Below are positions 1 to 49,576 of a DNA stretch of 49,576 nucleotides, piece by piece; positions within the stretch are counted from its first letter, which is position 1, and the number at the start of each line of letters is the position of its first letter. This DNA comes from Elusimicrobiales bacterium (lineage in GTDB: Bacteria; Elusimicrobiota; Elusimicrobia; Elusimicrobiales; UBA9959), in contig JAVHLJ010000018.1 of NCBI GenBank assembly GCA_031082205.1, positions 1 through 49,576 of the forward strand. Direction: 5' to 3'. The notes beneath the pieces were generated by a model, which was given only the letters and a program-made list of their open reading frames with translations, was not told where the DNA came from and searched no databases. Position numbers and translations under genes: made by a program.

Positions 1-168
1 AATGTCTGAGGCCCGAGGCGCTATGCGCCCGGGCCGAGTTCGTGCCCGGCCGAGCGCAGCGCCGGGTGTATTTCAGAAAGCCGAACCCGTGGCGGAGTGA
101 AGGCCCGGCGAGGGAGCCTGAGATGTTTTTCGTGGTGAGCCCCCGGCAGCACCCGGAATAGTTGTTCC
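1..168. other. Structured GC-rich non-coding stretch downstream of lipA
   Basis: No convincing gene lies here. The stretch contains strong inverted repeats: GCCCG-A-GGCGC-TAT-GCGCC-CGGGC at about 11-33, and GCCCGGC paired with GCCGGG around 44-66. The latter arm can also pair with the CCCGGC near 104-109, so alternative folds exist. Its ends (AATGTCTGAGGC at 1-12, GCCTGAGATGTT at 116-127) are imperfect inverted repeats, matching at 9 of 12 positions. A 32-codon reading frame from base 2 looks like chance. It may be an interspersed repeat or a structured RNA, but no second copy is visible in this window and the left edge cuts it off. Confidence 0.4.
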
Positions 169-1044
169 TTATTTCGCTAAGGCCTGGGAGTAGAGCCGGC
201 CGGCGCGGTAGGAGCTGCGCACGAGCGGGCCGGCCAGGGCGGCCCTGAAGCCGAGCTCGACGGCCCGGCGCTGCCAGGCCTCGAACTCTTTGGGCGTGTA
301 GTAGCGTTTCACTTCGAAATGCCCCTTCGACGGCGCCAGGTACTGGCCCAGGGTGACAAGATCGCAGCCGGCCGAGACGGCGTCCTTCAGCGCGGCCTCT
401 GTTTCGGCGTCGGTTTCCCCCAGCCCCAGCATGAACCCCGTCTTTACCAGCGAGGCCGGGCGGTATTTCTTGGCGTCCCCTAGCAGTTTCAGCGAGCGCC
501 GGTAATCGGCTCCCTTGCGCACGGCGTAGAGCGAAGGCACGGTCTCGAGATTGTGACCCAGCACGTCGGGGCCGGCGTCCAGCACCGTCCTGAGCGCGGC
601 GCCGTCGCCGCCGAAGTCGGGTATCAGCGGCTCGGTCTTAACGCCCGGCGCGGATCTTTTCAGCGCCGCCAGCGTCGCCGCGAAATGGGACGCGCCGCCG
701 TCGGGCAGGTCGTCGCGCGTGGGCGAGGTGAAGACGACGTATTTCAGCCCCCAGCGGCGGGAGAGTTCCCCAACCCTGGCCGGCTCGCCGGGGTCCGGCG
801 GCAGCGGTTTTTTCTTGGAGACGGCGCAGAAGGAGCAGGCGCGCGTGCAGATGTCGCCGAGTATCAGGAAGGTCGCCTCGCCTTCCGCGAAGCATTTTCC
901 CTTGTTGGGGCAGAGGGCCTCGTCGCAGACCGTGTGGAGGCGCGCGCCGGCCAGGTCGCCGGCCGTGTCCCGGGCCGGGGCGCCGCGGAGCCCGGATTTG
1001 TTCTTCCGGACTTCCGCGACGATCCAGTCGGGGTAGGAGCCCAT
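169..1044 (-). CDS. lipA: Lipoyl synthase (radical SAM)
   Basis: LipA inserts two sulfur atoms into protein-bound octanoate to make the lipoyl cofactor of 2-oxoacid dehydrogenases and the glycine cleavage system. The 291-residue protein has both expected iron-sulfur sites: the auxiliary cluster CX4CX5C (C40, C45, C51) and the radical SAM cluster CX3CX2C (C66, C70, C73). The C-terminal RSSYRA motif, which holds the serine ligand of the auxiliary cluster, is at about 276-281. Length is normal. It starts one base after the aspS stop codon and is the last gene of the unit that begins at 5367. No lipB is seen here. Confidence 0.95.
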   Translation of the reverse strand: MGSYPDWIVAEVRKNKSGLRGAPARDTAGDLAGARLHTVCDEALCPNKGKCFAEGEATFLILGDICTRACSFCAVSKKKPLPPDPGEPARVGELSRRWGLKYVVFTSPTRDDLPDGGASHFAATLAALKRSAPGVKTEPLIPDFGGDGAALRTVLDAGPDVLGHNLETVPSLYAVRKGADYRRSLKLLGDAKKYRPASLVKTGFMLGLGETDAETEAALKDAVSAGCDLVTLGQYLAPSKGHFEVKRYYTPKEFEAWQRRAVELGFRAALAGPLVRSSYRAGRLYSQALAK

Positions 1045-1045
1045 C

Positions 1046-2827
1046 CTATTCCGTTATCTTTAGATGAAGCTCTTTGAGCTGGCGCTCGTCTATCGTCGAG
1101 GGCGCGTCGCTCATCAGGCACGAGCCGCTGGCCGTCTTGGGGAAGGCGATGACGTCGCGTATCGAGTCGGTGCCGCAGAGCAGGCCGATGAGGCGGTCGA
1201 AGCCTATGCCTATGCCGCCGTGCGGGGGCGCGCCGAAGTCCAGCGCGTTGACTATCATGCCGAAGCGCCGCTGCACCTCCTCCTTCGAATAGCCCATGAG
1301 GCCGAAGATCTTCTCCTGCACGGCCCGGCTGTGGTTGCGCACCGAGCCGGAGCCCAGCTCCACGCCGTTGAGCACCAGGTCGTACTGGCAGGAGCGCATG
1401 GCGCCGGGATCGGTGTCGAGCATCGGCAGCTCCTCCGGCAGCGGCGCGGTGAAAGGGTTGTGGGTGAAGGTCCAGTGGCCTGATTCGTCGTCCTTCTCCA
1501 GCAGCGGGAAATGCCGCACCCAGAGGAAGGCCCATTTTTTCGTCCGGGCGGGCTTAAGCTTCTTTATCAGCTCGTTGCGCACCAGCCCGAGCTGCGGGGC
1601 GGCCTGGGCCGCGGGCCCGGTCACCATGAAGACTATGTCCCCCTCTCTCATCGCGAAGAAGTCCTTCACCGACGAGGTCTCGGCCTCGGAAAGGAATTTG
1701 AGAGCGGGCGACTCGACCTTCCCGTCCTTAAGCTTGAACCAGAGCAGTCCTTTCGCGCCGGCCTTCTTCGCGGTCTCGGTGAGCTTGTCTATCTCGCCGC
1801 GGGAGTAGGCGGCCGCGCCGCCCTCCCCTTTTATGCCGCGCACCACGCCGCCGGAGGCCAGCGCTTCGGCGAAGACCTTGAAGCCCGAGGCCTTGAAGAG
1901 ATGCGAGCAGTCCTTGATCTCCAGCTCGTAGCGCAGGTCGGGCTTGTCGGAGCCGTAGCGCAGCATGGCGTCGGAGAACTCCATCTCGGGGAAAGGGGTC
2001 TCTATCGTCTCGCCAAGTCCGGAGAAGACCGACCTGAACATGTCCTCGACTACGGCGGCCACGTCCTGCTCGGTGACGAACGACATCTCGACGTCTATCT
2101 GCGTGTGTTCGGGCTGGCGGTCGGCGCGCAGGTCCTCGTCGCGCAGCGCGCGGGCCAGCTGGAAATAGCGGTCCATGCCGGCGACCATCAGCAGCTGCTT
2201 GAAGACCTGGGGCGACTGCGGCAGCGCGTAGAAATGGCCGGGGTTCATGCGCGACGGGACGACATAGTCGCGGGCGCCCTCCGGCGTGGAGCGGGTCAGC
2301 ATCGGCGTCTCTATCTCGTTGAAGCCCTTGGAGAGCAGGTTCGACCTCACCAGGCCGGCCACCTTGCTGCGCAGGACCAGGTTCCTGGCCACCTTCTGGC
2401 GGCGCAGGTCCAGGTAGCGGTACTTCAGGCGCGTGTCTTCCAGGACCCCGGCGTGCTCGCCGAGGTCGAAGGGCAGCGGCTGGGAAATATTAAGGGTCTC
2501 GATGCTGTCGGCGACCAGCTCTATCTCGCCCGTGGGCATCTTCGGGTTGACCATCCCCTGCGGGCGCGGCGTGACCTTGCCCGTGACGCGCAGGACGTAT
2601 TCCGCCTTGGAGTCCTCTGCGGCCTGGAAGGCCGCCGTGCCGGGATTGGCGACCACCTGGGTCACGCCGTAGAGGTCGCGCAGGCTTATGAACAGCACGC
2701 CGCCGTGATTGCGTTTGGAGTCCATCCAGCCGCAGAGGGTCGCGGTCTTGCCGGCGTCGGCGCCCCGCAGGGCGCCGCAGTCGTGGGTGCGGAGATGGGT
2801 CCTGTTGTTGTTCGCTTCGATGGTCAT
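1046..2827 (-). CDS. aspS: Aspartyl-tRNA synthetase (bacterial type)
   Basis: Class II synthetase of 593 residues, the usual bacterial length, charging tRNA-Asp. Visible parts are the N-terminal OB-fold anticodon-binding domain (about 15-120), class II motif 2 (ALRDEDLRADRQPEHTQID), the bacterial GAD insertion domain in the middle, and motif 3 (GIGIGFDRLIGLL) near the C-terminus. In the OB domain the loop reads KRNHGG, with His41 at the position where non-discriminating AspRS enzymes such as that of Pseudomonas aeruginosa have histidine and the E. coli enzyme has leucine. The enzyme may therefore also make Asp-tRNA-Asn for GatCAB. It lies 31 bases downstream of hisS, in the same unit. Confidence 0.96.
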   Translation of the reverse strand: MTIEANNNRTHLRTHDCGALRGADAGKTATLCGWMDSKRNHGGVLFISLRDLYGVTQVVANPGTAAFQAAEDSKAEYVLRVTGKVTPRPQGMVNPKMPTGEIELVADSIETLNISQPLPFDLGEHAGVLEDTRLKYRYLDLRRQKVARNLVLRSKVAGLVRSNLLSKGFNEIETPMLTRSTPEGARDYVVPSRMNPGHFYALPQSPQVFKQLLMVAGMDRYFQLARALRDEDLRADRQPEHTQIDVEMSFVTEQDVAAVVEDMFRSVFSGLGETIETPFPEMEFSDAMLRYGSDKPDLRYELEIKDCSHLFKASGFKVFAEALASGGVVRGIKGEGGAAAYSRGEIDKLTETAKKAGAKGLLWFKLKDGKVESPALKFLSEAETSSVKDFFAMREGDIVFMVTGPAAQAAPQLGLVRNELIKKLKPARTKKWAFLWVRHFPLLEKDDESGHWTFTHNPFTAPLPEELPMLDTDPGAMRSCQYDLVLNGVELGSGSVRNHSRAVQEKIFGLMGYSKEEVQRRFGMIVNALDFGAPPHGGIGIGFDRLIGLLCGTDSIRDVIAFPKTASGSCLMSDAPSTIDERQLKELHLKITE

Positions 2828-2858
2828 GTTTCTCCCGGGGAACCGCGCGGCCGTCTTT

Positions 2859-4109
2859 TCAGGCGGGCTTGACGGCCAGGCGCGAGGCCAGGCCCGCGAA
2901 GGGCACGCTCTCCTGTCCCGCCTGGCCTTTGAGGGGCTTGAGCGAGCAGGCGGCGGACTTCAGCTCGTCCTCGCCGATGATGACGGCGTAGTCCGCTCCG
3001 CTCCTGTCGGCGGAGCGCATCTGCGACTTCATGCTGAGGTCGAAATTGGAATAATCGGCCGGTATGCCGACCGCGCGCAGGTCCGACATCAGCCGGAAGG
3101 CCTCCAGGCCCGCCTCTTTCCCGGAGGCGACGAAAAAGGCCGAGGGCCCTTTCTCTTCCGGGGCCGCCCCGGCCGCTTTTATGACAAGCGCGGCGCGGTC
3201 CAGGCCCATGGCCCAGCCTACCGAAGGGGCGGCGGGGCCGCCCATGGACTTTATCAGGTCGTCGTAGCGGCCGCCGCCGGCCACCGCGTCCTGCGCTCCC
3301 AGCGCGCCGGCCTTGACCTCGAAGACGGTCCGGGTGTAATAGTCGAGGCCGCGCACCATCGTGCGGTTGACCTTGAAGTCCACGCCGGCGGCTTTGAGCA
3401 GGGCCTGGGTCCGGTCGAAATGTTCCACGCAGCCCGGGCAGAGGCTGATGTGCGGGGCCTTGTCGGCCAGCCACGGGCCGTCCACCTTGCAGTCCAGCGC
3501 GCGCATGGGGTTGCGGTCCACCCTGCGGCGGCAGGCCTCGCAGAGCGCCTCCGTATTGAGTTTGAGATAGCCGAGCAGCTGGTCGCGGTAGGCCCGGCGG
3601 CAATCGGAGCAGCCGAGCGTGTTCAGTTCCACGGTGCAGCCGGGCGCGCCGGCTTTCTCCAGCACTTTCACCAGCAGGGAGATGGACTCGGCGTCCGCCG
3701 AAGGCGAGGGGTTGCCTATGCACTCCACGCCGATCTGGGTGAACTCGCGGTAGCGCCCGGCCTGGGGGCGCTCGGCGCGGAACATCGGGCCGATGTAGAA
3801 AAGCTTGGCGTTGCGTCCTCCCTGCGAGAGGTTCTGCTCGATATAGGCGCGGGCCACGCCGGGGGTCCCCTCGGGCCGCATGGCCACCTCTCGCCCCCCG
3901 CCGTCGGTGAAGGCGTACATCTCCTTCTCGACGATGTCGGTTGTGTCCCCCGTGGACTTCACGAACAGTTCCTTCGTTTCCAGCGTGGGGATCCTTATCT
4001 CCCGGTAGCCGTGGAGCCGGAACACCTCCCGCGCGGCGTCTTCGATGGCGGAGAAGAGTTCCGAGTCGGGCGGCAGTATGTCCCGGAAGCCGCGCAGGGT
4101 CCGGTTCAT
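2859..4109 (-). CDS. hisS: Histidyl-tRNA synthetase
   Basis: Class II synthetase of 416 residues that charges tRNA-His. It shows motif 2 (MFRAERPQAGRYREFTQIGVE region), the histidine-specific GLDYYTRTVFEV block, the SVGWAMGLDR motif 3 and a C-terminal anticodon-binding domain. The middle segment has two CX2C pairs (CSDC, CEAC) plus a further CPGC, a possible zinc-binding insert also seen in some other bacterial HisRS. Its start codon overlaps the stop of the upstream Crp/Fnr-type gene (ATGA), so the two are probably translationally coupled. Confidence 0.95.
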   Translation of the reverse strand: MNRTLRGFRDILPPDSELFSAIEDAAREVFRLHGYREIRIPTLETKELFVKSTGDTTDIVEKEMYAFTDGGGREVAMRPEGTPGVARAYIEQNLSQGGRNAKLFYIGPMFRAERPQAGRYREFTQIGVECIGNPSPSADAESISLLVKVLEKAGAPGCTVELNTLGCSDCRRAYRDQLLGYLKLNTEALCEACRRRVDRNPMRALDCKVDGPWLADKAPHISLCPGCVEHFDRTQALLKAAGVDFKVNRTMVRGLDYYTRTVFEVKAGALGAQDAVAGGGRYDDLIKSMGGPAAPSVGWAMGLDRAALVIKAAGAAPEEKGPSAFFVASGKEAGLEAFRLMSDLRAVGIPADYSNFDLSMKSQMRSADRSGADYAVIIGEDELKSAACSLKPLKGQAGQESVPFAGLASRLAVKPA

Positions 4110-4783
4110 CCGCGGGCCCTGGCGGCCATGGACTGGAGCCTGGCCTTGCTCTTTATGATTATGCGGCCGCGCTGGTAATCGATTATGCCGCTGCGCTTGA
4201 GCGAATTGACCGCCCGGCAGACCGGCACGCGGGTGGTGCCGAGATATTCCGCCAGCTCGCCCTGGCCTATGGCCACGGTCAGCGGGCCGGCCTTGGACTT
4301 GGCCTCGAGCTCGAGTATCGCCGAGGCCAGCCGTCCGAGGATATTGTGGAACAGCATGGACTCGACCTCTTTGTTGGCCTTGTCCAGCCGCTCGACCAGC
4401 GTGCGGATTATCTTCATGCTGAAGTCGGCGTGCCGCACCACCAGCCTGCCGAAGTTCTGCTTGGAGATGACCAGGAGCTCGGTGTCCTCCACCGCCTGGG
4501 CCGAAGCGGAACGGATCTTGCCGCCCAGCAGCGACATCTCTCCGAAGAAGTCCCCTTTCCCGAGGAAGGCGAAGGTCTTTCTCTTCCCGCCGCCCAGGGA
4601 AGAGAATATCTTTATCTTCCCGGAGTTGACGATGAAAAAGTTCTTGCCGACCTCCTCTTTGTTGAAGACCATGTCCCCGGCCCTGTAACGGCGCACGGAG
4701 GCGATCTTCACTATGTGGTTGAGGTCGGCTTTGCCCAGCCCTTTGAGAAAAGTTACTTTTTCGAGCGCCTTGTGCAGGGTCAT
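4106..4783 (-). CDS. Crp/Fnr-family transcription regulator
   Basis: A 225-residue regulator with an N-terminal cyclic-nucleotide-binding fold (about 10-130, including GKGDFFGEMSLLGG) and a C-terminal Crp-type winged helix (about 150-215, GELAEYLGTTRVPVCRAVNSL). No N-terminal cysteine cluster is present, so it is not an oxygen-sensing iron-sulfur FNR. The effector is unknown; an arginine follows the GEMSLL loop, as in cNMP binders, but its role cannot be judged. I place the start at 4783 because that ATG overlaps the stop of the preceding gene (ATGA). A longer in-frame extension to 5122 is only antisense to, or overlaps, that gene. It sits between a metal-binding-like secreted protein and hisS. 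Confidence 0.88.
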   Translation of the reverse strand: MTLHKALEKVTFLKGLGKADLNHIVKIASVRRYRAGDMVFNKEEVGKNFFIVNSGKIKIFSSLGGGKRKTFAFLGKGDFFGEMSLLGGKIRSASAQAVEDTELLVISKQNFGRLVVRHADFSMKIIRTLVERLDKANKEVESMLFHNILGRLASAILELEAKSKAGPLTVAIGQGELAEYLGTTRVPVCRAVNSLKRSGIIDYQRGRIIIKSKARLQSMAARARG

Positions 4784-5367
4784 TTCCCGGCCTTGTCTTC
4801 CTTGGCGTGGTCCATGCCGCACTTGTGGCCGCCTTCCGCGTACTTGGCCTGCATGGCCTTGACGGTCTCCGGCTTTTTGGAAGCGAGGGCGATCCTGACT
4901 CCCGTCGGGGTGTTCTCGAATTTGGCGGTGGCGTCCTTGGGCAGGCAGGAGCAGTTGCCGCCGGCGTAGTGAACGGCGGTCAGTTCCTGGAGCTTGGCTA
5001 TGGCTTCCTTGCCCTTGGCGGCCAGCGTCAGTTCCACTCCGTCCCTGGTGTTCTTCACGGCCTTCTCGACTCCTTCCATCTGCTTGGGGCAGGCGGCCTT
5101 GGCCGCTTTGTCCTTGCCGCAATCGTGGGCTCCGGCCTTCTCCCCGCCCTTATGCGCGCCGCAGTCGTGTTTCTTTTCGCCGGCCGCTTTGGCGTGCGGG
5201 CAGTCGTGCTTGGCCCCTTCGGCGGCCTTGGCGCCCATGGGGCACTCTACCTTCGTTCCGGCCCTGGCTCCCTCCGCCTTCTTGTCGCCCGGGCATTTGC
5301 CGCAGTGGGCGTAGGCGGCCATTGTGACCGCGAAAAATATAGCGCCGGCAAGCAGATCTTTTTTCAT
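4780..5367 (-). CDS. Secreted Cys/His-rich protein, probably metal-binding
   Basis: A 195-residue protein with a short signal peptide ending near AYAHC. Residues about 22-95 are low-complexity Lys/Ala/Gly sequence studded with CGKC, CPMG, HDCPH, HDCGAH and AHDCG motifs. That is consistent with a periplasmic Cu/Zn/Ni binder, or with lipidation if the first cysteine serves as a lipobox. The second half (about 95-180) looks like two copies of a small alpha/beta unit (GVELTLAAKGKEAIAKLQ and GVRIALASKKPETVKAMQ), each followed by cysteines. I do not recognise the family. It is the first gene of the unit leading to hisS-aspS-lipA, has a good AGGAG site before ATG, and is divergent from fur. Confidence 0.75.
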   Translation of the reverse strand: MKKDLLAGAIFFAVTMAAYAHCGKCPGDKKAEGARAGTKVECPMGAKAAEGAKHDCPHAKAAGEKKHDCGAHKGGEKAGAHDCGKDKAAKAACPKQMEGVEKAVKNTRDGVELTLAAKGKEAIAKLQELTAVHYAGGNCSCLPKDATAKFENTPTGVRIALASKKPETVKAMQAKYAEGGHKCGMDHAKEDKAGK

Positions 5368-5424
5368 CGTTGAACTCCTGTGTATTCCCTGTCTTCAATG
5401 TCTTGCGGCTGATGCCGCCCGATA

Positions 5425-5430
5425 ATTATA
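5425..5430 (-). promoter_or_regulatory. Likely -10 box of the 5367-169 operon
   Basis: A perfect TATAAT lies on the minus strand about 58 bases before the start codon at 5367. No good -35 is visible at 17-18 bases (TTATCG is the best), so activator dependence is possible. It sits in the divergent fur intergenic region but does not overlap the Fur box. Confidence 0.5.
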
Positions 5431-5483
5431 TAAATTAATCGCGGGTCCGATAAACCGCGCGGTCCCGGCGCGGCCGCGGCCCC

Positions 5484-5513
5484 TTGACAGTCGCGGCGGT
5501 ATTTTGCGAAAAT
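5484..5513 (+). promoter_or_regulatory. Likely fur promoter
   Basis: A consensus -35 TTGACA (5484-5489) is followed after 18 bases by GAAAAT (5508-5513), a 4/6 match to the -10 consensus. Transcription would start near 5520, inside the Fur box, giving a leader of roughly ten bases without a Shine-Dalgarno sequence. Confidence 0.5.
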
Positions 5514-5527
5514 GATAATCGTTATCA
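5513..5527 (+). promoter_or_regulatory. Fur box at the fur start (autoregulation)
   Basis: TGATAATCGTTATCA is an inverted repeat matching the classical 7-1-7 Fur box at all but one position. It ends one base before the fur ATG and covers the probable transcription start. This arrangement predicts that Fur represses its own synthesis. Confidence 0.82.
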
Positions 5528-5528
5528 T

Positions 5529-5960
5529 ATGGCCAGGAAAAAACCCAAAGCGAATTCATGCGACTGCCAGGGCGTCCGCCGGAGCCGGCGCCGGGACGCG
5601 GTGCTCGACGCCGTTCTCGCCAGCGGCGGCCACCTGAGCGCCGAAGAGGTTCACCGGGAGGCGAAGAAGAAGATGCCCGGGATCGGCATAGCCACGGTAT
5701 ACCGCTCGCTCAAATGTCTCTGCGGCTGCGGTAAGGTGGCGGAATTCATCCCCCCGGACGGCGTGGCCCGGTACGAGGCGGCCGGCAGCAGGGGCCATCA
5801 TGACCATTTGATCTGTACCGCCTGCGGCTGTTTCGCGGAGGCGGTGGACCCGGAGATCGAGCGGCTGCAGGAGAGGCTCGCCGCCAGGCACGGCTTTAAA
5901 CTGGAAGGGCACAGGCTGGAGATATACGGCCTCTGCGCCCGCTGCGCGAAGAAGAAGTAG
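5529..5960 (+). CDS. fur: Fur-family metalloregulator
   Basis: A 143-residue Fur-family repressor. The N-terminal winged helix contains the typical ATVYRSL recognition segment (about 55-61). The C-terminal dimerisation domain has HHDHLICTACG, with zinc-site cysteines C96/C99 and C136/C139. The Fur boxes here and in front of the next gene suggest iron-responsive Fur rather than Zur or PerR. I chose ATG at 5529; the longer frame starts at the TTG of a TTGACA promoter element and would translate through the Fur box. Unusual are three additional cysteines after the recognition helix (C63, C65, C67) and two near the N-terminus (C11, C13), ten in all. Confidence 0.9.
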   Translation: MARKKPKANSCDCQGVRRSRRRDAVLDAVLASGGHLSAEEVHREAKKKMPGIGIATVYRSLKCLCGCGKVAEFIPPDGVARYEAAGSRGHHDHLICTACGCFAEAVDPEIERLQERLAARHGFKLEGHRLEIYGLCARCAKKK

Positions 5961-5971
5961 GGATATATTTT

Positions 5972-5999
5972 TTGTTTTAAAAATGATAATGATTATCAT
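5972..5999 (+). promoter_or_regulatory. Fur-controlled promoter of the 6040 gene
   Basis: TGATAATGATTATCA at 5984-5998 matches the 7-1-7 Fur box consensus completely. It lies between a weak -35 (TTGTTT, 5972-5977) and a good -10 (TATCAT, 5994-5999; spacer 16). A bound repressor would block the -10. The palindromic sequence continues to about 6010, which allows overlapping Fur dimers. AGGAG at 6022-6026 is the ribosome-binding site. Confidence 0.82.
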
Positions 6000-6039
6000 A
6001 ATCATATCATAAAGAGAGAAAAGGAGACAAAAGTACAGC

Positions 6040-6780
6040 ATGAAAGAGAACATGAAAAGCGGTGCGATAGCGGCCTCGCTGGCCGCGTTTATGATGACGG
6101 CGGCGGCCGGCCCGGCGGAAGCCGATCCCCGGACCTTCGTCTGGACCTACGAGTACATGACGATGCACGAAGGAAAGGCGGAGCTGGAGTACTACGCGAC
6201 CGCCGAAGTGGCGGACACCTCGGTGCCCGAGAACTCCGCCTGGAAGCACATGGTGGAGCTGGAATACGGCCTGACCGACAGGACCGACCTGGCCCTGTAC
6301 CAGATGTTCGGCCAGACGAACACGGCGACGACGAAGACGTTCCGTTACGACGGCATGAAGCTGCGCGCCCGGCACCGCCTGGCCGAGAAGGGCGAACTGC
6401 CCCTGGACACGCTGCTTTACGCGGAGTACAAGCGGAGCACCGACCTTTCGGCCCAGGGCTCCCTGGAGGCCAAGCTGGTGCTGGCCAAGGACCTGGGCAG
6501 GCTGAGGCTGGCCTATAACCAGGTGGCGGAGTTCCCCCTGGAGAGGCCTTCGGACACGGAGCACCGCTTCTCGGCCGGCGCCGGTTGGAAGTTCACTGAC
6601 GCCTTCAGGGCGGGCCTGGAGGCGACCGGCGTATACGGGGCGGATAAGTACAATCTGGGCCCCACGGTAAACTTCAGGGCTCCCGATATGAAGGTCTGGG
6701 TCAGCCTGGGCCATCTATACGGCCTGAACCCGGGCGGCAAGGACTCGCAGACGCGGCTGCTGCTGGGCGTGCCGTTCTGA
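6040..6780 (+). CDS. Fur-regulated outer-membrane beta-barrel protein
   Basis: A 246-residue exported protein. Residues 1-28 form a signal peptide ending in AEA. The rest alternates short amphipathic strands and turns (AELEYYATAEV, RTDLALYQMF, LRLAYNQVAEF, KVWVSLGHLY) and ends in phenylalanine (GVPF), which is typical of outer-membrane barrels. It resembles small transport or 'phenol degradation meta' type porin families, but I cannot name it. The Fur box over its promoter predicts induction under iron limitation. Unlike TonB receptors it is small and has no plug domain, so a passive route or a structural role is as likely as siderophore uptake. Confidence 0.75.
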   Translation: MKENMKSGAIAASLAAFMMTAAAGPAEADPRTFVWTYEYMTMHEGKAELEYYATAEVADTSVPENSAWKHMVELEYGLTDRTDLALYQMFGQTNTATTKTFRYDGMKLRARHRLAEKGELPLDTLLYAEYKRSTDLSAQGSLEAKLVLAKDLGRLRLAYNQVAEFPLERPSDTEHRFSAGAGWKFTDAFRAGLEATGVYGADKYNLGPTVNFRAPDMKVWVSLGHLYGLNPGGKDSQTRLLLGVPF

Positions 6781-6791
6781 ACCGTACCCGC

Positions 6792-6815
6792 GGGCGCCGG
6801 ACCGTTCCGGCGCCC
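6792..6815 (+). other. Strong hairpin between two Fur-controlled genes
   Basis: GGGCGCCGGA and TCCGGCGCCC form a perfect 10-bp stem with a 4-base loop, just after the stop codon at 6780. No T-run follows, so it is probably an mRNA-stabilising or processing hairpin between the barrel gene and the next gene rather than a terminator. Confidence 0.5.
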
Positions 6816-6831
6816 GGCGGACCGGGCGGAT

Positions 6832-7188
6832 ATGAAATACCTCTCTGACCTTTACGTCTTCCAGCTGTTAGGCCTGCTCGCGGTCCTGTCGCTGGCCTCG
6901 GAGGCGGCCGTTCGCCGGGGAGCCGAACCGGCGCGGCTCAGGCTGGCATGGAACTGGCTGCTGCTGCTGTCCTTCGCCGCCTGCGTCCTGACCGGCTTCG
7001 GCCTCTTCGTCCCGATGGACAAACCGGTCTCCCGGGTGGTATTCAAACTGCATATCTGGACCGGGGCGGTATGCGGCTGGGCCGGGCTTTATCACTCGGC
7101 TAAGCGGATGAAAGCGATGCTGTGGCACGCGGCCCTTCGCGGCCGGCCCGGAAACCATGGCCGCGAAGATAAGCGAACTCGGGTATGA
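6832..7188 (+). CDS. Small membrane protein, DUF4405-like
   Basis: A 118-residue protein with three predicted membrane helices (about 7-26, 40-62 and 69-91). Two histidines in the third helix (KLHIWTG and LYHSAK) recall DUF4405/cytochrome b561-like haem-binding membrane proteins, although the full four-helix family is longer. It follows the Fur-regulated barrel gene by 51 bases and is probably co-transcribed, so an iron-linked redox role such as ferric reduction is possible but not shown. The last 25 residues are basic, low-complexity and atypical; a frameshift near the end cannot be excluded. Confidence 0.6.
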   Translation: MKYLSDLYVFQLLGLLAVLSLASEAAVRRGAEPARLRLAWNWLLLLSFAACVLTGFGLFVPMDKPVSRVVFKLHIWTGAVCGWAGLYHSAKRMKAMLWHAALRGRPGNHGREDKRTRV

Positions 7189-7332
7189 GGCGGCGGCCGT
7201 CACCGGCTCCGCGGCGGGCGCGGGGAATATCGCCGCCGCCGCGCGCCTCTTCGCCGGGACGGCCGACAGGTCCGGCGTCGCTGAACTCGCCGCGCCCGCG
7301 CCGCGCGAAAATATGAGGCCGGGGTTTCCGCC
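7189..7332. other. Gene-free gap between convergent units
   Basis: 144 bases separate the DUF4405-like gene from the YHS protein gene that runs toward it. A plus-strand frame (ATG at 7157) reads as plausible Ala/Gly-rich sequence for about 50 residues and then runs antisense through the YHS gene. I take it as a relic or chance. Apart from the terminator at its right end, nothing else is seen. Confidence 0.4.
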
Positions 7333-7335
7333 TCA
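7308..7335 (-). terminator. Possible terminator of the copper/cysteine operon
   Basis: On the minus strand TGAGGC (starting in the YHS stop codon) pairs with GCCTCA, with further GG/CC pairing inside, and is followed by TATTTT. The stem is short and the T-run imperfect, so efficiency is uncertain, but the position fits the end of the operon. Confidence 0.45.
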
Positions 7336-7818
7336 GCGCTTTTTCCCGTCCGCCGCTTTCTTGTGCGCCTTCTCCTGCTTCTTCTCCGCCTTTCTCTCCA
7401 CCAGGTCCATGCCGCACTTCGGGCAGCGGCCGGGCTTGTCGGATTCTGCGCAACCCATGGGACAGACGTATTTCTTCGCCGCGGCTTTCTCTTTGACCGC
7501 GTACTTCTCCGGGTCCTTCATGAAGGACTTGTCGCAGCCGGGGCAGCAGAAATAGTAGTTCTTCCCCTTGTAGGACATCGAGATGGTGTCCTTCGCTATC
7601 TTGAGACCTTCTCCGGTCACCGGGCAGACCGCGCTCTTGCCTATCTCCTCTTTCGTTACTTTCCTGTATGCTGCCTCCGCTTTTTTTGCGGCGTCGGGCT
7701 TCTTCTCCGCCGCGGCCGGGTGCTTGTGCCCGGAATGGTCCTTGTGCCCTCCCTGGGCGAATACCGGCGGCACCGCCAGCAGCGGCGTCAGCGCCATCGC
7801 TATCATTGCTTTCCTCAT
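7333..7818 (-). CDS. Periplasmic YHS-domain plus heavy-metal-binding protein
   Basis: A 161-residue exported protein. After a signal peptide (1-21, ending VFAQ) comes a His-rich stretch (GGHKDHSGHKH). A YHS domain follows (about 58-105: CPVTGEGL, YKGKNYYFCCPGC, DPEKY), then a heavy-metal-binding motif (about 115-140: YVCPMGCAESDKPGRCPKCGMDL), and a Lys-rich tail. YHS domains often accompany copper transporters and are thought to bind Cu. The second motif resembles the two HMBD copies in the CusB protein of the same operon. It begins 17 bases after the cystathionine lyase stop, with AAGGAGG as ribosome-binding site, and is the last gene of the unit. A periplasmic copper chaperone is the likeliest role. 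Confidence 0.8.
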   Translation of the reverse strand: MRKAMIAMALTPLLAVPPVFAQGGHKDHSGHKHPAAAEKKPDAAKKAEAAYRKVTKEEIGKSAVCPVTGEGLKIAKDTISMSYKGKNYYFCCPGCDKSFMKDPEKYAVKEKAAAKKYVCPMGCAESDKPGRCPKCGMDLVERKAEKKQEKAHKKAADGKKR

Positions 7819-7835
7819 TGTTCCTCCTTGCGCGG

Positions 7836-8999
7836 CTATCCGCGCTGGATCTGATTTAAAGCGCGGTGCAGGTCCTTCAGCAGGTCCTCCGTGCTTTCTA
7901 TGCCGGCCGACAGCCGCACCAGACCGGCGGTGATGCCGCGTGCCAGCCGGTCCTTTTCCGGTATCGCGGCGTGCGTCATCGCGGCCGGGTAACAGGCCAG
8001 CGATTCCACGCCGCCCAGGCTCTCGGCCAGCGTGAAGATCTTCAGCTTTTTAAGGAATTTCTCCGCCGCCGGTCTCCCCCCTTTCAGTTCGAAGCTGACC
8101 ATGCCGCCATAGCCGTCCATCTGCGCTCCGGCCAGCGCGTGGGCCGGGTGATCTTTCAGGCCGGGATAATAGACCTTCGATACCGCCGGGTGGCGCGATA
8201 GCGCCTCCGCTATTTCGAAGGCGTTGGCCTCGTGCGCCTTCATGCGCACGGCGAGGGTCTTGATGCCGCGCAGCGTCAGCCAGGCGTCCCAGGGGCCGGG
8301 CACCGCGCCGGCCGCGTTCTGGTGGAACTTCACCTCCTCGAAGACGGCCTTGTCCTTTATCGCCAGCAGGCCGCCGATAACGTCGCTGTGGCCGCCCAGG
8401 TACTTGGTGGAACTGTGCACCACGATATCCGCGCCCAGTCCGACGGGCCGCTGGAAATACGGCGTCGCGAAGGTATTGTCCACGGCGAGCAGCGCCCGGC
8501 CCTTATGGGCTATCTCCGCCACGGCGGCGATGTCGGTGATATTGAGCAGCGGGTTCGTGGGCGTCTCGGCCCAGACCAGCCGGGTATTGCGGCGCATCGC
8601 TCTCCTGAAAGCAGCCGGGCTCCCGGAATCCGCGTAGGTTATCTCCAGCCCCCACTTGCGGAACACCTTCTCGAAGAGCCGGTAGGTGCCGCCGTAGAGG
8701 TCGTCGCCCGCCACCACGTGGTCCCCCTTTTTCAGCAGGCCGCCGACGACCGCGGTCTCGGCGGCGAGGCCGGAGGCGAAGGCCAGGCCGTGCCTCACTC
8801 CTTCGAGCGCGGCTACGCAGTCCTCCAGGGCTTTCCTCGTAGGGTTGCCGGTGCGGGAGTATTCCCAGCCGCGGTCCCGGCCCACGCCGTCCTGCTTGTA
8901 GGTGGAGGTCTGGTAGACGGGCACGGTCACCGAGCCGGTCCGCCGGTCCGCCTCCTGCCCGGCGTGTATCAGCGCCGTCTCGAATCCCATCCTCTTCAT
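7836..8999 (-). CDS. Cystathionine gamma-lyase / gamma-synthase family PLP enzyme
   Basis: A 387-residue member of the Cys/Met-metabolism PLP family, fold type I. The PLP lysine is K199 in VHSSTKYLGGHSD; TGNPT (about 50-54) and WAETPTNPLL are also conserved. Sequence alone does not separate gamma-lyase, gamma-synthase and beta-lyase. The overlapping partner (ATGA) is cystathionine beta-synthase, which favours gamma-lyase, releasing cysteine from cystathionine. The start at 8999 is chosen because of that overlap and the AAGGAG upstream; a second ATG nine bases on is possible. Longer reading to 9224 only re-reads the neighbour. Confidence 0.85.
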   Translation of the reverse strand: MKRMGFETALIHAGQEADRRTGSVTVPVYQTSTYKQDGVGRDRGWEYSRTGNPTRKALEDCVAALEGVRHGLAFASGLAAETAVVGGLLKKGDHVVAGDDLYGGTYRLFEKVFRKWGLEITYADSGSPAAFRRAMRRNTRLVWAETPTNPLLNITDIAAVAEIAHKGRALLAVDNTFATPYFQRPVGLGADIVVHSSTKYLGGHSDVIGGLLAIKDKAVFEEVKFHQNAAGAVPGPWDAWLTLRGIKTLAVRMKAHEANAFEIAEALSRHPAVSKVYYPGLKDHPAHALAGAQMDGYGGMVSFELKGGRPAAEKFLKKLKIFTLAESLGGVESLACYPAAMTHAAIPEKDRLARGITAGLVRLSAGIESTEDLLKDLHRALNQIQRG

Positions 9000-9946
9000 A
9001 GGAAGCCGTTCTCCTTCATCCAGCCGTCGTCGAAAAACTTGCTGAGATAGTTGCGTCCGGTGTCCGGCAGCATCACCACTATGGTCTCCGGGCGGCGGTA
9101 TTTCTCCGCGTATTTGAGCGCGGCCGCGAGCGCCGTGCCGGAGGAGCCGCCGACGAGCAGTCCCTCCTCGCGGGCCAGCCGGCGGGCCGCGGCGAAGGAC
9201 TCGGCGTCGCCGACGCGGAACCATTCGTCCACCACGCCCCTGTCGTAGATCTCCGGGAAGAAGTCCTCGCCTATGCCCTCCACCTTGTAGGACCTGGGCG
9301 TGTCGCCGGAAAGTATCGAGCCCTCGGGGTCCGCGCCTATCACCTTCAGGCCCGGCTTCTTCTCCTTGAGGAATTTTCCCGTGCCGGTGATGGTGCCGCA
9401 GGTGCCGGCTCCGGCCACGAAGACGTCCACTTCCCCCCCGCTGTCGGCCCAGATCTCGGGGCCGGTGGAGAGGTAATGGGCTTTCGGGTTCTCGGCGTTG
9501 GTGAACTGCCCGGGCCGCCAGGCGCCGGGTATCCCGCGCGCGAGCCGGTCGGCCACGCCGTTGTAGCTCTCCGGCGAGTCCGGCGCGACGTCGGTCCTGG
9601 TGATGACCACCTCCGCCCCGTAGGCTTTGAGCAGGCTCACTTTGTCGGCGCTCATCTTGTCGGGCAATACGAAAATCATCTTATAGCCTTTTACCGCGGC
9701 GGCGAGAGCGAGTCCCGCGCCGGTATTGCCCGCCGTGGCCTCCACTATCGTCGTGCGGCCCGGCGCTATCCGCCCGGCCTTCTCGGCCTCGGTAAGCATG
9801 CGCAGGGCTATCCTGTCCTTCACGCTGCCGCCGGGGTTGAGGTATTCCACCTTGGCGTAGAGCTTCGCGGGCAGGCCCGCCCCCGCGCGGTTAAGCCGCA
9901 CCAGCGGCGTGCCGCCTATGGCTTCAAGAATGCTGTCGTATCTCAT
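8996..9946 (-). CDS. Cystathionine beta-synthase (catalytic domain only)
   Basis: A 316-residue fold-type II PLP enzyme. K43 in GGSVKDR is the PLP lysine, TAGNTG binds phosphate, and GAGTCGTITG is the second glycine loop. It is called cystathionine beta-synthase rather than cysteine synthase because it has the block GADPEGSIL followed by YKVEGIGEDFFPEIYDRGVVDEW, which is characteristic of CBS. The regulatory CBS-domain pair is absent, so it should not be AdoMet-regulated. With the overlapping lyase it would convert homocysteine plus serine to cysteine, i.e. reverse transsulfuration. Its first 23 bases overlap the end of cusA, implying shared transcription with the metal pump. O-acetylserine sulfhydrylase activity is a possible alternative. 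Confidence 0.82.
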   Translation of the reverse strand: MRYDSILEAIGGTPLVRLNRAGAGLPAKLYAKVEYLNPGGSVKDRIALRMLTEAEKAGRIAPGRTTIVEATAGNTGAGLALAAAVKGYKMIFVLPDKMSADKVSLLKAYGAEVVITRTDVAPDSPESYNGVADRLARGIPGAWRPGQFTNAENPKAHYLSTGPEIWADSGGEVDVFVAGAGTCGTITGTGKFLKEKKPGLKVIGADPEGSILSGDTPRSYKVEGIGEDFFPEIYDRGVVDEWFRVGDAESFAAARRLAREEGLLVGGSSGTALAAALKYAEKYRRPETIVVMLPDTGRNYLSKFFDDGWMKENGFL

Positions 9947-12900
9947 GGGAGGCCTCTATTTCCCTTATCTCCCTCTTTTTCCAAAGGTAGAACACCACCG
10001 GGTATACCAGCAGCTCCAGCGCGAAGCTGGTGAAAAGCCCGCCTATCATCGGCGCCGCTACGCGCTTCATCATGTCGGCGCCGGTGCCGAGCGACCACAT
10101 TATGGGGATGAGCCCCATGAAGGCGGTCATCACCGTCATCATCTTGGGCCGCACGCGCTTGACCGCGCCGTGCACGACCGCCTCCTGCAGGTTCTTCAGC
10201 GTGAACGGCCGCCCGCTCTTGCGCAGTTCCTCGTAAGCGAGGTCCAGGTAAAGGAGCATGAACATGCCGGTCTCGGCGTCGAGGCCCATAAGGGCTATCA
10301 TGCCCACCCACACCGCTATCGAGATATTGTAGTCGAGCAGCCAGACGAACCACACCGCCCCGATGAGAGAGAACGGCACGGCCAGCAGGACTATGCCGGT
10401 CTTCACCGCCGACTTAGTGTTCATGTAGATCAGCAGGCAGATGAGGAAGAGCGTCAGCGGCAGCACGAACGTCAGGCGCTCCCGGACGCGCAGCATGTTC
10501 TCGTACTGGCCGCTCCATTGCAGGGAATAGCCCGGCGGGAGCTTGACGTGGTCGGCCACCATTTTCTTGGCGTTCTTCACGTAGGTCCCCACGTCCACGC
10601 CGGCGACGTCCACGTAGACGTAGCCGGAGAGCAGCCCGTTCTCGTTGCGTATCATCGCCGGGCCCGAGCGGAAGACGATGTCGGCTATCTGGCCCAGCGG
10701 CACGTTGACGCCGTTCTCCGCCGTCACCAGCACTCGCCCCAGCTTGTCCACGTCGTCGCGGAAGCCGCGGGCGTAGCGCACGTTCACCGGGTAGCGCTCG
10801 CGCCCCTCGACGGTGGTGGTCAGGTTCTGCCCGCCTATGGCCGTCATCAGCGCCATCTGCGCCTCTTTCACGGTCAGGCCGTAGCGGGCGAGCTGGTCGC
10901 GCCTGAGCTCGAAGTCGAGGAAGTAGCCGCCGGCGGTGCGCTCGGCGTAGACGCTGCGGGTGCCTTCGACCTGGCGCACTATCCGTTCCACTTCCAGACC
11001 GGTCTCCTCTATGGTCCTGAGGTCGGAGCCGAAGATCTTGATGCCGACCGGGGTGCGCACGCCGGTGCTCAGCATGTCTATGCGGGCCTTTATCGGCATG
11101 GTCCAGGCGTTGGATACTCCGGGAAAACGCATCTTCGAGTCTATCTCCGCGATCAGCTCGTCCCAGGTCAGGCGGTCGTACCAGACCCGCCGCAGCACCG
11201 CTTTCAGGAAGTCCGGCGCCCAGGACGAGTACCAGCGGTCCCTGGGCCTCCACTGGTCCATCGGCTTGAGCACCGCGACCGTCTCCATCATCGAGAAAGG
11301 CGCCGGGTCGGTGGAGGTGTCCGCGCGGCCCGCCTTGCCGTGGACGCGCTCCACTTCCGGGAAGGATCTGAGTATCCTGTCCTGCGCCTGCATCAGCCGC
11401 TGGGCCTCGGTCACGGAGATGCCCGGCAGCGTGGTGGGCATGTAGAGAATGGTGCCTTCGTTGAGCGGGGGCATGAACTCGGAGCCGGTCTTGAGATAGA
11501 CGGGGATGGCGGTAAGCACCAGGAACAGGGCTCCCGCCAGCACCTTGCGCGGATGCTCCAGCGTCCACCGGCAGACCGGTTCGTAGACCCTGAAAATCCG
11601 GCGCGATATCGGATGCTTCTCCTCCGGGTAGTACTTGCCGACGGTGACGGCGTTCACCAGGCCGGAGAACCAGGCCGGCCTGAAATGGACGTGGTCCATG
11701 CGCGTGAACATCATGCGCAGCGCCGGGTCCAGCGTGATGGCCAGCAGCGCCGCCACGAACATGGTGAGGTTCTTGGTGTAGGCCAGCGGCTTGAAGAGGC
11801 GGCCTTCCTGGTCCACCAGGGTGAAGATCGGCAGGAAAGCCACGGCTATCACGAGCAGCGAGTAGAAGACCGACGGCCCCACCTCCTGCAGGGCTTCCAG
11901 CCGCACGGCGTGGAAGTCGCCCTTCCTGCCCCCGGCCTCCCAGTGTTCCAGTTTCTTGTAGGCGTTCTCCACCTCCACTATGGCGCCGTCCACCAGGACG
12001 CCTATCGAGATGGCGATGCCGGCCAGCGACATGATATTGGAGCTGATGCCGGCCAGGTACATCGGTATGAAGGCCAGCAGCACCGCCACCGGTATGGTCA
12101 CGATGGGGATTATCGCCGAGGGGATGTGCCAGAGGAAGAAAAGTATGACCAGGCTGACTATGATCATCTCCACCGTGAGCTGGCGTTTGAGCGTGGCGAT
12201 GGCGCGCTTGATGAGGTCGGAGCGGTCGTAGGTGGTCAGTATCTCCATCCCTTCCGGGAGCGAGGGCTTTATTTCGTTAAGCCGCTCCTTGACGCGCTCT
12301 ATCACGGTGAGCGCGTTCTCTCCGTGGCGCATAACCACTATGCCGCCGACCGCGTCCCCCTCGCCGTCGAGATCGCCTATGCCGCGGCGCATTTCGGGCG
12401 CGGCCGTGACCGTCGCCACGCTCTTCACCAGGACCGGGGTGCCGCCGGGGCCGCGGGCGGCCACGACTATGCTCTCTATGTCCTTTATCGACCGCGCGTA
12501 GCCCCTGCCGCGGATCATGTACTCGGCGCCGGAGTACTCTATCAGGCGGGCGCCGCTTTCCTCGTTGCCTTCCTGGACGGCCTTCATGACCGCCGCGATC
12601 GAGATCCCGTGGGCGGCCAGCGCGTCCGGGTCGAGGTTTACCTGGTACTGCTTCTGAAAGCCGCCGAAGGCCGCCACCTCGGCCACGCCGGGCACCGACT
12701 GCAGCTGGTAGCGCAGGTTCCAGTCCTGGAAGGAACGCAGCTCGGCGAGGTCATGCCGGCCGCTTTTGTCGACGAGCGCGTACTGGTAGATCCAGCCCAC
12801 GCCGGTGGCGTCGGGTCCCAGTTCCGTCTTCACGCCGTCGGGCAGCTGCGGCAATATCTTGCTGAGGTATTCCAGCACGCGCGAGCGCGCCCAGTAGATG

Positions 12901-13202
12901 TCCGTGCCGTCCTCGAAGATGACGTAGACGTAAGAGAAGCCGAAATCGGAGAAGCCGCGTATGGTCTTCACCTTTGGCAGGCCCAGCAGCGCGCTGACCA
13001 CGGGATAGGTCAACTGGTCCTCTATCACGTCCGGAGAGCGGTCCCACCTGGAATAGACGATGACCTGCGTGTCGGAGAGGTCCGGTATGGCGTCGAGATT
13101 GATGTTCTTTACGGAGTAGACGCCCGCCGCGACCGCGGCCAGCGCTATGATCAGCACCAGGACCCGGTTATGCGCGGAGAAAGCTATGATGTCGCGTACC
13201 AT
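9924..13202 (-). CDS. cusA: CusA-type RND Cu(I)/Ag(I) efflux pump
   Basis: A 1092-residue inner-membrane RND transporter of the heavy-metal efflux family, with the usual twelve membrane helices and two large periplasmic loops. LVDGAIVEVENAYK (membrane helix 4 region) is conserved. The methionines that carry Cu(I)/Ag(I) in E. coli CusA (M573, M623, M672) have counterparts here: M588 in YMPTTLPG, M638/M639 in FSMMET and M710 in DMLSTG. This points to monovalent copper or silver rather than zinc or cobalt. There is an insertion of about 23 residues between the second and third sites, around WYSSWAPDFL. The gene starts 13 bases after cusB; the family length is normal. Confidence 0.93.
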   Translation of the reverse strand: MVRDIIAFSAHNRVLVLIIALAAVAAGVYSVKNINLDAIPDLSDTQVIVYSRWDRSPDVIEDQLTYPVVSALLGLPKVKTIRGFSDFGFSYVYVIFEDGTDIYWARSRVLEYLSKILPQLPDGVKTELGPDATGVGWIYQYALVDKSGRHDLAELRSFQDWNLRYQLQSVPGVAEVAAFGGFQKQYQVNLDPDALAAHGISIAAVMKAVQEGNEESGARLIEYSGAEYMIRGRGYARSIKDIESIVVAARGPGGTPVLVKSVATVTAAPEMRRGIGDLDGEGDAVGGIVVMRHGENALTVIERVKERLNEIKPSLPEGMEILTTYDRSDLIKRAIATLKRQLTVEMIIVSLVILFFLWHIPSAIIPIVTIPVAVLLAFIPMYLAGISSNIMSLAGIAISIGVLVDGAIVEVENAYKKLEHWEAGGRKGDFHAVRLEALQEVGPSVFYSLLVIAVAFLPIFTLVDQEGRLFKPLAYTKNLTMFVAALLAITLDPALRMMFTRMDHVHFRPAWFSGLVNAVTVGKYYPEEKHPISRRIFRVYEPVCRWTLEHPRKVLAGALFLVLTAIPVYLKTGSEFMPPLNEGTILYMPTTLPGISVTEAQRLMQAQDRILRSFPEVERVHGKAGRADTSTDPAPFSMMETVAVLKPMDQWRPRDRWYSSWAPDFLKAVLRRVWYDRLTWDELIAEIDSKMRFPGVSNAWTMPIKARIDMLSTGVRTPVGIKIFGSDLRTIEETGLEVERIVRQVEGTRSVYAERTAGGYFLDFELRRDQLARYGLTVKEAQMALMTAIGGQNLTTTVEGRERYPVNVRYARGFRDDVDKLGRVLVTAENGVNVPLGQIADIVFRSGPAMIRNENGLLSGYVYVDVAGVDVGTYVKNAKKMVADHVKLPPGYSLQWSGQYENMLRVRERLTFVLPLTLFLICLLIYMNTKSAVKTGIVLLAVPFSLIGAVWFVWLLDYNISIAVWVGMIALMGLDAETGMFMLLYLDLAYEELRKSGRPFTLKNLQEAVVHGAVKRVRPKMMTVMTAFMGLIPIMWSLGTGADMMKRVAAPMIGGLFTSFALELLVYPVVFYLWKKREIREIEASHEIRQHS

Positions 13203-13215
13203 AAAGGCCTTTTTC

Positions 13216-14466
13216 TCAGTCTCCCAGGGCCGCGCGCATCCTGGACTCCGAGTCGATCAGGAAGTTGGCGGAGGTCACCACCTTCTCCCCCGCGGAGATC
13301 CCCGAGCGCACCTCCACGTGGTCGCCGCCCCTCCTGCCGGTGCGGACCTCCCGCGGCTCGAAGACGCCACCGTCCTTCATGACGAAGACCAGCTCCTTTT
13401 CGCCCGTGTCGAGCACGGCGCCGGCGGGCACCGTCAGCGCCGTTCCGAGTTCGGCTTCGATGCGGACCTCCACGTACATCTCGGGGCGCAGCGCCAGGTC
13501 CGGGTTCCCGGTCTCTATCCTGGCCCGCAGCGTGCGGGTCTCTCCGGAGACGATGGGGTCCAGCGAGCGCACGACGCCGCGGAAATCCCTGCCCGGCCAG
13601 GCGCGGGACCGTATGACGGCCTTCTGTCCCGGTTTCACGGCGGCGGAATCGTATTCGTAGACCTGCGCGTAGACCCACGCCGTCTCCCGCGGCAGCAGCA
13701 GGTTCTCGAAGCGCTCCGGATCCCTTTCGGCCTCCTTCAACTGGTCCTCGCCCAGGCCAAGCTGCAGCAGGCGCAGCCTGGCGGCGCCGGCCAGCGCGGC
13801 GGCGCGTTCCCTGGCGTCCGGCCAGTCGCTCTCTTTCATGCGGTCGCGCGCGGCCGCGGCCTCCCGGTATTCCGCGACGGCCCTGTAGAGGTCCGGGTCG
13901 TAGGCTACCTTGCCGGGAGCGTTTATCGTTCTTGCCAGGCGGCGCCAGGCGGCCGCGCCGGTCTTGAGCCCTATCATCCGCTGCTTTTCGGGCGTGAGGG
14001 TCACGACTCCGTGGCCGGGGACGCCGGACCCGCCGCCGTCCCCGTAGACCGGGATATAGTCCATCCCCATCTCGTCCTTCATCGGGACGGGCGAGGTGAT
14101 CTCCGGGTTCATCGGGTTGCGGTAGAACTTAACTTCCCGTTCCCCGCCGGCCGCCGGCTCTTTCTTCACCAGGTGCATATTGCAGATGGGGCAGTCGCCG
14201 GGCCTGTCCGAGGTGACGTCCGGGTGCATAGGGCAGTAGTAGAGGTCCTTCCGCGGAGCGGGGGCCTCTTTCTTGACCAGGTGCATATTGCAGATGGGGC
14301 AGTCGCCGGGCCTGTCCGAAGTGACGTCCGGGTGCATCGGGCAGTAATACAGCTCGGCCTGGGCGTGGGCGTGACCGCCGGCGTAATGCCTCCAGGCGGC
14401 GTAGCCGCCTCCGAGCAGCAGCACGGCGCCCAGCGCGGCGGCGGCGAGTCCTGATCTTGAGATCAT
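13216..14466 (-). CDS. cusB: CusB-type periplasmic adaptor with duplicated metal-binding domain
   Basis: A 416-residue membrane-fusion protein linking the pump to the outer-membrane channel. It has an N-terminal membrane anchor (about 5-25). Two almost identical heavy-metal-binding motifs follow (YYCPMHPDVTSDRPGDCPIC then NMHLVKKE, near 40-65 and 76-101). A third, degenerate copy (FYRNPMNPEITSPVPMKDEMGMDY) lies before the adaptor body (about 150-416) with barrel-sandwich and beta-barrel segments. The helical hairpin is short, as in CusB. The start at 14466 overlaps the TolC-type stop (ATGA); the longer frame to 14811 re-reads the neighbour. Extra Cys/Met/His sites suggest that it captures copper and hands it to the pump. 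Confidence 0.9.
   Translation of the reverse strand: MISRSGLAAAALGAVLLLGGGYAAWRHYAGGHAHAQAELYYCPMHPDVTSDRPGDCPICNMHLVKKEAPAPRKDLYYCPMHPDVTSDRPGDCPICNMHLVKKEPAAGGEREVKFYRNPMNPEITSPVPMKDEMGMDYIPVYGDGGGSGVPGHGVVTLTPEKQRMIGLKTGAAAWRRLARTINAPGKVAYDPDLYRAVAEYREAAAARDRMKESDWPDARERAAALAGAARLRLLQLGLGEDQLKEAERDPERFENLLLPRETAWVYAQVYEYDSAAVKPGQKAVIRSRAWPGRDFRGVVRSLDPIVSGETRTLRARIETGNPDLALRPEMYVEVRIEAELGTALTVPAGAVLDTGEKELVFVMKDGGVFEPREVRTGRRGGDHVEVRSGISAGEKVVTSANFLIDSESRMRAALGD
14161..14352 (-). repeat. Near-identical 84-bp tandem duplication inside cusB
   Basis: Bases 14161-14244 and 14269-14352 match at about 79 of 84 positions, with a 108-base period (36 codons). Each copy encodes one CPMHP...CPICNMHLV metal-binding motif. 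High identity at the DNA level suggests a recent duplication or gene conversion. Confidence 0.85.
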
Positions 14467-15686
14467 AAACTTTCTCCAGTTATGGCCATTTTGCGGGCCC
14501 GCCAGTAGGCGTATTCGGCCCGGGACCTGTAATACTCCCGCTGAACTTCCAGAAGCGCGCGGCCGGCCTCTATGAGCTCGAGGAAGGAAGCCTGCCCGGC
14601 CTCGTAGGAGGCCCGCGACGCCTTCAGCGCCTGTTCGGCCTGCAGGACGGCCGAGGCGTAGATATTTATAAGGTTGGCGCAGCAGTCCAGTTCCAGCGCG
14701 GCGGACTTCAGCTCCAGCAGCAGCGCGTTGCGGGCGGAGTCGTATTCCGCCTCCGCGGCGGCGCGCTCCGCCGCGGCCTCGTCCCGTTCCGCCTTGTTCC
14801 GGCCGAACCACAAGGGGACGGTGAGGCCCAGCGAGAGGTCGTAAGTGCCGTCCATCGCGGGATCGTCGGCGGAGCGGCGCCGCAGCCCCACCATGAGGTC
14901 CGGCGCGTAGCCGGCCCTGGCCAGGGCCGCCCTCCTGTCGTAAGCCCCGATCCTGGCCCTCAGTGCCCTTAACCCCGGATTATCGGCCAGCGCCGCCGCC
15001 TCCAGGGCCGGGTAATCTGCGGGTTCCGGCGCGAAATCCTTCTCCTCCGGTTCGCCGACGGGGGCGGCCGGCGGGCGGTTGCGCAGGGCGTTCAGCCGCG
15101 CCGCCGCCGCCCCTTTCTCCTGGGCCGTTTCCAGCAGCAGCCCCTGCGCCTTCGAAAGTTCGACCTGGGCTCTGAGCGCGTCGGCCTGTGAACCCCGGCC
15201 GGCCGCGTAGCGGCTTTCGGCGGCCAGCGCGAAACCGCGCACCAGCTCCAGGTTCTCCCTGTACAGGCGCTCCGTGCGGGTCAGGAGCAGGTAGTTCTGG
15301 AAAGCTTCCACCGCCTCCGCCAGCACCTTGTTGGTCCGGTCGCCGGAAAGGGCGCGGTAGTAGGCGCTCTCCCCTTTCGCGGCGTCGCGCGCCAGGCGGG
15401 ACTTGAACGGGTTACGGAACTCCTGCTTCAGGGACACGGCCCTCTCCGCGGCCCCGGACCCGAGCGGTCCGTCGGCGTACATGCGCTCGAATTCCACCAC
15501 GGGGTCCATCGGCAGCCAGGCCTGCCGCACCCGCGCCGACGCCGCCCCGGCGGCGGCCGCGGCCTCCGCTATCTCCGGATTCGCGGCCCGGACCTCCCCG
15601 AGGAAGATTTCCAGCGAGAGCGGCGCCCTCTCCTCCGCGTGGGCGGGGAGGGCCGCGAAAATGATGAAGATCGCCGCGTACTTCAT
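14463..15686 (-). CDS. TolC-family outer-membrane efflux channel
   Basis: A 407-residue outer-membrane efflux protein: signal peptide (1-17, ending AHA), then two repeats of long Ala/Glu/Arg-rich helices with coiled-coil character joined by short strands, as in TolC/CusC. The segments PVVEFERMYADGPLGS and LGLTVPLWFGRNKAERDEA are typical of heavy-metal-type channels. Unlike CusC there is no lipobox cysteine. It overlaps cusB by four bases and lies nine bases after a small membrane protein gene. It would complete the CusCBA-like tripartite complex across both membranes. Confidence 0.88.
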   Translation of the reverse strand: MKYAAIFIIFAALPAHAEERAPLSLEIFLGEVRAANPEIAEAAAAAGAASARVRQAWLPMDPVVEFERMYADGPLGSGAAERAVSLKQEFRNPFKSRLARDAAKGESAYYRALSGDRTNKVLAEAVEAFQNYLLLTRTERLYRENLELVRGFALAAESRYAAGRGSQADALRAQVELSKAQGLLLETAQEKGAAAARLNALRNRPPAAPVGEPEEKDFAPEPADYPALEAAALADNPGLRALRARIGAYDRRAALARAGYAPDLMVGLRRRSADDPAMDGTYDLSLGLTVPLWFGRNKAERDEAAAERAAAEAEYDSARNALLLELKSAALELDCCANLINIYASAVLQAEQALKASRASYEAGQASFLELIEAGRALLEVQREYYRSRAEYAYWRARKMAITGESL

Positions 15687-15695
15687 ATCGAACCC

Positions 15696-15950
15696 CTAAT
15701 GAGCCAGCCTGGCCGCCAGGCCGCTGAGCCCCGGCAGATGGTATATTACGACCCCGGCCAGGACCGCGAGATACAACAGTCCGGCCGCTATGGCGGCCTT
15801 GGCCATTTTCCGGCCGCGGTCGCTTATCCCGGGGTCGCGCAGGGCCATGAGGCCGAAAGCGACCGCCAGGCCCGCCTTCTCGGTCCCGAAAAGGTGCACG
15901 AACGACAGTAAACCCATGGCCAGGGCGGCCATGGCGAGTTTAGCGGACAT
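15696..15950 (-). CDS. Small two-helix membrane protein, DUF4190-like
   Basis: An 84-residue protein with two membrane helices (about 4-22 and 50-72) separated by GLMALRDPGISDRGRKMA, a pattern like DUF4190 proteins in which a second helix begins with a GRxxAxAG-type motif. ATG codons at 15953 and 15950 both lie inside the end of the anti-sigma gene; AAGGAGG fits the second better. It is translationally coupled to the anti-sigma gene and sits directly before the efflux genes. The role is unknown; assisting the anti-sigma factor or pump assembly is conceivable. Confidence 0.6.
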   Translation of the reverse strand: MSAKLAMAALAMGLLSFVHLFGTEKAGLAVAFGLMALRDPGISDRGRKMAKAAIAAGLLYLAVLAGVVIYHLPGLSGLAARLAH

Positions 15951-16515
15951 CATGTCCCTCCTTGATCTCGTCACCGGACCCGGCGTCCTTTTCCATCCCG
16001 CAGGACTTGCAGGGGCAGAGATGACCCTTGCCCGCCTCGTGCATGCAGCCGCACAGGTAAGCCGAGCATTCGCCGCAAAGCCTGGCCACGGCCACCGGGT
16101 TTATCATGCTGGCCGGCCGGAGCATCCCCGCGACGGCCTTTTTGGCCAGTTCGCCGCGCTGCGAACTTTCCAGCGCGCTGGCGTTGAAGGCGAAAGTCAG
16201 GACGTTCAGCAGTATGAAGGCGGAGAGGGCGACGGCGGCCGGCGCGGGCAGGCGGAGGAACCGGGCCAGGGAGAAGCGTTCCTCCCTCACGGCCGCGGCG
16301 GCGGCTGCCACTTTAGCGGCGAAGAAAGGGGGCGGTTCGGGCGCGGGCAGGGAGCGCAGCCCGGCTTCGGCGGCGCGCATCCCGGCCAGGGCCGCGGCGC
16401 AGGAGGCGCAGCCGGCGAGATGGGCCTCGATCTCGTCCGCCTCTTTACGCGGAAGCTCTCCGTCCATGTAAGCGGATAGTTTTCTTCCGTATTTGCGGCA
16501 GCTTTCGGTAAGCAT
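15940..16515 (-). CDS. Zinc-finger anti-sigma factor with Cys-rich periplasmic tail
   Basis: A 191-residue membrane anti-sigma factor. The N-terminal zinc-binding anti-sigma domain has H32-X3-C36-X2-C39. A single membrane helix lies at about 91-110. The C-terminal part (111-191), predicted to be periplasmic, holds seven cysteines (147, 150, 155, 157, 167, 169, 172) with two nearby histidines, in CGEC, CGC and CPCKSCGM motifs. This tail looks like a metal or thiol sensor, and the efflux genes downstream suggest copper or silver. It follows the ECF sigma gene by 52 bases with a GGAGGA site. Sensing by the tail is inference; the anti-sigma domain and its sigma partner are well supported. Confidence 0.85.
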   Translation of the reverse strand: MLTESCRKYGRKLSAYMDGELPRKEADEIEAHLAGCASCAAALAGMRAAEAGLRSLPAPEPPPFFAAKVAAAAAAVREERFSLARFLRLPAPAAVALSAFILLNVLTFAFNASALESSQRGELAKKAVAGMLRPASMINPVAVARLCGECSAYLCGCMHEAGKGHLCPCKSCGMEKDAGSGDEIKEGHDVR

Positions 16516-16567
16516 GAATATGGCTCCTCCGGACCTTTTAACGCAGGAAGCGGCGAAAACTTGCGGT

Positions 16568-17143
16568 CTATTTTCCGAGTTTTTCGGCCAGGGTGCGGCG
16601 GGCGCGGAAGAGCAGGGATTCCACCGAGGGTACGGTCGTGTCCATGATTTCCGCTATCTCGGCGTAGGAGCGGTCCTCGTATACCCGCAGGAGCAGGGCC
16701 GTCCGCTGGGGGCCCGGCAGGGCGGCCAGCGCGGCCGCGGTCCGCTCTTCCGACTGGGACTTCTCCAGCTCTTCTTCCGGGGAGGCCCCGCCCGCCGGCT
16801 CCAGGCCGCGCTCCGCCGCGGCGTCCAGGCTGACGGCGGCTATGGAGGCGCGCGCGGCGGCGCGCCTGCCGCTGTCCACGGCGAGGTTGTAGGCGAAGCG
16901 GAAAAGCACGGTGGAGAGCGAGGCCCTGGGCTCCAGGGCCGGCGCCGCCCGGTAAAGGCGCAGGAAGGCTTCCTGCGCCAGGTCCTCGGCGGCCCCGCGG
17001 TCGCGGGTGTACCTGTAGAGGAAGTTTATCAGCCTGCCGGAATGCTTTTCCACGATGCGGGCGAAGGCGGACTCGTCCCCCTCGTTGAAGGCGGCGAGCA
17101 GGTCGAAATCTTCCGGCAGCGCCGGCTTCCGTTCTTCGCTCAT
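16568..17143 (-). CDS. ECF-family RNA polymerase sigma factor
   Basis: A 191-residue sigma-70-family ECF factor. Region 2 (about 27-70: FARIVEKHSGRLINFLYRY, AEDLAQEAFLRLYRA) binds core polymerase and the -10. Region 4 (about 138-189: LPGPQRTALLLRVYEDRSYA, then VPSVESLLFRARRTL) binds the -35. There is no C-terminal Cys-rich extension of the CorE type, so any signal must come from the anti-sigma partner downstream. The sigma gene starts 10 bases after the DUF2177 gene. It probably activates this operon, but its target promoter cannot be defined from the sequence alone. Confidence 0.92.
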   Translation of the reverse strand: MSEERKPALPEDFDLLAAFNEGDESAFARIVEKHSGRLINFLYRYTRDRGAAEDLAQEAFLRLYRAAPALEPRASLSTVLFRFAYNLAVDSGRRAAARASIAAVSLDAAAERGLEPAGGASPEEELEKSQSEERTAAALAALPGPQRTALLLRVYEDRSYAEIAEIMDTTVPSVESLLFRARRTLAEKLGK

Positions 17144-17153
17144 CGCGGATATT

Positions 17154-17549
17154 CTACTTAATGGTTCCGCCGGCGGACGCGGCGAAGCCGGCCAGGGCGG
17201 CGGCGGCGGTCAGCAGCGTGCCCCAGGCGACATCGGCCAGGACCACCTGCCAGGTCCAGCCCTTGAGCAGGGCGAGGTTGGTGAAATTGTAGACGCCGTA
17301 GACGGTGAAGCCCAGCGCCGCGCCCCGCGCGGCCGCCGCCCCGGCCGAGGCCGCGGGGGAGACGGCGAAGAACCACACCGCCGCAGGATAGATCAGGTAG
17401 AAGCCTATGGCGCCGGGCCAGTATACCCGCTCCGCCATCAGGTTCCCCAGCCGGGACTTGTAGAAGGCGTTGGCGGCCCAGCCCACCCAGAAAAGGTCCA
17501 GCGCCGCCACGCAGGCGCCCGAAGCGAACATCGAAGCCAGGATCTTCAT
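17154..17549 (-). CDS. DUF2177-family membrane protein
   Basis: A 131-residue protein with four predicted membrane helices (roughly 5-22, 42-62, 70-90, 102-124). GVYNFTNLALLKGWTWQVVLADVAWG is the hallmark block of DUF2177, a family of unknown function often found near sigma factors or photolyase-type genes. The start overlaps the TSCPD stop (ATGA) and the stop is 10 bases before the sigma gene, so it belongs to the same unit. Any link to metal resistance is by position only. Confidence 0.85.
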   Translation of the reverse strand: MKILASMFASGACVAALDLFWVGWAANAFYKSRLGNLMAERVYWPGAIGFYLIYPAAVWFFAVSPAASAGAAAARGAALGFTVYGVYNFTNLALLKGWTWQVVLADVAWGTLLTAAAALAGFAASAGGTIK

Positions 17550-17818
17550 TTGCCCCCCTTATTTACCTCCGCCGCCAGTTTCTCCAGCACGCGGGCGAGC
17601 TGGTCGGAACAGGAGGTCTTCTTCCCGCCGCACTTTATGCCCTTGAGCTTGCGTACGGCTTCCTTCACCGGCATGCCTTCCAGCAGCAGGGCCATGGCCC
17701 GGAGATTGCCGGGGCAGCCCTTGTAGAATTTCACGCCTTTCAGTTTTCCCCCGGCCACGCGGAAAGAGACCGACTTGGCGCAGACGCCTTCGAGTTCGTG
17801 GTTCATGTCTTTGGTCAA
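17546..17818 (-). CDS. TSCPD-domain protein
   Basis: A 90-residue protein of the TSCPD family, named after its C-terminal motif, here KKTSCSDQLA. Further conserved cysteines are in GVCAKSVSF, KGCPGN and IKCGG. The domain also occurs at the end of B12-dependent ribonucleotide reductases, and stand-alone forms are uncharacterised. The start is probably TTG at 17818, because GGGAGG lies just upstream and a TATAAT sits 18 bases before it; ATG at 17806 is the alternative. It is the first gene of the eleven-gene unit ending at 7333. Confidence 0.8.
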   Translation of the reverse strand: MTKDMNHELEGVCAKSVSFRVAGGKLKGVKFYKGCPGNLRAMALLLEGMPVKEAVRKLKGIKCGGKKTSCSDQLARVLEKLAAEVNKGGK

Positions 17819-17836
17819 GCCCCCTCCCGCCGCTAT

Positions 17837-17842
17837 ATTATA
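17837..17842 (-). promoter_or_regulatory. -10 box of the sigma/copper efflux operon
   Basis: TATAAT on the minus strand lies 18 bases before the TTG at 17818, with GGGAGG between. No good -35 is visible at 17 bases (CCAAAA), so an activator or an additional ECF-type promoter may be involved. The same 57-base gap carries the divergent cupin leader. Confidence 0.5.
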
Positions 17843-17874
17843 GAATCTGAGTATACGATTTTTGGGAGGTCCCC

Positions 17875-18255
17875 ATGCCCCAGTTCATCGAAAAGCCCAA
17901 GCTGGTCAAAGCGGCCGGCAACAAGCCCAAGATCATCGAGGAGTTCATAGGCCGCGCCAACTCCGGCACCACCACCATCAGCGTCGCCCGCATGGTCAGC
18001 CCCGGCGGCTGGGAAGAGCCGGAGCAGCATCCGCTCTTCACCGAGTACACGCTGGTCCTCAAGGGCCTGCTGCGCGTGGAGACCAGGGACGGGACTCTCG
18101 ACGTGCGCGCCGGCCAGGCGATAATCATGCAGCCGGAAGAGCGCGTCCGCTACTCCACGCCGGAGCCGGAGGGCGCGGAATACATCGCCATCTGCCTGCC
18201 GGCCTTTTCGTTCGAGACGGTGCGCCGCGAAGGCGAGACCGAAAAGCCTTACTGA
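17875..18255 (+). CDS. Cupin-domain protein
   Basis: A 126-residue single-domain cupin (about 35-110). The first cupin motif is degenerate, with HPLFTEYTLVLKGLLRV keeping one histidine and a glutamate. The second contains LDVRAGQAIIMQPEERVRYSTP. The metal site may therefore be incomplete. Such small cupins act in sugar or thiol metabolism or simply bind ligands; no specific reaction can be assigned. GGGAGGT precedes the ATG. It is divergent from the TSCPD gene, and its stop overlaps that of the convergent ABC permease by seven bases. Confidence 0.75.
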   Translation: MPQFIEKPKLVKAAGNKPKIIEEFIGRANSGTTTISVARMVSPGGWEEPEQHPLFTEYTLVLKGLLRVETRDGTLDVRAGQAIIMQPEERVRYSTPEPEGAEYIAICLPAFSFETVRREGETEKPY

Positions 18256-19553
18256 GCCGCGGCCTTCCGCCGGGTCCCCGGCAGCCTGAGCCGCAGCGTC
18301 AGCAGCGCGTCGCCGGAGAAGAGGCGGGCCGCCAGCGTGACGAAGACGGCGAAGACTGCGGCCTGGTATATTATCCCCCATACCACCGACGCGATATCCC
18401 CGGTCATCACCGCCCGCGGCGCCAGGAAGGCGTGCGTGAACGGTATGGCGTAGAGCAGGCCCTTTATCCCCCACCCCGCCGTGCTGAGGTCGATGAAGAT
18501 CGGCATCAGGTAGGAAAGCATCAGCGGCATCATCAGCGGCACCAGCATGGCCTGTATGCTCTTGACGTCCTCGGCCAGCATGCCCAGTATGAAGGCCAGC
18601 GACAGCGAGCAGAGTATGCAGACCAGCACCGACAGCCCGATGAGCAGGTAGCCCTGCGTCGTTATCACCAGTCCCAGCTTGGCCAGGGCCGGGCCCGCGG
18701 CGGCGGCGGTCGCCCCTTCGGCGGCGGCGGTTATGCCGCTCATGAACGAGCGCATCCCCAGCAGGTAGGCCCCGGAGAGTCCCGCGGCTATAATGGCCGC
18801 GGCGGTCAGCTTTGAGACCACCAGCATGCGGCGGTCCAGCGGCGAACTGAGCAGCGTCTCGAGCGTCTTGTTCTCCTTCTCGGTGGCGATAGCCGTCATT
18901 ATCATCTGCGCCGAAAGTATGACGATGAAGAACACCGCTATAGGGAAGAAATAGGACTGCGACTGCATGAAGCCGACCACCTGCGCCAGCGGGACCTGCT
19001 CCGTGCGGCCGTCCACCACCACGAACTCCACCGCCGGGGCGGGGTCGCGCAGGAAGGAGGGCGGCAGGCCCGGGGCTTTGCGCTCGAGGGCGTAGGAGCT
19101 GGCCTCGGCGGCCGCCAGCGACGAGACCTTGCGTATGCGCGAGGCGGCCATCGCCGCGCCCAGTCCCGAGGCCCGTTTCCTGAACCTGGAATAGAATTCG
19201 AGACGCGAAGGCCGGCCCTCCTCGACCGAGCGGGCCAGCCCGGCCGGTATCACGAGGAAGGAGCTTTCTCCGGAGTGTTCCGGCGCCGACATGGCGGACT
19301 CTATGTCGGTGAAAGCCGAAGGCTTGAGCGGGGTTTTTCCTCCGCCCATGGCCGCCAGGAGCCGGGCGGAAAGCTCCGAGCGGTCGAGGTCCATCACCAC
19401 TATCGAATTCGACGCGCCGGAGGCCCGGCTGTGGCTGCCCACCGACTTGCCGATGACGTAGAAGACCAGTATCATCGCGGCTATGGAGAAGAGGAGCTGC
19501 CGGGTGAGCAGTTCCTTTATCTCCTTTCTGAGCAGCACCATGAAGATGTTCAT
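18249..19553 (-). CDS. ABC-2 type permease (NatB-like exporter subunit)
   Basis: A 434-residue membrane protein: one N-terminal helix (about 17-36), a large extracytoplasmic segment (about 40-210) and then five to six membrane helices with the block IMTAIATEKENKTLETLLSSP that marks ABC-2/NatB-type permeases. With the overlapping ATPase gene (ATGA) it forms a two-gene exporter. NatAB in Bacillus exports sodium, but many relatives export peptides or lipids, so the substrate is unknown. Confidence 0.85.
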   Translation of the reverse strand: MNIFMVLLRKEIKELLTRQLLFSIAAMILVFYVIGKSVGSHSRASGASNSIVVMDLDRSELSARLLAAMGGGKTPLKPSAFTDIESAMSAPEHSGESSFLVIPAGLARSVEEGRPSRLEFYSRFRKRASGLGAAMAASRIRKVSSLAAAEASSYALERKAPGLPPSFLRDPAPAVEFVVVDGRTEQVPLAQVVGFMQSQSYFFPIAVFFIVILSAQMIMTAIATEKENKTLETLLSSPLDRRMLVVSKLTAAAIIAAGLSGAYLLGMRSFMSGITAAAEGATAAAAGPALAKLGLVITTQGYLLIGLSVLVCILCSLSLAFILGMLAEDVKSIQAMLVPLMMPLMLSYLMPIFIDLSTAGWGIKGLLYAIPFTHAFLAPRAVMTGDIASVVWGIIYQAAVFAVFVTLAARLFSGDALLTLRLRLPGTRRKAAAQ

Positions 19554-20269
19554 TGGGTCAGCCTCACGAAAACTTCCTCGAGGTCCTCGGTGCCGAACTG
19601 GGACTTCAGGGCCGCCGGGGTGTCGCAGGCCAGCAGGCGGCCCTTGTTGATAACGCCGATCCGGCCGGAAAGGAACTCTATCTCGGCCATGTTGTGGCTG
19701 GAGATGAGGAAGGTCATGCCGCCGGCTGCCAGGTCCTTTATGGTCTTGCGTATCTCGTAGCCGTTGACTATGTCGAGGCCGCTGGTCGGTTCGTCGAGTA
19801 TCGCCAGGCGCGGTTTTATCATGACCGCCCGCGCCAGCAGGAGCTTGCGCGCCATTCCCTTGCTGTAGGTCTTGATCTTGTCGTCCAGCCTGGCGCCCAG
19901 TCCCGAAAGCCCGGCGCCGTAGGCCACGGCCTCCGCGGCCCGGGACTTGTCGCGCAGGAAGACCATGGCCATGAAGTCCAGGTATTCGCGGCCGGTCAGG
20001 TTCTTGTAGGCGCCGGCTTCCTCGGGGAGATAGCTGATGACGCTCCGCACGGCGTGGGCGGCGGCCACCGTGTCCAGGCCGAACACCGAGATCGAACCGG
20101 CGGTCGGGGTCAGTATCGTCGATATCATCTTGAGCGTGGTGGATTTTCCGACGCCGTTGGGGCCGACCAGCGCGAAGATCTCCCCTTCGCGTACCGAGAA
20201 ATCCAGCCCCGCCACGGCCTCGAAGTCGCCGTATTTTTTAACGAGCCCGCGTATGTTGAGAGCGTCCAT
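19550..20269 (-). CDS. ABC exporter ATP-binding protein (NatA-like)
   Basis: A 239-residue ATPase with Walker A GPNGVGKST, the signature YSKGMARKLLLARA (a variant of LSGGQ), Walker B LAILDEPTSGLD and switch histidine in ISSHNM. It pairs with the permease at 18249-19553. I use ATG at 20269; the longer frame to 20317 lacks family similarity and reaches into the divergent promoter. No Shine-Dalgarno precedes this ATG, and a -10-like TATGCT lies nine bases upstream, so the mRNA may be nearly leaderless. Confidence 0.9.
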   Translation of the reverse strand: MDALNIRGLVKKYGDFEAVAGLDFSVREGEIFALVGPNGVGKSTTLKMISTILTPTAGSISVFGLDTVAAAHAVRSVISYLPEEAGAYKNLTGREYLDFMAMVFLRDKSRAAEAVAYGAGLSGLGARLDDKIKTYSKGMARKLLLARAVMIKPRLAILDEPTSGLDIVNGYEIRKTIKDLAAGGMTFLISSHNMAEIEFLSGRIGVINKGRLLACDTPAALKSQFGTEDLEEVFVRLTQ

Positions 20270-20301
20270 GACGCATAGAGCATACAATTTTTTTAAAAGG
20301 G

Positions 20302-20330
20302 TTGACTCGGGCTCCATGATTGACTAATAT
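20302..20330 (+). promoter_or_regulatory. Promoter giving a probable leaderless mRNA for the 20338 gene
   Basis: TTGACT (20302-20307) and TAATAT (20325-20330) are spaced by 17 bases. The ATG begins eight bases after the -10, where transcription should start, and no Shine-Dalgarno is present. Confidence 0.65.
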
Positions 20331-20337
20331 CAACGGT

Positions 20338-21276
20338 ATGGTCAAAACACCGCTTTTCCTCGCGCTTCTGCTCGGCTCTTTACCGCCCGCGGCGGCGGCT
20401 GAATTCACCCTCGGCCGCGTCTCGGCCGCGGAAGTGGCTGCAGTGGAGACGGAACTGCCGGCCCCGGCGCATTTCCTCTCCCCGCTAAGGACTCCCGACG
20501 TGGCCGACGCCGGCTATTTCAACCGCTACATACTCAAGGCCGTGGACCGCCTCTACGCCGAATACGGCCTGCTCGGTTACGACATCAATTCGATACTTAC
20601 CCACGACATCCCCTACCACACCTACGGCGTCATCAAGGCCCGCCGGCCCCCGCTGACGATGTGCGTGGCGGCCATGATGGAGGTCCTCCTCACCGCCTAC
20701 GACATCTACGCCGCCGAGACGGGCGATTATTCCGTCTTCACCTACCTGCCGCAGCGCAGCTACGAGAGGCTCTCGGTGACCGACATCAAGGGCCATATCT
20801 GGGTGAACCACGAATTCAAGGCCTACGGCACCGCCGACGCCCTGATAAACTTCGGCATGGGCGAGCGCCGGCTCTTCGAGCGGCTCAGGCCCGGCGACTT
20901 CGTGAACATAAACCGCACCACCCGCACCGGCCACGCGGTGGTCTTCCTCAACTACATAGACGTCAAGGGCCGGATCCAGCCCTCGTACAACGACTCCGTC
21001 GTCGGTTTCAAGTATTTCTCTTCGCAGGGCGGCCGCGCCGCCGGCACCGGCGGCTTCGACTACCGCTACGCCGTCTTCAGCAAGTTCGGCTGCCCGGAGA
21101 TGCCTTACAAGCGCGACTGCGACGTCATCTACTCCCAGCGCCAGGACTACCTCAATACCGGCACGATGTGGATGCCGGAGCGCTGGACCGGCGTCTTCCC
21201 CTCCCCCGGCCCCGCCGCCTTGAAGGAGACGGTCCTCAACGCCCGCTTCTTCGACGGCCGCACCACCGACGACTGA
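20338..21276 (+). CDS. Secreted papain-like (NlpC/P60-type fold) hydrolase, putative
   Basis: A 312-residue exported protein; the signal peptide is about 1-21 (LPPAAAA). A candidate nucleophile is C109 in PPLTMCVAAMMEVL at a helix start. A candidate base is H199 in RTGHAVVFLNY, just after RLRPGDFVNIN. This Cys-then-GDxV...GHAVVFL order is typical of NlpC/P60 and CHAP-like hydrolases, so cleavage of peptidoglycan peptides is possible, but I cannot assign a named family. The ATG at 20338 gives the clean signal peptide; the TTG frame from 20320 would include the promoter. The next gene encodes another papain-like protein with a different motif order. Confidence 0.65.
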   Translation: MVKTPLFLALLLGSLPPAAAAEFTLGRVSAAEVAAVETELPAPAHFLSPLRTPDVADAGYFNRYILKAVDRLYAEYGLLGYDINSILTHDIPYHTYGVIKARRPPLTMCVAAMMEVLLTAYDIYAAETGDYSVFTYLPQRSYERLSVTDIKGHIWVNHEFKAYGTADALINFGMGERRLFERLRPGDFVNINRTTRTGHAVVFLNYIDVKGRIQPSYNDSVVGFKYFSSQGGRAAGTGGFDYRYAVFSKFGCPEMPYKRDCDVIYSQRQDYLNTGTMWMPERWTGVFPSPGPAALKETVLNARFFDGRTTDD

Positions 21277-21362
21277 TATCCCCCCGGGTCCTATCCGCGG
21301 CGGGCCTAAGAGCCCAGCCCGGGCTGGTCTATTTAACGCCATGCCCCTGGGCCTCCCGAACC

Positions 21363-21391
21363 TTGGCGTCCGTCCCGCTCCGCGCTAAAAT
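21363..21391 (+). promoter_or_regulatory. Promoter of the 21422 gene
   Basis: TTGGCG (21363-21368), 17-base spacer, TAAAAT (21386-21391). Expected start near 21398, with AAGGAG at 21411 as ribosome-binding site. The 145-base gap before the gene also holds the GC hairpin GCCCAGCCCGGGC and a GGGCCTAAGAGCCC element. Confidence 0.6.
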
Positions 21392-21421
21392 CTATATGAG
21401 CAGAAGATTCAAGGAGAGCGC

Positions 21422-22624
21422 ATGCACAATACCGCCATTTCCGCCGCCCTTCTCGCCTTAATACTTTCGATGCCGCGACCCTCCGCCGCCATGCCCGGCG
21501 ACGGCTGCGACGCGGCCCGGGCCGCGGCCAAGAGTGCGCCGGCCGCTTACCGGGCCATGCTGTCAGCCCCCGACTCCTATTGCGCCATAAGGGCCGCCGG
21601 AGAAAGCCGCGACGCCGCCGCCTCGGAGGCCCTGCTGGCCAATGTGGCGTCCTACCTGTCGGCCCAGGCGCTAAAGGGCTCCTATGAGGACGATCTCCGG
21701 GCGCGGCTGAAAGCGCTCGACTCCATCTGGGCCCTGGGAGAGATCGGCGAGCCCCGCCTGATGGATAAACTTTCGGATTTCTACGCCGAAGCCGACGACG
21801 TGGTCAAGGTCAACCTGCTCATCAGCATGGGCAAGCTCAGGAGGAATTCCAAGGCCGGCCCCTACCTCTTCGGCGTCGCTGCTTCCCCCGCGGAGAGCGA
21901 TATAGTGCGCGCGGCGGCCTTCGAACTCCTCGACAAGGTCGGCTACCCCTCCACGGTGATAAACGTCCAGCCGTCCTCCCGGGCCGGGGCGGAGAAGGGC
22001 GACCTTATCTATACCGGCGGCATAGTCGGGACGATAAGCGGCTGGTTCAATACTATGATCCCGGTCGGCCACGCGGGCATATTCGCCGGCACCGAGATAA
22101 AGGACGGGAAGATAAACGTCGTTATAGCCGACTGCGTGCCCAATAACTTCAAGCCCGGCGGGGTCCGCAACGTCCGTTCCTTCTACGACTTCACCCACCA
22201 CTACATGTATCCTTACTACGGCAACCGGACGCCGAAGGTCCGGCCCACCGCGGCCCAGCGCGAGGCGATAGTCGCCCTCGCCCTGGATTACGGCGGCCGC
22301 GGCCTGCGCTACGACAACGACCACCTCTCGCAGAAAGGACCGGATACCTTCGACTGCGTCGGCTACACGGAGTTCATCTACGAGAGCGCGGGCCTCAACC
22401 CTACCGACGACAGTTACGAGACCGGCTGGGGCTGGCCGCTGACCCCCTACGAGCAGTTCGAGGCCACTGTTTCCAACGCCGGCCCGCCGGCCGCCATAAT
22501 AACCCCGGTCTTCCGCCCCCTGTCCGATCGCGCGGGACTGATCGTCCGCGACGCGAACGCGCTCATGCGCTCTTTCGGGATGTCCGCCCCGGCCGTCCTG
22601 CCCGAGGTGCCCGCCGCCGAATAA
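21422..22624 (+). CDS. Secreted protein: helical-repeat region plus permuted papain-like (YiiX/NlpC-type) domain
   Basis: A 400-residue exported protein; signal peptide about 1-23 (PSAA). Residues about 60-180 form HEAT-like helices (LDSIWALGEIGEPRLMDKL, NLLISMGKL, VRAAAFELLDKVG). Residues 190-360 look like a permuted NlpC/P60 domain of the YiiX/LRAT kind, where the histidine precedes the cysteine: KGDLIYTGG, then H217 in PVGHAGIF, and C312 in DTFDCVGYTEFIYE at a helix start. It is probably a periplasmic amidase or peptidase; the substrate is unknown. It lies downstream of another papain-like gene but has its own promoter, AAGGAG site and terminator. Confidence 0.7.
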   Translation: MHNTAISAALLALILSMPRPSAAMPGDGCDAARAAAKSAPAAYRAMLSAPDSYCAIRAAGESRDAAASEALLANVASYLSAQALKGSYEDDLRARLKALDSIWALGEIGEPRLMDKLSDFYAEADDVVKVNLLISMGKLRRNSKAGPYLFGVAASPAESDIVRAAAFELLDKVGYPSTVINVQPSSRAGAEKGDLIYTGGIVGTISGWFNTMIPVGHAGIFAGTEIKDGKINVVIADCVPNNFKPGGVRNVRSFYDFTHHYMYPYYGNRTPKVRPTAAQREAIVALALDYGGRGLRYDNDHLSQKGPDTFDCVGYTEFIYESAGLNPTDDSYETGWGWPLTPYEQFEATVSNAGPPAAIITPVFRPLSDRAGLIVRDANALMRSFGMSAPAVLPEVPAAE

Positions 22625-22647
22625 AGGCCCCGGGCGCGCAAAAACAA

Positions 22648-22671
22648 GCCCCGCTCGCGCGGGGCTTTTTT
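22648..22671 (+). terminator. Intrinsic terminator after the papain-like gene
   Basis: GCCCCGC-TCGC-GCGGGGC forms a perfect 7-bp stem, followed by six T (22666-22671). It also has A-rich sequence on its left and may slow transcription from the convergent permease gene. Confidence 0.85.
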
Positions 22672-22692
22672 CGTTCTCCGGCGGAGGAAGGG

Positions 22693-23607
22693 TCAGGCTG
22701 AAATGAACCCGAACAGGAGCCCGGCTCCCAGGGCGAACAGGAGCCAGAAGGCGGCGTATACCAGCAGCCCGCGGCGGCCTATGAGCCGCTGGGACATTAT
22801 CATCGTAGGTATGCAGGTCCCGACCGAGCCGAGGAGGAAGGTGAAGGCCGGGCCCGGGCCGAGGCCGAGCTTGATGAAGGAGAGCGTCAGCGGTATCTCT
22901 TCCCCCTCGCAGACATAGAGAGGCACGCCCGCCAGGGCGGCGGCCAGGTAGGCCAGCGGGCCGGAAGAGCCCAGGTAGCCGGCTATAAAGCCCTGGGGGA
23001 CGCTTACCACCAGGGCGCTGGCTATGGCCATGCCTATGGCGAAATACTTGCCTAGTTCCTTTATGATATCGGCGAAGACGGGCCAGAACTTCTTCGGCGC
23101 CTCGCCTTCGTCCTCCGCGCCGCCGGAACAGGCGCAGCCGGAACAACAGGGGCTCTTTTTCTCCTCCGCCGGCGCGGGTATGCCCAGCCAGGCGGCGTTC
23201 TTCTCCAGTTTCAGGAACACCGCCCCTATGGCCATTCCCCCGGCGAGGCCGGCCAGGGCGCGGGCGGCGGCGAACTGCCAGCCCAGCATCGCCCAGGTGA
23301 GCACTATCGTATGCGGGCTGCCCAGCGGAGAGGCCAGGAGGAAGCTCGCCACGGTGCCCAGGTCCGCTCCCTTGCGGCGCATCCCCTCGGCCATCGGCAT
23401 GGTGGCGCAGGCGCAGCCCGGCATCAGCATGCCCAGCATAGAGGCCTTGGCCATCGACAGCCAGCCTCCCCGCAGATGCCTGAGGGCGAATTCCGGATTC
23501 AGCCAGACGTCCAGCGCGGCGCCGAAGGCGGCGCCGCCCAGGAACCAGGGAAGGACCTCCCAGGTGAGGCGCAGGAACTCGAAGGCGAAGGCGTGCAGCC
23601 AGTTCAT
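22693..23607 (-). CDS. DUF318/ArsP-type permease
   Basis: A 304-residue membrane protein with about eight helices in two halves, matching permeases of the ArsP/DUF318 family (MLMPGCACATMPMAEGMRRKG, then a second-half repeat VPLYVCEGEEIPLTLSFIK). ArsP proteins export trivalent organoarsenicals, and PGCACATMP carries cysteines as in that group. The central cytoplasmic loop adds a Cys cluster (KKSPCCSGCACSGG, about 151-164). An arsenic or other soft-metal substrate is therefore likely but unproven. The ATG lies six bases after a -10-like TAGAAT, with no Shine-Dalgarno. Confidence 0.8.
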   Translation of the reverse strand: MNWLHAFAFEFLRLTWEVLPWFLGGAAFGAALDVWLNPEFALRHLRGGWLSMAKASMLGMLMPGCACATMPMAEGMRRKGADLGTVASFLLASPLGSPHTIVLTWAMLGWQFAAARALAGLAGGMAIGAVFLKLEKNAAWLGIPAPAEEKKSPCCSGCACSGGAEDEGEAPKKFWPVFADIIKELGKYFAIGMAIASALVVSVPQGFIAGYLGSSGPLAYLAAALAGVPLYVCEGEEIPLTLSFIKLGLGPGPAFTFLLGSVGTCIPTMIMSQRLIGRRGLLVYAAFWLLFALGAGLLFGFISA

Positions 23608-23613
23608 GGGTAT

Positions 23614-23619
23614 ATTCTA
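23614..23619 (-). promoter_or_regulatory. -10 element six bases before the permease ATG
   Basis: TAGAAT (5/6 match) on the minus strand is separated from the ATG at 23607 by ATACCC only, predicting a leaderless mRNA. The -35 position falls in the neighbouring terminator stem and is poor. Confidence 0.45.
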
Positions 23620-23621
23620 TG

Positions 23622-23649
23622 AAAAAACCCCGCCGGAGCGGGGTTTTTT
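23622..23649 (-). terminator. Terminator after the nucleotidyltransferase gene (bidirectional shape)
   Basis: CCCCGC-CGGA-GCGGGG with six A on the left and six T on the right. It lies 18 bases past the stop at 23667 on the minus strand and just upstream of the permease -10, thereby isolating the two genes. Confidence 0.85.
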
Positions 23650-23666
23650 AATGAAGGCGCGCGCGC

Positions 23667-23975
23667 CTACTTTTTCGCCGAGCGCTGGATGAGGACGCCG
23701 GTCTTCTTTATCACCTTGCGGAAATCCTTGCCGGAGGCTCCCCAGTCCACGGTCTCCACCCTGAAAGGGAAACGGGCGGCCGTGAATTCCGCCGCCAGTT
23801 TCTCAAGGCGGGTGGCCGGGAGCGGCTGCTCCGACATGACGGCCAGGTCCAGGTACGAGTATTTCTTGGCGGGGCCGGAGGCGCGTATCCCGTAGACCAT
23901 GACGTCGAATTCGGGCAGACTGCCCGAGAGGATGTTCTTCACTTTCCTGAGATGCGCCGGTTCCAGATCTATCAT
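23667..23975 (-). CDS. Nucleotidyltransferase-fold protein with a degenerate active site
   Basis: A 102-residue protein of the MNT/pol-beta nucleotidyltransferase superfamily. The usual catalytic signature GSR-x-G...SDxDL reads GIRASGPAKKYSYLDLAV, so the serine is Ile and the first aspartate is Tyr. The last strand, FRVETVDW, keeps the third acidic position. The enzyme may be inactive or altered. Such proteins often pair with a HEPN partner in toxin-antitoxin modules, but none is next to it. It has its own AGGAGA site and a strong terminator, so it is a single-gene unit. Confidence 0.75.
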   Translation of the reverse strand: MIDLEPAHLRKVKNILSGSLPEFDVMVYGIRASGPAKKYSYLDLAVMSEQPLPATRLEKLAAEFTAARFPFRVETVDWGASGKDFRKVIKKTGVLIQRSAKK

Positions 23976-24039
23976 CTTTTCTCCTGTCCCGAACCCGGTA
24001 TAAAGTCTATCAAATATACGGAGGGCCGCGGCGGCCGGG

Positions 24040-25776
24040 TCAAAGCTGGTTGAACATCAGCTTGTGAATGAGCCCCTTTATCGGCATGAAGGGGATGTCG
24101 AGGTCGCGGACCTTACGGGCCTTCTTCGCCTTCGCTACCGCCTGGCCGAAAGAGGCGTCCAGCTCCGCTACGGCGGCCCTGTCGGTGAAATTAGCGGCCA
24201 CCTCCATCACATAGCGTATGGAGCGGGGCTGCAGATTGAACGATCCGACAGTGCCGTAGACGCCGTCGACGGTCATCGTCTTGGAGTGGAGGCGGGTGTC
24301 GAGCCCCCCCTCCTTGAGATAGACATTGGCGCCGGCCTTGATAAGTTCCGGGAAGCTGCCCAGTATCATCGCGCCCATCATCTTGTCGCCGATGGTCTCG
24401 AGCGAGTTGGAGAGTATGTTCACTTCGACGCCGCGGGCCCGCGCGTCGAGCAGCGCCCGGTTCATCGCCGGCAGCATCACGATAATGGCGTTCTCTATGT
24501 TTATGCGTTCCGTGGCGCCGTAGACGGCCTTTAGCATGGAGAGCAGGATGTAGGGCTCGCCGCCGGGAGCGTTCCAGACTATCGAGGCCGGGACGGCGCC
24601 CGCGGAAGTCCCGTCGTAAGCCGCGGCGTCGGCCGGTAGGTTCAGGCCGTCCATGCCGGCCTGGGCGTTCCAGGCCTGTGCGAAGAAGCGCAGCGCGTCG
24701 CGCATGACCGGACCCTGGACCAGCACGTCCACGTCGCGCCAGCGGCCGTCGCCGGCCATGTGGGAGTAGACGTCGCCGATGTTCATGCCGCCCAGCACGG
24801 CGTACTTGCCGTCGGTTATCAGGATCTTGGAGTGGAACTCGTAATAGTGCCTCCCGGGCTGGTAGCGCAGCACGGGGATCCCGGCGCGCTCCATCCTGGC
24901 CAGTACGCCCTTGTCGTAGAGGCCGGCCGTGTCCTTGTCTATCATCAGCCGCACGTCCAGGCCCTGGCGCCTCTTCTCTATCAGCAGGTCGGCAGTGTGG
25001 TTGCCGGTCGCGTCGTCGTAGAACGCCCAGGTGGTCAGGAAAACGCTCTTTTTGGCGGCGCGTATGAGCTCCGCCCGCTTGCCGAAAGAGGCCGCGCCTT
25101 CTATTAGGGGCGTTATGCTGTTGCCCTCGCTGAACGGCGTTCCCTGAAGGGCGGCGAGCTCGGCCATGAAGCCGGCTTCGTTGAGCAGCGAGGGCTGGCC
25201 GCGGCGGCGCGGCTGATAGGCGCCGGCCCTGGCCATGGCAAGGTGGCGGGCCGTCATCCCGTCCCAGCCCTCTATGGGCGCGACGCCGGGCACGTGGCCG
25301 TTGGATTCCAGTTCGGCGCCGACATAAAGCGAGAACATCCGGGCGGCTTCCTCGGGCGACATCTTGGCTCCCTCGGGGAAGAAGCGGGCGAGCCGCGGGT
25401 CGCTGAGGACCCCGACTATTACCGGCTCGAGGACGCCCTGGCCCCAGGCCTCGCCCAGTTCCTTGACTATCGCGTCGTCTATCCGGGAGGGATTATGCCA
25501 GTTGGAGGTTATGTGTCCCACCAGCTTTTCTTTGAAGCCGGCTATAAGGGCCGCTTTGTCCGAGGGGGCGAGGGCGTCGGCCGCCGGGGGAGGGGCGGCG
25601 CGGTCCGGCACGGAAGAAAGATCGAACCCGCCGGAATCGCGCAGCTGGCCCAGCAGGCTCTCATAAGAGGCCTGGCCCCAGGTCAGGCCGGCGAAGCAGG
25701 CCAGGAACAGGGATATGGAAAAGAAAAGGACGGTTTTTGTCAGTATGCGTTCGTGTTTATCGGTTTTAAGGGACAT
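24040..25776 (-). CDS. Phospholipase D/cardiolipin synthase-like protein
   Basis: A 578-residue PLD-superfamily protein. After an N-terminal hydrophobic segment (about 13-33, signal peptide or anchor) and a 180-residue helical region come two HKD motifs: HSKILITDGKYAVLGGMN (about 314) and HSKTMTVDGVYGTVGSFN (about 495). Both have the spacing seen in phosphatidyltransferases and phospholipases. Cardiolipin synthesis or lipid cleavage at the membrane is likely. The long N-terminal region is not typical of Cls. A GAAGGAG site precedes the ATG. Confidence 0.85.
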   Translation of the reverse strand: MSLKTDKHERILTKTVLFFSISLFLACFAGLTWGQASYESLLGQLRDSGGFDLSSVPDRAAPPPAADALAPSDKAALIAGFKEKLVGHITSNWHNPSRIDDAIVKELGEAWGQGVLEPVIVGVLSDPRLARFFPEGAKMSPEEAARMFSLYVGAELESNGHVPGVAPIEGWDGMTARHLAMARAGAYQPRRRGQPSLLNEAGFMAELAALQGTPFSEGNSITPLIEGAASFGKRAELIRAAKKSVFLTTWAFYDDATGNHTADLLIEKRRQGLDVRLMIDKDTAGLYDKGVLARMERAGIPVLRYQPGRHYYEFHSKILITDGKYAVLGGMNIGDVYSHMAGDGRWRDVDVLVQGPVMRDALRFFAQAWNAQAGMDGLNLPADAAAYDGTSAGAVPASIVWNAPGGEPYILLSMLKAVYGATERINIENAIIVMLPAMNRALLDARARGVEVNILSNSLETIGDKMMGAMILGSFPELIKAGANVYLKEGGLDTRLHSKTMTVDGVYGTVGSFNLQPRSIRYVMEVAANFTDRAAVAELDASFGQAVAKAKKARKVRDLDIPFMPIKGLIHKLMFNQL

Positions 25777-25858
25777 GGTTCTCCTTCGGCCGCCTTCCTA
25801 TATAGTCTAGCCTTTGGCGCCCCCCCGCATAAGGGCCATTTGTTCCCCCCGCGCCGAT

Positions 25859-25888
25859 AAAAAGACCTACCGCCTATGGCGGCAGGTC
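25859..25888 (-). terminator. Intrinsic terminator after the DUF3750 gene
   Basis: On the minus strand GACCTGCCGCC-ATA-GGCGGTAGGTC (one mismatch) is followed by TTTTTA. It lies about 30 bases past the stop at 25920 and ahead of the PLD gene's leader. Confidence 0.85.
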
Positions 25889-25919
25889 CCATGCGGTGCG
25901 GGTCTTAAGGTCCCCGGCT

Positions 25920-26678
25920 TTACTTGTTAAGGCCTTTGTCGCGCAGGCCGATACGGCCCAGCAGCGGGAGTTTCAGGGCCGGACGCAGGAGGTCCACGCC
26001 GAAATTGAGTCCGAGGATATTGGCTTCCAGCCCGTCGGAGAGGCCGGCCGTGACCCCGAGAAGTCCGTAGGCCGAGATCTGGACCCCGGTGCCGGTCTCG
26101 GAAACGTCGGCCAGGCGGGCCCCGCCCAGCCAGTCGCGTCCCACCGCGTTGGGAGGAAGCTCCACACCTATTTCCGGTACATTGCGGAGTATGTGCGAAA
26201 TATAGGTGTTGCTGTTGGGGCCGGGCCAGGCACGGTAGGCGGAGGCGTACGGATAGGAGCGGGACGCTTGGTCCAGCAGGGGGATGATCCTTTCCGCCTT
26301 CTCACCCCGTATGTCGAAAAGGAGCCCCGGCTCCTTGCCGTACCAGCGGCGGTCGGGGATGTCCGGCTCCACGACCACCGCGCTCGTCGAGCGGCGCAGA
26401 CGCCAGCCTACCAGGTGATAGACCCGGTAATCCGCGGCGTCCTTCTCTTTTACCGAGATCCAGCAGTGCACGGCGAAAACGCCGCGCCAGCGCACGGCCC
26501 TGGCGGCGTAGCCCTGCACGACGGCGCCCGGGTGTTCCGCAGGAGAGGGCGCGATGCCGGCGCTGCTCCTGTCGGCGGTGCGCCAGTCCCGGCCCCCGCG
26601 GGGCGCGGACCCGGCGGCGGACGCCAGCAGCAGGATGGCCGTTCCGGCGGCTATGAAGGACATGGGGCGCGTTCTCAT
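25920..26678 (-). CDS. DUF3750-family exported protein
   Basis: A 252-residue protein with a signal peptide (about 1-24). It matches the DUF3750 family by AVVQGYAARAVRWRGVFAVH, GWRLRR and WPGPNSNTYISHILRNVP followed by LPPNAVGRDWL. The family's biochemical role is unknown. The segment between about 125 and 190 may form a papain-like core (GPNSNT), but the catalytic residues are not certain. The ATG is six bases after a -10-like TAAAAT without Shine-Dalgarno. It is divergent from a response regulator gene. Confidence 0.75.
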   Translation of the reverse strand: MRTRPMSFIAAGTAILLLASAAGSAPRGGRDWRTADRSSAGIAPSPAEHPGAVVQGYAARAVRWRGVFAVHCWISVKEKDAADYRVYHLVGWRLRRSTSAVVVEPDIPDRRWYGKEPGLLFDIRGEKAERIIPLLDQASRSYPYASAYRAWPGPNSNTYISHILRNVPEIGVELPPNAVGRDWLGGARLADVSETGTGVQISAYGLLGVTAGLSDGLEANILGLNFGVDLLRPALKLPLLGRIGLRDKGLNK

Positions 26679-26684
26679 CGGGAT

Positions 26685-26690
26685 ATTTTA
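26685..26690 (-). promoter_or_regulatory. -10 element six bases before the DUF3750 ATG
   Basis: TAAAAT on the minus strand is separated by six bases from the ATG at 26678; a recognisable -35 is lacking. The geometry predicts leaderless translation, as at 23607 and 32474. Confidence 0.4.
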
Positions 26691-26735
26691 GCAGATGGGC
26701 CCGCCCTAAATAATATAGAATTGCCGGGGGCAGGT

Positions 26736-27464
26736 ATGAAAAGAAAAATACTGCTTGTCGACGACAACGCTGAACTCAGGGCGAATTTCCGGCTCTGGTT
26801 CCCTGAATATTCCTTTACCGAGGCTTCAGGCGCGCCGGAGGCCCTGCGCGCCCTGTCCCGCCCCAACGATTTCGACCTGGTCATCATGGACGTGCAGATG
26901 CCCGGCATGGACGGCCTTACCGCGCTGGAGAAAATAAAGTCTTCGACCCACCCGCGGCGGGTCCTGATAGTGACCGGCTACAGCAGCAAGGAGACGGCCA
27001 TAAGCGCGCTGACCGCCAGGGCGGACGGCTACGTGGAAAAACCTTTCGATATAAAGACCATGCGCGCCGCCATAGAGACCCAGCTCCTTTCGGTTTCCGG
27101 CGCCGCCAGCCCCGCGGACCTGGACATGGAAAGCAAGGTGGAACACGTGAAGCGTTTCGTGGAGGCCAACTGCCTCGGCCGGGTCTCCCTCAAGGACGCC
27201 GCCGCGGCCGTATTCCTTTCCCCCAAATACCTGAGCCGGCTTTTCCGCGAGCGCACCGGCATGAAGTTCGAGGATTTCAAACTGAAGGCGCGGATGGCCC
27301 GCGCCCGCAGGCTGCTCCGTTCCACTTCCATGACCGTAAAACAGGTCTCCGCCCGGCTCGGCTATTCCAACCCCGAGTCCTTCATCCGCCAGTTCGAGAA
27401 GATAGTCAAAGAAACCCCCTCATGCTACCGCGGCGGCCGCCGCTGCCGCCCCCGCGGCCGCTAA
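26736..27464 (+). CDS. Response regulator with AraC-type DNA-binding domain
   Basis: A 242-residue regulator: receiver domain (1-118) with D9/D10 and phospho-acceptor D52 in LVIMDVQMPGMDG, TGYSS for the conserved Thr and KPF for the conserved Lys. An AraC-type double helix-turn-helix follows (about 145-235: VSLKDAAAAVFLSPKYLSRLF, then MTVKQVSARLGYSNPESFIRQF and ETPSCYR). The Arg-rich tail is odd. A histidine kinase gene lies 2.3 kb downstream on the same strand and is the natural partner. The start is set at 26736 by GGGGGCAGG upstream; an in-frame extension leftward is antisense to DUF3750. Confidence 0.9.
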   Translation: MKRKILLVDDNAELRANFRLWFPEYSFTEASGAPEALRALSRPNDFDLVIMDVQMPGMDGLTALEKIKSSTHPRRVLIVTGYSSKETAISALTARADGYVEKPFDIKTMRAAIETQLLSVSGAASPADLDMESKVEHVKRFVEANCLGRVSLKDAAAAVFLSPKYLSRLFRERTGMKFEDFKLKARMARARRLLRSTSMTVKQVSARLGYSNPESFIRQFEKIVKETPSCYRGGRRCRPRGR

Positions 27465-27528
27465 AGCCCCGTACTTCCCTGCCCCCCGCTGGGGTGGAAA
27501 AAAGTCAGTATAAAGAGGACTCCGCCAA

Positions 27529-27558
27529 TTGTCCCGCCGTAGTCGCGGGGGCTATACT
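27529..27558 (+). promoter_or_regulatory. Promoter of the receiver-PilB gene
   Basis: TTGTCC (27529-27534), 18-base spacer, TATACT (27553-27558). Transcription would start near 27565, giving a leader of about 40 bases. The 141-base gap after the AraC-type regulator makes a separate promoter plausible. Confidence 0.5.
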
Positions 27559-27605
27559 TTCTTTGAAGGATCGTGGTTCGGTAAACCAGGGCGGGCGGTT
27601 CTTTT

Positions 27606-29765
27606 ATGGAAGAGCGAGAAGAAGGGCGGGACGCCGATATAGGCGATATGTTCAGGGACGCCGTGCCTCCTGAGGATCCCCGATCCTCGCCCGCGCCGCG
27701 TCCCCAGGTCTTCAACGGGCTGAGGAAGGCGACGGTCACTCCCCCCCTCGCCTCGCGTCAGGACCCGAAGCCGGGTCCGGCCCCGGCGGCTCCGGCCCCG
27801 CGGCCGGCCCCCTCGCCCCAGCCCCGTAAAACCCCCCCGCAGCCAAAAACGGTGCTCGTGGTCGACGATAACAAGGATTACCGGGAGCTGGTGCGCCACC
27901 TCCTGGAAGTGAATCATTACAAGGTGCTGGAGGCGGGCAACGGCATAGAGGCCCTGGCGCTGATACAGGCCTCCATGCCCGACCTGATGCTCGTCGACTT
28001 CAACATGCCCAAGATGAACGGCTACGAACTGATCCAGGAGGTCAGGAGCAACGTGGACACCCACGACATAAAGATAATAATGTTCACGGGTGCCACCAAT
28101 CGCCAGCAGCTCCGCGCGCTCAACATGGACATAACGGAGTTCCTCGAGAAGCCGGTGCCTAACATGAAACTTCTCGAAAGCGTAGCCAAAGCCCTTGGGG
28201 CCCGCCCGGGCCAGCCGCCTAAGCCGGCGCCGCGTCCCGCCGAACAGAGGGATCCCCGCACGGCGCAGCCGGAGAGGGTCGTGGAGCCCGAGCCGCCCTC
28301 CATAGCCATAGAGCGTTTCGAGCAGGGCGGGCCGCCGCCGGCGCCGGCCCAGGATCATGCCTTCCCGGCCGCACCCCCGGAGGAGCCGGTGAGGCCGCTC
28401 TCCATCGAATTGCCCCGCCCGGAACCCGAGCCGCAGCCCGCGCCTCCACCCCGGGAATACTCCGCGCCCGAGCCTCCGGCCGAGGAAGTGCCTGAGATAG
28501 AGGAGACTCTGGCCGAGAACGACAGCGAACTGGAACTGGTCGACAGCGCCGCGGAAAAGAAAGAGGAAGCGATGGAGACCATCGGGCTTGAAAGCCTGGC
28601 CAAGGACTCGCCGCTCATCCAGCGCGTCAACAAGATCCTCGCCGCCGCCGTGGAGATGCGCGCTTCGGACATACACATCGAGCCTCAGGAGACGCGTGTG
28701 ACGGTGCGCGCGCGCGTGGACGGGGTCCTGAAGCAGCTGACCACGCTCCCGATATCCATACATCCCCGGCTGACGGCGCGCATAAAGATAATGAGCAACC
28801 TGGTGATAACGGAACGCCGTATCCCGCAGGACGGCCAGTTCCGCGTACAGATGCGCGGACAGAAGATAGAGTTCCGGGTAAGCACGCTCCCCTGCCTCAA
28901 AGGCGAGAAGATAGTGCTGCGCATACTGGGGCAGAGCAAGCTCAACTCGGACCTGGGGCAACTGGCGCTGAACCCCCGGGAGCGTCACGCCGTGGAGGCC
29001 GCCCTTAAGAGCCCCAACGGGCTCATACTGGTGACCGGACCTACCGGCAGCGGCAAGACCACCACCCTCTACACGATGATAAACGTGCTGAATAAACCCG
29101 ATGTGAACATAATGACGGCCGAGGACCCGGTTGAGTATGAAGTGCCGAACGTCAACCAGGTGAAGATACGCCCTGCCGTCGGCCTTACCTTCGAATCCAC
29201 GCTGCGCGCCTTCCTGCGCCAGGACCCTGACGTCATGCTGGTCGGCGAGATACGCGACCTGGAGACCGCCGAGATAGCCATAAAGGCTTCCATAACCGGA
29301 CATCTGGTGTTCTCGACGCTGCACACCAACAGCGCTCCGGCCACCATAACCAGGCTGACGCACATGGGCGTAGCCCCGTACCTGGTTGCCGCCAGCGTCA
29401 AGATGGTCATAGCCCAGCGGCTGGTGCGCAAGCTGTGCGAGCACTGCAAGGCCGCGGCCGCGCTTACCGAGGAGGACAGGTCCTTCCTCACCGAGAAGGA
29501 GATCGGGCGGCTGGGGCAGGTCTACCGCCCCGTGGGCTGCCATCATTGCCATGGCACCGGCTATTCCGGCCGGAGGCCCGTTTTCGAAGTGATGCCGATA
29601 GAGACCTCCGAGATGCGCAACATGATAACCACAAAGACGGACGTGGACGAACTCAACGGCCTCGCCATGCGGGAGGGCATGACCTCCCTCCGCGAGGCCG
29701 CCCTGGCGGCCGTCGAAACGGGAACCACTTCCATAGGCGAGGCGCTGAAGATAATGATGGGGTGA
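27606..29765 (+). CDS. Receiver-domain/PilB-GspE ATPase fusion
   Basis: A 719-residue fusion. A short N-terminal region leads to a full receiver domain (about 81-198) with D87/D88, phospho-acceptor D131 in LMLVDFNMP, T161 and K182. A Pro-rich linker (about 200-290) precedes a PilB/GspE secretion ATPase (about 315-719). The ATPase has N2-type region SDIHIEPQ, Walker A GPTGSGKTT (about 480), the His/Walker B block LVGEIRDLETAEIA, and a zinc site from CEHC and CHHC (about 610-650). The usual MshEN-type N-terminal domain of PilB is replaced by the receiver, so pilus assembly or secretion would be under phosphorelay control. The start lacks a strong Shine-Dalgarno. No pilin or PilC gene is in the window. 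Confidence 0.9.
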   Translation: MEEREEGRDADIGDMFRDAVPPEDPRSSPAPRPQVFNGLRKATVTPPLASRQDPKPGPAPAAPAPRPAPSPQPRKTPPQPKTVLVVDDNKDYRELVRHLLEVNHYKVLEAGNGIEALALIQASMPDLMLVDFNMPKMNGYELIQEVRSNVDTHDIKIIMFTGATNRQQLRALNMDITEFLEKPVPNMKLLESVAKALGARPGQPPKPAPRPAEQRDPRTAQPERVVEPEPPSIAIERFEQGGPPPAPAQDHAFPAAPPEEPVRPLSIELPRPEPEPQPAPPPREYSAPEPPAEEVPEIEETLAENDSELELVDSAAEKKEEAMETIGLESLAKDSPLIQRVNKILAAAVEMRASDIHIEPQETRVTVRARVDGVLKQLTTLPISIHPRLTARIKIMSNLVITERRIPQDGQFRVQMRGQKIEFRVSTLPCLKGEKIVLRILGQSKLNSDLGQLALNPRERHAVEAALKSPNGLILVTGPTGSGKTTTLYTMINVLNKPDVNIMTAEDPVEYEVPNVNQVKIRPAVGLTFESTLRAFLRQDPDVMLVGEIRDLETAEIAIKASITGHLVFSTLHTNSAPATITRLTHMGVAPYLVAASVKMVIAQRLVRKLCEHCKAAAALTEEDRSFLTEKEIGRLGQVYRPVGCHHCHGTGYSGRRPVFEVMPIETSEMRNMITTKTDVDELNGLAMREGMTSLREAALAAVETGTTSIGEALKIMMG

Positions 29766-29770
29766 TATTT

Positions 29771-31798
29771 ATGGAACCGCGCGACGACGAATACGGCACG
29801 CCCGCGCCTTCCCCCGGAGGAGGGGCGGACCCCTATCCGATGTCCTATCCGGGACTCTGTCACGAGTTCCTCCTTTCTCTGTCCAAGGCCGTAAAGGCGG
29901 CAGCGCTTTACCGGCTGAGCCACCCGGTCGTCATGGAAGCGGTCGGCAGATCGTTCACGCTCCTTTCCTCCATACTGTCCGCCTCCGGGACGCCGTCGCT
30001 CACCGTTTCGGCCGAGCAGGAGAACTGGCTTTTCAACGGGGACATAGTCCCCTCCGTGCCCGGAGACTCTCAGAACATGGCCGCCTATTTCAGGGTCCAC
30101 GGCCTGAAAGGGCTGACCTTTCTGCCGGGCGTTAAAAGTTTCGAGCTGGGAGCGATATGCGAGTTCTTCGGCACGACCCCGAAGAAGCAGCCCGAAGGCT
30201 TTTTCGTCGAGTTCATGGCCCAGAGGGGCGTCGAACACATAAAACCGGAGACCGTGCGCTACGTCAGGACTTCCGCGCCCGCGGCGCCGCAGGAGCGCCC
30301 TTTTCCGGCCGCGGCCGCGCCTCGTCCTTCCTCTCCCGCGCCGCAGGTCTCGCGCCCCGCGTCCGCCGCGGCAACGGCCGTTCCCCCGCGCGGGGGCCCG
30401 CCGGTGCCCCCGCCCGTTGCCCGGTTCAGCTCCGCCGCGCCGGCTTTTTCCCCCTCCGCGCCGGAAGATAAGAAGCCGCACGGCGCCGGTCCCGGCGCCG
30501 TCCGTCCGGGCGTCCCGTCGTCCGCCGCCCCAGCACCCGCCCCGGAAGGGGCGGCGGGCCAGGGCGGGGCGCTGCAGTCGATAAGCCTCGGCAACCTGGT
30601 CAAAGGCCTGGTGGAATCCTCGGTGAAGGACCCCAAGGCCAGGGTGCACGCCTACGAAGAGGCGCTGGGTATGATAAAGGACGCCATGGACAAGCAGGTA
30701 GAAGAGGCGACCCGGGCCATACAGGCGGAGAAGGAACTCGCGGTCAATACCCGGACCAGGACCGAGCAGGTCCTTTCGACCGTGGCCGAAGGCAAGATGA
30801 TCATCGACAAGCAGGGGCGGATCCTCATGATGAACCCGGCCGCCGAAGCGATAGCCGGCAAGAAGTTCATGGAACTGGCCGGGCATCACATAACCGAGCA
30901 CCTTAAGCCCGGCGAACACTTCCTGGCCCTTTCGGAGGACATGGAGCTGGCGCCCGGGCGCGCTCCGACCGGGGAGGTCAGCGTAGCCGGCGACGAGAGC
31001 GTGGAGAAGGCCATGCGCAGTTCCTTCGCCCTGCTCGAGGACGACGAGGGGCGCGTCATAGGCGCCTATACGACGCTGCCGAATATCATGAAATTCAAGG
31101 AGGCCGAGCGCCTGCAGGAGGAGTTCCTTTCCCGCATAACCCACGACCTGCAATCGCCGCTCTCGTCGATAACATCGGCCCTCGAGATGCTGACCGAGAG
31201 CGCCGGTACCAAGCTGGATCAGACCGAGGAGAAGTTCCTGGACATAAGCGTGCGCAACAGCCACAGGCTGGTCAAGATGATAAAGGGGATACTGGATTTT
31301 TCCAAGCTGCAGTCCGGGAAGATGGAGGTCAGTCCGAAGCCGGTGCCAGTCTCGGCCATCATAAACGAGGCAGGCGAGGGGCTCATCCCCTGGTCGCGCA
31401 CCAGGAATATAAACCTGGTCCTTAGGCCGCCTTCACCCGAACTGACGGTTCTGGCCGATCATGAGAAGATGGTGCAGGTCCTGACCAACCTGATCTCCAA
31501 CGCGATGAAGGCCACGCCGGCCGGGGGCACGATAATAGTCGCGGCCTCCCCTTCTCCCAGGAAGGACGGGACCGCCGTTGTGGGCGTGCGGGACACCGGC
31601 CACGGCATAGCGAAAGAGGACCTGGAGAAGGTATTCGAGAAATTCGTGCAGATAAAGGCCAACCGCCACCGGGACGGAGTGGGACTTGGGCTGGCGATAG
31701 TCAGGGAGTTCATTCGCCTGCACGGCGGCAGGATATGGGCGACCAGCGAAATAGGTAAGGGGTCCACTTTTTACTTCACGCTGCCCCTGGCTTCCTGA
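29771..31798 (+). CDS. Soluble histidine kinase with a novel N-terminal region
   Basis: A 675-residue kinase without membrane helices. An N-terminal region (about 20-165), not recognised, contains FLLSLSKAVKAAALYRLSHPV and the GLKGLTFLPGVKSFEL block. A Pro/Ala-rich linker (about 170-275), a helical segment, a PAS domain (about 330-440, including MIIDKQGRILMMNPAAE), HisKA with H458 in RITHDLQSPLSS and a HATPase domain (GHGIAKEDLEKVFEKF, GLGLAIV) follow. It begins five bases after the receiver-PilB stop (GGGGTGA serves as ribosome-binding site), implying coupled translation. Phosphorylation of the receiver-PilB fusion and/or the AraC-type regulator is likely. Confidence 0.88.
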   Translation: MEPRDDEYGTPAPSPGGGADPYPMSYPGLCHEFLLSLSKAVKAAALYRLSHPVVMEAVGRSFTLLSSILSASGTPSLTVSAEQENWLFNGDIVPSVPGDSQNMAAYFRVHGLKGLTFLPGVKSFELGAICEFFGTTPKKQPEGFFVEFMAQRGVEHIKPETVRYVRTSAPAAPQERPFPAAAAPRPSSPAPQVSRPASAAATAVPPRGGPPVPPPVARFSSAAPAFSPSAPEDKKPHGAGPGAVRPGVPSSAAPAPAPEGAAGQGGALQSISLGNLVKGLVESSVKDPKARVHAYEEALGMIKDAMDKQVEEATRAIQAEKELAVNTRTRTEQVLSTVAEGKMIIDKQGRILMMNPAAEAIAGKKFMELAGHHITEHLKPGEHFLALSEDMELAPGRAPTGEVSVAGDESVEKAMRSSFALLEDDEGRVIGAYTTLPNIMKFKEAERLQEEFLSRITHDLQSPLSSITSALEMLTESAGTKLDQTEEKFLDISVRNSHRLVKMIKGILDFSKLQSGKMEVSPKPVPVSAIINEAGEGLIPWSRTRNINLVLRPPSPELTVLADHEKMVQVLTNLISNAMKATPAGGTIIVAASPSPRKDGTAVVGVRDTGHGIAKEDLEKVFEKFVQIKANRHRDGVGLGLAIVREFIRLHGGRIWATSEIGKGSTFYFTLPLAS

Positions 31799-31813
31799 GC
31801 GGAAAGGCTCAGC
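31793..31813. other. Small hairpin between convergent stop codons
   Basis: CTGAGC and GCTCAG form a 6-bp stem with a 6-base loop between the kinase stop (plus) and the ankyrin gene stop (minus), only 10 bases apart. No T-run is present, so it is at best a weak bidirectional stop. Confidence 0.35.
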
Positions 31814-32474
31814 GGGCGAGCAGTTCAAGTTCGGCGGCGACTTGCGGGAACTCGCTCTTCCTGGCCACGCCGGCGGCGTCCAGGCCGTCCTTGTTCCGGG
31901 CGTCGGTCCTGGCCCCCAGTGAGATCAGTTTTTTGGCCGTATCCAGGTTTCCCCGCCAGGCCGCCAGGATGAGAGGGGTATTGTTGTCGTAGTCGAGAGC
32001 GTTGACGGCGGCTCCGGCGAGCACCAGTTCCTCGCATACCGCGGTGTGTCCGCGCAGGGCCGCCCACATCAGCGGCGTCCAGGTGATCTTGTCCCTGTCC
32101 TCCGTGGGCGCGCGGCGGGCGAGGAGGACCTTCAGCGCGGCCGGCTTGTTCCACCGGGCGGCCAGATGAAGCGGGGTCTGTACGCGGGCCTCCCTGGCCC
32201 TTATGTCGGCGCCCTTGTCCAGCAGCAGCTCCGTCATTTCAGCGTTGTCGCGCATGACGGCCATCATGAGAGGCGTGAAGGTCCTGGAGTTCGCGGGGTT
32301 GACCGGGACGCCCGCGTCTATGAGCCGCGAAACTTCCGCCTTGTCGCCTTTCCTGATGGCCTCTATAAGGGCCTGGTGATCGTCCGGCCGGGAGCAGGCC
32401 TGCATAAGCAGGAGCGCGGCGCAGAGCGCCGCCCCCAGAGCCGGCGCCGGGTCTTTTACCCTGAGATTCCCCAT
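31809..32474 (-). CDS. Ankyrin-repeat lipoprotein
   Basis: A 221-residue exported protein. Residues 1-27 look like a lipoprotein signal ending in LLMQAC, with C27 as the lipidation site. About five ankyrin repeats follow (for example TFTPLMMAVMRDNAEMTELL, TPLHLAARWNKPAALKVLL, TPLMWAALRGHTAVCEELV, TPLILAAWRGNLDTAKKLI). It is probably a protein-binding module at the membrane or in the periplasm; the partner is unknown. A near-consensus promoter ends six bases before the ATG, with no Shine-Dalgarno, so the mRNA is probably leaderless. Confidence 0.85.
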   Translation of the reverse strand: MGNLRVKDPAPALGAALCAALLLMQACSRPDDHQALIEAIRKGDKAEVSRLIDAGVPVNPANSRTFTPLMMAVMRDNAEMTELLLDKGADIRAREARVQTPLHLAARWNKPAALKVLLARRAPTEDRDKITWTPLMWAALRGHTAVCEELVLAGAAVNALDYDNNTPLILAAWRGNLDTAKKLISLGARTDARNKDGLDAAGVARKSEFPQVAAELELLAR

Positions 32475-32480
32475 GTCTCA

Positions 32481-32509
32481 ATTGTATACCGCGGCGGGCT
32501 TTTTTTCAA
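32481..32509 (-). promoter_or_regulatory. Leaderless promoter of the ankyrin lipoprotein gene
   Basis: On the minus strand TTGAAA (32504-32509), a 17-base spacer and TACAAT (32481-32486) are followed by TGAGAC and then ATG. Transcription is expected to begin at or next to the A of ATG. This is the clearest leaderless case in the window. Confidence 0.75.
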
Positions 32510-32524
32510 GTGCCTGTCCGAATG

Positions 32525-32554
32525 AAAAGCCCTCCCCCGTCCGCGGGGGAGGGC
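32525..32554 (-). terminator. Intrinsic terminator after the first trypsin-like protease gene
   Basis: On the minus strand GCCCTCCCCCG-CGGA-CGGGGGAGGGC, a perfect 11-bp stem, is followed by TTTTCATT. It lies 17 bases past the stop at 32571. Confidence 0.85.
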
Positions 32555-32570
32555 CCGTGGGCCGCGCCCT

Positions 32571-33578
32571 TTACTGGAGGAAGCCGGGGGCCAGCGAGCC
32601 GGCTATGGACTCGAGGTCGGCCAGGTTGACTTCGCGCGCGGCGGGCAGGGAGGCCGTGAGGCGGTGGTAGGCTTTCTCGCCTTCCGAGTCCGGTATGAAT
32701 TGCGCCAGTTCGGAGACCTTTGTGACGTCCTCGCCGCGGCCGCCTTCGTCGGCGACCCGGTAGGAGACCCGGCAGCTGCCCTCGTAGACGAAATCGGTCT
32801 CGCCGCGCACCAGTATCCCCTCGATGAGGTTGGTATGCAGATTGAAGACCGGGGAGCCGGAATTCCCGCCGTAGGTGTCCAGGTTGGCCACGAAATAGCC
32901 GTCCTGGTCGGGATCGCGCACGGCCGCGCCGCCGGCCACCTTGAGGGGCAGGCCGACCGGGTGGCCGATGACGAACAGGGGCGCGCCCTTGGCGGGTGCC
33001 GCCCCGCGGTTGACGGCCAGAGGCGTCCTGCCGTCGGCCTTGCGGTCTATGCGGATGAGGGCGTAGTCGGCGCCGAGGCCGGCCGCGCCAGGTTCGACGG
33101 GGGTCGCGCTGCCGCGGAGGAACCACTTCTCTATTTTCTTGCAGGAGTAGACGTCGGAAGCGGGTACCCGGTCCGGGGCGGCGCCCGAGCCGTCCGTGCG
33201 GAAGCCGAAGACGAACATCGTGTCGTCGCAGTCCGCCTGGCTCTTTATGCAGTGCCCCGCGGTCATTACCAGGTCCTCTCCCACCAGAGCGCCCGAGCAG
33301 AAGGCGCCGATGGGCTGCTGGGAGAACCGCTCCTTCTCGCACACGCCTACGGCGTCGGCGAACCTGGCCGTGCGCAGCTTGTAACCGCCCGGCTCCTGCG
33401 CCAGGTCCCAGGATTGCCACAATGAGACAACCGAATCGGCCAGCCTGCGCTGGTCGGCGGGAGCTTGCAGGTACTCCAGCCGGTCGTCGGAGCCGTAGAT
33501 GACCTTGTTTTCGGCCTTGAGGGAAGAGGGAAGGACGGATACCGCCAGGAGCAGTGTTGTCAGCGCGATGTTGTTCAT
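32571..33578 (-). CDS. Secreted trypsin-like serine protease
   Basis: A 335-residue S1/V8-type protease with signal peptide (about 1-22). The triad is visible: H109 in MTAGHC, D171 in DYALIRID and S240 in GGNSGSPVF. The IGHPVGLPLKVA block is typical of V8-like trypsin folds. C94/C110 can form the disulfide next to the active histidine. The mature N-terminus begins with ENKVIYGSDDRLEYL, shared with the paralogue next door. It has its own promoter, a GGAGG site and a terminator. It is probably extracellular or periplasmic; the substrate is not evident. Confidence 0.9.
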   Translation of the reverse strand: MNNIALTTLLLAVSVLPSSLKAENKVIYGSDDRLEYLQAPADQRRLADSVVSLWQSWDLAQEPGGYKLRTARFADAVGVCEKERFSQQPIGAFCSGALVGEDLVMTAGHCIKSQADCDDTMFVFGFRTDGSGAAPDRVPASDVYSCKKIEKWFLRGSATPVEPGAAGLGADYALIRIDRKADGRTPLAVNRGAAPAKGAPLFVIGHPVGLPLKVAGGAAVRDPDQDGYFVANLDTYGGNSGSPVFNLHTNLIEGILVRGETDFVYEGSCRVSYRVADEGGRGEDVTKVSELAQFIPDSEGEKAYHRLTASLPAAREVNLADLESIAGSLAPGFLQ

Positions 33579-33618
33579 TAAGCCTCCGTATCCTGCTGCA
33601 TATAATTTTTAGCCTTCT

Positions 33619-33636
33619 CTTTGATTATAATCAAAG
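33619..33636 (-). promoter_or_regulatory. Perfect 18-bp palindrome at the protease promoter
   Basis: CTTTGATTATAATCAAAG is fully palindromic and contains TTGATT (33629-33634) as a probable -35, with TAAAAA 17 bases on. TTGATTATAATCAA differs at only two positions from TTGACTTTAATCAA at the -35 of the paralogous protease gene, so the two genes may share a regulator. Confidence 0.55.
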
Positions 33637-33715
33637 GCCAAAGGTCCCGGATTCTTCTAGGTCTTTGGGCCTATATTAGAATTAGTAATATAGCCCGGAG
33701 GCGGGGGTCTTAGGG
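33637..33715. other. Hairpin-rich spacer between the two protease genes
   Basis: Contains GGCCAAAG pairing with CTTTGGgCC, and a second hairpin in which TATATTA pairs with TAATATA (about 33671-33693) flanked by GGGC/GCCC. Both carry the element GGTCTTTGGGCC or GGGGTCTTAGGGG, which recurs in other spacers of the window. The function is unknown. Confidence 0.45.
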
Positions 33716-33754
33716 GTAAAGAGAAGCCCCGTCCGCGGGGGGCGCGGACGGGGC
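33716..33754 (-). terminator. Terminator after the second protease gene
   Basis: On the minus strand GCCCCGTCCGCG pairs perfectly with CGCGGACGGGGC (12 bp, 5-base loop) and is followed by TTCTCTTTAC. The T-run is interrupted but the stem is very strong. Confidence 0.75.
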
Positions 33755-33774
33755 CTGCGGGGGAGGCCGGCTGC

Positions 33775-34797
33775 TTATTCCGGCACCGATATCTCGGGGA
33801 CCTCTATCGAGAAGTCGTCCCCGAAAGAGTCGCTGATGGACCTTACCCCGGAAAGATCGGCTTCCCTGGAGGCCGGTATAGCCGCTTCCTCTTCCTTGGT
33901 CATGGTCAGCTTCGGGACGCTGGAGGACACCTGGGATACCTTGGTGACGTCCTCGCCCCGGCCGTCGTTCTGGCCTACAACGTTGGACTGGCGGCAGCCC
34001 TCGGCGGTGGTGAGGAAGTCCGTGTCGCCGCGTACCAGTATGCCCGCTATAAGGCTGGTCCGGGAGTCGAAGACGGGGGAGCCGGAGTTGCCGCCGTAGG
34101 TGTCGAGGTCGGCCACGTAATGGGTGTCTTTGGAAGCGTCGCGCACGCTGGCCCCTTCCGCTACCTTGAGGGGCAGGCCCGAAGGATGCCCTATGACGAA
34201 CATCTTGTCGCCTTTCTTGAGGCTGGCGCCGCGGTGTATGTTCAGAGGCTTGCGTCCGGAGACCTTGCGGTCCAGGCGTATTATCGCGAAATCGGCCCCC
34301 GAACCGTTAAGACCGTGGGTCACTATCTCCTTGCAGGAATATACGTCCGCTTCGGGCACGGAGGCCGGGGCCGAGCCGCCGCGGGCCTTTACCGCGAAGC
34401 CGAAAACCAGCCTGGTGTTGGCGCAGGTCTCCCCGTGGGTGGCGTTGACGGGGGCGTTCCGGATGCAATGCCCCGCGGTCATTACCAGGTCCTCTCCCAC
34501 CAGGGCGCCGGAGCAGAAAGCGCCTTTCTGCTGCTCGCGGAAGCGTTCCCCGGCGCACAGGTTGTTCGCGTCCGCGAACTTCATGGTCGAGAGCTTGTAG
34601 TTGGCCCCGTCCTTGGTGACCTTGTAGGAGTTCCAGAGGGAGACCACCGAGTCGGCGAGGGTTTTCCTGGAGGCGGGGGCCTCGAAATAGTCCAGCCGGT
34701 CGTCGGAGCCGTATATGACCTTGTTCTCGGCCGAGGCCGTGACGGCCAGGGCGGAAAAGAAAATTATCCCGGCGAGCGCGTTCATGATGGTCTTCAT
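33775..34797 (-). CDS. Secreted trypsin-like serine protease (paralogue)
   Basis: A 340-residue S1/V8-type protease, a clear paralogue of the gene at 32571-33578. The signal peptide is about 1-23. The triad is H110 in MTAGHC, D169 in DFAIIRLD and S238 in GGNSGSPVF. Conserved between the pair are ENKVIYGSDDRLDYFEAP, SGALVGEDLVMTAGH and the C-terminal GRGEDVTKVS. The C-terminal tail (about 285-340) differs from its neighbour's. It has a near-consensus promoter and an ACGGAGGAG ribosome-binding site. The tandem arrangement suggests duplication followed by divergence. Confidence 0.9.
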   Translation of the reverse strand: MKTIMNALAGIIFFSALAVTASAENKVIYGSDDRLDYFEAPASRKTLADSVVSLWNSYKVTKDGANYKLSTMKFADANNLCAGERFREQQKGAFCSGALVGEDLVMTAGHCIRNAPVNATHGETCANTRLVFGFAVKARGGSAPASVPEADVYSCKEIVTHGLNGSGADFAIIRLDRKVSGRKPLNIHRGASLKKGDKMFVIGHPSGLPLKVAEGASVRDASKDTHYVADLDTYGGNSGSPVFDSRTSLIAGILVRGDTDFLTTAEGCRQSNVVGQNDGRGEDVTKVSQVSSSVPKLTMTKEEEAAIPASREADLSGVRSISDSFGDDFSIEVPEISVPE

Positions 34798-34828
34798 AAC
34801 TCCTCCGTATTATCCTCTGCGTCGCTAT

Positions 34829-34857
34829 GTTATACAGCGGAGGTTGATTAAAGTCAA
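34829..34857 (-). promoter_or_regulatory. Promoter of the second protease gene
   Basis: On the minus strand TTGACT (34852-34857), a 17-base spacer and TATAAC (34829-34834) form a near-consensus promoter about 32 bases before the ATG at 34797. The -35 lies in TTGACTTTAATCAA, matching the palindrome at the other protease gene. Upstream a hairpin ACCTATG/CATAGGT (about 34868-34886) is followed by GTCTTAAGTCC. Confidence 0.75.
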
Positions 34858-34909
34858 TACCCCGCGGACCTATGCCCGCATAGGTCTTAAGTCCGGGTAT
34901 GAACGGCTG

Positions 34910-35872
34910 TCAGTGCAGGAAGGTCAGGAGGGCCGCGGAGCGGGCGTCCACCAGGAGGACCCCCGCGTAGTATATAAGGAAAAGGGCTGCGTAAGCCGCC
35001 GGGGGAAGCCAGGCCGGCCTTGCGCCCCCCGCGCGGATCTCTTCTCCAAGGATCCCGGCGCCTCCCCCCCTGGCGAAAAGCGCCAGGGAATAAAGGGAGA
35101 AGGCCGCGAAGGCCAGGAAGGGAAAAGCAGCGTAACCGGCCAGCGGCAGGCTCATGAAAGGCGGTCCGCCGGCGTAGCCCAGGTCGTACACCCTGGACGG
35201 GCCGCCGGCGTAAAGCCAGGCTTCCCCGGCCAGGCCGCAAACCAGTCCCGCGGCGGCCAGGGCGGCTATTTTTCCTCTTTCCCCCCTCTCCAGCAGTCCC
35301 AGCAGGGAAGGGACCTTCAGCCTGAAATTGAGCGGGTCCAGGATAAGGGGCAGGGCCAGGGCGGCCAGCGGAAAGGCCAGCCGGGGGAAGAAAAAGGGAA
35401 GAAAGAAGAAAAGGACCCCGGCGGCCTGCATGCCGTCCAGCGCCCTTTCCGAAAGCCGGAGAGGCGCGGGCGCACTTTTTGCGGGCTTGACCGGGGAGAG
35501 ATAGGCGGCCGACTGGTGCAGCGCCGGCAGCATCGCCGACCCCAACCCCAGGTACCAGGCCCAGCGCGTCCCGGCCTGGGCCGGGAGATTTATGTACTGC
35601 CAAACGCCCAGACCGGCGTTGACGGCTTCAAGCACCAGCCAGGCGGCGGCCGAGCAGGCGGCCATCCAGAGGAAGTCGTCCGTCCGGGAAACCATCAGGG
35701 ATTCGCCCTTAAGCGAGAGCAGCAGGCTGTCCGAGAGTGTTATGTAAGCCCACCAGAGCAGCGGGGCCGCGAAGGACGCCAGCGGTTCGAGGCCGGAGAA
35801 TATGCCGGCCAGCCCGGAAAAGGCCAGGATGAAGCCGGAATAGAGGACGATCCTGGATCTGAGTTCTTCCAT
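34910..35872 (-). CDS. Polytopic membrane protein of unknown function
   Basis: A 320-residue protein with about nine predicted membrane helices. The block WWAYITLSDSLLLSLKGESLM, then FLWMAACSAAAWLVLEAVNAGLGVWQYINLP, looks like a conserved motif of an uncharacterised integral membrane family, but I cannot name it. It begins 36 bases after the alanine-dehydrogenase-like gene and appears to end that operon. No catalytic or transport motif is evident. Confidence 0.75.
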   Translation of the reverse strand: MEELRSRIVLYSGFILAFSGLAGIFSGLEPLASFAAPLLWWAYITLSDSLLLSLKGESLMVSRTDDFLWMAACSAAAWLVLEAVNAGLGVWQYINLPAQAGTRWAWYLGLGSAMLPALHQSAAYLSPVKPAKSAPAPLRLSERALDGMQAAGVLFFFLPFFFPRLAFPLAALALPLILDPLNFRLKVPSLLGLLERGERGKIAALAAAGLVCGLAGEAWLYAGGPSRVYDLGYAGGPPFMSLPLAGYAAFPFLAFAAFSLYSLALFARGGGAGILGEEIRAGGARPAWLPPAAYAALFLIYYAGVLLVDARSAALLTFLH

Positions 35873-35908
35873 TTTATTGTTCCCCCCGGTCCCGCCGCCT
35901 TCCGCCGC

Positions 35909-36865
35909 TCAGGCCACCCGCTCGCCGCGGTCCAGCCTTATGACGGCCTTCCTCACGGGAAGCGCCGCGTGTTCCAGTCCCCTGTCCGCGACCGACCTGA
36001 CCAGCGGGGCCACCTGCAGGCTGTAGCGCTTGGAGACGTTGACCGGGTCCATCGCCGGCCAGCCCCAGAGCGCGGTATGGTAGAGGCCCTCGAACATGTA
36101 ATAGGGCTCGTTCATGTAGGTCGGTTTCATGCTCTCTATCGGGGCGTGGTGCTCCGGGTTGGCCACCAGGTCCACCAGCACCGACATAGGCTTGAAAAGC
36201 TTGAGCATTTCGAAGGTGACGAAGGGCGGTTCCTTGGCCACGTCGCGGCGGTAGGGCCTGTTGACGGCGTCCACCAGTATGTCCGTGCCCGGGATGTGCT
36301 TCTCCATCTCGGCGTAATGACGGCGGTTGAGTATCTCCACCGACGCCAGTTTCTCCACGGCGGCGCGTATGGCGCCCTGCGCCACGTTGCCGTAGCCCAT
36401 GATCTTCACCGTCGCGGTGGCCGGGTCCCGGCCCCAGAGCTTGAAGGCGTATTCCATGCCGATGCGCCCGGTGTCCTGGACGGCCTCCACTATGCGCCGG
36501 TCCAGCGCGTCCTTTATGTTCTCCAGCGGCACGGCGACGATCTTCTGCCGGACCAGCGCGCTCTCCAGCAGCGGCGCGCAGCGCAGGTGCATCATGCTCA
36601 TCAGTATCGCGCCGCGCTTCATCAGCCTTATCTCGTCTTCCCGGGGCTCCTTGATGCGGACCACCAGGTCCGCGGCGTAAACCTTTTCCCGGCGGGCTAC
36701 CTGGCAGCCGGCGGCGCGGTACTCGGCGTCCAGTATGCCCACCCCTACGCCGGCGCCCTCCTCCACCAGCACCTCGTGCCGGCGGGCGATGTCCCTGAGC
36801 TCGGACGGGTGAAGTATGACCCGTTTCTCCAGCGGCCGGTTCTCGGCGGGTACGCCTATCCTCAC
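35909..36865 (-). CDS. Alanine/saccharopine dehydrogenase-like protein (copy B, catalytic residues kept)
   Basis: A 318-residue protein of the AlaDH/PNT-type superfamily. The N-terminal half (1-130) has ENRPLEKRV, EEGAGVGVGILDAEY and K72 of IKEP with H93 of MMHL, spaced 21 residues apart like K75 and H96 of alanine dehydrogenase. The C-terminal Rossmann domain has GYGNVAQG (about 157-164). Typical AlaDH is longer (about 370), so the substrate may differ. It overlaps its paralogue (ATGA), and the pair shares DPxNVxxRYSxQ near the C-terminus. NAD(P)-dependent oxidation of an amino acid or imino compound is inferred. Confidence 0.8.
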   Translation of the reverse strand: MRIGVPAENRPLEKRVILHPSELRDIARRHEVLVEEGAGVGVGILDAEYRAAGCQVARREKVYAADLVVRIKEPREDEIRLMKRGAILMSMMHLRCAPLLESALVRQKIVAVPLENIKDALDRRIVEAVQDTGRIGMEYAFKLWGRDPATATVKIMGYGNVAQGAIRAAVEKLASVEILNRRHYAEMEKHIPGTDILVDAVNRPYRRDVAKEPPFVTFEMLKLFKPMSVLVDLVANPEHHAPIESMKPTYMNEPYYMFEGLYHTALWGWPAMDPVNVSKRYSLQVAPLVRSVADRGLEHAALPVRKAVIRLDRGERVA

Positions 36866-37803
36866 TTGACCCCCTCGAACCAGGCGTCCCTGACGTACGC
36901 GGGCAGGCGGTGATAGTCCCCGCCCGCGGCGGCTATGTCGGCCAGGATGGGGGCTATCTGTATGCTGTAGCGGCGCGTCACGTTTATCGGGTCCAGGCCG
37001 CTCCAGCCCCAGCAGGCCGCGTGCAGGACGCCGGCCGTGCGGTAGGAGATGTGCGAGAGGGAGGTCGGGTGCATCGTCTCCACGGGGTATTTCGAAGCGG
37101 GGTTGGAGACCAGCCCGATGACGGCGGCGCCCGGGTTCATGAGCTTGAGCATGCCGCGCGTGACCAGGTATACCTTGCCGCGCAGCTCCTCCGGCCAGGT
37201 GAGGCCGTCCACGAGTATGTCGGTGCCGGGCAGGTGATGCTCCATCTCGTTTATGTCCCGGCGGTTGAGCATCAGCACGCGGGCCTCGCGCCGCGAGGCC
37301 GCCTGTACGGCGCCCAGGGCTATCCTGCCGCTGCCCATTATCTTCACGACGGCCCGCTCCGGCCTGCCGCCCCAGAGCTCGAAGGCCTTCATCATGCCGG
37401 CGTAGCCCAGCTCGTGCAGGTCCTCTATCATCCGCTCGCCGAGGCGGTCCTTTATCTTTTCCATCGCTATGCCGTTCACGCGGTGGCGGCGCAGCTGCTT
37501 GACCAGCAGCAGGCGGTTGAAGAGATGGAGCATGGAGAACACGGTGGAGCCCGGGCTCATCAGGCGCAGCTCCGCCTCGTTGGGCTCGCGGAGCTTGACC
37601 ACCAGCGGGCAGGCGTAGACCTTCTCCTTCCTGACCACCGCCGCGCCGGCGCGGGCGTAGTCCTCGTCGGTGATGCCGACGCCGAGGCCGGCGCCCCGCT
37701 CGACGAGGACCTGGTGCCGCCGGGCTATCGGGGCCAGTTCCTCCGGGCGGAGCGCGACGCGCTTCTCCAGCTTCCGCTCGTCCCTGGCCAGCCCTATCTT
37801 CAC
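36862..37803 (-). CDS. Alanine/saccharopine dehydrogenase-like protein (copy A, Lys-to-Arg change)
   Basis: A 313-residue paralogue of the next gene, with the same domain order. The residue corresponding to the catalytic lysine is R72 (KLREP instead of KEP), while H93 (MLHL) and the nucleotide loop GSGRIALG (157-164) are kept. It may be a regulatory or altered partner in a hetero-oligomer. The start is GTG at 37803, overlapping the stop of the deacetylase-like gene (GTGA); the protein then begins VKIGLARDERKLEKRV, aligned with the start of copy B. The longer frame to 38352 is an out-of-frame reading of the neighbour. Confidence 0.78.
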   Translation of the reverse strand: MKIGLARDERKLEKRVALRPEELAPIARRHQVLVERGAGLGVGITDEDYARAGAAVVRKEKVYACPLVVKLREPNEAELRLMSPGSTVFSMLHLFNRLLLVKQLRRHRVNGIAMEKIKDRLGERMIEDLHELGYAGMMKAFELWGGRPERAVVKIMGSGRIALGAVQAASRREARVLMLNRRDINEMEHHLPGTDILVDGLTWPEELRGKVYLVTRGMLKLMNPGAAVIGLVSNPASKYPVETMHPTSLSHISYRTAGVLHAACWGWSGLDPINVTRRYSIQIAPILADIAAAGGDYHRLPAYVRDAWFEGVK

Positions 37804-38612
37804 AGGCCCGCCCCTTTCAGCTTCGCGAGGGCTTCGGCCGGGGAGAGGAAGGAGCCGAAGGCCTTGCAGATCTCCAGCGCCGCGCGTATCTTGAGTCTCA
37901 TTCTCCACGAGGCGAAATCGTAGGTGTGGGCCAGCACGGTGACGAGGACGTCCTCTTTGGCGGCCGCCAGTTCCCGGCATTTCTTCCATATGGCCCACAG
38001 GGACTGACGTTCTATGTAGACGCCCAGCGGGATCTCGAGGACGCCGCTGTCTCCGGGGCGCCTGTGGTCGGCGCGGTCCATCCGGTAGGCGTTGGACGGG
38101 GCGCCGCGCCAGTCGGAGACCAGGGCGCCGTTGGTGACCAGGTGGCGGCCGGGGTCGCAGGAGAAATCGAGGGCGAGGCCGTTGGCCTCGAGCAGGGGGA
38201 TGACCGCCGGGCCGAAGGCCATGAAGCCGCCGCGGTAGGAGATGGGCGAGAGCCCGGCGGCGCGCAGCCCGCGGACCAGGTCCCTTATGGCCGGCGCCAT
38301 GCGGGAGGCGTCGGCGTAATGCCAGGCGGAGTAAAGGTCCTCCTCGTGGCAATGCACTCCCACTTCTCCCCCCGAGGCTTCGGCGCGGCGCCAGAGAGCG
38401 GCGAACTCGGGGCGCAGGAAGAAATCGCGCGTCAGCGGGGAGGTGTGGACGAAATGGACGAACTTGCCGCCTACGGCGGCGGCCATGTCCAGCTCCGCCT
38501 CGACGAGCGGCAGCTCGCGTTCCAGGAGGGGCCGGCGCCCCTCCCCGCCCAGCCGGGTGGAGAAGTACTGGTCCCAGTCGCCGTCTATGGTGAAAACGAA
38601 GTTGAGGGCCAT
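37800..38612 (-). CDS. NodB-like polysaccharide deacetylase-fold protein
   Basis: A 270-residue protein resembling carbohydrate esterase 4/polysaccharide deacetylases: TIDGDWD at the N-terminus (D10, D12), GVHCHEEDLY for the metal histidines (about 86-88), ISYRGGFMAFG (about 127) and a later AHTYDF. There is no signal peptide, so it is probably cytoplasmic, unlike peptidoglycan deacetylases, and may act on a soluble sugar. It is overlapped by an alanine-dehydrogenase-like gene. Its start codon follows directly on a terminator hairpin whose 3' arm holds the ribosome-binding site. Confidence 0.78.
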   Translation of the reverse strand: MALNFVFTIDGDWDQYFSTRLGGEGRRPLLERELPLVEAELDMAAAVGGKFVHFVHTSPLTRDFFLRPEFAALWRRAEASGGEVGVHCHEEDLYSAWHYADASRMAPAIRDLVRGLRAAGLSPISYRGGFMAFGPAVIPLLEANGLALDFSCDPGRHLVTNGALVSDWRGAPSNAYRMDRADHRRPGDSGVLEIPLGVYIERQSLWAIWKKCRELAAAKEDVLVTVLAHTYDFASWRMRLKIRAALEICKAFGSFLSPAEALAKLKGAGL

Positions 38613-38654
38613 AAAAAAAGTCCTTCCCCGGCGGATCTCCGCCCCGGGAAGGAC
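38613..38654 (-). terminator. Terminator hairpin containing the downstream ribosome-binding site
   Basis: On the minus strand GTCCTTCCC pairs with GGGAAGGAC (outer 9 bp) and GGCGGA with TCCGCC (inner), followed by TTTTTTT and immediately ATG of the deacetylase-like gene. GGAAGGA, the only ribosome-binding site, is in the 3' arm eight bases before the ATG. When folded, the element would both end transcription and hide the site. Confidence 0.75.
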
Positions 38655-38705
38655 CTATGATAACAAACTTCGCCCCGGCCGGTTAACCCGTCAGGACGGG
38701 AATTG

Positions 38706-39821
38706 TCAGAACGGGAACTTGTAGCGCTCCAGGCCCAGTTCCTTCCTCATCGCCAGCAGTTCCCTCTGCGTCTCCTTGTTCACGGGCACGCCCCTGTTCT
38801 TCCGGTACTGCCAGGCCAGGTATTCCTTCTCGCCGGCTGTGTAGATGCGCTTGGCCCCGGGCATTTTCCTGGACGCGCGCAGCTCGCGCAGGATATTGCC
38901 GGCGGTGCGCTTGAAAGACGCGAGCGGCACGAAATGCCCGATGTCTATCGCCAGGAAGAAGTGGCCGAGCGGGTAGGGGACCTTGTTGCCTTTTTTGTCG
39001 TAGCCCAGCAGCTGCTTCATGTAGGCACCGTCCTGCAGCGCGGCGGAGAGTATCTCGACGACGGCGCAGTAGCCGTAGCCCTTGTAGCCGCCCAGGTCCT
39101 CGCCCACGCCGCCCAGAGGCGTCAGCGCGGCGGTTCCCTTTATGAGGTCGGTCAGCACGGCGCGCGAGTCGGTCTTGCTTCCTCCCTTCTCGTCTATCAC
39201 CCAGCCTTTGGGCATCTTTTTCCCGAGCTTGGCGTACACCTCTATCTTGCCGCGCTGCGTTATCGAGGTCGCGCAGTCGAGCAGGAACGGGAACTTCTCG
39301 TCGGTCGGCAGCGCGAAGGTCAGCGGGTTGGTCCCCATCATGTTCTCCACGCCGAAGGTCGGCGCCACCGACGGGCGGGCGTTGGTGCCGGTTATTCCTA
39401 TCATGCCCGCTTTGGCCGCCAGCAGCGTGTGATAGCCGGCGATGCCGTAATGGGTCGAGTTGCGCACGGCCGTCATGCCGAGGCCGTAGCGTTTCGCCTT
39501 CTTTATCGCTATCTCCATCGCGCGCTTGGCGATGACGTGCCCCATGCCGTTGTGGCCGTCGACGACCGCGGTGGTCGGGGTGTCCTTCACTATCTCGAAC
39601 CTGGTCTTCGCCAGCTGTATGCCCTGCTTTATCCTGTCGTAGTAGATCGGTTTGAGGCGCGAGACGCCGTGAGAGTCTATGCCCAGCTTGTCGGCGGTTA
39701 TCAGGACTTCGGCGCAGACGGCCGCGTCGCCCGCCGGCACGCCCACGCCCTTGAAAACGTCTCGCATGAAGCGTTCCATCAGGTCGAATTTAACCCACTT
39801 GGACCCTTTCTCTATTTCCAT
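38706..39821 (-). CDS. LDH2/malate dehydrogenase-family oxidoreductase
   Basis: A 371-residue member of the LDH2/YlbC-type family of NAD(P)-dependent 2-hydroxyacid dehydrogenases, which includes malate, sulfolactate and ureidoglycolate dehydrogenases. Conserved blocks are DKLGIDSHGVSRL, DGHNGMGHVIAKRAM, VRNSTHYGIAGYH and GTNPLTFALPT. The substrate cannot be assigned. Length is slightly above the usual 340-350 because of a basic C-terminal tail. It starts 16 bases after murG, with GGAGG before the ATG, and ends at a strong terminator, so it is the last gene of the murein/cytochrome bd transcript. A role in the wall pathway is possible only by position. Confidence 0.85.
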   Translation of the reverse strand: MEIEKGSKWVKFDLMERFMRDVFKGVGVPAGDAAVCAEVLITADKLGIDSHGVSRLKPIYYDRIKQGIQLAKTRFEIVKDTPTTAVVDGHNGMGHVIAKRAMEIAIKKAKRYGLGMTAVRNSTHYGIAGYHTLLAAKAGMIGITGTNARPSVAPTFGVENMMGTNPLTFALPTDEKFPFLLDCATSITQRGKIEVYAKLGKKMPKGWVIDEKGGSKTDSRAVLTDLIKGTAALTPLGGVGEDLGGYKGYGYCAVVEILSAALQDGAYMKQLLGYDKKGNKVPYPLGHFFLAIDIGHFVPLASFKRTAGNILRELRASRKMPGAKRIYTAGEKEYLAWQYRKNRGVPVNKETQRELLAMRKELGLERYKFPF

Positions 39822-39837
39822 GACACCTCCGTGCTCT

Positions 39838-40971
39838 TCAACCGCGTGAATTTTTCCCTTCCATAAGGTCGGCCAGCGCGGCCGCGGCCCCCCGCGGGTC
39901 CGGCACGCCGGCCCTGTCGTAGGCCGCCGCCGTCGCAGACGCCGACTTTTCGCCGTCCAGCAGGCGGCGCAGTTCCGCCGCCAGGGCCTCCGGCAGGCCC
40001 GCGTCCTGCGGCAGGCTTACGGCCGCCCCGGCGCGGGCCAGCACGGCCGCGTTGGCGCGCTGGTGTCCGCCGGCCGAGGCAGGCAGTGGGACCAGAATGG
40101 CGGGCTTTTTTACGGCCGCCAGCTCGGCCACGGTGCTGGCCCCGGCCCTTGAGACTATTATGTCGGCCGCGGCGTAGAGCAGGTCCATCTCCGCGCAATA
40201 ATCCATTACCTTCACGCCCGGGTCCCCGCCGAGTCCCGCTGCCTCGTAGGCCTGTCTTGTCTTTTCCGCGTTGCCCTTTCCCGCTACGTGCAGGACCTGG
40301 AAGTCGGCGCCGGCGGCCTTCAATCCGCCGGCCGCCGCGGCGAGCGCCGAGTTGAGGGCGGCCGCTCCCTGGCTGCCTCCGAAAGAGGCGATCAGCGGGA
40401 CCGGACGCCTCAGGCCCAGACGTTCCCTGGCCTCATCCCGGGAGATCTTTGGCGGTATGGACCCTCGTACCGGTGTCCCGGTCATTACTGTTTTCCCGGG
40501 GAACGGGTCCGCCTCTACGGGAAGGCCCAGCGCCACCGCCGGACATAAAGCCCCGGCTAGCCTGTTGCCCAGTCCGAAGACGGCGTTGGACTCGTGTATT
40601 ATCCTCGGGATCCCCCGCAGCCAGGCCAGGAGCACCGCCGGGAAAGAGACATAGCTGCCGGCGCCGAAGACCGCGTCGGGAGCGTAATCGGCAAGTACGC
40701 GCCAGGTCCCGCGAAGCCCGGCCAGGAACTTCAGCAGAAAGCGAAGGTGCCGCAGGGGGTTCAGCGAGCGCGGCAGGGCGGCGGCCGGTATCTCCGCGTA
40801 AGCCAGGCCCTCGGCGTCCAGCGCCGGGGCGGAGAGATCCCCCTCTTTAACCATGAAAAGCACCTGCCAGCCCCTCCGGGCCAGCTCGCGGCCCAGCGCC
40901 AGGCCGGGATAGAAGTGCCCGCCCGTCCCCCCGGCGGCTATCAGCGCGCGCCTCTTCTTAACTACCGTCAT
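39838..40971 (-). CDS. murG: UDP-GlcNAc:lipid I GlcNAc transferase MurG
   Basis: MurG adds GlcNAc to lipid I to make lipid II at the inner face of the membrane. The 377-residue GT-B protein shows the N-terminal glycine loop GGTGGHFYPGLAL, GAGSYVSFP, the FGGSQGAAALN loop, and the donor-site segment SRAGASTVAELAA. The start overlaps the ftsW stop (ATGA). The order mraY-murD-ftsW-murG is that of the classical dcw cluster. Length is normal. Confidence 0.95.
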   Translation of the reverse strand: MTVVKKRRALIAAGGTGGHFYPGLALGRELARRGWQVLFMVKEGDLSAPALDAEGLAYAEIPAAALPRSLNPLRHLRFLLKFLAGLRGTWRVLADYAPDAVFGAGSYVSFPAVLLAWLRGIPRIIHESNAVFGLGNRLAGALCPAVALGLPVEADPFPGKTVMTGTPVRGSIPPKISRDEARERLGLRRPVPLIASFGGSQGAAALNSALAAAAGGLKAAGADFQVLHVAGKGNAEKTRQAYEAAGLGGDPGVKVMDYCAEMDLLYAAADIIVSRAGASTVAELAAVKKPAILVPLPASAGGHQRANAAVLARAGAAVSLPQDAGLPEALAAELRRLLDGEKSASATAAAYDRAGVPDPRGAAAALADLMEGKNSRG

Positions 40972-42125
40972 AGATCGGCCTTCCTGTGGGCCGAGACGTT
41001 GAGAACGAAGCCGGCCGCTATAAGCATGGTGATCATGGACGAGCCGCCGTAGGAGAAGAAAGGCAGCGGTATTCCCTTGGTGGGAGTCAGGCCCAGCGTC
41101 ATGGCCATGTTGAAGAACGCCTGCAGGCAGATGACCAGCACCATGCCGGAAGCCGCTATGGCCGAGAAGAATGAGGTGGCGTTGCGGGCCAGCTTGAGGC
41201 CGCGCAGGAGAAGGTATCCAAAAAGCCCCGCTATCAGCAGCGAGCCGAGCAGCCCCAGCTCCTCGGCGACCACCGGGAAGATGAAGTCGGTGTGCGGCTC
41301 AGGCAGGTACATCAGCTTGAGCTTGGACGCGCCCAGCCCGACGCCGAACCAGCCGCCCGAGCCGATGGCCAGAAGCGACTGCACCAGCTGGTACCCCGTG
41401 CCCGAGGCGTCGTCCCAGGGCGAGAGGAAGTTCTTTAGGCGGGCTATGCGGTAAGGCTTGCGGATCAGCTCCTCTATGAAGATGAGGAGCCCGACGCCCA
41501 GGGGCGCCAGTATGTAGCGCAGCCGCACGCCCGAGCAGAACAGCATCATGAGCGCCACACCGAAGATCAGCGCCGGCGTGCCCAGGTCCGGCTGCATGCC
41601 TATCAGCGCCAGCGTGATCAGCGTGACAGTCAGCGGCTTTATCAGGTGCCGCCAGTCCTTGAGTATGCGGCTTATGTTCTTGTCGAAATAGTCGGCCAGG
41701 TAGAGGACCACCGCGAGCTTGGCGAATTCGCTGACCTGCAGGTTCATGAAGCCCAGCGGTATCCATCGCTTCACGTTCGCGATAGGCGGCATGAACAGCG
41801 TCACGACCAGCAGGGCCAGCGTCAGCATCATCAGCGGCTTTATGAATTTCCGGAACTTCTCGAGTTCCAGGTTCATGGCCAGCCACATGGCGCCCAGGCC
41901 CGCGAAGGTCCAGATCAACTGGCGCTTCAGGTAGAAAAAGGAGGGGAGGCCCTTGTTCTCGGCGTAGATGGCGCTGGCGGAATAGAGCGAGACCAGTCCT
42001 ATCATCAGCAGCGCCGCCACCGCTACCAGGAAGTGGTAATCCGCGTAACGCAGGCTGCGCGAGGTGAAAAGCCCGGCGAAGGGGCCGCGGCCGCCGCCGC
42101 GCGCCGGCGCAAAGCTGCGCCTCAC
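40968..42125 (-). CDS. ftsW: SEDS-family peptidoglycan polymerase FtsW
   Basis: A 385-residue SEDS glycosyltransferase with about ten membrane helices, acting at the septum with a class B PBP. Conserved blocks include SLYSASAIYAENKG, QPDLGTPALIFGVALMML, YQLVQSLLAIGSGGWFGVGLGASKLKLMYLPEPHTDFIF and the GIPLPFFSYGGSSM loop near the C-terminus. The position between murD and murG indicates FtsW rather than RodA. Its start overlaps the murG-proximal end of the cluster: its stop overlaps the murG start, and its start overlaps the murD stop. Confidence 0.94.
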   Translation of the reverse strand: MRRSFAPARGGGRGPFAGLFTSRSLRYADYHFLVAVAALLMIGLVSLYSASAIYAENKGLPSFFYLKRQLIWTFAGLGAMWLAMNLELEKFRKFIKPLMMLTLALLVVTLFMPPIANVKRWIPLGFMNLQVSEFAKLAVVLYLADYFDKNISRILKDWRHLIKPLTVTLITLALIGMQPDLGTPALIFGVALMMLFCSGVRLRYILAPLGVGLLIFIEELIRKPYRIARLKNFLSPWDDASGTGYQLVQSLLAIGSGGWFGVGLGASKLKLMYLPEPHTDFIFPVVAEELGLLGSLLIAGLFGYLLLRGLKLARNATSFFSAIAASGMVLVICLQAFFNMAMTLGLTPTKGIPLPFFSYGGSSMITMLIAAGFVLNVSAHRKADL

Positions 42126-43492
42126 TTCAGTCTCCCGGCGAGGCGCTTGAATTCGGCGCCGCGGTGCTCGAAGTCCCGGAACTGGTCGAACGAGGCGCAG
42201 GCGGGCGAGAGAAGGACGATGTCACCGTGTTCCGCCGCGGCCGCGGCATTTTTAAGCGCCCGCTCCAGCGTTCCGGCCCGTTCAGCGGGGGCCGCGCCGC
42301 GCAGCTGCTTCTCTATCAGGGGCGCCGCCTTGCCGATGGTGAGCATTTTTTTTACCGACGACTTTATCAGGGGCCTGAGGGGAGCGTACGGCACGCCTTT
42401 GTCCAGCCCCCCGAGTATCAGCCAGATGTTCTTTTTCCCCGCCAGGGCGCGCAGCGCGGTGGCCGTGGAATCGACGTTGGTCGCCTTGGAATCGTTTATG
42501 TAGGTCACGCCGCGCAGGACCCGCGCGGTCTCGATGCGGTGCTCGACGCCCCTGAAGGCGGCGAATACGGCCCGCAGGTCGGCCGGGCGCGCGCCGCAGG
42601 ACAGCGCCATCAGCCCGGCGCACATGGCGTTCTCCAGGTTGTGGCGGCCGGGCAGCCGCGGAGGCGCGACGGTAAAAGCGGCCGCTCCCGTCCTGAACGC
42701 CAGCCTGCCGTCCTCCGCCCAGGCGCTGAGCCCGCCTCCTCGCCGGCGGGAAGAGAAGAAGAGGACGCGCGAAGGGCAGCGCCGCGCGAGGCGCCGGCAG
42801 ACGGCGTCCTCGTAGTTGAAGACGCAGGCCGCGCCGGCCCGCTGTCCGGAGAAAACTTTAGCCTTGGCCGCGACATAGGAGGACAGGCTCCCGTGGTGGT
42901 CCAGGTGGTCCGGCGTTATATTGAGCACGCAGGCCGCGTCGGGAGAGAGGGCCGTGCTGTCCTCGAGCTGGTAGCTGGAGAGTTCCATGACCAGCGCGTC
43001 CTTCGGTCCGGCCTTGGGGGCCATGAGCGCCGCCGGCACGCCGAGATTGCCGCAGACGAAGGCGCGGGCTCCGCGTCTTTTGGCCGCTGCTTTCATCAGC
43101 AGGCCCAGCAGTTCCGTCGTGGTGGTCTTGCCGTTGGTGCCCGTGACGGCCAGGACCTTGCCCGCCTTCGAGAACGCCAGCGCGACCTCTATCTCGCTGA
43201 AAACCGGTATGCCGGCGGCCTTGAGCTTTTTGAATACCGGCGCGCGCGCGGGCAGGCCCGGGCTCTTCACCGCGAAGCCGCATTCCAGTATTTTATCGCT
43301 GTGCCCCCCCGCCTCCGCCTCGACGGACGCCGGCAGGTCTCTGAGCCTGGGTTTAAGCGCCCGCATCGGAGCGGAATCGCTCAGCAGCGCGCGGAACCCT
43401 TTTTTCGCCAGCAGCCGGGCGGCGGCCAGGCCCGAGCGCCCCGCGCCTATCACGAGGGCCTTTTTCCCTTTGAATCCGGCCGGCCTGAACAT
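42122..43492 (-). CDS. murD: UDP-MurNAc-L-Ala:D-Glu ligase MurD
   Basis: A 456-residue Mur ligase adding D-glutamate to UDP-MurNAc-L-Ala. The N-terminal Rossmann domain (VIGAGRSGLAAARLL), ATP loop VTGTNGKTTTTELLG, LNITPDHLDHHGSL and the third-domain YINDSKATNVDSTATAL are all characteristic of MurD. It begins two bases after the cydB stop codon, so it continues the same transcript despite the cyd insertion. Length is normal. Confidence 0.96.
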   Translation of the reverse strand: MFRPAGFKGKKALVIGAGRSGLAAARLLAKKGFRALLSDSAPMRALKPRLRDLPASVEAEAGGHSDKILECGFAVKSPGLPARAPVFKKLKAAGIPVFSEIEVALAFSKAGKVLAVTGTNGKTTTTELLGLLMKAAAKRRGARAFVCGNLGVPAALMAPKAGPKDALVMELSSYQLEDSTALSPDAACVLNITPDHLDHHGSLSSYVAAKAKVFSGQRAGAACVFNYEDAVCRRLARRCPSRVLFFSSRRRGGGLSAWAEDGRLAFRTGAAAFTVAPPRLPGRHNLENAMCAGLMALSCGARPADLRAVFAAFRGVEHRIETARVLRGVTYINDSKATNVDSTATALRALAGKKNIWLILGGLDKGVPYAPLRPLIKSSVKKMLTIGKAAPLIEKQLRGAAPAERAGTLERALKNAAAAAEHGDIVLLSPACASFDQFRDFEHRGAEFKRLAGRLK

Positions 43493-43493
43493 A

Positions 43494-44519
43494 TCAGTAG
43501 TAATGCCCCAGGTCCTTGAGGTTCTCCGTGGTCAGTTTGGGGCTGAACACCTTGTAAACCCAGAGCTGGTAGGCGATGACCGCGGGAACGAAGACCGCCA
43601 CCACGGCCGTCATCACTTTGAGGGTATAGGCGCCGGAGGCGGAGTTGTAAGCCGTGAGCCCGGCCCCCCTCTCGCCGATGGCCGGCACCAGGTCGGGGAA
43701 CATGCCGGCCAGGCCGGTGAAGACAAGGGCGATTATGAAGACGAAGGACCCGAGGAAAGCCCCGCGCTGCGAGGCGGCGAAGCCGGCCCTGGACCTCGCC
43801 AGGCCGGCGGCGGCGGCCAGCGGCAGCAGGTAGAGCAGCGGGCGGGCCTCGTAGTTGGAGAACAGCGGGGTCGCGTACCGGGACGCCGCGATGAAGGACA
43901 GGAAGAGCAGCGCGACCAGGGGCCAGGCCCGGGAGGCGGCCGCCGCCGACCTTTCGGCCAGCGGGCCGCCCGCGCGCAGCGCCAGCCACAGCAGACCGTG
44001 GTGCAGGAAGACGATCATGAAGAAGACCGCCGTGAGGAGCGCGTAGGGATTGAGCAGGTCGAAGAATCCGGACATTATCGTGCCTCCTTCCAGCGGGAAG
44101 CCGCGGAAGAGGTTGCCGAAGAAGACGCCCAACAGCAGGGCGGGCAGGAAGCCGCCGGCGGCTATGGACAGGTCCCAGAACCGGCGCCAGCCTTCTCCCT
44201 CCACCTTGCCCCTGAACTCGAAGGACACGCCGCGGAAGATGAGCGAGAGCAGCAGAAGGAACATCGCCGTGTAGAGGCCGCTGAAAAGAGAGGCGTAGAC
44301 CGGCGGGAACGCCGCGAAGGTCACGCCGCCGGCCGTCACCAGCCACACCTCGTTGCCGTCCCAGACGGGGCCGATCGTGTTGATCACCACGCGCCGTTCG
44401 TCGGGCGTGCGGGCTATGAAATTATGCGCCATGCAGGCGCCGAAGTCGAAGCCGTCCAGCGCCAGGTATACCGCCCAGAGCAGGCCCCAGACGAGGAACC
44501 AGAAGGTATTGAGGTCCAT
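43494..44519 (-). CDS. cydB: Cytochrome bd quinol oxidase subunit II
   Basis: A 341-residue subunit with about eight to nine membrane helices: WFLVWGLLWAVYLALDGFDFG, the block NTIGPVWDGNEVWLVTAGG and a C-terminal YQLWVYKVFSPKL. It pairs with CydA to reduce oxygen to water with quinol. The ATG at 44519 shares one base with the cydA stop (TGATG). The longer frame to 44699 is an out-of-frame reading of cydA. It sits between mraY and murD, an unusual place for a respiratory gene. A small CydX-type subunit is not seen. Confidence 0.94.
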   Translation of the reverse strand: MDLNTFWFLVWGLLWAVYLALDGFDFGACMAHNFIARTPDERRVVINTIGPVWDGNEVWLVTAGGVTFAAFPPVYASLFSGLYTAMFLLLLSLIFRGVSFEFRGKVEGEGWRRFWDLSIAAGGFLPALLLGVFFGNLFRGFPLEGGTIMSGFFDLLNPYALLTAVFFMIVFLHHGLLWLALRAGGPLAERSAAAASRAWPLVALLFLSFIAASRYATPLFSNYEARPLLYLLPLAAAAGLARSRAGFAASQRGAFLGSFVFIIALVFTGLAGMFPDLVPAIGERGAGLTAYNSASGAYTLKVMTAVVAVFVPAVIAYQLWVYKVFSPKLTTENLKDLGHYY

Positions 44520-45844
44520 CACGCCCTCCCCGCCGGCGCCGCGGGGCCGGCGGCCGCGTATTTTACGGTCAGGAAGATCCCCAGCGCCCCTAGGGCCGCG
44601 TAGACAAATCCCAGCGATACCAGCGAGAAAGCGACCTGTCCCGCTCCCACGTTGGGGGACAGCCCCTCGGAGGTCCGCATCAGGCCGTAGACGATCCATG
44701 GCTGGCGGCCCACCTCGGTCACTATCCAGCCGAGCTGGTTGGCCAGGTAAGGCAGCGGTATCGCGGCCAGGGCCGCCTTGAGGAAAAGAGGATAGCGCTG
44801 CACCGCCCCCCTTAACGAAAGCCAGGAGGCGGCCGCCGAGAAAGCGATGAAGAACATGCCCAGCCCCACCATCAATTTGAAGCCGAGGAATACCGGCCAG
44901 AACGGAGGGCGGTCGTCCGGGTGGAAGTCCTTGAGGCCTTTTATCTCGGCGTCCGCGTCCTTGAAGGCCATGAAGCTCAGCAGCTTGGGTATCCCCAGCG
45001 TCTCGACGCGGTTGCGCTCATTGGCCGGGTCGGGAAGGACCAGCAGGTTGTACGGCACGCCCTTCCCGGTCTCCCAGACTCCCTCCATGGCCGCGAATTT
45101 GGCGGGCTGCAGCTTCGCCGTCATCATGCCGTTGAAGTCCCCGGCGCCCAGCACGCCAAGAGAGGAGGCCAGCGCCATGAAGGCGCCCAGCCGGAACGAG
45201 CGGCCGAAGAAATCCGGCCTGTTGTTCCTGAGCAGGTGCCAGGCGGAGACCCCCATGACGAAGAAGGCCGCCACGGTCCAGGCCGCCAGCACGGTGTGGA
45301 AGAACATGGTCCAGCCGTAGGGGTTCAGCGTGAGCGCCGCGAAGTCGGTCATTTCCGCGCGGCCGTTGCGCACCGCGTAGCCTACCGGGTTCTGCATCCA
45401 GCCGTTGGCCAGTATTATCCAGAGCGCCGAGAGGTTGGTGCCTATAGCGACCAGCCAGATGGAGAGCAGGTGCATCCCCCGCGAGACCCTCTTCCAGCCG
45501 AACATCCAGACGCCGATGAAAGTCGATTCCAGGAAGAAGGAGGTGGTGGCCTCTATGGCCAGCGGCGCGCCGAAGACGTCGCCCACGAAGACCGAGTAGG
45601 CCGCCCAGTTCATGCCGAACTGGAACTCCAGAGTTATGCCCGTCACCACGCCGACGGCGAAGTTTATCAGGAACAGCTTCCCCCAGAACTTGGCCATGTC
45701 CAGGTAGAGTTCGTCCTTCTTGATGTAGGCCAGCGTCTCCATGACGGCTATGAGCAGCGCCAGCCCTATCGTCAGCGGAACGAAGAGGAAGTGGAAACCC
45801 GCGGTAACCGCGAACTGCAGTCTGCTCAGCAGAAGTGCGTCCAT
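44519..45844 (-). CDS. cydA: Cytochrome bd quinol oxidase subunit I
   Basis: A 441-residue membrane oxidase subunit carrying the haems. H18 (GFHFLF) and H183 (MFFHTV) correspond to the haem ligands H19 and H186 of E. coli, and E98/E106 (IEATTSFFLES) to E99/E107 in the proton path. GRQPWIVYGLMRTSEG is the family signature. The length fits the short-Q-loop form. The gene begins four bases after the mraY stop. High oxygen affinity is usual for the family and suits microaerobic or anaerobic bacteria that scavenge oxygen. Confidence 0.95.
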   Translation of the reverse strand: MDALLLSRLQFAVTAGFHFLFVPLTIGLALLIAVMETLAYIKKDELYLDMAKFWGKLFLINFAVGVVTGITLEFQFGMNWAAYSVFVGDVFGAPLAIEATTSFFLESTFIGVWMFGWKRVSRGMHLLSIWLVAIGTNLSALWIILANGWMQNPVGYAVRNGRAEMTDFAALTLNPYGWTMFFHTVLAAWTVAAFFVMGVSAWHLLRNNRPDFFGRSFRLGAFMALASSLGVLGAGDFNGMMTAKLQPAKFAAMEGVWETGKGVPYNLLVLPDPANERNRVETLGIPKLLSFMAFKDADAEIKGLKDFHPDDRPPFWPVFLGFKLMVGLGMFFIAFSAAASWLSLRGAVQRYPLFLKAALAAIPLPYLANQLGWIVTEVGRQPWIVYGLMRTSEGLSPNVGAGQVAFSLVSLGFVYAALGALGIFLTVKYAAAGPAAPAGRA

Positions 45845-45848
45845 GTGC

Positions 45849-46934
45849 CTACCTTATCTTGAGGGATGAGAGAGCCAGCAGCATCAGCATGATGCCGGCT
45901 ATCCAGAAGCGTATCGTGACCTTGGATTCAGCCACGCCCTTGAGTTCGAAGTGATGATGAAGCGGCGCCATCAGGAAAAGGCGCTTCTTGTTGCGCAGCT
46001 TGTACGAACCCATCTGGAGTATTACCGAGAGCGTCTCGGCCAGGAAGATGCCGCCGGCCACCGGCAGCAGCAGTTCCTGCTTGACCGCTATGGCCGAGAC
46101 GCCTATCGCGCCGCCCAGGAACAGCGAGCTGGTGTCGCCCATGAACACCTCGGCCGGGTAGGCGTTGAACCAGAGGAAGCCCAGGCAGGCGCCTATCATC
46201 GCCGCCAGGAAGACGGTTATCTCTCCCGCGCCTTCGACGTATATTATCTTGAGGTACGAGGCGATCTTGACGTTGCCGGCGGAGTAGGCGACGACGGCGA
46301 AGGTGAGCGCGGCGAAGACTATGGTGCCCGCCGCGAGTCCGTCCAGGCCGTCGGTCAGGTTCACGGCGTTGGAGGAGCCGATGATTATAAGCATGACCAG
46401 CGCCGCGTAGAGGAGCCCCAGGTCCAGCATGAGGCCCTTGGTATAGGGCACGAAAAGGAGGTTGGCGAACTGGGGGTTGGGCGGGCTTACAGCGAGGTAC
46501 ACGGCCGCGGCGACGGCGGTGAAGATCTGCAGCGAGAACTTGAAGCCCGACGAGGCCCCGCGCGGGTCCTTGCGCACCAGCTTCTTGTAATCGTCCATCC
46601 AGCCGGTGAAGGCCAGCACCACGCTGACGAAGGCCAGCAGCAGGATGAAGCGGTTGTCGGGCCTGGCCCAGAGCAGCGTGCCGGCCATCATGGTCAGGAA
46701 GATCAGCAGGCCGCCCATCGTGGTGGTGCCCTGCTTGGCCAGGTGGGTCTGCGGCCCGTCAGTGCGCTGCACCTGCGCTATCTTGTAGGACTTGAGTTTC
46801 CTGATGAGCCAGGGGCCGAAGGCCAGGCTCAGCAGGAAGGAGGTCACTACCGCTCCGCCGGCGCGGAAGGTTATGTACTGGAAGACGTTCAGGGGGCTGA
46901 AGAAGTCGCGGAATTCATGGAGATAATAGAGCAT
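45849..46934 (-). CDS. mraY: Phospho-MurNAc-pentapeptide transferase MraY
   Basis: A 361-residue polytopic membrane enzyme making lipid I from UDP-MurNAc-pentapeptide and undecaprenyl phosphate. Conserved blocks are THLAKQGTTTMGGLLIF, FTGWMDDYKKL (catalytic Asp pair), NAVNLTDGLDGLAAG and MAPLHHHFELKG. It begins three bases after murF. Length is typical. Confidence 0.96.
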   Translation of the reverse strand: MLYYLHEFRDFFSPLNVFQYITFRAGGAVVTSFLLSLAFGPWLIRKLKSYKIAQVQRTDGPQTHLAKQGTTTMGGLLIFLTMMAGTLLWARPDNRFILLLAFVSVVLAFTGWMDDYKKLVRKDPRGASSGFKFSLQIFTAVAAAVYLAVSPPNPQFANLLFVPYTKGLMLDLGLLYAALVMLIIIGSSNAVNLTDGLDGLAAGTIVFAALTFAVVAYSAGNVKIASYLKIIYVEGAGEITVFLAAMIGACLGFLWFNAYPAEVFMGDTSSLFLGGAIGVSAIAVKQELLLPVAGGIFLAETLSVILQMGSYKLRNKKRLFLMAPLHHHFELKGVAESKVTIRFWIAGIMLMLLALSSLKIR

Positions 46935-46937
46935 GGT

Positions 46938-48281
46938 TCAGAGTCCTTCCAGGAGATTCTCAAAGCGCATCGAGCGGGAGGCCTTGACCAGGAAGAAGCC
47001 CCTTCCGGCGGCGAGCAGGCCCCGGAACTCTTCCCGCCATTGCGCCTGGTCGGCGGCGTACACCGCTCTTACCGACGGGAAGCGCGCGGCCAGCTCGTCG
47101 GCCGCGGCGCGCATCTCGGGCCCGGCCAGGAACGCCTTCTCCGGCCCGGCGGCGGCGATGAGGGCGGCCAGGTCCCGGTGGTATTTCTCCGAGTAGCGCC
47201 CCAGTTCTTTCATGTCCCCCAGCGCCAGGTACCTGGGCCCTTCGGCGAGGGCCGCGGCGGCCAGCGCGGCAGCCATCGACTGGGGGTTGGCGTTATAGGC
47301 GTCCAGCAGCACGCGCGAGCCGGCTATCCTGATCTCCTGCATGCGCATCGGCGGCGGCTTGAAGTTTTCCAGCCCTTTCTTTATGAGCGCAGGCTCCAGG
47401 CCGAGTTCCCGGGCGGCGGCCCAGGCCGCGGCAGCGTTTAGCCGGTTATGCGGGCTGTCCTGGGGCAGCGATACCGCGAACTCGCCGGCCTTCTCGGCTA
47501 TGGCGAAACCGCCTTTTTCCAGCACGCGGTAATCGGCCGCCGGCGAGCGGCCGAAAGTGACGGCGGAGGGGCGACCGGCGAGCCGGCGCAGCATATCGTC
47601 GTCGGCGTTATAGACCAGCCTGCCGCCCGGCGCCAGCGAATCGGCCAGCTCCGTCTTGGTCAGGAACACGGTCTCCAGGTCGCCGAACTTCTCCAGGTGC
47701 GAGGGCCCTATGTTGGTTATCACCCCGACGGAGGGAGCGGCAAGCGGGGCTATCTCGGCTATGTCCCCCCGGCGCGAGGCGCCCATCTCGAATATCGCGT
47801 AGCGATGCTCCGCAGACAATTCCAGCAGGGAGAGCGGCAGGCCGAACTGGTTGTTGAGGTTCCCCTTGTTGGAGCAGGCGGGCCCGGCCTGCGAGAGCGC
47901 GGAGAAGAGCATCTCCTTGACCGTGCTCTTGCCGTTGGAGCCGGTAACGGCCGCGGTCGCGGGCGAGAAGCGGCGCCTGTGGAAGGCGGCCAGCGACTGC
48001 AGGGCCTTGAGCGTGTCCTTCACTGCCACTACCGCCGGCGGCCTGGGGCCCGCGGGCAGCCGGTCCTCCCGGCAGATCCAGCCGGCCGGCGAGGCCGCCA
48101 GCGTGGAGGCCAGGAAGTCGTGCGCGTCGTGCTTCTCGCCCGCCAGCGCCCAGAAATAATCGCCCGCTTTTAAGGCCCGGGTATCCGTCAGGAAAGCGTC
48201 GAAAGGGGCGCGGGTGTCTCCCGCGAGGAGTTTTCCCCCCGCGGCCTCCGCCAGCCTCGCCAGGTCGAGTCCCAGCTTCAT
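46938..48281 (-). CDS. murF: UDP-MurNAc-tripeptide:D-Ala-D-Ala ligase MurF
   Basis: A 447-residue Mur ligase adding the D-Ala-D-Ala dipeptide. Visible are the N-terminal substrate-binding domain (DTRALKAGDYFWALAGEKHDAHDF), ATP loop VTGSNGKSTVKEML, NKGNLNNQFGLPL, NIGPSHLEKFG and LDAYNANPQSMAAAL. The start overlaps the murE stop (ATGA). Length is typical. Confidence 0.96.
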   Translation of the reverse strand: MKLGLDLARLAEAAGGKLLAGDTRAPFDAFLTDTRALKAGDYFWALAGEKHDAHDFLASTLAASPAGWICREDRLPAGPRPPAVVAVKDTLKALQSLAAFHRRRFSPATAAVTGSNGKSTVKEMLFSALSQAGPACSNKGNLNNQFGLPLSLLELSAEHRYAIFEMGASRRGDIAEIAPLAAPSVGVITNIGPSHLEKFGDLETVFLTKTELADSLAPGGRLVYNADDDMLRRLAGRPSAVTFGRSPAADYRVLEKGGFAIAEKAGEFAVSLPQDSPHNRLNAAAAWAAARELGLEPALIKKGLENFKPPPMRMQEIRIAGSRVLLDAYNANPQSMAAALAAAALAEGPRYLALGDMKELGRYSEKYHRDLAALIAAAGPEKAFLAGPEMRAAADELAARFPSVRAVYAADQAQWREEFRGLLAAGRGFFLVKASRSMRFENLLEGL

Positions 48282-49576
48282 CGCTCTCCCTTGCGCGCCT
48301 TCACGGCGAGGGCGGCCTCTTCTGCGTCGCTGAAATGCAGCGTCTCGCGGCCGACTATCTGGTAATCCTCGTGGCCTTTGCCGGCTATGAGGACGATGTC
48401 GCCGGGGCCGGCGGCGGCGACGGCCGCGCGTATGGCCGTTCGCCTGTCGGGGATCAGCGTGTAATTGGAGTATTCGCCCTTAACGCCGGTTTCTATCTCC
48501 GCTATTATCGCGTCCGGGTCTTCGGTGCGCGGATTGTCGCTGGTGATGAAAGCCCTGTCGCTAAGCGCGCAGGCCGCGCGGCCCATCGGCGCGCGCTTGG
48601 TCCGGTCCCGGTCGCCGCCGCAGCCGAAGACGGTCAGCAGGCGGCCGCCGTGCGCCCCGCGCAGGCTTTTGAGGACGCTCTCGAGCGCGTCGGCGGTGTG
48701 AGCGTAGTCGACGAAGATGGAGAAATCCTGCCCGGCCCGCACCGGCTCCAGCCGGCCCGGCACTTTTTCCAGCGCCTCCAGCCCGGCGGCTATGTCAGCG
48801 GGCGGCACGCCCAGCGCGTGGGCGGCCCCGGCCGCGGCAAGGGCGTTGTAGAGATTGTGGCGTCCGAAGAGCCGTATTTTTACGGGGGCCTCGCCTGCCG
48901 GAGTGCGCAGGACGAAACTTATCCCGCCAGGACCGTAAACGGGGCCGCCGGCCGTTATATCGGCGGTCCTGTCGAGCGAGTAGGTGAGGACCTTCGCCCC
49001 CGCCGCGGCCCGCGTAAAATCCGCCGCCGAGGGTTCGTCGGCGTTGACCACGGCCGCTCTCCCCGCCTTGCCTGAGTCCGCCGTCAGGCTGAAAAGCCTG
49101 AGCTTGGCGCGCAGGTAATTCTCCCTGTCCTTGTGGAAATCGAGATGGTCGCTCTGCAGGTTGGTGAAGACGGCGCAGTCGAACTTCACCGAATCCGCGC
49201 GCCCCAGCGCCAGCGAATGGGAAGAGACCTCCATTACCGCGGCGCGGGAGCCTGCCGAGACCATGCGCGCCAGGAGGCCGTGGAGGTCGGGCGCCATCGG
49301 CGTTGTATTGGGCGCCTGGGAGACCACTTCCCCGCCGATGCGGTAGTTGATGGTGCCGATCACGCCCGGCTTCATGCCCAGCCGAGACAGCACGGCTTCC
49401 AGCATGTAGGTTATGGTGGTCTTGCCGTTGGTGCCGGTGACGCCGACGACCTTGAGCTTTTCGGAGGGGCGGCCGTGGAACCCGGCGGCGGCGTGGGAGA
49501 AAGTGGCCGTTATGTCGGCCGCGCGGACCCAGGCGGCGCCCAGGGGCAGGCCGGCCGGCGCGGCGGAGCGGGAGAC
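48278..49576 (-). CDS. murE: UDP-MurNAc-L-Ala-D-Glu:meso-DAP ligase MurE (5' end outside window)
   Basis: 432 codons are visible; the reading frame stays open to the right edge, so the N-terminal 50-60 residues are missing. The visible part begins in the first domain, followed by ATP loop VTGTNGKTTITYML, EVSSHSLALGRADSVKFDCAVFTNLQSDHLDFHKD, and DNPRTEDPDAII. DNPR is the motif that distinguishes meso-diaminopimelate from lysine ligases, so the wall peptide probably contains mDAP. It is the most upstream visible gene of the cluster. The ATG at 49405 is internal. Confidence 0.95.
   Translation of the reverse strand, partial: VSRSAAPAGLPLGAAWVRAADITATFSHAAAGFHGRPSEKLKVVGVTGTNGKTTITYMLEAVLSRLGMKPGVIGTINYRIGGEVVSQAPNTTPMAPDLHGLLARMVSAGSRAAVMEVSSHSLALGRADSVKFDCAVFTNLQSDHLDFHKDRENYLRAKLRLFSLTADSGKAGRAAVVNADEPSAADFTRAAAGAKVLTYSLDRTADITAGGPVYGPGGISFVLRTPAGEAPVKIRLFGRHNLYNALAAAGAAHALGVPPADIAAGLEALEKVPGRLEPVRAGQDFSIFVDYAHTADALESVLKSLRGAHGGRLLTVFGCGGDRDRTKRAPMGRAACALSDRAFITSDNPRTEDPDAIIAEIETGVKGEYSNYTLIPDRRTAIRAAVAAAGPGDIVLIAGKGHEDYQIVGRETLHFSDAEEAALAVKARKGER

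Follow-up and report, generated by a model that had tools for sequence, protein, structure and literature searches.

A copper-gated membrane anti-sigma factor is probably what controls an ECF sigma factor and the efflux pump CusCBA in the Elusimicrobiales genome analysed here, from which a stretch of 49,576 nucleotides (the window) was examined. In the resting state of the proposed switch, the cytoplasmic ZAS domain would hold the ECF sigma factor encoded upstream. A soft metal in the periplasm, most likely Cu(I), would be bound by several of the seven Cys residues of a C-terminal tail, which would then change shape and free the sigma factor, either through the single membrane helix or through a triggered proteolytic step. 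The freed sigma factor would start transcription at CGCAAGTTTT-N12-CGTTWA just ahead of the anti-sigma gene, and the output would be more anti-sigma factor, more of a two-TM protein and more CusCBA pump, by which copper would be exported and the switch reset. Such a loop would be self-limiting, since the induced unit does not include the sigma gene and the inhibitor would climb alongside the pump without a rise in sigma. The features of the locus were listed in Table 1.

Table 1. Predicted features of the sigma/anti-sigma locus and the adjoining copper efflux genes (positions in the window)
Feature	Position	Strand	Evidence
CusA-like Cu(I)/Ag(I) RND pump	9924..13202	-	TIGR00914 (CusA/CzcA model) 1050.8 bits, over cut-off
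CusB-like adaptor with two HMBD repeats	13216..14466	-	HMBD PF19335 1.1e-27; HlyD_D23 8e-26; CusB PRK09783 1.2e-37
CusC-like outer membrane efflux protein	14463..15686	-	OEP PF02321 1.5e-38
Two-TM protein, 84 aa, weak DUF4190 likeness	15696..15950	-	Start overlaps anti-sigma stop; DUF4190 26.1 bits, below cut-off
Membrane anti-sigma factor, 191 aa	15940..16515	-	zf-HC2; profile match to RsiW anti-sigma-W 5wuq, E 3.3e-7
Cys-rich, predicted periplasmic tail, residues 140-176, C-x2-C-x4-C-x-C-x9-C-x-C-x2-C	15988..16098	-	Cys columns 86-95% conserved; predicted helix 140-160, then loop
Single transmembrane helix, residues 92-113	16177..16242	-	Hydropathy; predicted helix 92-113
Cytoplasmic ZAS/anti-sigma domain, residues 1-55, H32xxxC36xxC39	16351..16515	-	zf-HC2; predicted helices, pLDDT >90 over most
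Predicted ECF-type promoter CGCAAGTTTT-N12-CGTTAA	16538..16565	-	Sigma/anti-sigma gap, reads into anti-sigma gene
ECF sigma factor, 191 aa, sigma2 and sigma4 regions	16568..17143	-	Sigma70_r2 1e-13; Sigma70_r4_2 9.9e-17

Domain structure of the anti-sigma factor

The open reading frame at 15940-16515 on the reverse strand was found to be real, and its residues are numbered exactly as in the initial annotation, in which the product had been described as an anti-sigma factor with a seven-Cys periplasmic tail and proposed as a candidate metal sensor. Residues 6-40 matched zf-HC2 (E 1.6e-12) with the class I zinc signature H32xxxC36xxC39, of which all three residues were invariant among 22 orthologs, and the profile of the anti-sigma family matched RsiW in the PDB (5wuq, E 3.3e-7). 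Having this N-terminal Hx3Cx2C domain and an ECF sigma gene directly upstream, the protein read from 16515 to 15940 belongs, as judged from its sequence, to the class I ZAS anti-sigma factors and is equipped with a new, putative sensor module. The class I proteins RsiW, ChrR and RsrA carry the same HxxxCxxC domain, but they lack a Cys-rich periplasmic tail and answer other signals.

One hydrophobic helix was detected C-terminal to the ZAS domain, with the hydropathy peak at residues 92-110 (KD 2.05), and it is preceded by the basic segment VREERFSLARFLR, which fits an N-in orientation. To hold the sigma factor, the ZAS domain has to lie in the cytoplasm, and the positively charged N-terminal side of the single helix agrees with this orientation; the tail should therefore be periplasmic.

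Conservation and specificity of the Cys-rich tail

The seven Cys residues named in the initial annotation (C147, C150, C155, C157, C167, C169 and C172) were all located C-terminal to the membrane helix. Among all open frames of at least 100 aa in the 49.6-kb window, residues 147-172 formed the 26-residue stretch richest in Cys, with 7 Cys, and every other stretch contained 5 or fewer. A profile search of 341 genomes of the phylum gave a set of 22 orthologous proteins from four Elusimicrobiota families, 22-74% identical to the anti-sigma factor of the window, including 19 members in its own family and 3 distant ones (families f17, f18 and f20). Close relatives of the window's genome were recorded as Elusimicrobiales or Elusimicrobia MAGs. 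The seven tail columns held Cys in 86-95% of the 22 orthologs, and the mean conservation was 64% at the other post-membrane positions and 59% over residues 1-89. In the four most distant members the tails were still rich in Cys, with the spacing or part of the Cys pattern changed. By these sequence comparisons, the Cys tail is not a product of chance and is strongly constrained.

The two His residues annotated in the tail were present as well, but H159 was only partly kept (15/22 orthologs) and H165 was confined to the genus. H165 was dismissed as a metal ligand, not being conserved. The C-terminal HVH was likewise dismissed as an additional ligand; it is common among the tails, yet it is no sign of metal binding because it is dictated by the following gene, whose start overlaps it (ATGTCCACTAA).

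The Cys tail was absent from the two other ZAS anti-sigma factors in the window's own genome and from most of the others recovered in the phylum, and it thus tracks the Cus operon and is specific to it. Beyond the phylum, the survey was small and covered plasmids, viral contigs, 14 genomes from a single other phylum and genome contigs that were scanned with a degenerate pattern for close relatives. ZAS anti-sigma factors were found among the 14 genomes, none of them with a Cys tail, and relatives of the Cys-tailed protein were found neither in the plasmids nor in the viral contigs.

The tail was predicted by AlphaFold, with a better result from 22 sequences than from 12, to consist of a helix over residues 140-160 that carries four of the Cys and a loop that carries the other three, with moderate to low confidence (pLDDT about 54-72 for the tail and about 60-72 for this helix and loop). 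Its end, CPxxCxM, resembles half an HMBD, a likeness that was not significant, and the tail as a divergent HMBD is unproven (no Pfam hit, hhalign probability 27%, 28/200 Cys-fixed column shuffles equally good). The same resemblance, together with the HMBD metal sites in CusB and in neighbouring proteins, is what could be cited for the tail as a metal buffer or chaperone that passes copper to CusB or CusC, with the sigma factor placed under another signal such as regulated proteolysis. As many as 28 of the 200 shuffles reached the score, however, and the tail is fused to a regulator and not to the pump, and this role is considered very improbable.

A predicted, conserved ECF-like promoter upstream of the anti-sigma gene

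Alignment of the regions upstream of the anti-sigma genes revealed a common motif, CGCAAGTTTT-N12-CGTTWA, which shows the -35/-10 layout of ECF promoters and was found with fixed spacing and at most 2 mismatches in 22/22 loci, distant families included. This motif, which falls outside the interval of the initial annotation, is the strongest of the newly gained evidence. It begins about 45-55 bases ahead of the anti-sigma start codon in most loci and farther away in L042, L046 and L076. Short GC-rich repeats were observed between the motif and the anti-sigma start in L042 (2546-3439, reverse strand), and they might, read in frame, extend the protein at its N-terminus. In the 2.7-Mb genome to which the window belongs, 16538-16565 was the sole site at 2 or fewer mismatches, and the control gave 0. 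Across the 341 genomes of the phylum, 22 exact sites were counted compared to 2 for the reversed control.

The positions of these sites point to the genes that the promoter may serve. Sixteen of the 22 exact sites precede the anti-sigma gene, three lie 3' of the sigma gene and before an HMBD protein, a DUF302-like protein or a second CusCBA unit, and one stands before a CopA-type ATPase; in L039, a copy with 2 mismatches likewise stands ahead of a CopA-type ATPase. The regulon predicted from the motif is therefore, on sequence grounds, one of copper export. The copies ahead of CopA-type copper ATPases in L039 (5822-8466, forward strand) and L099 (1-1528, reverse strand) suggest that the copper regulon of some relatives is wider. 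Two further sites, one inside a gene (L104) and one before an unrelated peptidase-like gene (L106), are both probably due to chance.

No motif was found before any sigma gene at 3 or fewer mismatches. With the sigma gene outside the induced unit, induction would raise the inhibitor and the pump and not the sigma factor. The promoter would be served by the neighbouring ECF sigma factor.

Sigma factor, operon structure and pump type

In most relatives the sigma orthologs adjoin or sit near the anti-sigma gene, usually upstream. The sigma factor of the window contains no Cys and ends shortly past region 4, and it has no Cys-rich extension of the kind that marks CorE-like (ECF238) sigma factors. 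Genes for a TSCPD-domain protein and a DUF2177 protein (17154-17818, reverse strand) end 11 bases ahead of the sigma gene, and transcription of the sigma gene may be driven from them in the window's species; in relatives other than this species, different genes were found upstream of the sigma gene.

The initial annotation had put the anti-sigma gene directly upstream of Cu efflux genes. Efflux genes do lie downstream, but the two-TM gene intervenes, and the order is anti-sigma, two-TM, cusC, cusB and cusA. These genes overlap or nearly so, and their order recurs across the four families. The two-TM gene directly followed the anti-sigma gene in all loci examined, with an overlap in most of them, and its product carries a conserved SF-H/Q-xFGxEKA stretch. 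Such constancy would be expected if the two-TM protein were itself the sensor, as CnrX is for CnrY, with the tail mainly docking it or buffering metal, and it would also suit a needed partner. A sensing role is rather improbable for a protein that is almost devoid of Cys and His and lacks a sizeable periplasmic domain, and the conserved residues of metal-binding type are found in the tail.

In CusA, M588, M638 and M710 align with M573, M623 and M672 of E. coli CusA, the known Cu(I)/Ag(I) ligands, and by this alignment the pump is of the three-Met Cu(I)/Ag(I) RND type (HME4). In loci L037 and L042, a different, more distant RND pump directly follows the two-TM gene, and the metal specificity may vary because of this difference. 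These two loci, the location of seven Cys in an oxidizable compartment, and the use of periplasmic Cys for Cr and Cd by SigmaF-NrsF of Caulobacter (PMC3511200) would also agree with a tail that senses thiol oxidation or another soft metal (Ag, Cd, Hg or Zn), in which case the anti-sigma factor would be inactivated by a disulfide or by the bound metal. We regard this as unlikely, since the pump retains its Cu(I)/Ag(I) three-Met site, motif copies precede CopA-type ATPases and HMBD proteins, and seven Cys, being odd in number, are ill suited to disulfide pairing.

Several other genes near the locus were recorded. A cysteine synthase-like and a cystathionine gamma-synthase-like gene (8996-9946 and 7836-8999, reverse strand) come after cusA, their ends overlapping, and are possible members of the cus operon; similar genes adjoin the locus in L040, L044 and L085 and lie on its opposite side in L076-L078. 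A periplasmic protein with a YHS-like and an HMBD-like Cys motif is encoded at 7333-7818 (reverse strand) near the copper operon, and its relatives are found near the locus in further genomes too.

Discussion

ECF sigma factors are known from several metal-responsive systems, and the locus described here resembles each of them in part. In SigmaF-NrsF of Caulobacter crescentus, two periplasmic Cys of a six-TM anti-sigma factor matter, and their replacement by Ser releases the sigma factor (PMC3511200). An ECF sigma factor and a membrane anti-sigma factor with periplasmic Cys are shared with our system, in which the metal role of the Cys is presumed. However, NrsF (DUF1109) lacks a ZAS domain, has six TM helices and two Cys, responds to Cr and Cd, and has DUF2282, DUF692 and DoxX targets and not CusCBA (PMC3511200), whereas the anti-sigma factor of the window has one TM helix and gave no NrsF Pfam hit.

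In CnrYXH of Cupriavidus metallidurans, a periplasmic metal signal reaches an ECF sigma factor through an anti-sigma complex (PMC4803752). The combination of an ECF sigma factor, a membrane anti-sigma factor and an RND cation pump is common to both systems, the metal trigger being a presumed one in ours (PMC4803752). Differently, CnrYXH employs the separate sensor CnrX and the class II anti-sigma factor CnrY, which has no ZAS domain, and senses Ni and Co (PMC4803752). The anti-sigma factor of the window is a ZAS protein, and the additional gene encodes a two-TM protein that resembles DUF4190 only weakly.

CorE (ECF238) of Myxococcus xanthus is linked to copper and bears a six-Cys C-terminal extension on the sigma factor itself (PMC3107203). 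The first three tail Cys share the CorE spacing 0,3,8 (C147, C150 and C155 compared to C181, C184 and C189), a likeness in spacing (PMC3107203). The CorE extension has six Cys and is placed on a cytoplasmic sigma factor that has no linked anti-sigma factor (PMC3107203). In SigAb-AabA of Acinetobacter, copper raises the activity of an ECF sigma factor, whose anti-sigma factor is AabA, by a sensing step that is unknown (PMC12153292). An ECF sigma factor linked to copper, with one or more anti-sigma genes alongside (PMC12153292), is also what we propose here, the copper link being presumed in our case; differently, the SigAb gene is autoregulated and a Cus-type pump belongs to the indirect regulon (PMC12153292).

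The initial annotation had suggested that the tail would provide a different route for periplasmic copper sensing. Periplasmic copper sensing agrees with a constrained Cys tail on a membrane anti-sigma factor, on what should be the periplasmic side, and with a CusCBA pump of Cu(I) type under a conserved promoter. As a principle, a different route is overstated, because CnrYX-CnrH and SigmaF-NrsF already relay periplasmic metal signals and SigAb/AabA answers copper. The transfer of a periplasmic metal signal to an ECF sigma factor is hence already known, and it is the architecture of a single-pass ZAS protein with a Cys tail that is apparently new; no description of this design was found in the open-licence literature, which is weak evidence of novelty. 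We lean slightly towards the proposal that the short periplasmic Cys tail of this single-pass ZAS family is itself the copper sensor and signals directly to an ECF sigma factor, with neither a two-component system nor a separate sensor in between; as the induced unit would not include the sigma gene, the inhibitor would rise together with the pump.

The best-known means of sensing copper in the periplasm are the two-component systems CusRS and CopRS, and in the known copper-linked ECF sigma factors the metal is sensed in the cytoplasm on the sigma factor (CorE) or by an unknown step (SigAb). About 30 residues would take the place of a sensor kinase if sensing is done by the tail. The conserved promoter offers a ready reporter and a predicted regulon, by which the switch is testable in a surrogate host. 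Few Elusimicrobiota have been cultured, and in this little-studied phylum the switch would be a variant of the known metal-sensing switches.
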